NCBI GenBank assembly: GCA_007693745.1
Contig: REDA01000074.1
Coordinates: 1-50,995, forward strand
DNA length: 50,995 nucleotides
Source of the DNA: Balneolaceae bacterium
GTDB taxonomy: Bacteria > Bacteroidota > Rhodothermia > Balneolales > Balneolaceae
Direction of reading: 5' to 3'
Part shown: in pieces, positions 1-50,995 of the stretch
Position numbering within the stretch: the first letter of the stretch is position 1
Layout: every line of letters begins with the position of its first letter
Made by a program: the position numbers and the translations under genes
The notes under the pieces: model-generated
Told to the model about the DNA's origin: nothing
The model's database searches: none
The model's input: only the letters and a program-made list of their open reading frames with translations

Positions 1-33
1 AAGAGATCTCATAGTCAATGATATTTATACTTG

Positions 34-1182
34 TTAATGTCTCCTGAGCAGATCCAGAAGTTTTCGGTCCAGTTTATGTCCATACCACTCTTCGTACTCC
101 ACATCCTGACGGCCGGAATCAAGCAATCCGAAATTACCGCTGAACTCCCACAGGCCCCAGCCGATTCCATGCTCTGTGAAAATGTCCAGCGTGTCGGAGA
201 ACCAGCGTAAAAAAACATCGTGAGGAGTTTGATTATAGCAGCCTAACTCACCGCAATGCACACCTACACCCTGTTTTACTACTTCTATCCATGGAGCATA
301 ATGCTCCATCAGCAGTTCCCTGCTGTAATATCTGTTATTGTAGTGACCCGGCCAACGTGGTTCGGGCATGGAATCAATATCGGCAAAAGCCCAGGGGGCG
401 CGGTAGTGTGAAATGTGAGCTGGAAAGTATCCCCTGTTGCTTTTGGCGATTCCCAGATCCAGCAGCTCCGGTACAACGGTCGTTCCCACATCATTTCCAC
501 CGGCGATGACCAGGTGATTCCGGTTCACGCTTCTGATTGCATTTGCTGCCCCCATTGCAACCTTTCGGTAGGTATCACCCGGGATTGAAGTCACCGGAGA
601 GTGCTGGTCATTCATATCCTCCCGCATGGCTGGTTCATTCACAAGGTCGAAGCTGATCTTCTCCGAAGAGACGTTCCGGTAACGCTTTGCCCACATTTCC
701 CAGTGGAAGTTAAAGGCGAGCTGCGCCTCTTCATCAAGCCAGAGATTGTAGGGTTCATGAAACCCTGCGTTGATACAATACCCTGGAGCACGATGAAGAT
801 TCAGGCTTACATGCATGCCGTAGTTGTGCGCCATCGCCACAAGGGCATCGATTCTGTCCACTGCCTGGTCATCAATCTGGTACACCTCATCCGGAGTAAT
901 TGGCTTGCTCCTGTCAAAATCGAGATAATTGGGATAGGCCATTGGCAGGCGGACAAAATCAAAGCCCCAGTCGGCCATCCAGCGGAAATGGTCTTCGGTG
1001 GCAGGGTTCACCCAGGTATTCTGCGGATCGGGTGTGAAGAAATCGAGCAGATTAAAACCCCTCCATCGCGGAATAGCGTTCAGAGGTTTCCGCTGACAGG
1101 CAGAAAATGCGGCAAGTCCGCCAAGAGTGGCTCCTGCTGCTACAGCGGCTGTTTTTTTAAGAAATGAACGTCTTGATTCCAT
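34..1182 (-). CDS. Tat-exported glycoside hydrolase family 5 (cellulase-like)
   Basis: A 382-residue retaining glycoside hydrolase of the GH5 TIM-barrel type. The N-terminus has a twin-arginine motif (SRRSFLKK, residues 3-10), an Ala/Gly-rich hydrophobic stretch and a Cys at 29 (AAFSACQ), so it is probably exported by Tat and possibly lipidated. The catalytic pair is visible: acid/base E183 in DLVNEP and nucleophile E312 in GVHCGELGC. Conserved barrel pieces such as DWGFDFVRLP and HVSLNLHRAPGY fit GH5. Exact substrate (beta-glucan, mannan, galactan) cannot be read from sequence. It lies 92 nt downstream of deoC on the same strand and may share its transcript. The start is an ATG that gives the complete Tat signal. 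Confidence 0.88.
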   Translation of the reverse strand: MESRRSFLKKTAAVAAGATLGGLAAFSACQRKPLNAIPRWRGFNLLDFFTPDPQNTWVNPATEDHFRWMADWGFDFVRLPMAYPNYLDFDRSKPITPDEVYQIDDQAVDRIDALVAMAHNYGMHVSLNLHRAPGYCINAGFHEPYNLWLDEEAQLAFNFHWEMWAKRYRNVSSEKISFDLVNEPAMREDMNDQHSPVTSIPGDTYRKVAMGAANAIRSVNRNHLVIAGGNDVGTTVVPELLDLGIAKSNRGYFPAHISHYRAPWAFADIDSMPEPRWPGHYNNRYYSRELLMEHYAPWIEVVKQGVGVHCGELGCYNQTPHDVFLRWFSDTLDIFTEHGIGWGLWEFSGNFGLLDSGRQDVEYEEWYGHKLDRKLLDLLRRH

Positions 1183-1274
1183 GAATTGCTTCGCTGTTTA
1201 AATCCTTACGGGCTCACTCCACCAGGGTTAAAGGCCTGTTCTGAAGTAAGTTTGCACTTTGTAACTAAACGTAG

Positions 1275-1988
1275 TTATGAGAACCTCTCCAGAGCCTCAT
1301 CCAGCATCTGAACCGTTGCTGAGGCACCGGATCGTTCGGCTCCGGCCTCTTTCATCTTCAGCAGTTCATCCAGGGAGCGCACACCGCCCGAACACTTCAC
1401 TTTCACGTTGGGCCCGGAGTGTTTCCGCAACAGAATAATATCCTCCAGTGTGGCTCCGGTGTAGTTGTAATTCCCATCCGGCTGTTTTACAAACCCGAAT
1501 CCGGTAGAGGTTTTCACATAATCGGCGCCCACCTCCGTGCAGATCTCACACAGTCTGATCTTGTCTTCCGTTCGGGTGACAAAATCGGTTTCGAAGATCA
1601 CCTTCACAATGGCGTTGTGTTTATGGCAGGTTTCGGTAACGGCTCTGATCTCCTCCGTGATATAGTCCCAGTCACCCTGCAGTGCTTTTCCGATATTAAT
1701 CACCATATCGATCTCGACCGCTCCGTCGCGGCAGGCAATTTCTGTCTCGAAAACTTTTACTTCAATGGCGGAATTGCCTGCAGGGAAACCGATTACACAC
1801 CCTGTAAGCACATCCGATCCCTTCAGTAATTCCACAGTCTGTTTCACCGCGTAGGGCTTTACACAGACCGAGGCAACATCATATTTCTTTGCGATTTCGC
1901 ATTCTCTTTGAAGGTCGTCATCGGTAAGTGACGGATGCAGAATGGAGTGATCGATCATTTTGGCGAGTTCCTTGACTATGCTCTTCAT
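1275..1988 (-). CDS. deoC: deoxyribose-phosphate aldolase
   Basis: Class I aldolase that splits 2-deoxyribose 5-phosphate into acetaldehyde and glyceraldehyde 3-phosphate; cytoplasmic, nucleoside catabolism. With the start at 1988 the protein is 237 residues and begins at the normal DeoC position (KMIDHSILHPSLT). The catalytic residues are present: D94 (EIDMVINIG), Schiff-base K159 (DYVKTSTGFGF) and K198 (VKVKCSGGVRS). An upstream in-frame start at 2069 would add 27 residues (PDPRSGIVQ...) that look like translated leader, so I reject it. It lies between a GH5 gene and a sulfatase gene; the nucleoside hydrolase at 8200 could act in the same salvage route. The late turn ERSGASATVQ is less canonical than the usual RIGAS. 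Confidence 0.93.
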   Translation of the reverse strand: MKSIVKELAKMIDHSILHPSLTDDDLQRECEIAKKYDVASVCVKPYAVKQTVELLKGSDVLTGCVIGFPAGNSAIEVKVFETEIACRDGAVEIDMVINIGKALQGDWDYITEEIRAVTETCHKHNAIVKVIFETDFVTRTEDKIRLCEICTEVGADYVKTSTGFGFVKQPDGNYNYTGATLEDIILLRKHSGPNVKVKCSGGVRSLDELLKMKEAGAERSGASATVQMLDEALERFS

Positions 1989-2292
1989 ATTCGGTTCATT
2001 TGATTTGATAGTTCGGCCTGGATAAGATTTCCGGACCCTTTGTACGATCCCGGATCGCGGATCAGGCAAGATGATATCTCTTCCGTTTTAACCATGATTC
2101 CGCATGTTTAAGCCTGATCTCTCAAATGTACAAATTTTCCGTGAAGGTCACTGAACAGTCTCTTCGATTTTCTGATTTTCGTCACTGATTCAGGAACTCA
2201 ATCCATCTTCGGATTTACGGATGGTCCGCATGGATCGTGTTCAGTATGTTTGCAAGAGCCGGCGCTTTTTTCAGGGAGGCCGCAGCATCGGG
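1989..2292. other. intergenic region upstream of deoC
   Basis: About 300 nt between the sulfatase stop and the deoC start. No coding potential is visible. On the minus strand it holds TACATTTG (positions 2130-2123), an exact match to the Bacteroidota -7 consensus TAnnTTTG and about 135 nt before the deoC ATG; a convincing -33 TTG at the right spacing is not obvious. It may be the deoC promoter. Confidence 0.35.
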
Positions 2293-3813
2293 TCAGGGGC
2301 GGGTGCGCCCGTTACGCTCCGCTGCCTCAAGGTGTTCCATCAATCGCTCTCTGATCAGAGGGTACTCGTGCCACAGATTGGTCGTCTCAGCCGGATCTTC
2401 ATGAAGATTGTAAAGCTGACCAGGGGGATCATCCGGTCCGGGTTGTATTCTGGAAGGCTGTGTAAATCCCCCTGAACCCAGGCCATTGATGAGTTTCCAT
2501 TCCCCATCCTGAATCGCTTTTAAACCATTTCCGGCAGTCGTAATCACCGGGGGTCTTTCGAAAACTGAATCGGGCTGCAAGCGATTCAGCACCGGTAAAA
2601 AGCTGAAACTGTCCTCTCCCGCATTCACCGGCAGGTCTGCAGCTGTGATCTCAGCAAAGGTGGCCATGAGATCGGTAAAAGAGATGGTCTGATCCGACAC
2701 CGATCCGGCCCCGACCACTCCCGGCCATCGGGCAATAAAAGGCATCCGGTGGCCGCCCTCAAATGCATCCCCTTTCATTCCGCGGAATCCACCCATGGAA
2801 TCGTGGCCAAAAAGCTCCTTATCCTTATCGTACCATACCGGCCCGTTATCGCTGGTGAAAATTACCAGGGTGTTCTCCGCCATCCCCGATTCCTCCAAAG
2901 CGGCAAGAATCTCTCCAACATTGAAATCGACCATAGCCATAAAGTCTCCATAGAGACCGGCTTCACTTACTCCCACAAAAGATTCCGCCGGAAGCCACGG
3001 AGTGTGAGGGGCGGGATATGCGATGTAGAGAAACAGAGGCTCAGCGGGATGGGAAACAGGATGATTACGAATTAAATCAACCGATTCTTCAGTAAAGCGC
3101 GGCAGAACTTCTATCAATTCAAGATCCGGTGCAATGCCTCCCTCTCTCCAGAAAGCACCCTGAATATCTGTCCAAATCCCCCCGCTGAAGTTATCCTCTA
3201 CCCTCTCCGTTGGCGGATTAACCACCCGGTCATCCCGTATGTAGAAATAGGGAGGAATATCCGTAGATGCGCGAATCCCAAAAAAAGAATCAAACCCACG
3301 ATCCACCGGTCCGCCGGGAAGCTGCTGATTTTTCTCATAGATACGGAAAGCAGCCTGCTCACTTGGACCTGTAACCGTGTCGGAATCCGGGGTTATGGTT
3401 TGGGATTCATCAAACCCAAGATGCCATTTCCCCACCATAGCCGTTCTGTAGCCTTGTGACTGGAGCAGGGATGCGAGAGTCATGCGGCCTTCTTCAATCA
3501 CAGGTTTGTCGGGCCATACGGTTACATCCGTTCGAAACGGATATCTTCCGGTCATCAGGCCATACCGGGAAGGGTGGCAAAGCGTGCCGGGGGCATGTGC
3601 GTCCGTGAAACGCATTCCCTCTGCGGCGAGCCGGTCGATCTCCGGTGTAGGAATCCTGGAGAATTCGTTATAGGAACCCAGGTCTCCATACCCCATATCA
3701 TCCGCAAGGATAATCACAATATGGGGGGTATGTTGTGAAATGGGCTGGCGATCTGTATCGGGACTGCAACCCAGGGCAAAGAGAAGAATGACAATAAAAC
3801 CGAAGAACTTCAT
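2293..3813 (-). CDS. lipoprotein sulfatase, family S1 (Cys-type formylglycine)
   Basis: A 506-residue arylsulfatase of the alkaline-phosphatase superfamily. Starting at 3813 it has a lipoprotein signal (MKFFGFIVILLFALGC, lipid Cys 16), so it is probably membrane-anchored in the periplasm or at the cell surface. The metal-binding IILADDMGYGDLG and the sulfatase signature C79-H-P-S-R (LCHPSRYGLMTGRYP) are intact; C79 would be converted to formylglycine by an FGE, which is not in this window. Further family blocks are MVGKWHLGF and FTSDNGP. An alternative start at 4008 adds 65 residues without signal character and is unlikely. Next to GH5 and GH2 genes, it probably desulfates a polysaccharide or glycan; substrate unknown. 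Confidence 0.9.
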   Translation of the reverse strand: MKFFGFIVILLFALGCSPDTDRQPISQHTPHIVIILADDMGYGDLGSYNEFSRIPTPEIDRLAAEGMRFTDAHAPGTLCHPSRYGLMTGRYPFRTDVTVWPDKPVIEEGRMTLASLLQSQGYRTAMVGKWHLGFDESQTITPDSDTVTGPSEQAAFRIYEKNQQLPGGPVDRGFDSFFGIRASTDIPPYFYIRDDRVVNPPTERVEDNFSGGIWTDIQGAFWREGGIAPDLELIEVLPRFTEESVDLIRNHPVSHPAEPLFLYIAYPAPHTPWLPAESFVGVSEAGLYGDFMAMVDFNVGEILAALEESGMAENTLVIFTSDNGPVWYDKDKELFGHDSMGGFRGMKGDAFEGGHRMPFIARWPGVVGAGSVSDQTISFTDLMATFAEITAADLPVNAGEDSFSFLPVLNRLQPDSVFERPPVITTAGNGLKAIQDGEWKLINGLGSGGFTQPSRIQPGPDDPPGQLYNLHEDPAETTNLWHEYPLIRERLMEHLEAAERNGRTRP

Positions 3814-4078
3814 AAACATGGCCAGATTCTGTGATGGTGTTAAGGAGACATTTCCGGTGGAATATACAGGATCGTTACACTCAGAATCCAGTGGTAAAGC
3901 AGAGAGCTCAGAGTGCAGGAAGCTACGCTTACAAAGGATCAACACTCTTTCGGCAAAGAGATCCAAAGGTATGAATAACGCATCTGCCGGATGTTGCAGA
4001 GGGGCCATTTTATAACCTCTTTATCAACACCGCCCACTGGTCATCGGTCGGTGTTTTTAGTATAGCCGGATATCAGGC

Positions 4079-8199
<4,121 letters not shown>

Positions 8200-9258
8200 A
8201 TGAAATACTCAATAACCTGCTTCACCCTTTTTCTTTCACTACTTCTTCTGACCATAATCTCATGTGATCAGAGTCCATCTTTAGCAGAGCTTCCTGCAAA
8301 AAAAATGGATCTGATCTTTGATACCGACGCCAATAATGAAGTAGATGACCAGCATGCACTCGCCTATCTGCTCTTCAATGGTAATCACTTTAACGTGATT
8401 GGTGTAACGCTGAATGCGACAAGCGGCCCCGACGGGTTTCTGACTTATTCCACGATCGGGGAACATTACGATGAGGCAAAGCGAGTAATGCAACTCTGTG
8501 GTGAACTCTATGGAAAGATTCCTCTGTTGGTTGGAGCTCAGGATTCATTTCAAGAGATCCGAACAGCTCTTCATCAGGAGAGTTTTGATGGGTATGAAGC
8601 TGTTAATTTTATCATTGAACAGGCTTTGATTGAACGGGATGAACCTCTGATTCTCCTTGCTGTTGGAAAACTTACGAATATTGCACTGGCTCTTGAAAAA
8701 GAACCGGCTATTGCTGAAAATATCCGGATCGTCTGGCTCGGTTCCAATTATCCGCGTACCGGTGAACATAATAAGGTGTGGGATAAGGAGTCCATGAATT
8801 ACCTGCTGGACATGGATGTTGAGCTTGAATTTGTTACCGTTCGGTATGGCGATCCCTCAGGAACCGATGCCGTTAAGGTAACCCAGGCTCAGATTCTGCA
8901 CCGCATGCCCGGCCTGGGACCAACCATTTCAGAACCTGTGACCGGCAGGCATGGCGGTGAGTTCACGAACTGGGGCGACTACTCAGCCAATCTTTTCGAA
9001 ATGTACAGCATGTACGGGAACCCGCCCTCCCGCGCTCTTTTTGATATGGCCGCAGTCGCGATTTTAAAGAATCCCGATTGGGCTGAGCGAAATACAATTC
9101 CGGCACCCATCATGGATATTGAAAATGACCTCTGGATAGACCGGCCTGACAACCCCCGCGAACTGGTACTGTGGGAGTGGTTTGATATTTACGGTATCAT
9201 GAACGATTTCTTCCTTACTATGGAGAACCCGGTCATCGTGGATACTCCACCTCTTTAA
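8200..9258 (+). CDS. lipoprotein nucleoside hydrolase (IunH-like)
   Basis: A 352-residue inosine/uridine-preferring nucleoside hydrolase-like enzyme, expected to cleave an N-glycosidic bond to ribose plus base. From the ATG at 8200 it has a lipoprotein signal (CFTLFLSLLLLTIISC, Cys 22), placing it in the periplasm or on the outer membrane rather than the cytoplasm. The Ca2+-binding cluster is DTDANNEVDDQHA (D41, D43, D49, D50), a lengthened version of the usual DTDPGxDD; the C-terminal Asp is likely in ALFDMAAVAIL. The first in-frame start (8119) adds 27 non-signal residues. It is convergent with the methyltransferase gene and their stop codons overlap by 4 nt. The substrate may be another ribosyl compound. 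Confidence 0.85.
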   Translation: MKYSITCFTLFLSLLLLTIISCDQSPSLAELPAKKMDLIFDTDANNEVDDQHALAYLLFNGNHFNVIGVTLNATSGPDGFLTYSTIGEHYDEAKRVMQLCGELYGKIPLLVGAQDSFQEIRTALHQESFDGYEAVNFIIEQALIERDEPLILLAVGKLTNIALALEKEPAIAENIRIVWLGSNYPRTGEHNKVWDKESMNYLLDMDVELEFVTVRYGDPSGTDAVKVTQAQILHRMPGLGPTISEPVTGRHGGEFTNWGDYSANLFEMYSMYGNPPSRALFDMAAVAILKNPDWAERNTIPAPIMDIENDLWIDRPDNPRELVLWEWFDIYGIMNDFFLTMENPVIVDTPPL

Positions 9259-10319
9259 ATCAGAGCCAGTTCCCATAATTCCACCACTTCATCCCCGCGG
9301 TGATCACGCCTTTTGGTCTTCTCAGATTTTGAAGCTACCGGTTTCCGCAGTTCACTGATTTTTTTAAACCGATTTCCAGTCAACAGTTCATCCCTGACGG
9401 GATGCGCGGAACTGAGCCCCTGCCGCTCCGCCATATTTGAAAACAACACAACCAGTCGTCCCTCTTTTTTTAAAAATGGTTCCGCCTGCCTGAAAAACGT
9501 TTCAAAAAAGCCTTTCTCATAGTAAATCGCCCGATCGAGATGAGATAATGAGTGCAATGCAGGCAGCCAGGGCGGATTAAACAGGATCAAATCCGCCTTT
9601 TGCGTGTGACCTTTAAAAAAATCGGAAACCAATGGCTCCAACACTGAATCGTACCCAAGCCGGCCGGCTGACTCCCTCACTGAAATCACAGCATTTGGAT
9701 TGAGATCCGATGCGAAAACTTTCTGAAACCCGTTTCCAGCCAGCAAAAATCCAAGCACTCCGCACCCTGTCCCGATGTCGGCTCCAATCTCTTTCGCACC
9801 TTCGTATTCACTCAGCCATTCGTTGAAGAGTGAAAGGTGGTCAAATCGTGTTGGGAAATAGACACCATACCAGGGATGTATTTTTGTATCCAGCCCAGGG
9901 TATTGTATCCCCTTCTGATACCACTGCCACGAACTGTTGAGCCCCTGTAGCTGTGGAAAAGAGAGATAAAACTGATCCAAATCCGGATAGAGCTTTTCCA
10001 GCCACCCTGATTCAGGTGATTTGTACAGTGCAATCTGATGATTCTCAACGGGGGCCAATAGTAGATTTGACGCCTTTTTATAGTGAGCACGCTGTTTACG
10101 GCTCATTCCGAACGTCCTGGCCTGTTTGCCCCTGGATATCAGCTTCTTCAGCTTTGCAAGAACACTCAGGCCTGTAGAATAGCGGTCTGAAATCAGCAAA
10201 GGGTTCCCGTCTGCAAGGCTTATGGCCGCTTCATGATAATCCGATTTCATATGCACCTTTCCGGCAGATTCTGGCAGCTGTAAGGGATCCGGACGGTGAG
10301 GAATCAGCTCATCCTTCAT
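9255..10319 (-). CDS. class I SAM-dependent methyltransferase (HemK/RsmC-like, NPPW)
   Basis: 354 residues. The C-terminal half is a Rossmann methyltransferase with motif I (ADIGTGCGVLGFLLAG) and motif IV NPPW (LILFNPPWLP), the signature of N6-adenine or N5-glutamine methyltransferases acting on RNA, DNA or protein. The N-terminal ~150 residues (KLISRGKQ...FGMSRKQRAHYKK) are not a domain I recognise and may bind the target. Its ATG overlaps the stop codon of the dehydrogenase gene upstream by one base (TGATG), so the two are translationally coupled. The substrate cannot be deduced. Confidence 0.8.
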   Translation of the reverse strand: MKDELIPHRPDPLQLPESAGKVHMKSDYHEAAISLADGNPLLISDRYSTGLSVLAKLKKLISRGKQARTFGMSRKQRAHYKKASNLLLAPVENHQIALYKSPESGWLEKLYPDLDQFYLSFPQLQGLNSSWQWYQKGIQYPGLDTKIHPWYGVYFPTRFDHLSLFNEWLSEYEGAKEIGADIGTGCGVLGFLLAGNGFQKVFASDLNPNAVISVRESAGRLGYDSVLEPLVSDFFKGHTQKADLILFNPPWLPALHSLSHLDRAIYYEKGFFETFFRQAEPFLKKEGRLVVLFSNMAERQGLSSAHPVRDELLTGNRFKKISELRKPVASKSEKTKRRDHRGDEVVELWELALI

Positions 10320-11248
10320 CAGAAAAAAGATTTGATGTTTCGTATAATCCCTCTAAGCAGATCACGGCGCGCCTCAATACTGGCCCAGGCAATATGGGGG
10401 ATCATCAGCAGCCTCTCACTATTTTTGATCTGCAGCAGTGGATTATCGGGCTGCAGGGGCTCCTGACTAAACACATCCAGAGCCGCACCGGCAATAAGCT
10501 CCTCATCCAGTGCCCTGGCAAGATCTTTCTCAACCACAATCCCGCCTCTGCCCGTGTTGATCAAATACGCACTTCCCTTCATTCTTTTGAGCTGGTCATA
10601 CCCGATTAAATTTCGTGTCTGCTCATTCAGCGGAGCGTGAACAGAAACCACATCCGACGTCTCCAGCAGGGCATCCAGGCCGAGATGCGTAAAGGGCTGT
10701 TCCAGATTTCGGCCTGAAGTGGAGTGATAGACAACTTCCGCCCCAAAGGCTACAGCAGCCAGCGAAACCTGCCGGCCGATATTGCCCATTCCGATAATCC
10801 CAAAGCGTTTGCCCCTGATTTCATGAAACGGTTTCCCGTGATGTGTAAACAATTCGCTATTCGAGTAAGCTCCACTTTTTACGTAATCATCATAATAGGG
10901 CAGATTCTGCATCAGTTGAAAAAGCATGGCAAATGTGGTTTGAGCCACACTGTGAGACGCGTATCCACTTACGTTACGTACGGTCACACCCTGCTTCGCA
11001 GCCGCATCAAGATCGATATTATTCATTCCGGTTGCTGCAACACAGATCAGCTTCAGTTCCCTTGCTCCCTGTATCAGATCCGCATCCAGCACTACTTTGT
11101 TGGTAATAACAATCTCTGCATTTTCTATTCTCTCTCTGGTTTCTGAGGGCGATGTGTATTCATGAAACGTAACCTCCCCCAATGTTTTCAACTCCTCAAG
11201 TTCAGGAAGTTCACCAACGGTTTTCCTGTCTAAAAAAACTATTCTCAT
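10319..11248 (-). CDS. D-isomer specific 2-hydroxyacid dehydrogenase
   Basis: 309 residues, NAD(P)-dependent reduction of a 2-keto acid such as hydroxypyruvate or glyoxylate; cytoplasmic. The nucleotide-binding loop is GIIGMGNIGRQ, followed by VSVHAPLNEQTRNLI, the family signature INTGRGGIVVEKDLARAL with catalytic-region Arg, AALDVFSQEPL with Glu, and the catalytic His in MIPHIAWAS. Length is typical for glycerate dehydrogenase/hydroxypyruvate reductase. It is the first gene of a two-gene transcript with the methyltransferase (one-base overlap). Exact substrate is uncertain within the family. Confidence 0.88.
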   Translation of the reverse strand: MRIVFLDRKTVGELPELEELKTLGEVTFHEYTSPSETRERIENAEIVITNKVVLDADLIQGARELKLICVAATGMNNIDLDAAAKQGVTVRNVSGYASHSVAQTTFAMLFQLMQNLPYYDDYVKSGAYSNSELFTHHGKPFHEIRGKRFGIIGMGNIGRQVSLAAVAFGAEVVYHSTSGRNLEQPFTHLGLDALLETSDVVSVHAPLNEQTRNLIGYDQLKRMKGSAYLINTGRGGIVVEKDLARALDEELIAGAALDVFSQEPLQPDNPLLQIKNSERLLMIPHIAWASIEARRDLLRGIIRNIKSFF

Positions 11249-11408
11249 ATGATTTAAAGCCTGTTTCTGATTTTCTCTTGAAACTACAAAAAAGCTTCCT
11301 CAAAACGGAATCTGCAACTGCACTATTCGCCGAAAATATCTGTCTGATAGTGATTTATCTTTAGTATATTTTAGGATAAACGATATCTATGCATGTAAAT
11401 TTTTCCCT

Positions 11409-12314
11409 ATGAAAACGATCCACCTGCTCTCTGCCCTGATAATTACTATGATCTTCCTTTTTCCGGCCTGCGCATCCGATCAGGATCAGCCTGCCCTGAA
11501 TGTTGTGGTTTCACCGGATTTGAATATTCCGGCATCCCATCATATCAATGGGTTTGCGGTCGGAGTTCAGTCTTTTACATTTAATCGCTTTTCCGCTTTT
11601 GAGGCCATTGAAAAAACAGCAGAGGCCGGAGGAAAAATCATAGAAATATTTCCCGGGCAGCGACTGAAACCGGGAGATGACACTCCGACAAATCAACTTT
11701 CTGACGAACAGATCGCAGAGTTGCATGAAAAACTCCGGGAGCATGACATCCTTCTGGTGAACTACGGAGTGGTGGTGATGCCAACACCGGAAGAAGCCCG
11801 CTCCGTTTTTGAATATGCTCAGAAACTTGGTGTGCCTGCCATTACCGCAAACCCGAATACTCAGCAGGAGATGGATTTCCTTGAAGAACTGGTTAAAGAG
11901 TTCGATATCATGATGGCGATTCACAATCACCCCCGTCCGGAAGACCCCGAATCTGAATACCGGATCTGGGACCCTGTACATGTGATGAACCTCCTTGAAG
12001 GCAGAGATGAACGAATGGGGATCTGCGCAGATACCGGCCATTGGATCCGCTCCGGTATCTCCCCGGTTGAAGCCCTGCAGCTCTCTGAAGGGCGGGTGAT
12101 ATCACTGCATATGAAGGATGTGGACAGAAACAGCCGCGATGCTGAAGATGTGATCTTTGGAACAGGTGTAGGGCAGATCAGTGAGATCCTTGCGGAACTG
12201 ACCCGTCAAAATTTTGCCGGTCACATTTCCATTGAACATGAAGCGAACTGGGAAAATAATGTACCCGATGTTGCACAAAATATTCTCTATATTCGCAACT
12301 GGGATGAAAATTGA
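11409..12314 (+). CDS. secreted xylose-isomerase-like TIM-barrel lipoprotein
   Basis: 301 residues of the sugar phosphate isomerase/epimerase (AP endonuclease 2) superfamily. The N-terminal lipoprotein signal (SALIITMIFLFPAC) predicts an envelope location, unlike cytoplasmic xylose isomerases. Metal-binding positions expected for this fold can be picked out: GKIIEIFPGQ, HNHPRP, ICADTGHWIRSG, ISLHMKDVD and HISIEHE. Such exported versions in Bacteroidota are often annotated as sugar isomerases acting on periplasmic or keto-sugars; the reaction is not known here. It stands alone, upstream of the PspC gene. The start ATG gives the complete signal. Confidence 0.83.
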   Translation: MKTIHLLSALIITMIFLFPACASDQDQPALNVVVSPDLNIPASHHINGFAVGVQSFTFNRFSAFEAIEKTAEAGGKIIEIFPGQRLKPGDDTPTNQLSDEQIAELHEKLREHDILLVNYGVVVMPTPEEARSVFEYAQKLGVPAITANPNTQQEMDFLEELVKEFDIMMAIHNHPRPEDPESEYRIWDPVHVMNLLEGRDERMGICADTGHWIRSGISPVEALQLSEGRVISLHMKDVDRNSRDAEDVIFGTGVGQISEILAELTRQNFAGHISIEHEANWENNVPDVAQNILYIRNWDEN

Positions 12315-12421
12315 ACCACCCACCGGTATTTTTTTTAGAGATTGTCTTTTTTTGAAACTTCATCTTTGAATTTCCGTAGGATAGCTTAGAATGATTGATA
12401 TCAAACGATAATCTCAGGAAA

Positions 12422-12604
12422 ATGCCAGCAAAACTCAGAAAATCGCGTCTTAATAAAATGATTGCCGGTGTGTGCGGTGGAATTGGTGAGTATCTGAAGT
12501 GGGATCCAACCATCGTAAGAGCGATTTTCCTGATTCTGATCTTTTCATCTTTTGGCACGATGGTGCTGATCTATTTTATTCTGGCTCTCATCATGCCGGA
12601 CTGA
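12422..12604 (+). CDS. PspC domain small membrane protein
   Basis: About 60 residues. A PspC domain: RLNKMIAGVCGGIGEYLKWDPTIVRAIF followed in the same block by one long hydrophobic helix (LILIFSSFGTMVLIYFILALIMP). PspC proteins sit in the inner membrane and take part in phage-shock or envelope-stress responses. I chose ATG 12422, with AGGA just before it; a TTG at 12395 would add nine residues. No PspA or PspB is in the window, so this is the stand-alone form common in Bacteroidota. Confidence 0.85.
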   Translation: MPAKLRKSRLNKMIAGVCGGIGEYLKWDPTIVRAIFLILIFSSFGTMVLIYFILALIMPD

Positions 12605-12672
12605 TTTTCACGCTCTGTTTGGATTCTTCGTTCCCTCTCTCCATATTTCGTTGAATCTTAATCCAATTGCTG

Positions 12673-13518
12673 ATGAAAATTACGATTGCCGGCAGGCAGG
12701 AAAGGTGCATAGCCTGGGAAAAGCATCTCCGGAAGTTATCTGCAATTCAGGAGGTTGTGATTACAGAGTCACTGAATGTTGAAGAGCGGACTGACGCCGT
12801 TTTACTGATCGACGATTCACCATCAAGACTTGATAAGCTTCTTGAATCGGTGAAGCATGGGTTTCATACCTACCTCATCTCACGCCTGTCTGATGATGTT
12901 GAAAAACTTGAAAGGATCTATCACTCAGCCGAGGAATCTGGTGTAACCGTTCAATTTTCGCACTGGCCTTCCATGGCTGAATCCACGCATATGATCCGGA
13001 AACTCATTGAGAAACCCGATCTGGTTCAAATAAAGAAGGAGTGCGTGCCACTTCCTGTCGGCCGGACTCAAACTGATCTCTTCGATCATGACTGGATCGA
13101 TGAGCTGGCATTGATTATCAAATGGCTGGGAGGAAACATTCACCGTTATGAGGTTAAACCCGTTCTTCTGGAAAAACACCTGATCGGACTTTCTCTCACT
13201 CTCCGATTTGAAAACTCGGCCGTGGCTTCTGTGCAGTATTTTTCAAGATCTGATCGGGAAATCCATCAGAGGTTAATTTCATCACATTCCCTTGTAGCCG
13301 ATTGTGATGTAATCCGGCAGAGGATCCGGATCCTGTCTCTGAACGACTTTGATAAAATATCTTCCAAAATCCATGATTTTGATCCTTCAGATACAGCGGA
13401 ATGGTCGGTAACACAGTTTATTAAATCGATTCAAATAGGCCAGAAATCTGTTTTTTCCGCCTACGATGCGCTCCTCACTGCCCGCACCCTGAGCAGAATC
13501 CGTTCTGAACTGCAATGA
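12673..13518 (+). CDS. degenerate Gfo/Idh/MocA-like protein
   Basis: About 281 residues. The overall order resembles a Gfo/Idh/MocA oxidoreductase: a short N-terminal beta-strand (KITIAGRQERCIAWEKHLRK), a segment like the usual 'GKHVLVEKP' region replaced by HGFHTYLISRLSDDVEKLERI, then EESGVTVQFSHWPSM in the place of the 'mvgh..R' block, and a C-terminus SAYDALLTARTLSRI typical of the family. The glycine-rich nucleotide loop (GxGxxG) and the EKP Lys are missing, so it may no longer bind NAD(P). ATG 12673 is preferred over TTG 12667. It may be a regulatory or scaffold paralogue. Moderate confidence in the family only. Confidence 0.6.
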   Translation: MKITIAGRQERCIAWEKHLRKLSAIQEVVITESLNVEERTDAVLLIDDSPSRLDKLLESVKHGFHTYLISRLSDDVEKLERIYHSAEESGVTVQFSHWPSMAESTHMIRKLIEKPDLVQIKKECVPLPVGRTQTDLFDHDWIDELALIIKWLGGNIHRYEVKPVLLEKHLIGLSLTLRFENSAVASVQYFSRSDREIHQRLISSHSLVADCDVIRQRIRILSLNDFDKISSKIHDFDPSDTAEWSVTQFIKSIQIGQKSVFSAYDALLTARTLSRIRSELQ

Positions 13519-13564
13519 CCGGATTCATTCTTTCAGTTTCAGCATTTTGAAGATTGTTTTGAGC

Positions 13565-14803
13565 TTACGCCTCGACATCAGCGTATCGATGACCCAGATT
13601 TTCAAAAATTCCTGCGGCTCCCATTCCGCCGCCAATGCACATGGTCACCATTCCAAACTGCTTGTCAAGCCTCTTTAAATCATGCAGTATCTGTGTTGTC
13701 AGTTTGGCTCCGGTACAACCTAACGGGTGTCCCATCGCAATGGCACCTCCATGGGTATTTACCCTCTCCGGATCCAGACCCGACTCTCTGATTACAGCCA
13801 GAGCCTGAGCCGCAAACGCTTCATTCAGCTCTATCAGGTCGATATCAGGCAGCTGCAGCCCGGCTTGTTTCAATGCTTTTGGTATCGCTGCTGAGGGGCC
13901 AATACCCATAATTTCGGGTGCTACGCCCGCAACGGAAAAGGCAAGATAGCGGGCAATGGGTTGAATGCCCAGTTCATCCGCTTTTTTTCTGCTCATCATC
14001 AGAACGGCTGCGGCGGCATCATTCATCTGGGAGGAATTTCCGGCCGTGACACTTCCTCCGGCTTTGAAAACGGGGCGCAGCGCAGAAAGTGCATCCATAG
14101 AGGAATCGGAGCGTGGCCCTTCGTCTGTTTTAAATTCCGTGACACGTTCCCCGATTTTACCTGAATCCGTAATATTTTTTTCCGTCACCTGAACCGGTGT
14201 AATCTGAGTATCAAAAATGCCATTCTTCCATGCTGAGACCGCATTTTGGTGACTCAATAGCGAGAACCGATCCTGGTCTTCTCTGCTGATGTTGTATCTG
14301 GTCACCAAATTTTCAGCAGTCAAACCCATACTGATATAGACTTCAGGCCAACGCTCAGCCAGCTCCGGATTCGGCTGAAATGAGATGCCCCCCATGGGAA
14401 CCTGGCTCATGCTTTCGGTACCTCCGGCAATAATGATCTCCGCTCCCCCGGTCATAATCCGCTCGGCTGCCATTGCGATCGACTGTAATCCTGAGGAACA
14501 GAACCTGTTGATGGTAACTCCCGGAACTTCAGCCGGGAGCCCGCCCAGCAGAGCACACTGCCTGGCAATGTTTAAGCCCTGAGACGCTTCCGGAAATGCA
14601 CAACCCACGTAGAGGTCATCCACACTGGCCGGACTCACTTCAGGAAGTGAGTGAAGAAGATCTTTGATTACATAGCCCATCAGCGAGTCGGGTCTGGTAA
14701 ACCGAAGGGATCCTCTGTTTGCCTTCCCGCACGCGGTTCGTTTGGCAGCTGCGATTACCACTTCCCGAACCGGTCTGGTGCTGAAACTCTGTCTAAAATT
14801 CAT
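13565..14803 (-). CDS. fadA: acetyl-CoA acyltransferase (3-ketoacyl-CoA thiolase)
   Basis: 412 residues; thiolytic cleavage of 3-ketoacyl-CoA to acetyl-CoA and a shortened acyl-CoA, the last step of beta-oxidation. Nucleophile C102 ([18 protein letters not shown]), H359 ([10 protein letters not shown], with H351 in [11 protein letters not shown]) and acid/base C389 ([14 protein letters not shown]) are all in place. Third gene of a minus-strand operon after fadD and fadN, 54 nt behind fadN. An acetoacetyl-CoA thiolase role is possible, but the context favours fatty acid oxidation. Confidence 0.93.
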
Positions 14804-14857
14804 GATTTCTCTTTTCTGCTTTCTTTATTGTATGAATCCTGATCTGAAATTCCGATT

Positions 14858-17233
14858 TCAGTTCCTGAGCGGCTTCCCTGTTTTCAGCAGCTGCTCCATC
14901 CTTGCATGAGTCCGCTGATCTCTGAAACATTCCAGTATCGCTTCCCTTTCCAGTTTCAGAATCCAGGATTCCGGCACTTCCTGCGGCTCAGAAAGGTTTC
15001 CCCCGGACATCACGAAGGCCGTCTTCTCTGCAAGCAGTTTGTCATATTCTGTAGCAAATCCGGCTTCATTCATGTTAAAAAGCATAATTTTCAGTGCGGA
15101 GAGTCCGGTCTCCCCCATCACTCTGATCATCGGTTCAGCTGGAGGAGTATAGGTTCTGCCGGCCATCATTCGCGCCTCCTCTATAGCCGTTTTGATCAAA
15201 AGGTCACGGTTCATCACGATCAGATCTGTATCCCTGAGAAAGCCCAATCCACGTGCATTTGCAGCACTATCCGACACTTTGGCCATCCCGATCGTTTTAA
15301 AAGCCTCCCTCACAAAAGGAAGCGGATCCGCCTGGTCTGCAAATTTTACAAACCTCATGGCACGAAGCAGCAGCTCTTTTGTGCCACCCCCGGCGGGTAT
15401 GAGTCCAACCCCCAGTTCCACGAGTCCGCAGTAGAGTTCATGATGTGCCACTACCCTGTCGCAGTGCATAAAGAATTCCACTCCCCCGCCGAAGGTGCGG
15501 CCAGAGACTGCCGCAACGACCGGAAAGGGCTGGTAACGAAGGCCAACAGCCACTCTCTGAAACTGTTCAACGGCATCCCGGATTAATCCGAAATCACCCT
15601 TTTTCAGGACGGCTGCCGCTTCGGCAAGATTGGCTCCATAACTGAAATTATCATGATCATGGCCAAGCACAAGAGCTCCAAAGTTCTCTTTTACCGCAGC
15701 ACTTGCAGCATCCAGATTTTTTACCAGCTCAAATCCAAGTGTCTGTTGTTTGGTCCGGAATTCAAAGAGTGCCACTCCGTCTCCTGCATCGTATAAAGCT
15801 GCTGATTCAGTAGCCCAGATCTCCTTCTTCTCTTTCTTGAAACTTGAGACCCGGATGGCATTTCGTGCCGGCGGTGTTACGGGCTCTGCCCTCTCCTTAA
15901 TCAGGTTGTAAACGGTGCCACTCTGATAGAAAGATTCCCGGCCGGATGCCAGCATTTTTTTTACAGTTTCCGGTACCGTACGCCCTTCATTCTCCATTCG
16001 TATGACTGACTCCGCAACCCCGATCGCATCCCATCGCTGAAACGGGCCCAGTTCCCAGTTGAATCCCCACTGCATGGCCCGGTCAATCTCCTCCACGGAG
16101 TCTGAGATTTCCGGAATTCGGTTTGCACTGTAGAGCAGAAGGTCGCACTGGATCTCCCATAAAAACAACCCTGCTTTATCCTTCTGATTCACCAGAAATT
16201 TCAGCCGTTCACCCGGCGTTTTGAAATCTTTCTCAGCTTTTTTGGCGGATGGGATCTCAATCTTTACTTGTGGCTCGTAATCTAATGACTGAGGGTGGAT
16301 AACGAGGTACTCACTCCCCTTTTCACTCTTCACTTTCTTGTAGAAACCTTGCCCCTTTTTATTGCCATGAGCTCCCCTTTCCACCATTTTCCCAAAACCC
16401 TCAGGCAACTGGAAAACGTCTCTCCGTTCATCATCCGGCACAGCCGGCCGGAGATTGTCTGTTACATGCTTCAGCACATCCAGTCCGGCCATGTCGGCAG
16501 TCCGGAAGCTTGCAGCCTTGGAATAACCGGTCAGAGTCCCGGTCAGATAATCGATCTCTTCAGCCCGAAGTTTCCCCTCGAAAAACCAGGGCATCATGGA
16601 GGCCATCGAAAAAACGCCGATACGATTGGCAATGAAATTGGGGGTATCGTTGCAGACCACAACACCTTTCCCAAGTACCTGCTCACAAAACCGGGTCATC
16701 AATTCGGTAACCGCAGGGTTTGTCGCTTTGGTTGGAATGAGCTCGAGGAGCTTCATGTAGCGGGGCGGATTGAAAAAGTGGGTGCCCAGAAAATGCTGCC
16801 GGAATTCTTCTGAACAGGATTTACCAATCTTATCTATCGGCAATCCGGAAGTATTTGAGCTGACAATGGAGCCGGGTTTACGGTACTCCCCGATCTTTTT
16901 GATCAACGGCTTTTTGATCTCCATCCTTTCAACGACCACCTCACAGATCCAGTCAGCTTCCTGCAGCCAGTTCATGTGATCGTCAAAGTTCCCCGTCTCT
17001 ATCAGCCGGCTGTATGAGGGAACAGCCAGTGGCGACGGCCTCATCTTTAGCAGATTTTGAATACTCTTTTCAGCAAGCAGGTCGGGTCTGTCCGGATCAT
17101 CACTCTTCAGATCCATCAGTTTAACTTTCAGCCCCGCATTTACACAATGAGCCGCAATCTGGCTGCCCATAATGCCCGATCCGAGCACCACAACCTGCTG
17201 AATCCTGTTTCCCGGAAAAAGCTCTCTATTCAT
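14858..17233 (-). CDS. fadN: FadN-type 3-hydroxyacyl-CoA dehydrogenase/enoyl-CoA hydratase
   Basis: About 791 residues, bifunctional beta-oxidation enzyme with the FadN order: dehydrogenase first, hydratase last (opposite to E. coli FadB). NAD loop VVVLGSGIMGSQIA at the N-terminus; HAD signature NTSGLPIDKIG, FLGTHFFNPPRYMKLLELI and NRIGVF; then two HAD C-terminal repeats; crotonase domain from ~residue 490 with VSGRTFGGGVEFFMHCDRVV and LVELGVGLIPAGGGTKE, including both expected acidic residues. The start at 17233 overlaps the end of fadD by 8 nt; two in-frame upstream codons (to 17254) are alternatives. Acts with fadA and fadD in the same operon. Confidence 0.93.
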   Translation of the reverse strand: MNRELFPGNRIQQVVVLGSGIMGSQIAAHCVNAGLKVKLMDLKSDDPDRPDLLAEKSIQNLLKMRPSPLAVPSYSRLIETGNFDDHMNWLQEADWICEVVVERMEIKKPLIKKIGEYRKPGSIVSSNTSGLPIDKIGKSCSEEFRQHFLGTHFFNPPRYMKLLELIPTKATNPAVTELMTRFCEQVLGKGVVVCNDTPNFIANRIGVFSMASMMPWFFEGKLRAEEIDYLTGTLTGYSKAASFRTADMAGLDVLKHVTDNLRPAVPDDERRDVFQLPEGFGKMVERGAHGNKKGQGFYKKVKSEKGSEYLVIHPQSLDYEPQVKIEIPSAKKAEKDFKTPGERLKFLVNQKDKAGLFLWEIQCDLLLYSANRIPEISDSVEEIDRAMQWGFNWELGPFQRWDAIGVAESVIRMENEGRTVPETVKKMLASGRESFYQSGTVYNLIKERAEPVTPPARNAIRVSSFKKEKKEIWATESAALYDAGDGVALFEFRTKQQTLGFELVKNLDAASAAVKENFGALVLGHDHDNFSYGANLAEAAAVLKKGDFGLIRDAVEQFQRVAVGLRYQPFPVVAAVSGRTFGGGVEFFMHCDRVVAHHELYCGLVELGVGLIPAGGGTKELLLRAMRFVKFADQADPLPFVREAFKTIGMAKVSDSAANARGLGFLRDTDLIVMNRDLLIKTAIEEARMMAGRTYTPPAEPMIRVMGETGLSALKIMLFNMNEAGFATEYDKLLAEKTAFVMSGGNLSEPQEVPESWILKLEREAILECFRDQRTHARMEQLLKTGKPLRN

Positions 17234-19016
17234 CTTCGGCATACATCGAATCAATCTGAGCTGCGTATTTCTCCCTTACAACGCTCCGCTTCACTTTCAT
17301 TGTGGGGGTAAGATCACCGCTTTCAATGGTTAGCTGATCTTCGAGCAGCACAAATTTTTTGACAGTCTCCCATGGCGACAGCTCCCGGTTCGTTTTATCG
17401 ACCTCATCCTGAATCAACTGCCTTACCTTTTTATCCTCAGACACCGGCTCAGCCGGTACATACCCATCCCTTTTGAGTCTCTTTTTCACATTAGCATAGG
17501 CCGGTACAATCAGCGCTGAGCAGAATTTTTTCTGAAATCCCACCACAACCACCTGCTCAATGAATCCCGATCCTGCAAGCAGATTCTCTACATGCTGCGG
17601 GGATACATATTTACCCGTAGAGAGTTTAAAGAGTGCTTTTTTTCGATCCGTGATAAACAGATACCCATCTTCATCGAGCCTTCCGATATCACCGGTACTG
17701 AACCAGCCACTGTCTGAAATCACCTCCTTCGTCTTTTCTTCATCCTTATAATACCCTTTCATGATATTCGGGCCTTTTGCCAAAATTTCACCATCTTCCG
17801 CAATCTTGACCTGAACTCCCCTGATCGTCTTGCCTGAACTGCCAATTCGCATACTTTTCCGATTCTGAACTGTAATTACAGGCGAGGTTTCGGTTAATCC
17901 GTAGCCCTGCACGCAGATGAAACCGATGGCGTTCATAAACTTGAAAATCTCAGGGGAGAGGGCTGCCCCGCCGCTTACCATTCCTCTCAGATTACCTCCA
18001 AACAGCTCTCTGATTTTACTGTAAACAAGCTTGTCGGCCAGCTTGTATTTATAGGCCGTCACCCCCGTTGGCGGGTTTTCAGGGTCAAATTCAGCCGCCA
18101 GGTAGATGGCCCAGTAATAGAGGTTTTTCTTTAGTCCGCTTAGCTCCTGCCCCTTCACTTTTACCCCGGTATGAATTTTCTCCATTAGCCTCGGAACCGT
18201 CGCCATAAAAAAGGGTCTCACTTTCATGAAATCATCCCGGATCTCATCCACGGCTTCGATGTAGTGAATTTTACAGCCCATGACGATATACATATACTCG
18301 ATCATTCGCTCAAATATATGGGAGAGAGGCAGATAGGTAAGGACATCCTGACCAAAAAATTCCTTCTCTGTATAAGGCAACCGCTCCCTTGAAGCTTCCA
18401 CATTCGATACAATATTGTGATGTGTCAGCATCACTCCCTTCGGCAGCCCCGTAGTACCCGATGTGTAGATGAGTGTGGCAAGATCGTCTGACTTCACCTT
18501 TGCCTTCAGCTTTTCAAACAGATCCGGCTTTTCAGAATGCAGCACCTCACCCATCTCCAGAATCTGGTCAAAAGATTTTAGTTTCTTATGCTTCGACCCA
18601 AATAGGGATATAATCGCTTTCACGGATTCAACACTCTTGATCAGTGGCTTTGTTTCGGCAAACAGTGCGTCTGTGGAAACGATATGAACCTTTGCATCCG
18701 AATTTTTCAGAATGTAAATAATCTGATCTCCGGGCTGCGTTGTGTAGATCGGAACACTTGCTGCACCCAGGGAGAGGATAGCCAGATCACAAATCAGCCA
18801 CTCCGTGGAATTTTCAGCGTGCAATGAAACTTTATCACCCTGTCTCACTCCCAGTTTATAGAGGCCCAAAGCAAGATTACGGACCTTTGACAGGTAGGTC
18901 TGCACATCCGTGTAGTGCCATTTCCCGTTTCGCTTGGTGGAAGAGAATAAACCGGATGAATAATTTTCGAGACTGTTATAAAGAATTTCCGGCAGCGTTG
19001 TTTTGGCTTGAACCAT
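17226..19016 (-). CDS. fadD: long-chain fatty acid--CoA ligase (AMP-forming)
   Basis: 596 residues of the ANL superfamily, activating fatty acids with ATP and CoA at the inner face of the membrane. The P-loop is LIYTSGTTGLPKG; further motifs are QGYGLTETSP, WFSTGDIGRLDEDGYLFITDRKK (split in the usual A7/A8 positions) and LSTGKYVSPQHVENLL with the C-terminal region. It resembles the FadD15/long-chain bacterial type by length and spacing. First gene of the fadD-fadN-fadA operon. The 219-nt divergent gap to the thioesterase gene probably contains both promoters. No fatty-acid regulator is in the window. Confidence 0.92.
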   Translation of the reverse strand: MVQAKTTLPEILYNSLENYSSGLFSSTKRNGKWHYTDVQTYLSKVRNLALGLYKLGVRQGDKVSLHAENSTEWLICDLAILSLGAASVPIYTTQPGDQIIYILKNSDAKVHIVSTDALFAETKPLIKSVESVKAIISLFGSKHKKLKSFDQILEMGEVLHSEKPDLFEKLKAKVKSDDLATLIYTSGTTGLPKGVMLTHHNIVSNVEASRERLPYTEKEFFGQDVLTYLPLSHIFERMIEYMYIVMGCKIHYIEAVDEIRDDFMKVRPFFMATVPRLMEKIHTGVKVKGQELSGLKKNLYYWAIYLAAEFDPENPPTGVTAYKYKLADKLVYSKIRELFGGNLRGMVSGGAALSPEIFKFMNAIGFICVQGYGLTETSPVITVQNRKSMRIGSSGKTIRGVQVKIAEDGEILAKGPNIMKGYYKDEEKTKEVISDSGWFSTGDIGRLDEDGYLFITDRKKALFKLSTGKYVSPQHVENLLAGSGFIEQVVVVGFQKKFCSALIVPAYANVKKRLKRDGYVPAEPVSEDKKVRQLIQDEVDKTNRELSPWETVKKFVLLEDQLTIESGDLTPTMKVKRSVVREKYAAQIDSMYAEDE

Positions 19017-19235
19017 AGCAATAAAAGCGGTTTTTTGGATAATATGTGGGGTTTGAAGCGTTAAGGGTAATTTACCATTTCAGCTGACTTTACAAAACCT
19101 GAACTGATCTTTTTACCTGTGCAGGCGTTTTTCTTGATTTCACCCACTGCAATCCTTTCTCTCCATGAAAAACGTTTGTGAATCTTGCCTGACAGTCGCA
19201 TATTCTCTTGAATCAGTCAACGGAAATTTATTTTT

Positions 19236-19670
19236 ATGTATATAGAAGAGGATATTCGCGAAAAATTTGAATCCATAGCCGGTGGAGTGATGAAAAACAT
19301 GGGTCATGCACTCGGTATTTCGTTTCTCCATATCAGCCGCGACGAGATGAAAGCCTCCATGCCGGTGAATGAAAATACTGTACAACCTATGGGAATACTG
19401 CATGGAGGGGCCTCTGTTGCCCTGGCTGAAACACTCGCTTCCGTGGGTGCCTGGCTCAATCTGAAGGACCTGAATCAGTCTGCCGTCGGACTGGAAATCA
19501 ATGCGAATCACATCCGGTCCGTGCCCATTGGCGAAACGGTTACCGGAACGGCAAAACCCCTGCACAGAGGGTCTCAGACTCAGGTCTGGGACATCCGGAT
19601 TGAAACGGAACAGGGAAAACTTGTGAGTATAAGCCGGTGCACACTTGCGATTATAAAAAGGCGTTCATGA
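19236..19670 (+). CDS. PaaI/MenI-like hotdog-fold thioesterase
   Basis: 144 residues, single hotdog domain hydrolysing an acyl-CoA thioester. Core motif LHGGASVALAETLAS holds H56, G57 and probable catalytic E65; VGLEINANHIR and VTGTAKPLHRG follow, as in PaaI/YdiI/MenI proteins. Divergent from the beta-oxidation operon, so a role in clearing stalled acyl-CoA is plausible. Its stop overlaps the next ATG (ATGA, 19667-19670), indicating translational coupling with the YfcC-type carrier. Could instead be a DHNA-CoA thioesterase for menaquinone, but no men genes are nearby. Confidence 0.87.
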   Translation: MYIEEDIREKFESIAGGVMKNMGHALGISFLHISRDEMKASMPVNENTVQPMGILHGGASVALAETLASVGAWLNLKDLNQSAVGLEINANHIRSVPIGETVTGTAKPLHRGSQTQVWDIRIETEQGKLVSISRCTLAIIKRRS

Positions 19671-21040
19671 GATTTAAAGTACCTCATACATTGGTTCTGC
19701 TCTTTTTACTGATGGCAGCCGCTCTTGTTATGACATGGACCATACCTTCCGGTGAATTCCAGGTGGAAATGAATGAGTTTGGCCGCGAAGTAGCGCTGCC
19801 CGGAACGTTTGAAGTGTATCAGGAAAAGAGTTATCTCCATCCTGCAACCCTTTTTACCGTGGTACCCAGAGCATTTGCTGATGCGCAGGGAATTATCTTT
19901 TTTGTACTGATTATCGGCGGGGCCCTGGCTATTGTCCGGGAAACAGGAGCTATTGATGCACTGCTCGGAAAAATGGTACAGAAGTACGGCACTCAACCTG
20001 CGGCCCTGTTATTTTTAACTATGTTTGCCTTTTCAGCGGCATCTGCAACACTTGGAATGGCTGAAGAATACATCCCTTTTGCAATTCTTCTTGTGGCACT
20101 CTGCAAGGCGATGAGGCTGGATTCCATTACGGCTATTGGTACTATGGTTGTGGGGTACGGGATCGGTTACGGCATTGCGGTGATGAATCCCTTCACACTG
20201 CTCGTTGCTCAGGATGTTGCGGGTCTTGCTCCAACCTCCGGTATGGGTTTCCGTATTGCTCTTGCCTTCCCGCTACTGGCTATCGGTTTTCATCATGTAT
20301 GGTCGTATGCCTCAAGGATACAGAAGAACCCGGCGGCCAGCTACCTGCACGGTCTCACTTCAGACACCGGAGCTGAAGCGTATCACTTCCCCGAATTCAC
20401 GAGAAGGCACCTTCGGGTACTCATCACTACCGGTATCATTCTGATCATTCTCGTACTGGGGATCGCACTCAGAGGATGGTATTTTGTTGAAATGGGAGCG
20501 CTGTTTCTGGTACTCGCTCTTCTCACCGGACTTCTGTCAGGAGATGGCGTAAACCGTACAGCTGAAACATTTGGCAGGGGTGCTGCCGAACTCACCGGTA
20601 CAGCACTGCTTATCGGTTTTGCGCGTTCCATTGCCCTGATTATGGAGGATGGAGCTATTCTTCATACCGTTGTGAATGCCCTGGCGGCTCCCCTCTCTTT
20701 TGCCGGGTCGGAACTGGCTGCTGTGGGTATGCTTTTTATTCAGAGTGTTCTGAACTTTTTTATTCCATCCGGCAGCGGACAGGCTCTGGTTACCATGCCT
20801 CTGATGGCACCCATCGGAGATCTTGCCGGTGTATCAAGACAGGTATCTGTACTGGCTTTTCAGCTCGGCGACGGACTGATGAATATGATCGTTCCGACAA
20901 ATCCGGTTCTGATGGGGATACTCGGACTCGCTTCTATCCCCTACGACCGTTGGCTGCGGTTCATCCTGCCCCTGATTGCAAAACTGCTGATTGCCTGTTC
21001 TGTTGCTCTGGCTGTGGCTGTACGTATCGGATACAGCTGA
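19667..21040 (+). CDS. YfcC/DcuC-type carboxylate or amino-acid carrier
   Basis: 457 residues with about 12 hydrophobic segments, an inner-membrane carrier of the YfcC/C4-dicarboxylate (DcuC) superfamily. Diagnostic pieces are the N-terminal PHTLVLLFLLMAAALVMTWTIPSGEF, FSAASATLGMAEEYIPF, and near the C-terminus QSVLNFFIPSGSGQALVTMPLMAPIGDLAGVS (written in two parts in the protein). Substrate is unknown: dicarboxylates, arginine/ornithine or short-chain acids are all reported for the superfamily. The ATG overlaps the thioesterase stop by 4 nt (ATGA), which fixes this start over the earlier one at 19637 and suggests that the carried compound is linked to acyl-CoA turnover. Confidence 0.85.
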   Translation: MRFKVPHTLVLLFLLMAAALVMTWTIPSGEFQVEMNEFGREVALPGTFEVYQEKSYLHPATLFTVVPRAFADAQGIIFFVLIIGGALAIVRETGAIDALLGKMVQKYGTQPAALLFLTMFAFSAASATLGMAEEYIPFAILLVALCKAMRLDSITAIGTMVVGYGIGYGIAVMNPFTLLVAQDVAGLAPTSGMGFRIALAFPLLAIGFHHVWSYASRIQKNPAASYLHGLTSDTGAEAYHFPEFTRRHLRVLITTGIILIILVLGIALRGWYFVEMGALFLVLALLTGLLSGDGVNRTAETFGRGAAELTGTALLIGFARSIALIMEDGAILHTVVNALAAPLSFAGSELAAVGMLFIQSVLNFFIPSGSGQALVTMPLMAPIGDLAGVSRQVSVLAFQLGDGLMNMIVPTNPVLMGILGLASIPYDRWLRFILPLIAKLLIACSVALAVAVRIGYS

Positions 21041-21319
21041 TTATCCGGCACTCCTTCGGGTCAGAAGACCTATGATCACCACAAAGATGACAGATCCGAT
21101 GATCGACCAGATGATCGGAAACTGACTCCCGCCAATCGTTATATTGAGCAGATCCGGTAAATCGAGCTGTCTGCTGAGAAAGGTTCCCAGAAGTGCTCCG
21201 ATGAAGCCCACCACAATGGATACAGTGCAGCCACCTCTGGAGTAACCGGCAATGGACTGACCGATGGATCCGCATATTCCTGCGATGAGCAACAGCAGTA
21301 AAAATTCAAATAGTCCCAT
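21041..21319 (-). CDS. GlsB/YeaQ/YmgE-type stress-response membrane protein
   Basis: 92 residues, nearly all membrane: three hydrophobic helices with small-residue faces (LLLLLIAGICGSIGQSIAG, TVSIVVGFIGALLGTFLS, IIWSIIGSVIFVVIIGLL). This is the transglycosylase-associated/GlsB pattern, although the loop GYSRGGC replaces the more usual 'GRGGG' turn. Inner membrane, stress-linked, biochemical role unknown. It ends one base after the YfcC gene (convergent) and lies 1 nt downstream of ggt on the same strand, so it is probably cotranscribed with it. Confidence 0.85.
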   Translation of the reverse strand: MGLFEFLLLLLIAGICGSIGQSIAGYSRGGCTVSIVVGFIGALLGTFLSRQLDLPDLLNITIGGSQFPIIWSIIGSVIFVVIIGLLTRRSAG

Positions 21320-21320
21320 A

Positions 21321-23141
21321 TTATTCCCCCATTACTGTTCCTTCCCTTCTTGGATCGGCTCCGCCAAACAGACCGGCTTCAGTGATCTGAATGGCATGAA
21401 TTCCGCTGGCGGCCTCTCTCAGAACAAGCTCGTGTCCCCATGTTCTGAGGACATCAAGCAGCTCATCCGGAAAGAAACCCTCCTCAAGAACGGAAGGACC
21501 GTTAAAATTTGCAAAGTTTGGCAGATCTATCGCCCGTTGTGCGTCCAGCCCCCATTCAAACATTCCAATCACTGTTTTGGCGGTGTAGTGTATAATCGCC
21601 GCACCTCCGGGCGAACCCAGGTTAGCGAGCAGCTCACCGGTTTCCCGGTCAAATACCAGGGTTGGAGTCATGCTCGAGCGGGGCCTTTTCCCCGGCTCAA
21701 GCCTGTTTGCAATAGGATTCCCCTGCTCATCGGCCGGAGAGAGCGAAAAATCGGTAAGTTCGTTGTTTAAAACAAAACCACCTTTTAGTCCGGTGCCGCC
21801 ATCACTCATGATCCGGCTGCCAAATCCGCTTTCAATGGTGGTTGTCATGGCTACAGCCATCCCGTTTGAATCGACAACACTGATATGGCTGGTACCCGAT
21901 TCCTGCTGCAGGGGCTGAGATCCCGCATCACTGCTTAACTCACCCGGATCTCCCGGTTCAGCGCTTCCCATGCTCATCTCACCGATCAGTGCTGAGCGCA
22001 AACGCAGATATTCGCTGTTCAGCATTCGGTTCCAGTTGCCACCCGGTGCTTCAACAAACTCAGGATCGGCGATGTAGAGATTACGATCGGCAAAGGCCAG
22101 TTTGGACGCTTCCAGGTAGTGATGCAGCCACTCTGCCGAAGGCAGTGACCCGTCAAAACCCGTCACCGGAGTTTCCAGATGATCCATAATCCCCAGAATC
22201 TGCATCATGGTGATATGACCGGATGAAGGTGGCGGGAACCCGCAAATATCATACGTACGCCACTGCGTACAGATCGGCTCCGTCTGCAGCTCCATTTCGG
22301 GATAGGAAGCCAGATCCGTAACGGTAAGGAGACCGGGACGCTCATGGCTTTTCACCCTCTCTTCGATATCCCGGGCAACAGCACCGGTATAGAAAGATGA
22401 GATTCCAGATTCTGCAATGTCTCTGAGAATCGCGGCAAGAGCAGGATTCTTCAAAAGGTCTCCGATCGCAACCGGGTCACCGATTTCAGTATAAAAATAG
22501 GAAGAGGCAACCGGATCCAGTCGCAACGTCTCATCAGCGGCAAGAAGTGTATGCAGGCGGGGAGTAACACGAAACCCCTCCTCTGCGAGTGAAATTGCAG
22601 GAGTGAACAGCTCATGCCAGGGCAATACACCATGGCTGTCATGAGCAGCTTTCAGCAGTGCCACCGTTCCGGGCACACCAACCGACTTACCGCTTCTGAC
22701 TGCCTCGGCAAAAGGCATCACTTCTCCATCAGGCTTCAGAAACAGGTTCTCATCCGCACCTGAAGGTGCCGTTTCCCTTCCGTTGTATGCAACAATCCCC
22801 TCCCCATTCGAAATCAGCATAAAAGCTCCCCCTCCGATTCCGCTCGACTGCGGCTCCGTCAGGGTAAGCACAAGCTGTACCGCTATGGCGGCATCCACAG
22901 CCGATCCTCCGGCTCTGAGGATCTGATATCCCGCATCCACGGCCAGCGGATGAGCTGCTGCCACAGCAAAATCAGAAAATTCCCATCCCGGTTTTGGAGT
23001 AAAGCCCGAAGCAATTTCCGGCTGTTCCGGAATCCTGTATTCCATTGAAAAGGATGTCTGATCACTTTCACAAGAAAGAATAAAAATTAACGGCAATACG
23101 AAGAAAAGGGATCGATACCTATGCATCATATTTTGTTTCAT
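21321..23141 (-). CDS. ggt: gamma-glutamyltransferase, lipoprotein form
   Basis: 606 residues; Ntn hydrolase that removes or transfers the gamma-glutamyl group of glutathione and related peptides in the periplasm. A lipoprotein signal (FVLPLIFILSC, Cys 24) anchors it. The autoprocessing site and nucleophile are at T417 (ESGTSHISVVD), and the small subunit holds the oxyanion-loop region GLKGGFVLNNELTDFS and RPRSSMTPT. The large subunit shows AVDAAIAVQL, SSGIGGGAFML and NGRETAP. Length is normal, so it should process into two subunits. It precedes the GlsB-type gene by 1 nt. Possible roles are glutathione salvage or peptide nitrogen supply. Confidence 0.94.
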   Translation of the reverse strand: MKQNMMHRYRSLFFVLPLIFILSCESDQTSFSMEYRIPEQPEIASGFTPKPGWEFSDFAVAAAHPLAVDAGYQILRAGGSAVDAAIAVQLVLTLTEPQSSGIGGGAFMLISNGEGIVAYNGRETAPSGADENLFLKPDGEVMPFAEAVRSGKSVGVPGTVALLKAAHDSHGVLPWHELFTPAISLAEEGFRVTPRLHTLLAADETLRLDPVASSYFYTEIGDPVAIGDLLKNPALAAILRDIAESGISSFYTGAVARDIEERVKSHERPGLLTVTDLASYPEMELQTEPICTQWRTYDICGFPPPSSGHITMMQILGIMDHLETPVTGFDGSLPSAEWLHHYLEASKLAFADRNLYIADPEFVEAPGGNWNRMLNSEYLRLRSALIGEMSMGSAEPGDPGELSSDAGSQPLQQESGTSHISVVDSNGMAVAMTTTIESGFGSRIMSDGGTGLKGGFVLNNELTDFSLSPADEQGNPIANRLEPGKRPRSSMTPTLVFDRETGELLANLGSPGGAAIIHYTAKTVIGMFEWGLDAQRAIDLPNFANFNGPSVLEEGFFPDELLDVLRTWGHELVLREAASGIHAIQITEAGLFGGADPRREGTVMGE

Positions 23142-23253
23142 GGCAGGGTCAACCCTCCGTTCTGTTTAATTCCATCCATTCATTTATTAATGGATCTGCT
23201 GTTAAATGGCAAAATTTCTTATCTGTCAGATCAGCCTTCATATTTATCAAAAA

Positions 23254-23685
23254 TTAAAAAGGCCATACATCCCACGGTATCCTCACCAGCATGAACAGAA
23301 GACCGGCAGAATAGTAAATGATGACGGTTTTGTAGCGGCGAACATCATCGCCCGGCTTTTTGGATTTGATATACCCGAGAGAGATCAGCACAATTGAAAT
23401 AATCATGGTCAGGGGATGTTCGAGCAGATACAGTCTCATGACTGAATCAGTCATCATTTCTCCGGAGAAAGATGAAATCCCGAATGGTGAGATCAGATAG
23501 ACAACAATTCCAATCAGCAACTGAAGGTGTGACAAGATAAATCCTGAAAGCGCAAGTAATTTAAAGCGTGTTGAAAACGGTTTTTTCCGAAGTAGCTGGC
23601 TGAGTGCCGACAAAATTATTAGTGTCAGAGCGATTAGCAGAACCCATGCCAGATAAGAATGAACCTGTTGAAAAACGATATACAT
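23254..23685 (-). CDS. small four-helix membrane protein, 'cytochrome b'-like of Bacteroidota
   Basis: 143 residues with four hydrophobic helices. The opening (FQQVHSYLAWVLLIALTLI) with a His in the first helix, HLQLLIGIVVYLISP in the second or third, and LEHPLTMIISIVLISLGYIKSKK in the third resemble small proteins in Bacteroidota often labelled cytochrome B. The three His in membrane-facing positions might bind heme, but no CxxCH is present and I cannot prove this. It is separated from ggt by about 110 nt on the same strand and is divergent from the zinc operon. Confidence 0.6.
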   Translation of the reverse strand: MYIVFQQVHSYLAWVLLIALTLIILSALSQLLRKKPFSTRFKLLALSGFILSHLQLLIGIVVYLISPFGISSFSGEMMTDSVMRLYLLEHPLTMIISIVLISLGYIKSKKPGDDVRRYKTVIIYYSAGLLFMLVRIPWDVWPF

Positions 23686-23896
23686 ATCTTTAAACTGAAG
23701 ATCTATTGATTACGAACTCTAAATATCCCCTTTAGATTACAGATTCACAACTATAAGCCTGATCTCTTTTCATCCTCTGCAGCTACAGTTATTCAAATGC
23801 CGGCAGCAGTAATATCTTTCCAAATCAGCCGCTATCTTGAAACAATGAACTTTTACAATCAGGAAGTTGCCGTTTTATCGTTTCAATACCTATATT

Positions 23897-23916
23897 ATAC
23901 ACACTTAAATGTGTAT
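23897..23916. promoter_or_regulatory. near-perfect 20-bp palindrome over the start of the metal operon
   Basis: ATACACACTTAAATGTGTAT: 18 of 20 positions are symmetric (one mismatched pair). It overlaps the start codons at 23909 and 23915 of the His-rich protein, a position where a bound repressor would block transcription or initiation. Length and context suit a Zur/Fur-type or MntR-type metalloregulator; no regulator gene is in the window. Confidence 0.45.
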
Positions 23917-24217
23917 GAAATTAACAGCCGAAACATATCGTCCCCTTCTGTTTGCTGCAGTTCTTCTGCTCGCACAGTTTCTTTCTGTGGCTCATTACCA
24001 CGAGGATCATCACGATTGCAGTATTACGGCCTTCGAAGAAGTTCATGAGGACAACTGTATTCTATGTGATGTTACGGTCTCTTTTTTAAACACTTCCAGT
24101 ACAGATCAAACAACCGGTACTCTCACCACCGGAAACGTTATTCTGCCCTTCTGCCAGTTTCTGAACTCAGAAATTTCTGACTGCGGTCTGGGTCGTGCCC
24201 CTCCATTCTTCTCATAG
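23909..24217 (+). CDS. small His/Cys-rich exported protein, metal-binding candidate
   Basis: 102 residues (100 if started at 23915). A hydrophobic N-terminal segment (YRPLLFAAVLLLAQFLSVA) is followed at once by a metal-ligand cluster AHYHEDHHDC and later EVHEDNCILCDV, giving five His and CxxC within about 25 residues. The rest is low-complexity Thr/Ser-rich and ends without a known domain. First gene of an operon with a DHDHG lipoprotein and a ZnuD-like TonB receptor, so it may be a periplasmic or surface zinc/copper carrier. I do not recognise a named family. Confidence 0.7.
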   Translation: MCMKLTAETYRPLLFAAVLLLAQFLSVAHYHEDHHDCSITAFEEVHEDNCILCDVTVSFLNTSSTDQTTGTLTTGNVILPFCQFLNSEISDCGLGRAPPFFS

Positions 24218-24305
24218 AGTTATCCATTCTTTGCTACTGCATTCTTTTGAATCCAATGGAAGGATTGCAGAAATCATTCTTATCACTCATTAACTCTCTG
24301 ATACA

Positions 24306-24785
24306 ATGAAGATCTATAGATTTATTTTGCCACTTTTTCTCTTTTTTACACTTACATCAAGCCTGGTTTTAACAGGATGTGGTTCAGATCATGACCATGG
24401 CCCGACACCGGTTGGAATCGTTCTCTCCGCCGGCGGAACGGATCTGGCCATACAGGAAGGCACCACCATCACCTATCCGACAGGCGCTGCAGACGCAATC
24501 GAAATCCAAACGGAAGAAACGGTATCACCAGTAACCGTGACCTTTCTGATGGAGGATGGAGAACGCTTTACTCCGGATGTAAACGATGGCTATTCACTCC
24601 GGTTTTCAGCTTCCAACAGCTCAGTTATCAGCGTTGTGCACCCGCTGACAAACCAGTGGACTTTCTCTCTCGAGGGTGTTCAGGCGGGCGAATCTGCTGT
24701 GAATTTTCAGCTGTGGCATGTCGGGCATTCCGACTTTGAGTCCAGAGATTTCACAATCCGCGTAGTAACTCCGGCCACTCAGTAA
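24306..24785 (+). CDS. lipoprotein with N-terminal DHDHG motif, metal-uptake accessory
   Basis: 159 residues. Lipoprotein signal (LFFTLTSSLVLTGC) followed by GSDHDHGPTP, a likely metal-binding tail right after the lipid anchor. The body (~35-155) appears beta-rich and Ig-like (VTVTFLMEDGERFTPDVND, WTFSLEGVQAGESAVNFQLWHVGH) and ends with more His (WHVGHSDF). Located between the His-rich protein and the TonB receptor, 5 nt from the latter, so it is probably an outer-membrane-attached metal-binding partner of that receptor. Function is inferred from ligands and context only. Confidence 0.75.
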   Translation: MKIYRFILPLFLFFTLTSSLVLTGCGSDHDHGPTPVGIVLSAGGTDLAIQEGTTITYPTGAADAIEIQTEETVSPVTVTFLMEDGERFTPDVNDGYSLRFSASNSSVISVVHPLTNQWTFSLEGVQAGESAVNFQLWHVGHSDFESRDFTIRVVTPATQ

Positions 24786-24790
24786 CAACT

Positions 24791-27058
24791 TTGAAAAATC
24801 CGGCGCTACCCATACTTATTTTTCTGTTATTGGGATCCCTTTTTATTTCCGGCAGAGCAGATGCCATGAGTGAACTTTCCGGTTCACTCTCCGGATATCT
24901 TACGGATCGCGATACAGGTGAACCTGTTGCACATGTCTATCTTCATCTTGAGGAGATCAACAGACACACCTATACCGACAGAAACGGCTTTTTTTCGATG
25001 CCGAATCTGCCTGCCGGCAGGTACACCCTGAAAATGCACAGGCTCGGCTATTCGACCCTTACAAAAAGTGTCGAAATCACCGGCCAGGATGAGTTGGAGC
25101 TACAGATTACTCTGTCACCATCACTCATTCAGGGTAGCACGATTGAAGTTTTTGCTGCATCCGATGGGTTTACCGGAAGCAATATCGAGCATGCTTCTAT
25201 AAAATTAACCGGATCCGCACTCAGAAGTGCTCTGGGAACTACACTGGCAGAAACTCTCTCGAATCAGCCTGGGTTCGATATGCGTACGATGGGTGCTGCC
25301 CCCGCCAGGCCTGTGATACGCGGACTTGGTGACGAACGGGTACTGATTCTTCAGGATGGAGAGCGTACCGGAGACTTTTCAGCCTCTTCTGCAGATCATG
25401 CTGTAACGATTGATCCTGCCGGTGCAGATGAGATCCAGATTGCCAGGGGACCTGCTGCCCTGCTCTACGGATCCAATGCGATTGGCGGAGTCATTAATGT
25501 AGTACGAAACCAGATTGCGACCTCCGTGCCCGCAGCAGTAAATGGCACAGTTACTCTTCAGGGTTCGTCTGTAAATGACGGCGGCTCACTTGGCGGTTCA
25601 CTTTCTGTTCCTCTGAATCAGAGTGTTTTGAACCTTGATCTTAACGGTCGTATAGGCAGAGATTTCCGGTATCCCGGCGGGATAATCGAAAACTCCGGTT
25701 ATCTGACATCCAGCAATGCTGCCAGTTACAGTATGATCAGACCATGGGGTTACAGCGGGTTTTCAGTATCCACCTATTTGAGCGATTACGGAATACCACC
25801 GGATCCGCAGGGCGGGCATCCGGATGGTGTGGATATTGAGATGCGAAAATTTCAGATCGACAACAGAAGTGAAATCGTCCGCGATTCCGGATTTTTCAAA
25901 CTGTTAGAGTCTCATTTGTCGTATAAATACTACAACCACAAAGAGTTTGAAACATCCGAGATCATCGGTACTGAATTTACCCGCAACTCTCTGAATCTGA
26001 CTGTTAAAGGCCATCATCAGAACATCGGTTTTTTTAATGATGGAGTGATCGGTTTGTGGGCCGGGTTCGATGATACCTTTATCTTTGATCGCTTCAATAT
26101 TGAGACCAACGGAATCAGCGGAGCTCTCTATTCTGTTCAGGAGGCCGATATTGGTTCACTGCATATTGAACTCGGCATCCGGGCCGAAGCCAGCAGTGAA
26201 ATACCAAAACAGGAAAAACCAACCTCGAGAATTGGAAATATCAGGCAACGCAGCTTCTTCGGTATCGCTTCTTCCGGTTCGTTGATCTACCATTTCGGCA
26301 GAGGACTCTATCTCGGAGGAGTCGTGATGCATTCCTACAGGCCCCCAACAGCAAATGAGCTCTTTTCAGAGGGGCCGCATATCGCTGCATACGCATTTGA
26401 AATCGGAAATCCAGATCTGAACCCGGAGAGAGGACTGGGGAAGGAACTTTTCATCCGTTATAAAACATCAGCCGTAAATCTTGAATTCTCCGCTTATCAC
26501 AATCAATTCAGCAATTATATCTACCCGGCAGATACCGGACGGGAAAATCTTTTCTTTCCGGGGCTGAACGATTTCCAGTTTGAAGCAGCACGTGCCCGGA
26601 TATATGGACTGGAGGGTCAGGGAGAATTTCATCTGCTCCCAAGGCTGATCGCTTTTGCGACAGCTTCCTATACAGTAGGCAAAAGAGATGATCCGGGAAC
26701 TGAAAATACAGCGAACAGTTTCAGCAGCCAAAGTCACCGTTATCTGCCCATGATCCCTCCCCTGAGGCTCACAACCGGTCTTAGATATGTTGAGGGGCCG
26801 TTCTCAGTTGGCGGAACCTATCGTTATTCATCCACCCAGGCCAGAACTGCCCGATTCGAAGAGCCGACGGAATCCTATAACCTTTTTCACTTAAATGCTC
26901 AGTACAGGATTACCACGCAGTCCAACCTTCTGCACACCTTTTCATTGAACGTGCAAAATCTGACCAATGTCCGTTACAGAAACCATCTCTCCAGGCTGAA
27001 AGAGATCTTCCCTGAACCGGGAAGAAGCATCAACCTTCTCTACAAGCTCTATTTTTGA
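24791..27058 (+). CDS. TonB-dependent receptor, ZnuD-like (zinc)
   Basis: 755 residues, outer-membrane beta-barrel transporter. Signal peptide (LPILIFLLLGSLFISGRADA), a carboxypeptidase-regulatory-like domain (~30-110, GYLTDRDTGEPVAHVYL, PAGRYTLKMHRLGYS), plug (~125-240) and barrel to a C-terminal aromatic residue (LLYKLYF). The plug sequence RPVIRGLGDERVLILQDGE, then ASSADHAVTIDPAGADEIQI and RGPAALLYGSNAIGGVINV, matches the pattern of ZnuD-type zinc receptors, including the conserved D-H. The start codon is TTG at 24791; no ATG fits the signal. It closes the putative metal operon. Other metals (Cu, Ni) remain possible. Confidence 0.85.
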   Translation: MKNPALPILIFLLLGSLFISGRADAMSELSGSLSGYLTDRDTGEPVAHVYLHLEEINRHTYTDRNGFFSMPNLPAGRYTLKMHRLGYSTLTKSVEITGQDELELQITLSPSLIQGSTIEVFAASDGFTGSNIEHASIKLTGSALRSALGTTLAETLSNQPGFDMRTMGAAPARPVIRGLGDERVLILQDGERTGDFSASSADHAVTIDPAGADEIQIARGPAALLYGSNAIGGVINVVRNQIATSVPAAVNGTVTLQGSSVNDGGSLGGSLSVPLNQSVLNLDLNGRIGRDFRYPGGIIENSGYLTSSNAASYSMIRPWGYSGFSVSTYLSDYGIPPDPQGGHPDGVDIEMRKFQIDNRSEIVRDSGFFKLLESHLSYKYYNHKEFETSEIIGTEFTRNSLNLTVKGHHQNIGFFNDGVIGLWAGFDDTFIFDRFNIETNGISGALYSVQEADIGSLHIELGIRAEASSEIPKQEKPTSRIGNIRQRSFFGIASSGSLIYHFGRGLYLGGVVMHSYRPPTANELFSEGPHIAAYAFEIGNPDLNPERGLGKELFIRYKTSAVNLEFSAYHNQFSNYIYPADTGRENLFFPGLNDFQFEAARARIYGLEGQGEFHLLPRLIAFATASYTVGKRDDPGTENTANSFSSQSHRYLPMIPPLRLTTGLRYVEGPFSVGGTYRYSSTQARTARFEEPTESYNLFHLNAQYRITTQSNLLHTFSLNVQNLTNVRYRNHLSRLKEIFPEPGRSINLLYKLYF

Positions 27059-27127
27059 TTCCCGCTGTGATTAAATTTGAACTAAAACATTCAACTTACT
27101 GGTGATCAACAACTTCCCCGGTATATT

Positions 27128-27919
27128 ATGAACTACTCTCAAAAACAACACGGAATAAATACTCCTGACGAGCGTGTGGAAACAGCTGTTCTTCTTGCTG
27201 CCGGACTTGGCAGACGCATACAGCCGATATCTCAATGGAAGCCTAAATGCCTGATTGAAGCGGGAGGCTTTACCCTGCTGGAATGCACAATCAGAGCACT
27301 CGAGTTTGCGGGTATAAAAAAATTAATCATCGTAACGGGACACCTTGCTGAACAGATTGATTCCTTCATAAAATCAATGGATCATAATCTGACCATTCAT
27401 ACCATTCACAATTCCAAATTTGCATCAACCAATAATGTATATTCCCTCTGGCTTGCAGGTAAAGAATTAAATGAACCCTTTTTACTGCTTGAATCCGATT
27501 TGATTTACGACACTCAAGCATTGAAGGAGTTCGTTATTCCGGACCGTATCGCCCTGGATCTCTACAAACCCGAACTGCACAGCGGTACTACTGCCAATCT
27601 CTCAAAAAACGGGTTTATTCAGGAATTACTTAGTGGTACTGTCTCTGAAGAAAAGAAGGGGGATTACAAGACAGTAAATATCTGCTCTTTATCAGTGCAT
27701 TCATGGGAACTTCTGCGAAAAAAAATAGAGAAATGCATTAAAAAAAATGATGTCAATCTCTTCTACGAACAAGCCATTGGAGAGTTGATTTCAGAGAAAT
27801 CCGTTTCATTAAAAATGGTGGACTTTTCAGCTGTATGGTGGGATGAAATTGATTCAATATCGGATCTGAAAAGAGTTACAGAAAACATTGAATCACGTCT
27901 CTTGAGAACAGGAACCTGA
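27128..27919 (+). CDS. LicC-like nucleotidyltransferase (CTP:phospho-alcohol cytidylyltransferase)
   Basis: 263 residues, GT-A nucleotidyltransferase. The nucleotide loop is VLLAAGLGRRIQPISQWKPKCLIE; substrate-side motifs include NSKFASTNNVYSLWLA, as in LicC choline-phosphate and aminoethylphosphonate cytidylyltransferases, and LLLESDLIYD with the metal-binding Asp; late WWDEIDSISDLKR fits the same group. It probably makes a CDP-activated alcohol (glycerol, choline, ethanolamine or ribitol). First gene of a plus-strand pair with a CDP-glycerol-type phosphotransferase (18-nt gap), which could use that product. Confidence 0.83.
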   Translation: MNYSQKQHGINTPDERVETAVLLAAGLGRRIQPISQWKPKCLIEAGGFTLLECTIRALEFAGIKKLIIVTGHLAEQIDSFIKSMDHNLTIHTIHNSKFASTNNVYSLWLAGKELNEPFLLLESDLIYDTQALKEFVIPDRIALDLYKPELHSGTTANLSKNGFIQELLSGTVSEEKKGDYKTVNICSLSVHSWELLRKKIEKCIKKNDVNLFYEQAIGELISEKSVSLKMVDFSAVWWDEIDSISDLKRVTENIESRLLRTGT

Positions 27920-27937
27920 TTGAAATAGGACTGATTC

Positions 27938-29116
27938 ATGTTCAGATACATACGTGAGTGGTTTGGTGGTCTTCTCTCCCTCCTGTTGCCACTTGTTGTG
28001 AATAAGGAAAATAATCTTGTAGTCCTCACTGCATTTCATGGCTATGGCTACCGTGGCAACACCAGAGCTCTTTACGAGGGTTTGATCCTTTGTGATCAGC
28101 TCAGGGCAGTCTGGTTAAGCCGGGATCCTCAAATCGTGGACCTGCTGAACAGGCGGTATGGAGCCGGAAAAGCAGAACGAATGCACTCTTTCCGTGGGCT
28201 GAAACTTCTTGCTGCCTCCTCGGCTCTGCTTTTTACGCATGGAACGAGCGATTTCGCTTTTCTCCGGCTGCCGAGAAGATCCCTCCGGATCCAGACCTAT
28301 CACGGTCTTCCGACAAAACGAGGGGAGTTTCTGCGCCCGGCTTCTCAAAAAAAACCGGGATGGGTGCACAGGTTCATTCTCAGGTACCGGTTTGAACCGA
28401 TCAGCTTCTTTTTATCAAGCTCACCGCTCGTTTCCCGTCTCTTCTCGCAAAGGTTTGGGATCGCCATAGAGAAATTCATTGAGACCGGTTACCCCGCATA
28501 TGATGAATTCTTTAAGAATAATTCGGAACCATTACTCCCGGCAGAGGTTTGGCCTTCCTCTCCGGAGGCAGATGGAATCATTCTCTATGCCCCTACCTTC
28601 CGAAGAAAAGAGAGAACCCGCTGGTTTCCATTTGATCATTTTGATTTTACTGCATTACACTCATTCCTGGAAGAGAAAAAACTGCTGCTTGTGCTACGGC
28701 AACATCCGAATGATACACAAGATCTGAGTAGATTTACTTCTCACAGCCCGAGAATCGTGCTGGCTGATCAATCATTCGTAGAAGATGTGACAACTCTGCT
28801 TCAAATATCCAAAGGAATCATCAGTGATTACAGCAGTATCACATTGGAAGGGTCCCTGAAAGATATTCCTTCCATTTATATTCCATACGATTTAATCAGC
28901 TATGAAAGAGGGCTCATCCTGCCCTATTCAGAAATGACTGCCGGGCCCGTTGTGACCAGCGGCACTCAATTCCTGGCTGCTCTGCGCAGCATCACAGAAA
29001 ATCCTGAACAGGATTCAGATAAACGATTAACCCTTCGCACTCTGTTCATGAAGCAGGAACAAGGAAACTCCACCGGAAATGTCATCCGGTTTCTCAAAGC
29101 CCGGATGCTTTCCTAA
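27938..29116 (+). CDS. CDP-glycerol/ribitol glycerophosphotransferase-like (TagB/TagF family)
   Basis: 392 residues of the Glyphos_transf family, transferring a polyol phosphate from a CDP donor to a surface polymer at the inner membrane. Recognised blocks: FHGYGYRGNTRALYEGL, QTYHGLPTKRGEF, ETGYPAYDEFF, ILYAPTFRRKE and, near the C-terminus, GIISDYSSITLEGSLKDIPSIY. The last carries the conserved SDYSS-like donor site. Directly follows the LicC-like cytidylyltransferase. In Gram-positives this family makes teichoic acids; here it presumably builds a capsule or LPS decoration. Confidence 0.88.
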   Translation: MFRYIREWFGGLLSLLLPLVVNKENNLVVLTAFHGYGYRGNTRALYEGLILCDQLRAVWLSRDPQIVDLLNRRYGAGKAERMHSFRGLKLLAASSALLFTHGTSDFAFLRLPRRSLRIQTYHGLPTKRGEFLRPASQKKPGWVHRFILRYRFEPISFFLSSSPLVSRLFSQRFGIAIEKFIETGYPAYDEFFKNNSEPLLPAEVWPSSPEADGIILYAPTFRRKERTRWFPFDHFDFTALHSFLEEKKLLLVLRQHPNDTQDLSRFTSHSPRIVLADQSFVEDVTTLLQISKGIISDYSSITLEGSLKDIPSIYIPYDLISYERGLILPYSEMTAGPVVTSGTQFLAALRSITENPEQDSDKRLTLRTLFMKQEQGNSTGNVIRFLKARMLS

Positions 29117-29125
29117 AGCATCCCA

Positions 29126-30109
29126 TCACTTCGGTTCCTGAGCAGAAGCCTGCTGTTCTTTTTTTAATTCTTCCAGATGATCAGCGTCACTGTAGTAAGA
29201 GATAATCAGAAAGAGAATCAGATTTGTGATCTTTTTCATAGCACTTGATACCAGCAACATAGCCGCAACCGAGGCCGTTGCCATTTCAAAGACTTTTGAA
29301 ACCTCGATACCCGCCCACATAAAAATCAGATCCCTGCTTGGTAAAAAAGGAATCCTGTTAACCATAATGATAATGGCAACAAACAGAAACCATACTGAAA
29401 CCGGAGTGTCCGGCAGTACCACACTCCACTGAACAATCAAAAGGCCGTGATGAAGCATGAATCGGAAAAGATAGATGGAGAACACAATTACGGCTTTGCG
29501 AAAGGGAAGACTGAATATGTATTTACGGAATTGAACCAGCACTGAGACGACTATAACCATCAAAAACAGCCCGAGAACGATGTAGAGCATATTCACATTG
29601 CCGATGAGGTCGGAAAGATCGATGACTCCGGCTGTGATCAGGGTCCCGATCAGTAAAACAGCAACCAGATTGGATGTTACGGATGAGAGGATGTTGTTAT
29701 CCCTCACGTGCTTCAGTATTTCCTTGTCTGAATCTGAAAGATATTTTCTCGCCCAAAGAAAAAGATAAAATTCGCCCGAGTAGCCCATCACTTCCTCGTT
29801 GTACACTCTCTTGGTCAGAAATGCTTTGAACATTGGCCATCTTCGTAATCTCCATACCTGCTTATAGATAAAGACTTCACTGGTTGGAAGGGTAAGATAG
29901 AGCAGAAAAAATAGTGTGTAAAAGAGAGGTTGCGTTGGCAGTGACGTGATGACTTCGCGCCACCCAATGTCATACAGCTGATACCCGATCACAGAAACAA
30001 TGAGCATAACTACAATTCTGCGAAACCACTTCTGAAGCTGTTTGGCTCTCGGGCTATTTGAAAATTCACTCCAGCGATTTCGCAGATTTTCGGATGTGAG
30101 CAAAATCAA
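29126..30109 (-). CDS. multi-pass membrane protein of unknown function
   Basis: 327 residues with about seven hydrophobic helices between residues 33 and 305 and a charged C-terminal tail (HLEELKKEQQASAQEPK). A repeated architecture with VNRIPFLPSRDLIFMWAGIE in the last third is faintly like the lysylphosphatidylglycerol-synthase/UPF0104 membrane fold, but I cannot confirm it. The likely start is TTG at 30109; the first ATG would remove the N-terminal 34 residues. Between the phosphotransferase (convergent, 9 nt away) and the Stealth gene (same strand, 48 nt), it may be a flippase or accessory of that surface pathway. Confidence 0.7.
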   Translation of the reverse strand: MILLTSENLRNRWSEFSNSPRAKQLQKWFRRIVVMLIVSVIGYQLYDIGWREVITSLPTQPLFYTLFFLLYLTLPTSEVFIYKQVWRLRRWPMFKAFLTKRVYNEEVMGYSGEFYLFLWARKYLSDSDKEILKHVRDNNILSSVTSNLVAVLLIGTLITAGVIDLSDLIGNVNMLYIVLGLFLMVIVVSVLVQFRKYIFSLPFRKAVIVFSIYLFRFMLHHGLLIVQWSVVLPDTPVSVWFLFVAIIIMVNRIPFLPSRDLIFMWAGIEVSKVFEMATASVAAMLLVSSAMKKITNLILFLIISYYSDADHLEELKKEQQASAQEPK

Positions 30110-30157
30110 AAAAGGTTAGTTTGGTTTGTTAAGCAATGAGCCATGGCTTTTATCAAA

Positions 30158-31168
30158 TTATTCTCTCACACTTGGATTCAACTCTCCCCTTTCAGCAAAT
30201 ATAATCCCGTCAAGCACCTTTCTAATTCGACCTCTTTGTGATTTACTAAAGTTTTCAAAGCCCTGAAGCGAAAGAAAAGTACAATTTCCCTGCATGATCT
30301 TTTTAAGCTTCTTATTCAAAAAAAAACTCCCATCCAGTTCTCCGTTGAGCATCGTTACGTTAGCGGTATCATTCAGATCAGCATTGTTGGCTGATATTTC
30401 CAGATAATGAGCCAGAAACACTGAAGAAAATTGCTTTGCATCCCTGATTTTGTATAGGATATTGTCCTCAAACTGTTTGGGAAAACCAGAAAAGTATGAC
30501 TCCAGTGTAGATCGTCTGAGCGGATGGGGTACGTGTGGAAACCGGAAATAGCGTTCATCCATGCCGGCAAGTTCGGCCGACCTGATCTGCTGCAGATGAT
30601 GCAGAGATCGGGTGATACCAAAAAATGACCTGAGGAGCCGGCTGTAGAGGCGGTTCAGAAAAATTCGAGATGCCCCGTATCTGTGCATCTTTTTCCACTC
30701 TCCTCTGAGAACTACTTTATCTCCCTTAAAGAAATCGGACGGTTCAACCTTTTCTGTGAGAATAAAATCATCATTAAAATAGATAAACTTTTCCGACAAG
30801 CCAGGAACTCTCCATAACGCTGTCTCAATCGTTCGGTTATTATACGTCGGAAGAGCCCATTCATACCCTTCAAAAATAACTTTGTGATCTATAACAGATA
30901 TCCTGTGATCTGCCATAAATGTTTCAGAAAAATAGTGCGGCCTCTGCTGATCCGTGATGATGAAAATCCGATCAATCCAGGGAGCAAATTTAAGAATGGA
31001 GTGAACAGAATATCTCAGTTCTCCATTATCCATAAACCGGGTATGGTCTCTTCCTGTAACCAGCTCGGTTTTCGATTGATCCCGTTTCCCCTTCAGGAAT
31101 ATTCCCTTTTTTTTCAGGTAATCTTGGTCATTTCCATCAACCCATGTGATAACTGCATCAATACCCAT
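30158..31168 (-). CDS. Stealth-family sugar-phosphate transferase
   Basis: About 336 residues. Begins with the Stealth CR1 motif IDAVITWVDGND and carries CR2 (DNGELRYSVHSILKFAPWID, then FIITDQQRPHYF), followed by FIYFNDDFILTEKVEP and a C-terminal CR3/CR4-like part (HVPHPLRRSTLES, FPKQFEDNI). Stealth proteins transfer hexose-1-phosphate from a nucleotide sugar to capsule chains. I chose ATG 31168; a TTG at 31174 is the alternative. The neighbours (CDP-alcohol synthesis and polyol-phosphate transfer) fit a phosphodiester-linked capsule or LPS part. Confidence 0.88.
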   Translation of the reverse strand: MGIDAVITWVDGNDQDYLKKKGIFLKGKRDQSKTELVTGRDHTRFMDNGELRYSVHSILKFAPWIDRIFIITDQQRPHYFSETFMADHRISVIDHKVIFEGYEWALPTYNNRTIETALWRVPGLSEKFIYFNDDFILTEKVEPSDFFKGDKVVLRGEWKKMHRYGASRIFLNRLYSRLLRSFFGITRSLHHLQQIRSAELAGMDERYFRFPHVPHPLRRSTLESYFSGFPKQFEDNILYKIRDAKQFSSVFLAHYLEISANNADLNDTANVTMLNGELDGSFFLNKKLKKIMQGNCTFLSLQGFENFSKSQRGRIRKVLDGIIFAERGELNPSVRE

Positions 31169-31562
31169 CGACAATCCTGCCAGTCAAAATTCGCTTATTT
31201 TGATCAATTAACTAAATAAAGTAACGAAATTTTCCCATACACGAAGCTACTGAGTTGTAAATTTAAATATATCGGTAGTCTCGGGATCGCTTAATCCCGA
31301 AGTGAGATGTATCAGATCACAATTGAAATCTTTTTTAGCTAACCCTTTTATACAATCTGAGTAGAGGGAACTGAAGACTTAAAAGTCTCTTCATTCAGGG
31401 GTATATCTGAACTTTTCCGTTATGTTACGATGTGAAGCGGTTTTTTTTTCAGATCGTCATCTACCTTTCCGATGGTATCAAACAGCACTTCCCGCAACAT
31501 CTGCAAAAATCACGCTTGAACTTGTGAACTTACCTGCTTAACCTCAGGAAAAAAGAACCGGG
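31169..31562. other. divergent intergenic region, Stealth / amidohydrolase
   Basis: About 390 nt with no gene visible. It contains a hairpin at 31281-31300 (TCGGGAT, 6-nt loop, ATCCCGA) and a smaller one around AGACTTAAAAGTCT (31376-31389 region). Because both flanking genes point outward, neither hairpin is a simple terminator of them. Promoters for both must lie here; I could not pick convincing boxes. Confidence 0.4.
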
Positions 31563-33146
31563 ATGAAAACACTTTACACTTTAGTTTTCCTTTTTTTCAT
31601 GAATCTGCCCGTTGTGGCTCAAATGCCCTATGCTCCCGAAAGAACGGACGGAGACGGCCCCTATCCGCAACTGATTATCCGGGGAGTGACCATGATAGAC
31701 GGTACCGGATCCCCCGCTGTTGGTCCGGTGGATATTGTGATCGAAGGAAACAGAATTACGCAGATTGTAAATGTTGGCTATCCGGGTGTGCCGATTCAGG
31801 AATCACGTCGTCCGCAGGCCATCCGGGGTGCCAGAATTCTGGAGGCTGACGGTATGTATATTCTGCCGGGCTTTTTTGACATGCATGCACACATTGGCGG
31901 TCTTTCACAGGGAACTATTCCTGAATATGTGTTTAAACTCTGGCTCGCACATGGTATCACATCGGTAAGGGAACCCGGCTCATTTAACGGGTTGGAATGG
32001 ACTCTGCGTCACGCCCGGCTGAGTGAAGATAACAAAATCACCGCGCCGCGAATCTTCCCTTATATCCGGTTTGGAATGGGTCACGACGGGCCCTTAAACA
32101 CGCCTGATGAGGCCCGAAGCTGGGTTCAGATGATAAGCGAAAGAGGTGCCGCCGGAATCAAATTTTTCGGAGCCAGACCCGAAATCTGGGAAGCCGCCCT
32201 TGATGAGGCCAACCGAACCGGACTCGGATCCATGGCTCATCACGCTCAGCCCAGAGTGGTTTATGCGAATATTTCGCACACCTCGGAGATGGGTTTGCGC
32301 GGCATGACACACTGGTACGGTTTGCCGGAAGCACTCTTTACGGATCGTATCATTCAGAACTATCCTCTGGATTACAACTATTCGGATGAACAGCATCGCT
32401 TTGAAGAGGCAGGCAGGCTCTGGAAACAGGCTGCTCCACCCTACTCCGAACATTGGAACAGTGTAATGAACCGTCTTCTTGAACTCGGCGTAGAGATGAA
32501 TCCTACATTCACAATCTATGAGGCCAGCCGCGACCTGATGCGGGAACGCAGAGCGGAATGGCATGAGCGCTATACACTCCCTTCACTCTGGCAGTTTTTT
32601 GAACCAGACAGGCGTGCGCACGGCTCTTACTGGTTCGACTGGGGGACGGAACAGGAAGTCGCCTGGAAGGAAAACTACCGGCTTTGGATGACGTTCATCA
32701 ACGAATATAAGAACAGAGGCGGAACTGTCACGCTCGGTTCCGATGCCGGATATATCTACAAACTTTACGGATTTGCCTACATTCGTGAAATGGAACTGTT
32801 CCGTGAAGCCGGATTTCATCCTCTTGAAATTTTCCAGTCAGCGTCACTGAGAGCCGCTGAGGTACTGGGTGTGGATGACAGGCTCGGAACCATCGAAACC
32901 GGAAAGCTGGCCGACCTGGTACTTCTGGATGAAAACCCGCAGCAAAACCTGAAAGTTCTTTACGGCACGGGTGCCATCAGGGTGAATGAACAGAATGAGG
33001 CCGTACGTGCAGGAGGAGTCCGATACACCATCAAGGATGGTGTTATTTTTGATGCGAGACAACTTCTGAAAGATGTGGAGTCCATTGTGGACGAGGCTAA
33101 AAGGACAACCGGATTTCAAATCACTCAACCGGGCCTCAACTACTGA
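31563..33146 (+). CDS. exported amidohydrolase (imidazolonepropionase/prolidase-like)
   Basis: 527 residues of the metal-dependent amidohydrolase superfamily with a cleavable signal (LYTLVFLFFMNLPVVAQ). HxH at H108/H110 (GFFDMHAHIGG), a possible bridging Lys in GIKFFGA, His in GSMAHHAQP and ISHTSEMG, and the final Asp in VTLGSDAGYIY make a full metal site. C-terminal RLGTIETGKLADLVLLDENP is the usual composite-barrel end. The substrate (cyclic amide, peptide or other) cannot be told. It stands 72 nt upstream of the dehydratase gene, possibly in one transcript. Confidence 0.88.
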   Translation: MKTLYTLVFLFFMNLPVVAQMPYAPERTDGDGPYPQLIIRGVTMIDGTGSPAVGPVDIVIEGNRITQIVNVGYPGVPIQESRRPQAIRGARILEADGMYILPGFFDMHAHIGGLSQGTIPEYVFKLWLAHGITSVREPGSFNGLEWTLRHARLSEDNKITAPRIFPYIRFGMGHDGPLNTPDEARSWVQMISERGAAGIKFFGARPEIWEAALDEANRTGLGSMAHHAQPRVVYANISHTSEMGLRGMTHWYGLPEALFTDRIIQNYPLDYNYSDEQHRFEEAGRLWKQAAPPYSEHWNSVMNRLLELGVEMNPTFTIYEASRDLMRERRAEWHERYTLPSLWQFFEPDRRAHGSYWFDWGTEQEVAWKENYRLWMTFINEYKNRGGTVTLGSDAGYIYKLYGFAYIREMELFREAGFHPLEIFQSASLRAAEVLGVDDRLGTIETGKLADLVLLDENPQQNLKVLYGTGAIRVNEQNEAVRAGGVRYTIKDGVIFDARQLLKDVESIVDEAKRTTGFQITQPGLNY

Positions 33147-33218
33147 TTTCAGGCTGACCCTACTTTTTTCCCTTGAAGGGCGGCGATTCTTTGAATTTTT
33201 CAATGACGTTAACTTACA

Positions 33219-34184
33219 ATGAATCAGAGTAAAGATAGCATTCCAACGTTCACCCAGATCCGAATGGCCGCAAAAAGAATCGCGCCATTTGCACACCGAA
33301 CACCAGTGATGCAGTCTTACTGGTACAATCAGATCACCGGGGCAGCTCTCTTTTTCAAATGCGAAAACTTTCAGAAAGTCGGGGCTTTTAAATTCAGGGG
33401 TGCCTGCAACGCCATCCTCTCTGCTTTGCCGGAACAGGCTGAAAGAGGAATAGTCACCCACTCCTCCGGAAATCATGCTCAGGCTGTGGCGCTTGCATCC
33501 CGAATGAGCGGTTATAAAGCTACCATCGTGATGCCCCGCAACGCCCCGAAAGTGAAAACCGATGCGGTTCGCGGATATGGAGCTGACATCATATTTTGTG
33601 AGCCAACCATCGAGGCCAGACAACATGCTGCGGATGAAATCATCCGTAAAAGCGGTGCTCTTTTTATTCATCCCTATAATGATCCGGCCGTAATAGCAGG
33701 TCAGGGTACCGCAGCCATGGAGTTACTGGAGGAGGTGCCGGATCTGGACTTGATCGTGGCTCCTGTGGGGGGTGGGGGACTCATCAGCGGTACTCTGATA
33801 GCTGCAAAGAGTATGAGTCCGGCTATCCGTGTGATTGGAGCAGAACCTGAACTGGCCGATGATGCATACCGTTCCATTCACGCCGGTACGATTCAGCCGG
33901 TGCTGCGGACAGATACGATAGCCGACGGATTGAGAACATCGTTGGGAGAGCTCACTTTTTCAGTGATGCAAACCTATCTGGATGATCTTCTTACCGTTTC
34001 GGAAGAAGCGATCGTGAACCACATGAGAACCGTATGGGAACGGATGAAAATCATTATCGAACCCTCCTGTGCCGTTCCTGTTGCCGCCGTTGCTGAGAAA
34101 ATGGGGAAAATAGCCGGTAAAAAAATCGGGATCATTATTACCGGCGGAAATGTGGATCTGGATCATTTGCCCTGGAGTAAATAA
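33219..34184 (+). CDS. PLP-dependent serine/threonine dehydratase or serine racemase-like
   Basis: 321 residues, fold-type II PLP enzyme. PLP Lys is K58 in VGAFKFRGA; SSGNHAQAVALA binds the substrate carboxylate, and APVGGGGLISGT the cofactor phosphate. No C-terminal ACT domain, so it is the short catabolic or serine-racemase type rather than biosynthetic IlvA. It turns L-Thr/L-Ser into 2-oxo acids and ammonia, or racemises serine. ATG 33219 leads straight into the family N-terminus (PTFTQIRMAAKRIAPFAHRTP). Choosing between the activities needs assay or residue-level comparison. Confidence 0.9.
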   Translation: MNQSKDSIPTFTQIRMAAKRIAPFAHRTPVMQSYWYNQITGAALFFKCENFQKVGAFKFRGACNAILSALPEQAERGIVTHSSGNHAQAVALASRMSGYKATIVMPRNAPKVKTDAVRGYGADIIFCEPTIEARQHAADEIIRKSGALFIHPYNDPAVIAGQGTAAMELLEEVPDLDLIVAPVGGGGLISGTLIAAKSMSPAIRVIGAEPELADDAYRSIHAGTIQPVLRTDTIADGLRTSLGELTFSVMQTYLDDLLTVSEEAIVNHMRTVWERMKIIIEPSCAVPVAAVAEKMGKIAGKKIGIIITGGNVDLDHLPWSK

Positions 34185-34505
34185 CCACGGTAACTCAGGA
34201 TTACTCTGTCAGAAACACAAAAAAAGGCTTTCAGATATTTGATTGCATGATCAAAAATAAAAAGCCGACTCCTCTGCTTTCTCAAAACTTAAATAATCTT
34301 TTTGTTTACATTGGGAGTTAACCTTTTAAGCTTCCCACTTAACTCATGGGGCATATAAAAACTGTTCTTTTACCCAATATCTTCGTTTCCGCAACTTTAA
34401 AACCCTCCCGGTTCGCAAATACGTTTCAGTTTTAATTATCTTTCGCCTTGATCTTGAGCAAAACTCCTGGTTTTACAAAGCCCCCTTCAAATTCAAACAA
34501 ATAGT
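34185..34505. other. intergenic region upstream of the PhoPQ-related gene
   Basis: 321 nt, AT-rich, no gene visible. It has one structured site at 34219-34266, listed separately. The part from 34300 to 34500 presumably carries the promoter of the downstream gene, but no box is convincing. Confidence 0.4.
34219..34266 (-). terminator. terminator-like hairpin on the minus strand
   Basis: GGCTTT (34226-34231) pairs with AAAGCC (34261-34266), and TTTGAT/ATCAAA (34238-34243, 34250-34255) pair inside it. Seven A before the stem on the plus strand become a U-run after it on the minus strand. No minus-strand gene lies just upstream of it, so any target would be antisense transcription. Weak stem. 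Confidence 0.25.
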
Positions 34506-36011
34506 ATGTTACGATCTTCGCACTTTCTGTTTTCCTCCTTTTTGGTCTCTGTCATTTTCTTTTCCTGTACAGAGTACTCTTCCAGGCAAAATCCATTTGA
34601 AGTCTATCTGTATGCAGAAGATGATTCCTACACCTATGAACTTGCTCACAGGATTGAGGGAGACGGATATCAGGCCTATGTGCTGAGAATGGTATCTCAG
34701 GAGTGGCTGACTCCGGATCTCGTGGATGAAACCGAATGGTGGCACTGGCTCACCATTATTTATCCGGATGAAGCAGAACATACAACAGGACTGCTCTGGC
34801 TCGGTGGAGGAAGCCGTAACAGTGAGCTTCCCACTGAAGTGGACCCCATGTCTCTCCAGGTTGCTCTCGCTACCGGTTCTGTGACAGCTCACCTGCATAA
34901 TGTGCCGTTTCAGCCACTTAGCTTCAGCGGCGATGATCGCCTGGATCAACGATACGAGGATGATCTGATCGCTTTCGGATGGAGACAATTTCTGGAGAGT
35001 GGTGCCACGGATGAGAATGCGGTGTGGCTTAGCCGGTTTCCGATGACAAAAGCTGCGATGCGCGCCATGGATACCATCACCCAATTCAGCCTGGATCATC
35101 TTGAAAAAGATGTGACTCATTTCGTGGTCTCCGGTGCCTCCAAGCGCGGGTGGACTACCTGGACAACCGCAATATTTGATGACCGGGTTGTGGCTATCGC
35201 TCCTGTGGTGATAGATGTTCTGAACCTGATTCCCTCTTTTGAACATCACTGGCAGGCATACGGAGAGTGGTCACCGGCTATTCAGGAATATGAAGATGAA
35301 AAGATCATGGATTGGCAATACTCGCTGGAATATCAGCGGCTTCTTGAACTGGTGGATCCCTTCAGCTATCTGGACAGGCTGGAAATACCGAAATACATCA
35401 TCAATGCTGCAAGTGATGAGTTCTTTTTGCCCGATTCCTGGAAGTTCTACTGGGAGGACCTGCCGGGGGTAAAGGCGATACGCTACGTACCCAACGCCGG
35501 TCACTCCATGGAGGGAAGCGATGCTGCAGTAAGCCTGGCTGCATTTCACAATCACATACTTCTGAACAGGGATCTTCCTCAGTTTGAATGGAACGTCAAT
35601 GGAAACAGAGTCGATCTTCAACTGGATCCGGAGCAGCTGCCGGATGAGCTGAGGATCTGGAGTGCGGTCAATCGCGAAGCCCGGGATTTCAGACTCTATG
35701 TGATCGACCGGATCTGGGCATCACAAACCGTGCCTTTTTCAATCAGCAGAGATGAGCAGGAAGTATCCGTAAATGAAATCCAATTTACCGGCGGACATAT
35801 TCAATTATCGGGGAATGGATCCCTGTCTGTTACCATGGACGCCGGTGAGGGGTATAAGGCGTGGTTTGTGGAAGGAATTTTCGGACAGGACAGCACCATC
35901 CCGATTAAGCTGACCACCGGGGTGGTGGTTACACCCGATACCTATCCATTTGATCCCTTCGTCTCTCAAAACCCGCAGGGAACCCAGGTTACGGCAATAC
36001 GTAATCAATAA
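34506..36011 (+). CDS. PhoPQ-activated pathogenicity-related (PqaA-type) alpha/beta hydrolase
   Basis: 501 residues. N-terminal lipoprotein-like signal (FLVSVIFFSC). The PhoPQ_related family is recognised by TEWWHWLTIIYPD, ITQFSLDHLEKDVTHFVVSGASKRGWTTW with the nucleophile Ser in GASKRG, and AIAPVVIDVLNL; YIINAASDEFFLPDSW and PNAGHSMEG supply the probable Asp and His of the triad. In Salmonella the homologue is PhoPQ-controlled; in environmental bacteria its substrate is unknown. Followed by the repeat block from 36012. Confidence 0.9.
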   Translation: MLRSSHFLFSSFLVSVIFFSCTEYSSRQNPFEVYLYAEDDSYTYELAHRIEGDGYQAYVLRMVSQEWLTPDLVDETEWWHWLTIIYPDEAEHTTGLLWLGGGSRNSELPTEVDPMSLQVALATGSVTAHLHNVPFQPLSFSGDDRLDQRYEDDLIAFGWRQFLESGATDENAVWLSRFPMTKAAMRAMDTITQFSLDHLEKDVTHFVVSGASKRGWTTWTTAIFDDRVVAIAPVVIDVLNLIPSFEHHWQAYGEWSPAIQEYEDEKIMDWQYSLEYQRLLELVDPFSYLDRLEIPKYIINAASDEFFLPDSWKFYWEDLPGVKAIRYVPNAGHSMEGSDAAVSLAAFHNHILLNRDLPQFEWNVNGNRVDLQLDPEQLPDELRIWSAVNREARDFRLYVIDRIWASQTVPFSISRDEQEVSVNEIQFTGGHIQLSGNGSLSVTMDAGEGYKAWFVEGIFGQDSTIPIKLTTGVVVTPDTYPFDPFVSQNPQGTQVTAIRNQ

Positions 36012-36013
36012 CC

Positions 36014-36090
36014 CGGATTAATAGAGTATATCCCATACCCTAACGCGGGTATAAGAATATCGCGGATTAATAGAGTATATCCCATACCCT
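36014..36090. repeat. two exact 28-nt direct repeats, 49-nt period
   Basis: Positions 36014-36041 and 36063-36090 are identical over 28 nt (begin CGGATTAATAGAG, end CCCATACCCT). The 21-nt stretches after each copy differ, but both hold a C/G palindrome (ACCC...GGGT; CCCT...GGGG). The second copy runs into GGGGCAACATCAATA, the core shared with the units at 36541-36737, so these belong to the same repeat family. Confidence 0.85.
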
Positions 36091-36127
36091 GTAGGGGCAA
36101 CATCAATAAAGCCCAAATCTATGTTCT

Positions 36128-36173
36128 CTTTGTTACTTTTGCCTTGATGCAAAAGTAACCAAAAGATCAAGGC
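36128..36173 (+). repeat. palindromic element, left copy
   Basis: Contains a perfect 10-bp stem GTTACTTTTG/CAAAAGTAAC (36132-36141, 36150-36159) with an 8-nt loop, then CCAAAAGATCAAGGC. Reads like the element at 36791-36838 in the opposite orientation (see that entry), so the two are inverted copies of one family. Confidence 0.75.
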
Positions 36174-36175
36174 TG

Positions 36176-36320
36176 TGAACCGCGTGGCGGGTCGTGTTCA
36201 GGTGGAACGCTGCACCCATTTAAGGTCCAAACCGGGCAGCCCCGTCACCACTGAAGAGCCGGTAGAAATGGGCGCGGACGCGTTCCACCTGAACACTAAA
36301 TACACCCGCCCCACGGTTCA
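36176..36320. repeat. 145-nt long inverted repeat (cruciform-forming)
   Basis: Three nested arm pairs: 36176-36192 with 36304-36320 (15 of 17 matched), 36194-36210 with 36280-36296 (17 of 17, GTGTTCAGGTGGAACGC), and 36215-36221 with 36266-36272 (CCCATTT/AAATGGG), with a smaller inner pair ACCGG/CCGGT (36231-36235, 36259-36263). No coding sequence fits it. As RNA or single-stranded DNA this would fold into a long rod. It starts 2 nt after the left palindromic element. Confidence 0.85.
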
Positions 36321-36540
36321 AGGCCGGAGGGGATGTTTTTTCTATGGGTACCTCCCATAAACGGATAAACTTATAAACGCATAAACTATCTAAAGATTCA
36401 CACCGATGTGCTCCGCTTTTATCTCGCCAGACCATTCAAGGCCGGGATGTCTGAGGCTAAGCTTAAGGATAAGGTTGAGGGTCGCCCGGTATGTAGAGCG
36501 CCATGAGGAGCCCAGCGACAAATAAAGTCGAGACATCTCT

Positions 36541-36737
36541 ATGCCCCAACAGGGCTGCATCAATACAATCGGATGGATATTCAATTTTCCATGCCCTGAA
36601 GGGGCATCATCAATAGGATCCGTATGGATCCATAGTCTCCATTGCGCTGAAAGTGCAACATCCGTGAAAAATTTGACATCGTATCCCTATGCCAACAAGG
36701 GCAACATTGATACACCCCCAACCTTCGGTCAAGCCAC
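36541..36737. repeat. degenerate tandem units of 48-50 nt with palindromic core
   Basis: Four consecutive units: 36541-36590, 36591-36640, 36641-36688 and 36689 to about 36737. Each starts ATGCC or ATTGCG, has a small stem of the CCCTGAAGGGG kind, then GCAACATCAATA or a variant. Units differ at many positions, including within the stem, but stem pairing is mostly kept (GCCCTGAAGGGGC; GCGCTGAAAGTGC), hinting at selection for structure. Related to the 36014-36110 copies. Confidence 0.75.
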
Positions 36738-36790
36738 CTCTGTACCTTAGAATTGGACACGCCAGAAACAAGAAACCAGAAACCTAAACC

Positions 36791-36838
36791 GCCCTTGAAC
36801 TTTTTGGTTCTTTTTGTTTCAAGACAAAAAGAACAAAG
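36791..36838 (-). repeat. palindromic element, right copy (inverted)
   Basis: Perfect 11-bp stem GTTCTTTTTGT/ACAAAAAGAAC (36807-36817, 36824-36834) with 6-nt loop. Read on the minus strand it aligns along its whole length with the left element 36128-36173 (both CTTTGTT..TTTTTG.CTTGA..CAAAA.., ending CAAGG(G)C). The two inverted copies enclose about 0.7 kb. Confidence 0.75.
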
Positions 36839-37025
36839 AAACATTTCAATCACTCACCACCCCTACCAATAAGGCAAAAGTAAGAAGAAGAAATATTCTA
36901 ACTCCGCTACGCTACGTGGGAATCGCTTCGCTCGGTGCACCCCGACAGGTTTGTCGGGACTGTCGCTGCGCTCCAGCTTCGCCCGGTACGCTTTGTAGTT
37001 CTGCGCTATCACTACGAATCACTTC

Positions 37026-37379
37026 TCAATTCTTGTTTTCAGCTTCAGCTCTCAGTTTTTGAATCGTCTCATCCATATGTCGCAGCAGTTCCCACTTATA
37101 CATTCCCGTATTATGACCGTCATCCCATTGAATTTTCAGAGCATGATTCCCGACCGGTTCAGCACTTACAATCATGTAGGTACGCGTGGGTTGAACCAGA
37201 AACAGACCGGGTTCATAGCGGCCCATCATCTCATGCCCTCCCCTGCAGGTTACGCAAGGACAGTTTTTCCTTAAACCAAAAAGCGGCAGATTGGAAACAT
37301 GCCCGTCCGCCCATTCCACAGTAAATATCTGTTCACTGTTACCAATATCTATCGAAACCGGTGAAAATTTTGAATCCAT
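37026..37379 (-). CDS. DUF971 protein (gamma-butyrobetaine hydroxylase-like N-terminal domain)
   Basis: About 117 residues from ATG 37379 (130 from 37418). The DUF971/GBBH-like_N domain shows as FTVEWADGHVSNLPLFGLRKNCPCVTC, with a possible zinc-binding CPCxxC, then IQWDDGHNTGMYKWELLR. The domain is linked in other bacteria to iron-sulfur cluster or Mrp/ApbC proteins; no such partner is in the window. Stand-alone length is normal. The shorter start is preferred because the extra 13 residues (MYPKQLPNSKKFI) are not family-like. It ends at the repeat block. Confidence 0.83.
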   Translation of the reverse strand: MDSKFSPVSIDIGNSEQIFTVEWADGHVSNLPLFGLRKNCPCVTCRGGHEMMGRYEPGLFLVQPTRTYMIVSAEPVGNHALKIQWDDGHNTGMYKWELLRHMDETIQKLRAEAENKN

Positions 37380-37441
37380 GATAAATTTTTTGCTGTTCGG
37401 CAGTTGCTTTGGGTACATTTAAGACTTAAAAATACGTTCAA

Positions 37442-38182
37442 ATGAACTGGATAGTAAATATCATTTTCGTTTTATCAGCCATCCTTGCTTTTTACCGGGG
37501 GCAGCATCCCGGTTTCAGCTTTGAAAGGCTAACCAAGACCACAGTTCTGAACTCGATTCTCGGTGTGCTGCTCTTTTTTACTTTGCTCATGGTTCTTCAT
37601 TTTCTTGGTTTCTTCCCTCAGTTTATAGCCGCTCCGTTTATGATAGTTCTCTACAGTCTGATTGCAGGATTTTTTGGAGGCTACGCCTGGCGGCTGTACA
37701 GGCTCCGAAGAAAAATGGGGAATCTCCTCTACCAGCACAGAACGTTCTGGACGGACCATGCCCCCGCAATTTTTGCAGTTCTTCTGATTATTTACGGGCT
37801 GTTCCGCACCGCTCTTCTGACAGATCAGTTCATTACAGGGATCAGAATAACTTCAGGACTCTCTTTAATGGCGTTTGGTCTTGTAATCTGGATGCTGAAA
37901 ACCGTACCTGAATTTCGCTCCTGGGGAATTCTGCTGCTCGATAAAGAGATCGGATGGCAAACCGTAGTCTCCTGGAGCTGGGAAAGTGAATCTGTGATTT
38001 CAATTGAATATCTCGGCACCAGAAAGAATAGTGAAGGCCGAATCAGGCAGTTTTACACATCGGTACCCGAAGAAGACCGAAGAGAACTTGAACTGATTTT
38101 AAAATCCAAAATGGAGGAGTATTCGGAAGAGAGAAAAGATATACTCTTTCCGGACAATGATAATGAAACTGAGTTGACTTAA
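37442..38182 (+). CDS. four-helix membrane protein with cytoplasmic C-terminal domain
   Basis: 246 residues. Four or five hydrophobic helices in residues 1-155 (IVNIIFVLSAILAF, LGVLLFFTLLMVLHFLGF, IAAPFMIVLYSLIAGFFGG, FAVLLIIYGLFRTALL), then a soluble end with GWQTVVSWSWESESVISIEYL and a DRRELELILKSKMEEYSEERK helix. The soluble part resembles small DUF5673-like or PH-like tails, but I do not recognise the family. Divergent from DUF971 with a 62-nt gap. Probably inner membrane. Confidence 0.7.
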   Translation: MNWIVNIIFVLSAILAFYRGQHPGFSFERLTKTTVLNSILGVLLFFTLLMVLHFLGFFPQFIAAPFMIVLYSLIAGFFGGYAWRLYRLRRKMGNLLYQHRTFWTDHAPAIFAVLLIIYGLFRTALLTDQFITGIRITSGLSLMAFGLVIWMLKTVPEFRSWGILLLDKEIGWQTVVSWSWESESVISIEYLGTRKNSEGRIRQFYTSVPEEDRRELELILKSKMEEYSEERKDILFPDNDNETELT

Positions 38183-38421
38183 CAGCTCACCTTAACTGTT
38201 GAGATTCAGTAACTCTGTCCCATTTATGCAGGCTGCCGCTATACCCAGCCGTCATAAAGCTTAATATTGGCAGCTTCCGCCTGATCTGACTATTGGGAGA
38301 CTTTGAAAAACCCGTTTCATAGCAGAAAGAGGTTTTTCATTCGAATTCATTCAGCTTTCCAAATATATTCATTATCTTTCAACCAACACTAAATTAGAAG
38401 GTTAAAATAAATCATTGCGTT

Positions 38422-38853
38422 TTGTCTAAAGTAAAAAACGGTGACACCGTAAAAGTTCATTACACAGGAACCCTTACCAATGGGGAAATTTTTGATTCAT
38501 CCAGGGAAAAAGAACCCCTTGAGTTTAAGCTCGGCCAGGGTCAGCTCATACCGGGGTTTGAAAAAGCGGTGATAGGCCTTGGTGAAGGAGATACAACCAA
38601 AGTAGAGATACCGAGTGCCGAAGCCTACGGGGACGCAAGAGAAGATCTCATAGTTAAAGTTCCAAAAGATAAGGTGCCCGGAGAAATTGAGCCCGCACTT
38701 GGCATGCAGCTTCAGGTGAACCAGCCAGATGGCCAGCCGATCCCGGTTCGTATCACAGAGATCACGGATGGAAACCTGACTCTTGATGCCAATCACCCGC
38801 TGGCAGGGGAAGATCTGACATTTGATATTGAAGTGGTTTCAGTGAACTCGTAG
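38422..38853 (+). CDS. FKBP-type peptidyl-prolyl cis-trans isomerase (SlyD-like)
   Basis: 143 residues. N-terminal FKBP part VKVHYTGTLTNGEIFDSS, EFKLGQGQLIPGFEKAVIGLGEGD, then an insert-in-flap chaperone domain (IPSAEAYGDAREDLIVKVPKDKVPG ... LDANHPLAGEDLTFDIEV), the SlyD/short FKBP arrangement. The His-rich nickel-binding tail of E. coli SlyD is missing. Cytoplasmic folding helper. The start is TTG 38422 (no ATG is available before the conserved N-terminus), with AGGTTAAAATAA about 20 nt upstream. Confidence 0.93.
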   Translation: MSKVKNGDTVKVHYTGTLTNGEIFDSSREKEPLEFKLGQGQLIPGFEKAVIGLGEGDTTKVEIPSAEAYGDAREDLIVKVPKDKVPGEIEPALGMQLQVNQPDGQPIPVRITEITDGNLTLDANHPLAGEDLTFDIEVVSVNS

Positions 38854-38996
38854 GATACAGTCTGATTTTTTTCATACTCTTTGACTCAGGGTTTCGATTC
38901 AGAAAAAAGATATCTGTTGGGCAGCATAACTGTTTCATTAGTCCCTATGTGAAAGAGTGTGTCAAAAAAATGCAATAATTGTATTATAGAGTTCCT

Positions 38997-40160
38997 ATGG
39001 CTGATTTCACTGAAAAACGTACCCTCAGTATCACTTGTCCGCTTGGACTGGCTCCTTATCTCACGGAAGAGGTAAGAACACTCGGCTTTGAACCGCAAAA
39101 TGAGAGAGAGACAGGGCTGGAAATCTCAGCCTCACTCAATGACTCTGTCCTGTTGAACTACAGCCTTCGCACAGCTCACAGAATCCACTGTCTGATTGAT
39201 CAATCAAACATCGCTTCAGCAAAGGATCTGAGAACCTGGATCAAACGTCTCCCCTGGGAGGAGTGGATACCTCATGACGGCTATTTTTCCGTCACTTCAA
39301 GGGTGGATCATCCTGAAATCCGGAATGACCAGTTCGCAAATCTGGTTGTAAAGGATGCGGTGGCTGACCGAATCCGATTTAAAAAGAATGTGCGGCCCGA
39401 CAGCGGCTCTGATCTTAAAAAAACGGTCTTGTTTCTATTCTGGAATCGTGAAACCGCACGTATATTTGTGGACACCTCCGGCGAGTCACTCTCCAGGCGT
39501 AATTACCGCACCCAAAGCACTCAGGCTCCCATGCAGGAGTCGCTGGCCGCAGCACTGGTCATGGCATCCGGCTGGAAACCGGGAGAGCATTTTATCAATC
39601 CGATGGCCGGCAGCGGAACCCTGGCCATTGAAGCGGTTTTACAGGGTCTCAACAGAGCTCCCGCATCCCTCCGGAATAATTTTGGTTTTATGCATCTGGT
39701 TGGATACGACCTGGAGAACTACCAGCAGGTTAGAGAGAAGGCGAAGAAGTCCTCGTTGAAAGAGCTGGACGGTAAAATCATTGCGACAGATATGGATCCG
39801 GCAGCCATTGTTGCTGCAAAAAAAAATGCAACCACAGCGGGAGTCGATCATTTGATCCATTTTGAGCGGTGTGAGCTGCATGAAACTCCTGTACCTGAAG
39901 GAGATGGGATTGTGCTGCTGAATCCTCCTTACGGGCTTCGGCTGGACGACACCGATCTGCGGCCACTTTACGGCTCCATCGGTGACTTTCTCAAACAGAA
40001 ATGTGCCGGTAAAACAGGATACGTATTTACCGGCAATCTGAAACTTGCGAAAAAAATCGGGCTGAGGGCTACATCCCGGCAGACCTTTCACAACTCTACG
40101 GTAGAGTGCCGGTTGCTAAGGTATGATATCTACAGCGGAAGCCCTGACTCCAAAACTTAA
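38997..40160 (+). CDS. THUMP-domain RNA methyltransferase (RlmL/RlmK-type, N2-guanine)
   Basis: About 387 residues from ATG 38997. N-terminal ferredoxin-like/THUMP region (CPLGLAPYLTEEVRTLGF ... FSVTSRVDHPEIRND) and a UPF0020 methyltransferase domain with FINPMAGSGTLAIEAVL (motif I), ATDMDPAAIVAAKKNA and the catalytic VLLNPPYGLRL (NPPY). Similar to the N-terminal half of RlmL (m2G2445 of 23S rRNA). A TTG at 38979 could add six residues. Its stop shares TTAA with the convergent neighbour. Confidence 0.91.
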   Translation: MADFTEKRTLSITCPLGLAPYLTEEVRTLGFEPQNERETGLEISASLNDSVLLNYSLRTAHRIHCLIDQSNIASAKDLRTWIKRLPWEEWIPHDGYFSVTSRVDHPEIRNDQFANLVVKDAVADRIRFKKNVRPDSGSDLKKTVLFLFWNRETARIFVDTSGESLSRRNYRTQSTQAPMQESLAAALVMASGWKPGEHFINPMAGSGTLAIEAVLQGLNRAPASLRNNFGFMHLVGYDLENYQQVREKAKKSSLKELDGKIIATDMDPAAIVAAKKNATTAGVDHLIHFERCELHETPVPEGDGIVLLNPPYGLRLDDTDLRPLYGSIGDFLKQKCAGKTGYVFTGNLKLAKKIGLRATSRQTFHNSTVECRLLRYDIYSGSPDSKT

Positions 40161-41416
40161 TTCATTTCAAAGATCACGACTCCATCCGTGCTCTTTGCCA
40201 CGTAGAGATAACCTCCCTCTGCATGGATATGATTGATCTGTGCCATACTCAGGTCGCCATATTGAGAGAGATCCAGATGCCCAAGATAATTTGCAGTATA
40301 ATTTCCTGAGAAAGTGAGCTCAAACAGATCAATGACGGGGGCTTCGTTGGTGCCCACACCAGCCGCCATAATCAGCATTGGGCCGGATCCCGAAATTCCG
40401 ATGACACTCGTATAATTCCTGTTCTGAATCCGGTTTCTGACCTGCTGCGTTACATTCTCCCCGTTATGAAAGAACCAGTCTGTAATGGAGCTGAACCGAT
40501 TGCCTCCGTTATAGACAATAAATCCATGCTCATTAAGCGCAACAGCCAGGTGGTCTGAACCGGAGTGTGTGAACTGTGAAATCCTTGCTATACCATGATC
40601 CGCCTGCAATCTTCTGCCCAGTGCATTGTAAGTATTGGAGATTGATCTAAAGTTGGGATGAGTCCAGTGCAATATTCCATTCTGGCACAGGGCAACCACC
40701 TGATTCGGTGATACCGAATGAATATTCCGGAATCGTATTTGGGAATCCACGGATAACTGGTTACTGTTGGTCAGGTTCTGATTAAACCTGTAAATCGAAT
40801 TCTGCTCATTGATCACATAGACATCCGGTCCCCGCAGGGCCAGGCTTTTGGCGACATTCCCATCAATCCCGGCCTTCGCTTCCATCGTGCCATCCGTTCC
40901 ACTGATCCGGAACACCCACGCTTTTGGATCGTCCAGTTCTTTACGCTCCATCGCTCCTGCGACAAAAACTGTTCGGTCGAGCCAGTTATAGCTCACTTCC
41001 TGCACATCAAACGTATTGCTCTGCATGGAGCGTGCAGAAGCGATTACAGAACCGCTGCCAACTTCCAGAATATCAATGCCGCCGCCATATGCATAGCTGT
41101 TTGGTCTCCACACCTTATACCCTGCGGTTATGAAACCGTTCGCATAGTCGATATGGCTGGCTCTGGTCAGTTCGCCATTCACAATCGGGGGCCTGACTCT
41201 GGCTCTGATGGTCAGCATGTCAGCCACACTTCCGGCTTCAGGAATTTCTGAAACCTTGGCGGGGTCTCCGTAGTAGATAACTCTGCTTTCAACATCATTC
41301 GTTACGCTGAATACCTCCTCCTCTTCAGCAGGTGTTCCGGAAATGAAATCACAGGAGTGGAGTACAAATGAAATCAACAATAGAGGAATGAGAAATGTGT
41401 GTAGATAGTTATTCAT
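40157..41416 (-). CDS. lipoprotein with LVIVD-like beta-propeller
   Basis: 419 residues. Lipoprotein signal (FLIPLLLISFVLHSC, Cys 22). The body is made of repeated four-strand blades with motifs such as VYVINEQNSIYRFN, QVVALCQNGILHW, LAVALNEHGFIVYNG and YLYVAKSTDGVVIFEMN at the C-terminus; the last is typical of LVIVD repeats. Probable surface or periplasmic binding protein of unknown ligand. No catalytic residues recognised. Convergent with the RNA methyltransferase; the stops overlap by 4 nt. Confidence 0.72.
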   Translation of the reverse strand: MNNYLHTFLIPLLLISFVLHSCDFISGTPAEEEEVFSVTNDVESRVIYYGDPAKVSEIPEAGSVADMLTIRARVRPPIVNGELTRASHIDYANGFITAGYKVWRPNSYAYGGGIDILEVGSGSVIASARSMQSNTFDVQEVSYNWLDRTVFVAGAMERKELDDPKAWVFRISGTDGTMEAKAGIDGNVAKSLALRGPDVYVINEQNSIYRFNQNLTNSNQLSVDSQIRFRNIHSVSPNQVVALCQNGILHWTHPNFRSISNTYNALGRRLQADHGIARISQFTHSGSDHLAVALNEHGFIVYNGGNRFSSITDWFFHNGENVTQQVRNRIQNRNYTSVIGISGSGPMLIMAAGVGTNEAPVIDLFELTFSGNYTANYLGHLDLSQYGDLSMAQINHIHAEGGYLYVAKSTDGVVIFEMN

Positions 41417-41576
41417 GATCAGGTACCTGAATAGGTTTATTTTACCGAAAAGAATCTTTAGTGTTATTGTACGGACTGGCTAAAACTTAAAAAATGAGTG
41501 TACTATCTCCGGTGTGATCTGCTTATTTTGGTAACCGATCAGCATCTCATTCAGAACATTCAGAACTGTACGATTC

Positions 41577-42251
41577 ATGAAATCAGAAGATTTTATCAAG
41601 GCGCAAGAGAGTCGCTGGTTTATCCTGATGTTTGATCTCTACGTCCGTTCCCTTTTTTTCAGGAGATTTAAAAGAGTCTGGATTCAGCAAAGTTATCACC
41701 CTCTCTCCGATTCCAGAACGATCTACTATCTGAATCACACTTCATGGTGGGACGGACTTATCCCCTTTCTGCTGAACCGGAAACGGTTCAGGCAGAAAGC
41801 GAGAGCCATGATGGAAGACAAACAGATGAAGGAACACCGCTTTTTCCGAAAAATTGGTGCATTTTCAGTAAATCTGGATCAGAAAAAAGCGATGATTGCA
41901 TCTCTGAGGTATGCCGTGGACTCGCTGCAGGAACCGGGTCGGTCACTATTCATCTTCCCGGAGGGAAAAATAAATCCATTCACACCGGAGAAACCCGATT
42001 TTCAGAAAGGACTTTCATGGATAGCGAGTAAATGTCCCGATGCTGATGTGGTGCCGGTGGGTGTATTTATTTCCAATCAGCGGCATGACAAACCCGAGTG
42101 CTATCTCAAAGTAGGGCAAAAGGTTAGTATTGATAACCCAGAGAATTCCGAAATGATTCATCAGCAGCTTGAATCAGAAATGGGAACGTTGTTAACAGAA
42201 CTTCGTTCTGAAATGGAGGCAGAAACCTTCCATTTTAAAAAACTTCTTTAG
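41577..42251 (+). CDS. 1-acyl-glycerol-3-phosphate acyltransferase-like (PlsC family)
   Basis: 224 residues. Acyltransferase motif I NHTSWWD (HX4D), an acceptor-binding FIFPEGKINPF, and a later VPVGVFISNQRHDKPE block, matching the PlsC/LPLAT superfamily. There is no clear transmembrane helix, only an amphipathic N-terminal region (MFDLYVRSLFFRRFKRVW), so it may sit peripherally on the inner membrane. A role in phospholipid or ornithine/aminolipid acylation is possible. Single gene with its own promoter region. Confidence 0.87.
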   Translation: MKSEDFIKAQESRWFILMFDLYVRSLFFRRFKRVWIQQSYHPLSDSRTIYYLNHTSWWDGLIPFLLNRKRFRQKARAMMEDKQMKEHRFFRKIGAFSVNLDQKKAMIASLRYAVDSLQEPGRSLFIFPEGKINPFTPEKPDFQKGLSWIASKCPDADVVPVGVFISNQRHDKPECYLKVGQKVSIDNPENSEMIHQQLESEMGTLLTELRSEMEAETFHFKKLL

Positions 42252-42311
42252 ATCCTGCCACCAGAAGGTTTCCTTCCCTGAACCAAAAGTCCTTAGGTCA
42301 GCAGAGCCTCA

Positions 42312-43355
42312 TCAAAGCACTGCTGCAGTCTTGCCAATGTTACTTTCGACCGACTTTTCAATGATGTACATCACATCTCTTGCCTCAGCAGCCAGCACCG
42401 GCGGGGGTGTGCCCTGAAGAAGGGCCTTTCCGAGTTCTCTGTAAAAACCGGGGTAGTCCCCTCTCATCGTCTCTATCTTTTCTTCTTTGCGTCCGCCCTC
42501 TCCCATCGTATAAAACGTTCCGTATCGGGATTCGGGTTCAATTCCCCAGTCGCCGGCTGAAGGGTCTTCTCCGGCAGCAAGTTTCTCTTCCTGGGAATCC
42601 ATGTGAAATTTCACAAAAGAGCCTGCATCACCTCGCAGCACGTAACTTGGAAGTGGGTCGCTTACCATCATTCCCGCCCGGAGGGTAACCCGTAATTCGT
42701 CGTAATAGAGATGTATTTCAAACCAGTCTTCAGCTTCTCCTCCACGTTGTCGCCGGATATCGGCATACAGGCTTTTCGGCATCCCAAACAGTTGGAGTGC
42801 CTGATCAATCAGATGCGGGGAGAGATCATAGAACACTCCCGCTCCGGGAATTGAGGTCTCTTTCCAGACCTCATGGGCATAGAGTTGCCTAAATCGCGGA
42901 TAGTTATTCTCAAACTCAAGAAGTTTTCCGATTTTGCCACTTTCAATCAATTTTTTTACTGTGATGTAATCACTATCCCAGCGTTTACTCTGAAAGACCG
43001 TAAGGCATCGGTTCACCTCTTCAGCAATTTCAATAAGCCGGTCTGCTTCGTCGGTTGTAATCGTAAAAGGTTTTTCAACCATAACATGTTTTCCGGCTCT
43101 CAGGCAGCGTTCAGCCTGCTCAAAATGGAGATGATTCGGAGTGCCGACAATTACAAAGTCTATTTCAGGGTTGCAGAGAATATCATCCAGATTGCCGGCA
43201 ATGTCCAGTTCCGGAAAATCGAGTCTGGCATCGTTTTTCGACCCCTGGAGAATAGTCACCAGTTTAAATTCATCTGATGCACTGATCAGCGGTATGTGAA
43301 AATGTTTAGCAGACTTACCATACCCGAGAATTGCAGTATTTATAGATTTTTTCAT
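42312..43355 (-). CDS. Gfo/Idh/MocA family oxidoreductase
   Basis: 347 residues. NAD(P) loop TAILGYGKSAKHFHIPLI (GxGxxA/S variant), VIVGTPNHLHFE, GKHVMVEKPFTITTDEADRL with the catalytic-region EKP, and FENNYPRFR plus GAGVFYDLSPHLIDQALQLFG with a likely catalytic His in the C-terminal domain. YhhX/Gfo-like oxidoreductases act on sugars, inositols or biliverdin; the substrate cannot be fixed. Cytoplasmic, single gene. It has all the residues that the protein at 12673-13518 lacks. Confidence 0.91.
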   Translation of the reverse strand: MKKSINTAILGYGKSAKHFHIPLISASDEFKLVTILQGSKNDARLDFPELDIAGNLDDILCNPEIDFVIVGTPNHLHFEQAERCLRAGKHVMVEKPFTITTDEADRLIEIAEEVNRCLTVFQSKRWDSDYITVKKLIESGKIGKLLEFENNYPRFRQLYAHEVWKETSIPGAGVFYDLSPHLIDQALQLFGMPKSLYADIRRQRGGEAEDWFEIHLYYDELRVTLRAGMMVSDPLPSYVLRGDAGSFVKFHMDSQEEKLAAGEDPSAGDWGIEPESRYGTFYTMGEGGRKEEKIETMRGDYPGFYRELGKALLQGTPPPVLAAEARDVMYIIEKSVESNIGKTAAVL

Positions 43356-43803
43356 TGATTAACAATCTGTTTTTAAATAATTAAACTTGTTCGATACCAC
43401 TGTGTTTAGAGATGAATATCTGATGATAAAAAGTTGCAGCTGGGTACGCTGCACACCAAACGGGATAAAAAAAGAAGGTTTTCTAAACCGGTCAGATTTC
43501 TGAATTGTAAACTACCAAAGAAGAGGGAATTTTTAAACTAACTTCGGAAGTATAAAAGCAGGTTTTGCAAAACTGATCATTCAGACCGGCATCCCCGCTG
43601 TCGCAAATTTAAATCCATTCCGATTTATATTTGACTGAGGTTAAAAATTTCTGCTTGTCCTAATCCTCTTGCAGGAGGGTTTCAATTCCCTTAAATAGTA
43701 TATTTTGTACGTGCAAAGAGTCTGTTGGTGATCTGCTTCCACTGATTGTACTCTGTTCAGAAAACTGAGTATATTTTGTGACGATTGAGCAATCTCCAAG
43801 ACT
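43356..43803. other. divergent intergenic region, Gfo/Idh / FISUMP gene
   Basis: 448 nt, AT-rich, no gene visible. Two copies of GTATATTTTGT occur at 43698-43708 and 43769-43779, the second 25 nt before the FISUMP ATG, close to the Bacteroidota -7 box. A small hairpin TGCAGC/GCTGCA lies at 43435-43453 on the side of the Gfo/Idh gene. Promoters for both genes should be in this gap. Confidence 0.4.
43769..43779 (+). promoter_or_regulatory. possible promoter -7 element of the FISUMP gene
   Basis: GTATATTTTGT, one base longer than TAnnTTTG (TA-TAT-TTTG), is repeated exactly 71 nt upstream. The distance to the ATG (25 nt) is normal. Low certainty because no good -33 box pairs with it. Confidence 0.25.
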
Positions 43804-44517
43804 ATGAAAAAGGAATACCTGATATTCATTGTGATACTCTCCGCAATGTTCTCATCCTGTGCATTGCTGCTCGGCTCCTATGACGGACCGGTTGTGTTGA
43901 CACATGGGTATGTTGAGGGAGTATCCCCTTCCAATTCCTCTTCGTACAGAGATCGCTCCTACCCCACAATCGAAGCAAACTGGCCAGGTCCGGGGGGAGA
44001 CAAACTCTGGCTGGCAGTTAACCTGGGCGCCAGAAGCGAACCGGAATCATCTGTGGACAGCAACCCGGAAGCAGCAGGTTGGATGTTTCAGTTCAACAGG
44101 AAACAGGCCTATTATCACGATGGGGATCGGCTTGTTCCACGGTGGAGAAATGCACCCATTGAGGAAGACCGTAACTGGGAAACGGAAAATGATCCCTGCC
44201 GGATTTTACTGGGCGACTCCTGGAGAGTGCCGACAGTAGAAGAGATGAGAGCATTCAGGGAAGCGCCCAGAGACCGGGGAGGCATGGGTGAAGGCAACCG
44301 TACCGATGCGTTTAATTCAACTTTAAAACTGCATGCAGCCGGCGACCTGCATCCGTTTGACGGAAGGCTGCGTGAACGAGGTGAAGCGGGCAGGTACTGG
44401 TCAGGTGATCAGTTCCAGCCAAGGTATGGTGAAACGATGGGATTTGACGGACAGGGAAGCAATACCTTTGGAAGCAATAAAAATTCCGGCCGTCCGGTAC
44501 GCTGTATCAGAGACTGA
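43804..44517 (+). CDS. lipoprotein with FISUMP (Fib_succ_major) domain
   Basis: 237 residues. Lipoprotein signal (YLIFIVILSAMFSSC, Cys 19). The body shows the paralogous Fibrobacter/Bacteroidota domain: LWLAVNLGARSEPES, GWMFQFNRKQAYYHD, PCRILLGDSWRVPTVEEM, AGRYWSGDQ and GRPVRCIRD at the very C-terminus. The domain belongs to the broader formylglycine-generating-enzyme-like (C-type-lectin-like) fold and is usually surface-exposed; the ligand is unknown and the FGE catalytic Cys pair is not evident. Single gene upstream of the ceramidase-like gene (177-nt gap). Confidence 0.82.
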   Translation: MKKEYLIFIVILSAMFSSCALLLGSYDGPVVLTHGYVEGVSPSNSSSYRDRSYPTIEANWPGPGGDKLWLAVNLGARSEPESSVDSNPEAAGWMFQFNRKQAYYHDGDRLVPRWRNAPIEEDRNWETENDPCRILLGDSWRVPTVEEMRAFREAPRDRGGMGEGNRTDAFNSTLKLHAAGDLHPFDGRLRERGEAGRYWSGDQFQPRYGETMGFDGQGSNTFGSNKNSGRPVRCIRD

Positions 44518-44694
44518 GAGTGAGGCAGCCCCTTTTCAGAGACAGATTTTCAGAAAGCGTTTCCCCTTTTTTAAGGTTGAACAGAAACGAGAGAAAAACT
44601 GGATGTCAGGTTTTTTATTTTTATTACTTATTGCTGCACAATCTATAATACTGATTATCTATAATTCTTTTACAATACTTAAAAAATTTAGGTT

Positions 44695-46248
44695 ATGAAA
44701 TTATTGCTGAAAATTACGCTAATGGGGCTATTGGGATTGATTGCTCTTTCTCTCTTTTTTGCAGCGTATAACATGAGAGATCGCTTCAGGGGATATGAAG
44801 TAAATATCAAAATCCCCGCCGGTGAACCGGGTATCATCAGAGCCGGATTTGCCGCTTTGAGTATCACCCCTGAGATCAGAGATACATGGATCGATTCGAA
44901 CGGATCGTATCGTTTTGAGCCAAAGGATGGAGACACCTATGAGGACGTTACAGGTACAGGCAGATTTGATGCGGTATGGATGGCCGGTTTTCAAAATTCA
45001 AAACCGGCTCAGGGTGTACATGACGATCTGTGGGCAAGAGCCATGGTACTGGACGATGGAAATACAAAAGTTGCATGGGTGGTTCTGGATGCGATCGGCT
45101 TTTTTGGGGATGATGTCATTCGGGTAAGGCAGCAGCTGCCAGAGCATCTCGGAATTGACTATGCGATTGTCTCTTCTACCCACACACACTCTGCACCCGA
45201 TCTGATGGGCCTCTGGGGGCCCGGCCAGTTCCGGTCGGGTGTAAACAGGGAGTATCTTGCTTTGGTAATCAGACAGGCTTCCGCAGCGATAGAGTTGGCA
45301 TCGGAAAGGTCAAGACCCGCTCACTTTCGTTTTGCAGTGGATGCAGACGGTGCAGCTTCCATGCTTGGAGATACAAGAAAACCCTATGTGATGAATCCTG
45401 CCATCCGACTCATGCAGGCCATCGATGCAGAAACAGATTCCACTCTGGGGACTCTGGCGGTTTGGGACAATCATCCCGAGACAATCTGGAATAAAAACCT
45501 CTTGATCACATCCGACTTTCCTCACTATTTCCGAAAGGGTCTGGAAGAGGGTCTCTGGTTGGATGGTGAGCTGAAAAGAGAAGGATTCGGAGGTACAGCA
45601 ATTTTTGCCATTGGAAATATTGGGGGTCTTATGACCACCCACCCTTCTGTACCGGTTGAATGCCCCTTTACAGGCGAACTCCTTCTGGAGCCCTCTTTTG
45701 AAAAAGTAAGGGCACAGGGATATCAGCTCGCTTCACTCTCCATGGATGCGCTGGGCAGTGATAAAAGTACGCTTCTGACCGATGGGAGTATTTCACTGCA
45801 CGCCCGGACTGTTCATCTGCCGCTTGGAAATCCGCTGTTCAGGCTTGGAGCAGCGCTTGGGTTATTCGACAGAGGTATGAGCAGCTGGATGAAATTCAGA
45901 TCTGAAATCGCCTACTGGACACTGGGACCCGCCAGCTTTCTGCACCACCCCGCTGAACTCTACCCGGAGATCGCTTATGGCGGTATTGAGAGTCCGGAAG
46001 GACAGGATTTTGCCCTCCCTCCTCTCGAAGTTCCGCCGCTGAAAGAGATCATGCACGGCGAGTACCGCTTTATGGCCGGACTTTCAAACGACATGATCGG
46101 ATATGTACTGCCCAAGAGTCAGTGGGATGCAACAGCACCTTATACATACGGCTACGAGAGCCGTCCTTATGGTGAAATCAATTCACTGGGTCCTGATACC
46201 GGTCCGCTGCTTCATCAAAAGTTAATGCGCCTGATTCTCTCTGACTGA
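44695..46248 (+). CDS. neutral/alkaline ceramidase-like exported hydrolase
   Basis: 517 residues with an N-terminal membrane anchor or signal (LLKITLMGLLGLIALSLFFAAY). The N-terminal part matches the neutral/alkaline non-lysosomal ceramidase domain: AGFAALSITPEI, KPAQGVHDDLWARAMVLDDG, VAWVVLDAIGF and SSTHTHSAPDL, where the THTHS His residues are expected Zn ligands. True ceramidases run to about 650-700 residues with a C-terminal domain; this one is shorter, so a different amide or ester substrate is possible. Could act on sphingolipids, which some Bacteroidota make. Confidence 0.82.
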   Translation: MKLLLKITLMGLLGLIALSLFFAAYNMRDRFRGYEVNIKIPAGEPGIIRAGFAALSITPEIRDTWIDSNGSYRFEPKDGDTYEDVTGTGRFDAVWMAGFQNSKPAQGVHDDLWARAMVLDDGNTKVAWVVLDAIGFFGDDVIRVRQQLPEHLGIDYAIVSSTHTHSAPDLMGLWGPGQFRSGVNREYLALVIRQASAAIELASERSRPAHFRFAVDADGAASMLGDTRKPYVMNPAIRLMQAIDAETDSTLGTLAVWDNHPETIWNKNLLITSDFPHYFRKGLEEGLWLDGELKREGFGGTAIFAIGNIGGLMTTHPSVPVECPFTGELLLEPSFEKVRAQGYQLASLSMDALGSDKSTLLTDGSISLHARTVHLPLGNPLFRLGAALGLFDRGMSSWMKFRSEIAYWTLGPASFLHHPAELYPEIAYGGIESPEGQDFALPPLEVPPLKEIMHGEYRFMAGLSNDMIGYVLPKSQWDATAPYTYGYESRPYGEINSLGPDTGPLLHQKLMRLILSD

Positions 46249-46409
46249 TGTTCCTAACATATCTGATTTGGTAATGGTTTAAGACCGGATACTTTTGCCG
46301 AACCGAAAAATCATTGAGCCGGCCCCCATCTCTAAACATCATTACTGAAATTGAGGCCGGAGTCATTGATTTTGTAAATGAATCAGCAGAATTACAGATT
46401 TTGACTCGC

Positions 46410-46883
46410 TTACCTGATAACCCTGGCAATTACATCTTCGATCTCCGAAGCTGCCTGATCCATTACCTCGGTGATCACGCCACCAAAAGGTTTTGCCATC
46501 AGCTGTGAGTCCATTCGTGTGATATACGTTTTTCCGTCACTCTTCTCATAGATAGCAACGCGGCAAGGCATCAGCGGAGCCACAATCCTTTCGTCATCGA
46601 GCTTCAGAATTTCGGCTGAGTACTTTGAAGAGCAGAGTTCAAAGATCTGAACAGCTTTTACGTCATGACCGTGCGAGAGAAGAGTTTTCTGCATATCGTG
46701 AACGGTGAGAATGCTCCATCCGGCATCGTTAACCGCCTGTTCAAATACTTCAAGAGTGGTTTCAAAGTCATACTGACTCTCATCCTCCATCAGCATCATT
46801 CCCGGCAGACTGTAAAAGCCGATGATTCCTGTTAATATTACACCAACTATAAGACCTGATACTCCTGTGATAATTGATTTCAT
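46410..46883 (-). CDS. DUF302 domain membrane-anchored protein
   Basis: 157 residues. One N-terminal helix (ITGVSGLIVGVILTGIIGFY) then a DUF302 domain: DFETTLEVFEQAVNDAGWSIL, HDVKAVQIFELCSSKYSAEIL and MPCRVAIYEKSDGKTYITRMD. DUF302 proteins are small periplasmic alpha/beta folds, often near heavy-metal, copper or sulfur-stress genes. The region right upstream carries a perfect 20-bp palindrome. No partner genes are adjacent. Confidence 0.85.
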   Translation of the reverse strand: MKSIITGVSGLIVGVILTGIIGFYSLPGMMLMEDESQYDFETTLEVFEQAVNDAGWSILTVHDMQKTLLSHGHDVKAVQIFELCSSKYSAEILKLDDERIVAPLMPCRVAIYEKSDGKTYITRMDSQLMAKPFGGVITEVMDQAASEIEDVIARVIR

Positions 46884-46909
46884 TCGTTTGATCCTGTATT
46901 AATTTATTG

Positions 46910-46929
46910 TTACATGTATTTACATGTAA
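46910..46929. promoter_or_regulatory. perfect 20-bp palindrome upstream of the DUF302 gene
   Basis: TTACATGTATTTACATGTAA: 9-bp arms around TT, with ACATGT twice at 10-bp spacing, 27 nt upstream of the DUF302 ATG and within the expected promoter. It fits a dimeric ArsR-, CopY/BlaI- or MarR-type repressor site, though it is not an exact consensus of any I know. Confidence 0.5.
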
Positions 46930-47073
46930 TATAGTAGTAAATAAAAAAGAAGTCAAGAGCTGCTGACTTCTTCCCAAATACAGTTTAAATAGGTTCATCA
47001 ATTTAAAATTCTGTAAATTGAGAAAAAGAGTACAAAACGACTGTCAATCATCAAATCAAGTGGGGGGTTCATC

Positions 47074-50000
47074 TTGAAGGGTTCGGGGCTGTTGCTGCCT
47101 GTAATTGCTGCACTTTTCATGGTGGTTTTTTCAGCAGAAACCGCAGCTGCACAATATCTCTCCGTAAAAGAGAGCCGGTTTACCGTCTCCAGAAATTACA
47201 CAACCGAAAACGGACTCCCCGGAAACAGTACAACGGCTGTAATTCAGGACAGCAGAGGTTACATCTGGCTTTCCGGTTTTAACGGTCTCGTTCGGTATGA
47301 CGGATATCGTTTTTTACGATACACCATGGAAAATGTAGAAGGGCTGACTTCCAACCGTTTTGTCTATGTAACAGAAGGGATAGACGGGTCGATAATGGCC
47401 GGACTTGAACACGGAGGGCTCCTCGTTATCAGTGACGGACAAACTGAAGTTTATGAACTTGACAAAGAGCTCTATGGTGTAAATCTTTCCATTAATGCCA
47501 TTCATCAGGACCCTACCGGAACCATCTGGCTTGGCACTGAAAGCCACCTTTTTCAACTTGATCAGGGGCTTTTTAAAGAGATTGATACCGGATTGGATCT
47601 TCCTGGTTCATTCTCTACCCAGATCATCAGCGATGATCAATATGTTTATCTTCTCTTTGCACGTTCATTGATTCGTTATGACATTGAATCAGACACATTC
47701 ACACCTCTGTTGAAACTGTCTGATGAAAATGATCAGATACTGTACAGAGGCCGCACTATAGAGGATTCCACTTCTTTATATGATTTTTTCTGGAGAATCT
47801 TGCTTTATGATGACATCATATTACTGGCTCACGAGAATGGAATCGCAGAACTTTCAGAAACCGGTATCCGGCATCTGCTCCATCGGAATGATATTGAAAT
47901 CTCACGCATTCATGGCATTTTCAAAGAGAGCCATTCCTTTTATGTGTACGGATTGGATGGTCTGTTCCGAATCGATAATCTGCTGAACGATCCTCATGAA
48001 GCTGTACGATATACCCCATTCAACACTGCACACGCCTCCTCTGACAACGAGGGAGGTATCTGGATGGCAACCAATGCAAACGGGCTCATTTACAGTAAAC
48101 CGACACCCGTTTATCAGGGAAGCAGTTACGATATCCTTACAGGCACTCCGGTTACAGCACTTTTTGGCCTGGATGATCAGACACTCTATACCGGAACCAA
48201 TTGTGACGGGCTCTATCAGTTTTCAGGAGATTCCCATACCCGGTACTCATACGAAGAGGGTATTTTAAACAATTGCGTCTGGTCTGTTACGAAGCAATCA
48301 GACGGAACCCTCTGGGCGGGAACCTGGGGTGCGGGTCTCTTTTTCAAGGCTGCCGGAAATGAACAGTTTCAGCGATTCAATCCGGATGTGATGAGGGATG
48401 CAACCGCTATCTTGTCTCTTTTTGAAGACTCGGGCGGAAGACTCTGGATCGGGAGCTACTATAACGGGCTGTTTATGTACGACGGGGAAACTACCGTACC
48501 CATCCTGAATAACAACAGTTCGGTTTTAAGTGCCGTGCGGACTATCTATGAAACATCTCAGGGTGAGCTCTATTTTGCAACCGACCGTGGAATAGGCATC
48601 CTGAGATCCGATATGAGAGTCGAAAAACCTGAGCATTTGAGTATTCTCCGGACTACAAACTTCAGAACCATCACATCAGATCCGGAAGGACGCCTCTGGT
48701 TTGGTTCCTATGGCGATGGTTTGGTTGTTATGGATGGTGAAAGAATTAAACCGCTCTCAACTGAACAGGGACTGCATGATAATTCTGTTTCTCAGCTTCG
48801 GTTCGACCCATCCGGAAATTTATGGCTTGCGGGTAACAGAGGTGTCAGTTACGTAGAGAAAGATCAAGTAGATCTCTTTCTCAATGATGAAATTGATTTT
48901 ATGCGCGTATCAAGGATTGCAACTTCTGAAGGCTTGCGCGTGGGCGAAACCACCGGTGGATTTATGCCTTCATCTCACATCAGTGAGAATGGACACCTCT
49001 ATATCCCCCTGGTGAACGGCCTGGCGAGGATTGAGACCTCTGATATGAGAATTAATCAGATCCCCCCGAGAATCTATCTTGAAGAGATTGAAATCAATGG
49101 AGTTGGATATTCTCCTGCCAGCATTCAGAGCATCTCATTTGATGACCAGAGGATTATTTTCCGCTTTTCCGTGATCAGTTATCAGAATCCGGACTATGTA
49201 ACCGCAGAATATAAGCTTGAAGGTCTCGATCTGAATTGGCAAACCGCATCCGAATCCCGTGAAGCAATCTATACCACACTACCGCATGGAGTCTATACCC
49301 TTAGAGTGAGAGCATCGAATAATGACGGGATTTGGAATGAAGAGGGATTGTCCTACACATTTACCGTATCCCCGCCATTCTGGATAACGTGGTGGTTTAT
49401 GCTGTCAGTGATTCTGTTCTTAAGTCTTCTGCTATTTCTACTATACAGATACCGCATGGCCCGAATTCAAAAAACAAATGCAGAACTTGAGAGAGAAGTT
49501 GAGATACGCACGGAGGAACTGAACCAGCTTAATCAGGAGCTGCAGCAACTCATCATGGAAAAAAACAAGATGCAGCGTGTACTGGGCCATGATCTCCGAA
49601 ATCCGTTATCCGGAATTATTGGGTATCTGGAGCTGCTGAGCATGCCGGACGGAACACAAGGGAATACTGATCAAAAGGAGATCATCGAAATGTTGATCGA
49701 TGCGAGTAAAGACACACTCAGCTTACTCGAAAATTTACTGAGCTTTTCCGGAAGTGAATCATCGCTGAACCCTAACTTCAGAAAGATAGCTGTCAAAAGC
49801 CTGATTCGCGACACTCTTAATATCACGGAGATCCAGGCATCCCAGAAAAACATCACGGTGAATCAGACAGGAAGCACCACAGCATCGCCGGAAATTGATC
49901 AGAACATGATGCTCTCCGTGCTCAGAAACCTGATCTCCAATGCGATAAAATTTTCCCCCAACGGATCCGTCATAACTATTGATGTTCAGGAGACAGATAG

Positions 50001-50256
50001 TGATGTGATGATTTCAGTAATCGATCAGGGAGTAGGTATGAGTCCTGAAAAAGTTGAGACGCTCTTCAATGAGGAATTAAAAAGCAGTCAGCTGGGAACC
50101 ATGGGAGAGAAAGGAATGGGAATCGGTCTTCAGATCTGCAGGGATTTCACTGAAAAACACAACGGAACCCTTTCTGTTGAGAGTTCTCCCGGAGAAGGCA
50201 GTACATTTACCGTAGTACTGCCAAAAGTTCAAAAAAACGGGACTAAAGGCAATTAA
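47074..50256 (+). CDS. reg_prop/Y_Y_Y sensor histidine kinase
   Basis: 1060 residues. Signal peptide (LLLPVIAALFMVVFSAETAAA), a large periplasmic propeller with at least eight reg_prop repeats (e.g. VIQDSRGYIWLSGFNG, LFEDSGGRLWIGSYYNG, ITSDPEGRLWFGSYGDG), a Y_Y_Y domain (~690-765), one membrane helix (~768-795), a coiled coil (~800-830), HisKA with H839 (LGHDLRNPLSGIIGY) and an HATPase with RNLISNAIKF, DQGVGM and GMGIGLQICRDF. It lacks the receiver and AraC output of hybrid HTCS proteins, so it needs a separate response regulator, none of which is in the window. The start is TTG 47074. Confidence 0.93.
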   Translation: MKGSGLLLPVIAALFMVVFSAETAAAQYLSVKESRFTVSRNYTTENGLPGNSTTAVIQDSRGYIWLSGFNGLVRYDGYRFLRYTMENVEGLTSNRFVYVTEGIDGSIMAGLEHGGLLVISDGQTEVYELDKELYGVNLSINAIHQDPTGTIWLGTESHLFQLDQGLFKEIDTGLDLPGSFSTQIISDDQYVYLLFARSLIRYDIESDTFTPLLKLSDENDQILYRGRTIEDSTSLYDFFWRILLYDDIILLAHENGIAELSETGIRHLLHRNDIEISRIHGIFKESHSFYVYGLDGLFRIDNLLNDPHEAVRYTPFNTAHASSDNEGGIWMATNANGLIYSKPTPVYQGSSYDILTGTPVTALFGLDDQTLYTGTNCDGLYQFSGDSHTRYSYEEGILNNCVWSVTKQSDGTLWAGTWGAGLFFKAAGNEQFQRFNPDVMRDATAILSLFEDSGGRLWIGSYYNGLFMYDGETTVPILNNNSSVLSAVRTIYETSQGELYFATDRGIGILRSDMRVEKPEHLSILRTTNFRTITSDPEGRLWFGSYGDGLVVMDGERIKPLSTEQGLHDNSVSQLRFDPSGNLWLAGNRGVSYVEKDQVDLFLNDEIDFMRVSRIATSEGLRVGETTGGFMPSSHISENGHLYIPLVNGLARIETSDMRINQIPPRIYLEEIEINGVGYSPASIQSISFDDQRIIFRFSVISYQNPDYVTAEYKLEGLDLNWQTASESREAIYTTLPHGVYTLRVRASNNDGIWNEEGLSYTFTVSPPFWITWWFMLSVILFLSLLLFLLYRYRMARIQKTNAELEREVEIRTEELNQLNQELQQLIMEKNKMQRVLGHDLRNPLSGIIGYLELLSMPDGTQGNTDQKEIIEMLIDASKDTLSLLENLLSFSGSESSLNPNFRKIAVKSLIRDTLNITEIQASQKNITVNQTGSTTASPEIDQNMMLSVLRNLISNAIKFSPNGSVITIDVQETDSDVMISVIDQGVGMSPEKVETLFNEELKSSQLGTMGEKGMGIGLQICRDFTEKHNGTLSVESSPGEGSTFTVVLPKVQKNGTKGN

Positions 50257-50368
50257 TCGCTGAAATACTCAGAGGTATCCTGAATCTCAGCTTTTGCCCT
50301 GAAATAGTTTAGACTTTTAAAACCCGTTATCCTTTTTTTTTCGTGGTGTCACTGCACTTTCACTGGAA

Positions 50369-50995
50369 TTAATTTATGTCAAAAATGGATGGAATCAGTT
50401 TCTGATAGTCTTTATTTTGCGCACGATTTCGTTCCGGATGCTCCTCAGTATGAAACACTTTAGATGAGGGGAAACTATCAAAATCAGATAAATTATCCCC
50501 ATCTGAAAAAGCCCTGCCAGTACCATTGGGAATAAATCTGCTGCTGCCATAATTTTCAAGCATCAGGATGGCAGTCTGAAAATCAGCAATACCATTACTC
50601 ACCAATCTGCCGGAAAAGAGTTGCAGCATCAAAGTCTCATCTCCGTGACTTACTGTTTCGATCTTTGCAAAAATCGAAAATCCATTCCCACTACCAATAA
50701 CATACGAACCAAGCCCGGTTGAAGTTGACACAATTTCACCCGTATCGTAGTTCATCTGTAAGTAATCCACTTCAATGGTAAACTCCCTGTCGTTTTGATC
50801 GTATAGTTTCATATACATATCAGCATACCTCGTACCAAGGGATACGTCGCCTGGAACATTCGTTTTTGTGAGCAAAAGTGGGGCAACTTTAAAGGATACA
50901 TTCAACCTCGGTGGATTATTTCCCCTGTAAATTGTTACACCAAGAGTATCCTCCAAAATGGCAAGCTCCTCTTCAGAAACAAACTCAAGAATATC
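50369..50995 (-). CDS. partial exported or lipoprotein-like protein, 5' end beyond window
   Basis: At least 208 residues; the frame is open to the window edge, so the true start and probable signal lie outside. Visible start region EFVSEEELAILEDTLGVTIYRGNNPP, then RLNVSFKVAPLLL and beta-rich sequence (EFTIEVDYLQMNYDTGEIVSTS, FSIFAKIETVSHGDETLMLQLFSGRL) resembles hypothetical surface lipoproteins of Bacteroidota/Balneolota, where 'IYRGNNPP' begins a mature beta-sandwich. Function unknown. Convergent with the histidine kinase gene, 112 nt between them. Confidence 0.75.
   Translation of the reverse strand, partial: DILEFVSEEELAILEDTLGVTIYRGNNPPRLNVSFKVAPLLLTKTNVPGDVSLGTRYADMYMKLYDQNDREFTIEVDYLQMNYDTGEIVSTSTGLGSYVIGSGNGFSIFAKIETVSHGDETLMLQLFSGRLVSNGIADFQTAILMLENYGSSRFIPNGTGRAFSDGDNLSDFDSFPSSKVFHTEEHPERNRAQNKDYQKLIPSIFDIN

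Follow-up and report, generated by a model that had tools for sequence, protein, structure and literature searches.

In the portions of the open-access literature available to us, metal sensing by a nascent chain has been demonstrated experimentally for copper only, and a search of that literature for arrest leaders that respond to zinc found no such report. RAPP is described there as an experimentally established ribosome-arrest motif, and RAPP, RSPP, and RDPP as arrest or arrest-permissive motifs. According to the available part of its report, CruR from Bordetella pertussis, a DUF2946 protein, is a copper-sensing leader with a spacing of 45 between its CxxC and RAPP motifs, and the involvement of Rho is demonstrated (PMC9426467). 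CutF from Rhodobacter capsulatus, also a DUF2946 protein, is presented in the accessible text as an exported nascent metal sensor with a CxxxC motif, a C-terminal proline-rich motif, and a multicopper oxidase encoded downstream; a downstream mRNA stem hides the initiation site of this next gene, which copper switches on (PMC9973294). A bulk survey lists small secretory ORFs with C-terminal RAPP-like motifs upstream of TonB-receptor genes in Gram-negative phyla, and its available text contains no lipoprotein, spacing rule, operator, or zinc, with zero occurrences of the word (PMC12992588).

The locus described here lies in a stretch of 50,995 nucleotides from a Balneolaceae bacterium (contig REDA01000074.1), referred to as the window. 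Coordinates are those of the forward strand, on which all oriented features lie. From the sequence, we consider it fairly likely that positions 23915–27058 form an operon for zinc uptake whose first gene encodes a metal-sensing leader of the translation-arrest type. Like CruR, as far as the available part of its report goes, the leader is the first gene of a TonB-receptor operon, is predicted to be exported, and combines CxxC, fixed spacing, and a C-terminal RAPP three residues from its end, with C exceeding G around the leader end and in the intergenic stretch. It differs from CruR in its spacing of 42, in the proposal of zinc rather than copper, in the invariance of HxH in its family, in having no significant Pfam match, and in the lipoprotein gene that comes between leader and receptor, which in the CruR operon are directly adjacent. 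With the CutF system as described in the accessible text, it would share export of a nascent metal sensor, a C-terminal proline-rich motif, and an mRNA stem that hides the next gene's initiation site, but the stem predicted here joins the leader's own last codons with the next start codon.

Results

A small putative leader with fixed motif spacing

The earlier note on this DNA described three genes under a palindrome, with metal-binding-like motifs in the first two products, and all of these elements are present at the positions given below. The first gene encodes P0001, a predicted exported protein of 100 residues (23915–24217, with an alternative start at 23909) that contains AHYHEDHHDC and CILC. 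HYH (H27 and H29; 23993–24001) is invariant in our alignment A1 of the family, as is C48 of the putative metal-binding motif CILC (C48–C51; 24056–24067). The putative ribosome-arrest motif RAPP (24194–24205) follows 42 residues past CxxC and three residues before the stop codon. Export is predicted from a hydrophobic N-terminal helix, beyond which the structural model has low confidence (pLDDT 40–57 from residue 31).

The bodies of related leaders have diverged, with 14–25% identity to the window protein (about 20% across Balneolaceae), but the hydrophobic N terminus, HxH, a Cys or CxxC, and a C-terminal R[AS]PP are kept; the second Cys is missing in some. Among 68 unique ORFs found with a hidden Markov model of the N-terminal half only, which makes no use of the C terminus, 65 have [RK][ASDGE]PP within their last 10 residues, and in 55 of these 65 the motif is followed by exactly three residues. 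The gap from CxxC to RxPP is 42 residues in 45 of 49 leaders, and that from HxH to CxxC varies from 21 to 27, with one outlier of 52. All six arginine and all four proline codons are in use.

With the same N-terminal-half model, a leader was found upstream in 27 of the 40 loci recruited through the lipoprotein, window included, and was absent at the other 13; each of the 27 leaders has an RxPP-type motif. The lipoprotein is present in 41 of the 58 genomes searched, including that of the window, and both counts point to more than a chance arrangement. Of the genome-contig loci, likewise recruited through the lipoprotein alone, 23 of 24 have a leader, and the 24th (L214) starts near a contig end. 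Loci L133–L172 and L181–L183 were recruited with a profile that included RAPP, and their counts are biased upward.

P0001 has no Pfam match at E values up to 1, DUF2946 (PF11162) included. The remark in the earlier note that the small protein fits no recognised family finds its best answer in the DUF2946/RAPP class, of which two traits were seen: CxxC and C-terminal RAPP at near-fixed spacing, and a small exported-type ORF heading a metal-related operon. Two of 26 members of the leader family match DUF2946 weakly (best E 0.17), and three of 26 match the NCBIfam model LIC10965. A second leader from the same genome, P0004, matches DUF2946 with E 6.7e-4 and 20.8 bits, under the cutoff of 23.7. 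Because the body is diverged, the CxxC-42-R[AS]PP-3-stop arrangement is fixed, and the model is of low confidence past the N-terminal helix, P0001 is best read, on sequence grounds, as a regulatory leader (uORF) of the CruR type and not as a chaperone.

The lipoprotein and the receptor

The second gene (24306–24785) encodes P0002, a lipoprotein of 159 residues with the sequence LTGC-GSDHDHG and an Ig-like/BIG-type sandwich. Its HVGHSD (H138, H141, and D143; 24717–24734) is an invariant HxxHxD and a putative metal site. The best fold match is a nuclear-pore domain (Z 10.7), with SbsC S-layer domains at Z 9.5–9.8, and, the Ig-like sandwich being a common one, the fold was not used to assign a function.

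The third gene (24791–27058, TTG start) encodes P0003, a ZnuD-type TonB-dependent receptor of 755 residues. Among the NCBIfam models listed, its best is ZnuD at 202.8 bits, which does not reach the cutoff of the curated ZnuD family (NF038289, 950 bits); the heme/hemoglobin, siderophore, and B12 models score 144.6, 98.2, and 55.2 bits, and the TIGR01778 copper receptor model 52 bits. Neither the siderophore nor the cobalamin model scores best, in keeping with the ZnuD-like receptor proposed in the earlier note. Among solved structures the best sequence match is ZnuD (4RDR, 1.1e-33), and the residues that bind zinc in neisserial ZnuD are retained at all four positions, with D202-H203 (25394–25399) equivalent to Asp99-His100, E385 (25943–25945) to Glu340, and H530 (26378–26380) to His499. 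All 71 close receptor rows carry the D/H/E/H ligands; two of these rows are the window's own protein. P0003 thus resembles ZnuD of Neisseria meningitidis, as described in the available part of its report, in its four ligands, but differs in an extra N-terminal CarboxypepD_reg-like domain, in the adjoining lipoprotein gene, and in its score under the NCBIfam cutoff (PMC4557270). ZnuA was not found in the window's own genome; therefore, a pairing with ZnuABC is not claimed for the window, and ZnuA was set aside as an inner-membrane partner.

Operator, promoter region, and related operons

TATATT (23891–23896) is a probable -10-like promoter element, a role suggested by its recurrence: when the genus leaders are aligned, TATATTC or TATATTA stands at the same position, even in some without an operator. 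It precedes the palindrome of the earlier note, ATACACACTTAAATGTGTAT (23897–23916), in which 18 of 20 positions are palindromic by inspection and the half-sites, the same as those of the genus operator, are arranged outward, and which extends over the start codon (ATG at 23909 or 23915). At up to three mismatches, ATACACACTTAAATGTGTAT has one further match in the genome, a poor one at C71:10125 that adjoins a better operator at C71:10115. The genome-wide search gave no second good site for the exact palindrome, and the operator common in the genus, of the form GTGTAT...ATACAC (AGTGTATATTCGAATACACACT), was found only through relatives. Its conserved right half-site, ATACACACT, lies at 23897–23905, but the window has only a degenerate left half, making the palindrome a non-canonical form of this operator. 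The strict form is not in the window and is present upstream of 11 of 73 leaders. Pattern matches at G023:C6, G018:C34, and G008:C137 were rejected as operators, there being no metal operon at those places, and the GTGTATTTTTATACAC/GTGTATAAAAATACAC sites of L190, L192, L193, and L194 fall within ribosomal-protein-like genes and were read as coding coincidences.

The genus operator is common to two operons, the leader operon and one with MerC, RHH, MacB, and DUF3299 genes, and occurs in 19 of 24 RHH/MerC operons. In the window's own genome the second operon comprises a RAPP leader, MerC, an RHH-like protein, an ABC ATPase, a MacB/FtsX permease, and a DUF3299 protein. Related leaders also sit before COG0523 genes (ZigA model, 5.8e-87) and znuABC-like genes. 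Taken together, the place of the operator ahead of the MerC/RHH/MacB/DUF3299 operon and that of related leaders ahead of COG0523 and znuABC-like genes make zinc the probable metal of the window operon. The earlier proposal of a zinc-type uptake operon is supported by the four retained ZnuD ligands together with the shared operator and the zinc-linked neighbours in relatives. With a single Fur-family gene in the genome, no ZnuA found there, and a palindrome of non-canonical form, Zur is at most a candidate regulator of the window operon.

RNA between the leader and the lipoprotein

The 88-nt region between the leader and lipoprotein genes (24218–24305) has 19 C to 11 G, and C exceeds G in 53 of 55 such regions compared with 138 of 236 controls. 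The leader tail and stop codon (24206–24223) are predicted to form a duplex with the lipoprotein start region (24290–24313, containing ATG 24306) at -13.0 kcal/mol, a modest stem (z -2.05) that becomes weaker once longer RNA is folded. Over 55 loci, the leader tail prefers its own lipoprotein start to the starts of other loci (z -9.7, 0 of 5000 permutations), with none of five controls significant. In sister genera, predicted pairing between the last leader codons and the start codon of the lipoprotein is kept although the sequences change; within the window's own genus it does not reach significance (18 loci, z -0.61, 1354 of 5000 permutations). This duplex was the only RNA test to give a signal, solely outside the window's genus, and no common structure across the region was seen in 18 folded loci. 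Ahead of COG0523 genes the pairing was absent in all four cases tried, and ahead of other genes the outcome was mixed.

Discussion

In the mechanism that we propose, the leader would be made with an export signal, and its HxH and CxxC would bind metal while the chain is still attached to the ribosome. When metal is scarce, the ribosome would stall at the C-terminal RAPP, cover the leader's final codons, and so leave the mRNA accessible for expression of the lipoprotein and receptor, because the start codon of the lipoprotein would be freed (at loci with the stem), because Rho would be blocked, or for both reasons. Zinc on the nascent chain would relieve the arrest, the ribosome would depart, and the downstream genes would be turned off. 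The lipoprotein probably presents a site for metal close to the membrane, and import would fall to the ZnuD-type receptor. At the level of the genus, a transcriptional repressor on the GTGTAT...ATACAC operator could provide a second layer. Computation supports the motifs, their fixed spacings, the receptor ligands, the shared operator, and, in sister genera, the pairing of leader tail and lipoprotein start. From these we infer the arrest, zinc as the ligand, the direction of the response, and which of the mRNA mechanisms operates in the window itself.

In the earlier note, P0001 was instead one half of a two-part capture system: a zinc chaperone or zincophore-like protein, soluble in the periplasm, that would pass metal to the lipoprotein and receptor. 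Such a role would suit its hydrophobic N terminus, HxH, CxxC, and His-rich N-terminal half, as well as its placement within a metal operon, but not a body that is almost unconserved (14–25% identity to the window protein), in which only the ligand and RxPP positions and the distance between them are kept, nor a model of such low confidence (pLDDT 40–57 from residue 31). COG0523 GTPases are cytoplasmic, and they are among the unrelated genes that related leaders precede. The signature of the family matches a regulatory leader like CruR, and we set the chaperone reading aside as improbable given the fixed motif spacing, the unconserved body, and the varied downstream genes. Slightly less improbable, but still unlikely, is a leader responsive to copper or another transition metal at the head of an operon that imports this same metal: CxxC and HxH are also able to bind copper, known DUF2946 leaders are copper-responsive, and cysteine-type CutF-like leaders are reported mostly upstream of copper genes. 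Against copper stand the four ZnuD zinc ligands of the receptor, its 52 bits with TIGR01778 against 203 for ZnuD, and the operator and leader common to MerC/MacB/DUF3299/COG0523 operons. The leader might also monitor export capacity, as SecM does, and not metal, a reading that we hold to be very improbable. A hydrophobic N terminus followed by a C-terminal RAPP is the layout of a Sec-monitoring arrest peptide, but the genes behind the leaders are metal-related and not sec genes, and export monitoring would need neither HxH nor the first Cys, both of which are invariant in A1.

Returning to the metal-sensing arrest leader, we advance a bolder version only tentatively, as one that may well prove wrong: P0001 would be the first zinc-sensing arrest leader; its nascent chain would read zinc through HxH and CxxC just outside the ribosomal tunnel, and the ribosome, halted by RAPP on the final leader codons, would open the start codon for the lipoprotein and ZnuD receptor. 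Combined with the genus operator, to which a zinc-ribbon RHH repressor might bind, this would give Balneolaceae a zinc regulon of two layers that does without Zur. Zinc sensing with an exact ruler of 42 residues, together with the sister-genus stem, would offer a compact model of a metal acting on a stalled ribosome. Fast-evolving, unannotated "hypothetical proteins" of Bacteroidota would then become regulators, which counsels caution in reading such proteins as metal chaperones.

The second operon of the genome invites a further comparison, with PA4066 of Pseudomonas aeruginosa, which we take to be a DUF3299 protein like that encoded in this operon. The Zur-controlled PA4063–PA4066 cluster, as described in the available part of its report, likewise has a split MacB ATPase and permease, but the Balneolaceae operon, in which no PA4063 homologue was seen, differs from it in encoding MerC, an RHH-like protein, and a RAPP leader (PMC11481552). 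The host is a salt-loving bacterium.

A family of putative arrest leaders

A palindrome (23897-23916), a small ORF of 100 residues (23915-24217, with an alternative start at 23909), a lipoprotein gene (24306-24785), and a TonB-dependent receptor gene (24791-27058) are all present on one strand, with gaps of 88 bp between the small ORF and the lipoprotein gene and 5 bp between the lipoprotein and receptor genes, bearing out the operon proposed in the earlier note. Relatives identified by a scan of genome contigs are nearly all Balneolaceae or Balneolales, including Rhodohalobacter and Balneola. Across 26 members of the small-protein alignment, identity to the window's protein, P0001, is 14-25%, and only H27, H29, C48, R94, P96, and P97 are invariant.

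An HMM made from the N-terminal half of the protein only, to guard against circularity, matched 68 unique ORFs when run against the loci that had been fetched, and 65 of them have [RK][ASDGE]PP within their last ten residues (39 RAPP, 21 RSPP, 3 RDPP, 1 KSPP, and 1 KAPP). The three others comprise two ORFs that stop before the motif position (L156 and the second ORF of L148) and one with KSPP 11 residues from its end (L154). The motif also occurs in 16 of 808 other ORFs, which, on our reading of the list, look like additional leaders. Many of the fetched leader loci were recruited with a profile that contained the motif; with recruitment by the lipoprotein only, a leader was found in 27 of 40 loci and the motif in all 27 of those leaders, while in the named-genome set 23 of 24 loci have a leader. 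The distance from CxxC to RxPP is 42 in 45 of 49 leaders (44 in two and 45 in two), the stop comes three residues after the motif in 55 of 65, and the distance from HxH to CxxC varies from 21 to 27 with a single outlier of 52. The Arg and Pro codons of the motif vary freely, and therefore selection acts on the peptide.

Ribosomes stall at RAPP-like sequences, which are underrepresented in proteomes and close small secretory ORFs located 5′ of various genes, those for TonB receptors included (PMC12992588, PMC10987492). In the model described for CruR, a DUF2946 leader with the arrangement CxxC-45-RAPP and three more residues, the ribosome stalls without copper, and copper relieves the stall to allow Rho termination before the TonB receptor gene (PMC9426467). 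The gap of 45 in CruR compares with 42 in P0001, and both have three residues after RAPP. P0001 does not match the DUF2946 Pfam family, and P0004, the second RAPP leader of the window's own genome, gives a near match under the cutoff. Distances to the P-site assume a stall at the third motif residue, as described previously (PMC10987492). The nearer CxxC cysteine is then 45 residues away (96-51) and the first histidine 69 residues away (96-27). As the ribosomal tunnel is ~30-40 residues long, the CxxC would sit just outside it.

The low-identity body, the fixed CxxC-42-RxPP ruler, and the arrest-leader precedents argue against the earlier suggestion of an unrecognised partner protein; the small protein is most likely the operon's regulator, one that is read as a nascent chain while the ribosome is making it. 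The arrest class was known before, as were its members linked to TonB. In the open-access papers searched, we found no description of a zinc-linked Balneolaceae leader family with this ruler, lipoprotein target, and stem.

Predicted pairing of the leader tail with the lipoprotein start

A stem between the leader tail and the lipoprotein start could hold the next gene; in CutF, a stem is described that covers the ribosome site of the next gene (PMC9973294). The tail, which begins at the third codon of the motif and extends 12 nt beyond the stop, was tested against the lipoprotein start region in 55 pairs, giving a mean of -9.30 kcal/mol with its own partner and -6.33 with permuted partners (z -9.7, 0/5000). 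Five control segments had no significant pairing excess (z -1.2, -0.8, 1.75, 2.31, and 0.1). The energy is -10 or lower in 26 loci, and the arms vary between loci with pairing retained. In other genera of the family (28 loci) z is -9.67, with 21 loci at -10 or lower, and in nine remaining loci it is -2.17 (81/5000), whereas in the 18 loci of the window's genus pairing is not significant (z -0.61, 1354/5000). The window's own duplex is -13.0 (z -2.05), and its start codon pairs with the tail at a probability of ~0.1-0.2 when at least 241 nt are folded. Support for the stem is therefore good in the sister genera, whereas in the window itself the stem is no more than a possibility. For the window's genus, Rho could provide an alternative to the stem, acting at the intergenic stretch, where C exceeds G at 53 of the 55 loci, compared with 138 of 236 upstream regions used as controls; the mean skews are 0.355 and 0.053, respectively.

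Evidence for zinc

Among solved structures, the top sequence match of the receptor is ZnuD (1.1e-33). The ZnuD model is also the top NCBIfam match, at 202.8 bits and under its 950-bit cutoff, followed by heme (144.6), siderophore (98.2), B12 (55.2), and copper (52.4) models. The zinc ligands of ZnuD, cited for the 4RDR receptor as Asp99, His100, Glu340, and His499 (PMC4557270), all map to the receptor (D202, H203, E385, and H530) with a single numbering offset, the only one that fits among the range tried. These columns read DHEH in 71 of 71 alignment rows with E < 1e-100, two of which are the window's own receptor, and are mixed in 14 weaker rows (EHEH 5, RHSH 3, DHEN 3, DHEH 1, DHEE 1, and YYAP 1), which indicates that the ligand site belongs to this receptor group and not to TonB receptors generally. 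The lipoprotein matched no Pfam family. AlphaFold2 predicts an Ig-like fold for it with confidence (mean pLDDT 90.7). Its invariant residues in 25 sequences include C25, H138, H141, S142, and D143, with H138, H141, and D143 making up an HxxHxD motif that is a putative metal site.

A related leader lies upstream of a COG0523 GTPase in four loci (L175, L201, L202, and L206), with the L175 GTPase matching the ZigA model at 5.8e-87, under cutoff. In L171 the leader is upstream of a metal ABC transporter for which the top models are those of the zinc proteins AztC, AztA, and AztB, none above cutoff, and the L172 leader directly follows an ABC-3 permease gene and one of the Fur family. Receptor ligands and gene neighbourhoods thus point to zinc, and the metal was guessed well in the earlier note. 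However, ZnuA was not found in the window's own genome, the one Fur-family gene there has no assigned specificity, and the window's operator is imperfect, all of which count against a simple zinc picture.

A shared operator and a candidate repressor

The genus operator, GTGTAT-N-ATACAC, is upstream of 11 of 73 leaders, every one in the window's genus. As AAGTGTGTAT-N4-ATACACACT, it precedes 19 of 24 assessable RHH/MerC operons (four more were not assessable), whereas 314 kb from other loci contain a single match. The own-genome RHH/MerC operon encodes MerC, an RHH-like CxxC protein, an ABC ATPase, an FtsX/MacB permease, DUF3299, and P0004 (4973-5350 of locus L200). A MacB-type cluster of like make-up is described as under Zur control in Pseudomonas and elsewhere (PMC11481552). 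The RHH-like protein (L200:2150-2473, or 10649-10975 of contig C71) has 108 aa and a CxxC...CxxC arrangement, and its operon is the one that the shared operator heads. It is weakly similar to NikR (E 0.024), and its orthologue in genome G008 to RHH_1 (E 0.13). Found in 25 of the 28 genomes that belong to the genus and in 2 of the 30 that do not, the protein is a candidate repressor. About 460 nt after P0004 is a gene that by eye resembles iron/manganese superoxide dismutase (L200:5819-6580), in the place where relatives have the COG0523 GTPase.

Other leader types

G008 has an additional RAPP leader (L201:4791-5132) immediately 5′ of a TonB receptor that neighbours the COG0523 operon. Another TonB receptor, in L148, L154, L158, and L163, is preceded by a leader of a second type, with KSPP at its end; the gap of this leader is again 42 where complete (L154, L158, and L163), and the receptor's ligand columns read RHSH in L148, L154, and L163. 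In another family of the phylum (L168, L169, L181, and L182), leaders with SLRAPP or ALRAPP and a gap of 45, that of CruR, precede TonB receptors, with lipoprotein-like genes at some of these loci. Relatives of the leaders may exist beyond Bacteroidota; NCBIfam LIC10965, named for a Leptospira protein, is matched by 3 of the 26 aligned leaders (best E 9.9e-7).

Follow-up and report, generated by a model that had tools for sequence, protein, structure and literature searches.

Two hairpin-forming elements lie in inverted orientation on either side of 0.7 kb of non-coding DNA in the stretch analysed here (hereafter, the window; 50,995 nucleotides of a contig from a Balneolaceae bacterium), and the arrangement raises the question of whether they bound a single mobile unit or are separate members of a dispersed repeat family. 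The first-pass annotation had placed them at 36128–36173 and 36791–36838. Both are real, homologous and perfectly paired, with coordinates that are slightly refined here. The left hairpin, on the plus strand, has a perfect 11-bp stem (36132–36142 paired with 36149–36159) closed by the loop CTTGAT, and the right hairpin, on the minus strand, has an equally perfect stem of 11 bp (36807–36817 with 36824–36834). The elements form inverted repeats over 38 nt (36127–36164 versus 36802–36839) with 82% identity. At three of the 11 stem pairs the two copies have different bases, and in each case both partners of the pair are altered (A-T/C-G, C-G/T-A and C-G/T-A). The DNA folding z-scores are −4.3 for the left hairpin and −2.3 for the right, both folding better than most shuffled sequences, and shuffling the window 100 times gave no match to the pattern of the right hairpin.

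The left element proves to be a complete copy of a structured repeat of about 200 nt, built from a hairpin and a long bulged stem and dispersed in this bacterial family. The repeat covers 36127–36327, which is the part common to the aligned full-length copies. A linker rich in A connects the hairpin to a long imperfect palindrome that has (A/T)TCAAGG and TTCAAGGCCGG as its limits; beyond these limits the copies carry differing sequence or other repeats. Its features are the following.

36127–36166, plus strand: 5' hairpin module of the complete repeat, with the stem given above, apex CTTGAT and the A-rich linker; its pairs covary across the genus.
36166–36172, plus strand: left (A/T)TCAAGG direct repeat flanking the palindrome, kept in nearly all aligned copies.
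36171–36327, plus strand: long imperfect palindrome forming the structured core, with conserved motifs GTGAA, TGGCGG, AAGGTCC, GCCGGTA, CCGCC and TTCAAGGCCGG.
36194–36296, plus strand: inner perfect stem of 17 bp, GTGTTCAGGTGGAACGC/GCGTTCCACCTGAACAC, present in two covarying versions within the genome.
36317–36323, plus strand: right TTCAAGG direct repeat, seen in the sequence and in the aligned copies.

The genome to which the window belongs (2.87 Mb in 100 contigs, 95.5% complete) was searched for further copies. The left stem occurs at 17 places, and a BLAST query restricted to 36100–36345, rather than the full 0.7-kb block, returned 66 pieces; the genome contains some 14 full-length copies and many fragments. 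The repeat is therefore multi-copy, where the earlier annotation had named occurrence as single copies only as an argument against a mobile family. A large number of copies are found close to or at the ends of contigs (C13, C23, C25, C56, C57 and C78); the repeats have probably broken the assembly, so that the copy number is an underestimate. About six copies in this genome (L085, L087, L089, L092, L095 and L096) carry a structured insert of 67 nt (TCGAAGGAAAAACACAAGTGCC...GAGCAGAGCGAGCG) at one fixed site between hairpin and palindrome. Folded as RNA, the window copy (36127–36330) reaches −100 kcal/mol with a z-score of −7.96.

Exact-sequence searches of relatives, of the phylum, of named genomes and of viral contigs returned nothing outside this genome, and relatives were accordingly reached by covariance model alone. 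With a model of the palindrome, 16 of 26 genomes of the genus were positive, and a broader model extended this to 42 of 92 genomes, in 10 of the 21 genera of the family. The conserved pieces are the apex CTTGA, ATCAAGGC-GTGAAT, TTGGCGG, AATGGTCCAT, GCCGGTA, CCGCCAA and ATTCAAGGCCGG. Covariation was assessed on 29 sequences against a hand-written structure, with controls in which the partners were slid by 1–3 columns. Overall, 92.6% of cells are paired. Both partners vary in 17 of 29 pairs, amounting to 86 cells with both-side changes as compared to 13–25 in the slid controls; the hairpin stem likewise varies in a paired fashion across the genus. A copy from one relative (G005) also folds strongly as RNA (z −7.29). 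The proposals that the elements form a dispersed, structured and mobile family, and that their structure is under constraint, are supported by the copies here and in the family and by paired changes in many of them. No reading frame is open across the 29 aligned cores, the maximum in any frame being 11 of 29. Rfam gave no match at E ≤ 1 for 12 copy-carrying loci of this genome, and no credible match within the window block.

The same core is found within MITEs in at least 10 related genomes, where it is enclosed by terminal inverted repeats (TIRs) of 12–14 bp and target-site duplications of 8–10 bp. The TIRs are of two types, GAGGA(C/G)TTACCCC or CTGACATTACCC. In G005 the core sits inside MITEs of about 340 bp that end in GAGGACTTACCCC and GGGGTAACTTCTC; nearly all of 20 TIR-bearing copies from this genome have target-site duplications of 8–10 bp, and mismatched flank pairs never reached 8 matches of 9. 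In nine more G005 copies the core is of another version, and the MITEs have TIRs CTGACATTACCC/GGGTAATGTCAG and duplications of about 10 bp. A blind scan recovered TIRs with duplications in nine other genomes (G006, G012, G014, G016, G019, G020, G418, G433 and G439), as compared to none of 55 swapped flanks used as a control.

Several variants were observed among the relatives. MITE copies of G005 that are otherwise almost identical (L250–L258) differ in the hairpin that occupies one shared position (TTTTGTCTTGAAACAAAA, CCCGACGCTTCGGGAC or a hybrid), which gives the impression of exchange by conversion or template switching. Two larger G005 MITEs with the same TIRs (L182, 286–1014, and L184, 296–916, in query orientation) have another hairpin near the 3' end, and L184 includes a reverse-strand stretch similar to the core (ATGGACCATTCG). 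In a core copy of G022 (L168, 440–505) the usual hairpin is replaced by TCATCCTGAATTTATTTCAGGATCTCAAGG, an unrelated stem-loop with the same TCAAGG end.

The MITE copies allow the core to be compared with the sequence that surrounds it. Within one G005 subfamily of 15 copies, private substitutions occupy 6 of 158 sites in the core, against 29 of 125 in the arms and 8 of 30 in the core terminal loop, among copies that had been found via the core, a selection that biases the test towards conserved cores. Divergence shows the same contrast between core and rest. This suggests that constraint acts on the folded core after insertion. We infer that the constraint would reflect recognition by something of the core folded as a single strand, whether RNA or extruded DNA, because two types of MITE carry the core and because it varies less than the remainder of the MITE. 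A tentative interpretation, which we consider possible rather than probable, is that the core represents a previously undescribed signal of about 200 nt in this bacterial family, either structured RNA or folded DNA, that is transported by at least two kinds of DDE-type MITE and is under selection where it has inserted.

A more specific proposal is that the core is a functional structured RNA, that is, a small RNA or transcribed regulatory element working at each site and hitch-hiking on the MITEs. The covariation together with conserved unpaired motifs, the depletion of private substitutions in the core and not in the arms or terminal loop of the same copies, and the sharing of the core by MITEs with different TIRs are all consistent with such a role. 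However, those copies were selected through the core, Rfam offers no match, and the presence of the core is patchy even inside the genus (16 of 26). Moreover, G-U and A-C mismatches number 14 versus 21 when one fixed pair is set aside; they show no strand preference, so that an RNA role is not favoured and RNA and DNA structure are not distinguished. From the sequence comparisons, we regard a functional RNA as a rather doubtful, if reasonable, candidate.

The palindrome could instead be neutral DNA, with arms kept complementary by template switching or gene conversion between arms or copies. The exchanged hairpins of near-identical G005 copies (TTTTGTCTTGAAACAAAA versus CCCGACGCTTCGGGAC) would fit such a process, as would the occurrence of the inner stem as two haplotype blocks within the window's own genome. 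It does not, however, account readily for the conservation across the family of unpaired motifs (the apex CTTGA, AATGGTCCAT and CCGGTA), nor for a terminal loop that is free to vary between stem flanks that are not, and on these grounds it appears unlikely.

As for the means by which the core is moved, an indication comes from G012, in which one of the TIR types, in the form GGAGTTACCCCATTTT, also terminates a gene fragment for the C-terminal part of a transposase, present in three copies at contig ends. This fragment has weak matches, almost all of them to IS4/IS701-like DDE transposases, at sub-threshold Pfam scores that lie below the curated cut-offs. The fragment is confined to G012, with no match in plasmids. 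A search for a complete autonomous element found none, and the TIR loci examined in G005 carried only other MITEs. The association of the TIR with the transposase fragment and the DDE-like matches make a DDE transposase acting in trans on the TIRs likely, and the core would spread through such enzymes.

In the window's own genome, no TIR or duplication above the swapped-flank control was seen around 13 copies out to 1 kb, and none was found around the G022 copies. The suggested likeness to a MITE is therefore seen in relatives, with their TIRs and duplications, whereas no such ends were found for the copies of this genome, that of the window included, and descent of the latter from MITEs is drawn from the relatives only. 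These copies look like decayed relics, or else use ends that are not recognised. They would have lost their TIRs and duplications and would survive today as repeats between genes, accumulating into patchworks such as that at 36014–36892. Considered as a whole, the observations are probably best explained by a structured repeat, similar to BOX, for which DDE-type MITEs serve as carriers and of which the local copies have decayed.

The first-pass annotation had also suggested a REP/BIME-like unit, with a RAYT (a Y1 HuH transposase) supplied from another locus. Genes resembling RAYTs with a Y1 domain are present in 24 of the 26 genomes of the genus, and in Bacteroidetes atypical structures flank the RAYTs of subclass 2.6 (PMC6006769), both of which could be counted in favour of this suggestion. 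The Y1 transposase family PF01797 is nevertheless absent from the window's own genome at its 95.5% completeness, neither core nor hairpin motif is found near the 10 top-ranking RAYT loci from the genus, and the core is about 200 nt long with visible ends that are TIRs with target-site duplications. To our knowledge, HuH single-strand transposition does not produce ends of this kind. Mobilisation by a RAYT is accordingly very improbable. The REP palindrome itself, of 20–40 nt with a conserved tetranucleotide foot, was considered as a candidate and rejected; the repeat described here spans about 200 nt, and its hairpin is nearly always followed by the palindrome or by the 67-nt insert.

The right element provides the second part of the answer to the question posed at the outset. 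It is a copy reduced to its hairpin, in which the palindrome between the TTCAAGG repeats is missing. The hairpin is joined straight to TTCAAGGGCGG and a tail that is also found behind complete copies, and of the 22 hairpins present in 172 kb examined from this genome no other runs directly into the 3' end. Such a copy may have arisen through deletion between the TTCAAGG repeats, as expected of slippage at a long palindrome. The sequence around and between the two hairpins contains the following further features.

36014–36108, plus strand: two copies of a different palindromic repeat (CGGATTAATAGAGTATATCCCATACCC..., GGGGCAACATC type).
36425–36490, plus strand: fragment from the 3' end of a further copy (CGCCAGACCATTCAAGGCCGGGAT...GAGGCTAAG), together with the tail of that copy, identified by sequence comparison.
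36538–36708, plus strand: four more degenerate copies of the CGGATTAATAGAGTATATCCCATACCC/GGGGCAACATC repeat family (CCCTGAAGGGGCATCATCAATA type).
36714–36790, minus strand: 3' tail of the second copy (GCGGTTTAGGTTTCTGGTTTC...), common to the tails of other genomic copies.
36791–36839, minus strand: solo hairpin of the second copy, its stem (coordinates above) running directly into TTCAAGGGCGG.
36871–36892, minus strand: 5'-end fragment (TTCTTCTTACTTTTGCCTT) upstream of the solo hairpin, which precedes several complete copies elsewhere.

The block is housed in the interval between a PhoPQ-related gene and a GBBH-like gene (window 36012–37025), and the repeat patchwork spans 36014–36892, with neither hairpin marking its end. 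In one relative, a 417-bp MITE bounded by the same TIRs as the core-bearing MITEs (L172) carries as cargo a palindrome similar to the CCCTGAAGGGGCATCATCAATA-type repeat. The corresponding interval of G022 and G009 contains two small genes (of about 115 and 56 codons) and no repeats; both genes are missing here, and the comparison is one of gene replacement and not of a clean empty site. Since its interior is made up of other repeats and fragments, the 0.7-kb block is not a unit bounded by the hairpins but a patchwork of several dispersed repeat families and their fragments. The hairpins had been taken for terminal copies of one 0.7-kb unit, and they are indeed homologous and inverted, but this reading is scarcely tenable. 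At other loci, complete copies stop at TTCAAGGCCGG, some 200 nt beyond the left hairpin, and different sequence follows; the interior is built of fragments of several dispersed repeats; and the repeat on the left is one copy and the solo hairpin on the right another, with neither TIRs nor a target-site duplication flanking the block.

Bacterial MITEs are usually viewed as empty shells between terminal repeats. The repeat described here, in the favoured interpretation of a structured core carried by DDE-type MITEs, contrasts with that picture in having a folded core of about 200 nt that recurs in ten genera, within different MITE ends, and changes less than the MITE that surrounds it. The question of whether MITEs carry structured signals that are read by the cell, or structure that serves transposition, is thereby made testable, and the patchworks of intergenic repeats in draft genomes become decodable by covariance models rather than by sequence alone.

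Among known systems, the structured RNAs of mobile elements in Rfam (HEARO, for instance) are similar in being structured, of comparable length and present in many copies, but no Rfam match connects them with the core. REP/BIME elements with RAYT (TnpA-REP) share many-copy extragenic palindromes and hairpin structure, and differ in that the present repeat is about 200 nt long, has TIR and target-site-duplication ends, and is accompanied by no RAYT in the genome or beside the core in relatives. MITEs mobilised by DDE-type insertion sequences (RUP and Nezha, for instance) are likewise short and non-coding, with TIRs, duplications of 8–10 bp and a TIR shared with a transposase gene, features that here apply to the relatives, the last as a gene fragment in G012; unlike them, the copies in the window's own genome show neither TIR nor duplication, and the internal core is conserved across genera and TIR types. 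The BOX elements of Streptococcus pneumoniae are assembled from A, B and C modules, and pairing between their TIRs contributes to the folded structure (Croucher et al. 2011, PMC3049150). In contrast to BOX, with which sequence was compared through Rfam only, the repeat has one internal core of about 200 nt that is common to MITEs with two TIR types. Like BOX, it forms dispersed intergenic repeats with extensive covarying structure, a modular organization, TIRs with target-site duplications (in the relatives) and lone modules, and its mobilisation in trans, as inferred here, parallels the presumed movement of BOX by the transposase of an insertion sequence. By analogy, the pneumococcal BOX family, together with MITEs in general, is the closest known counterpart.
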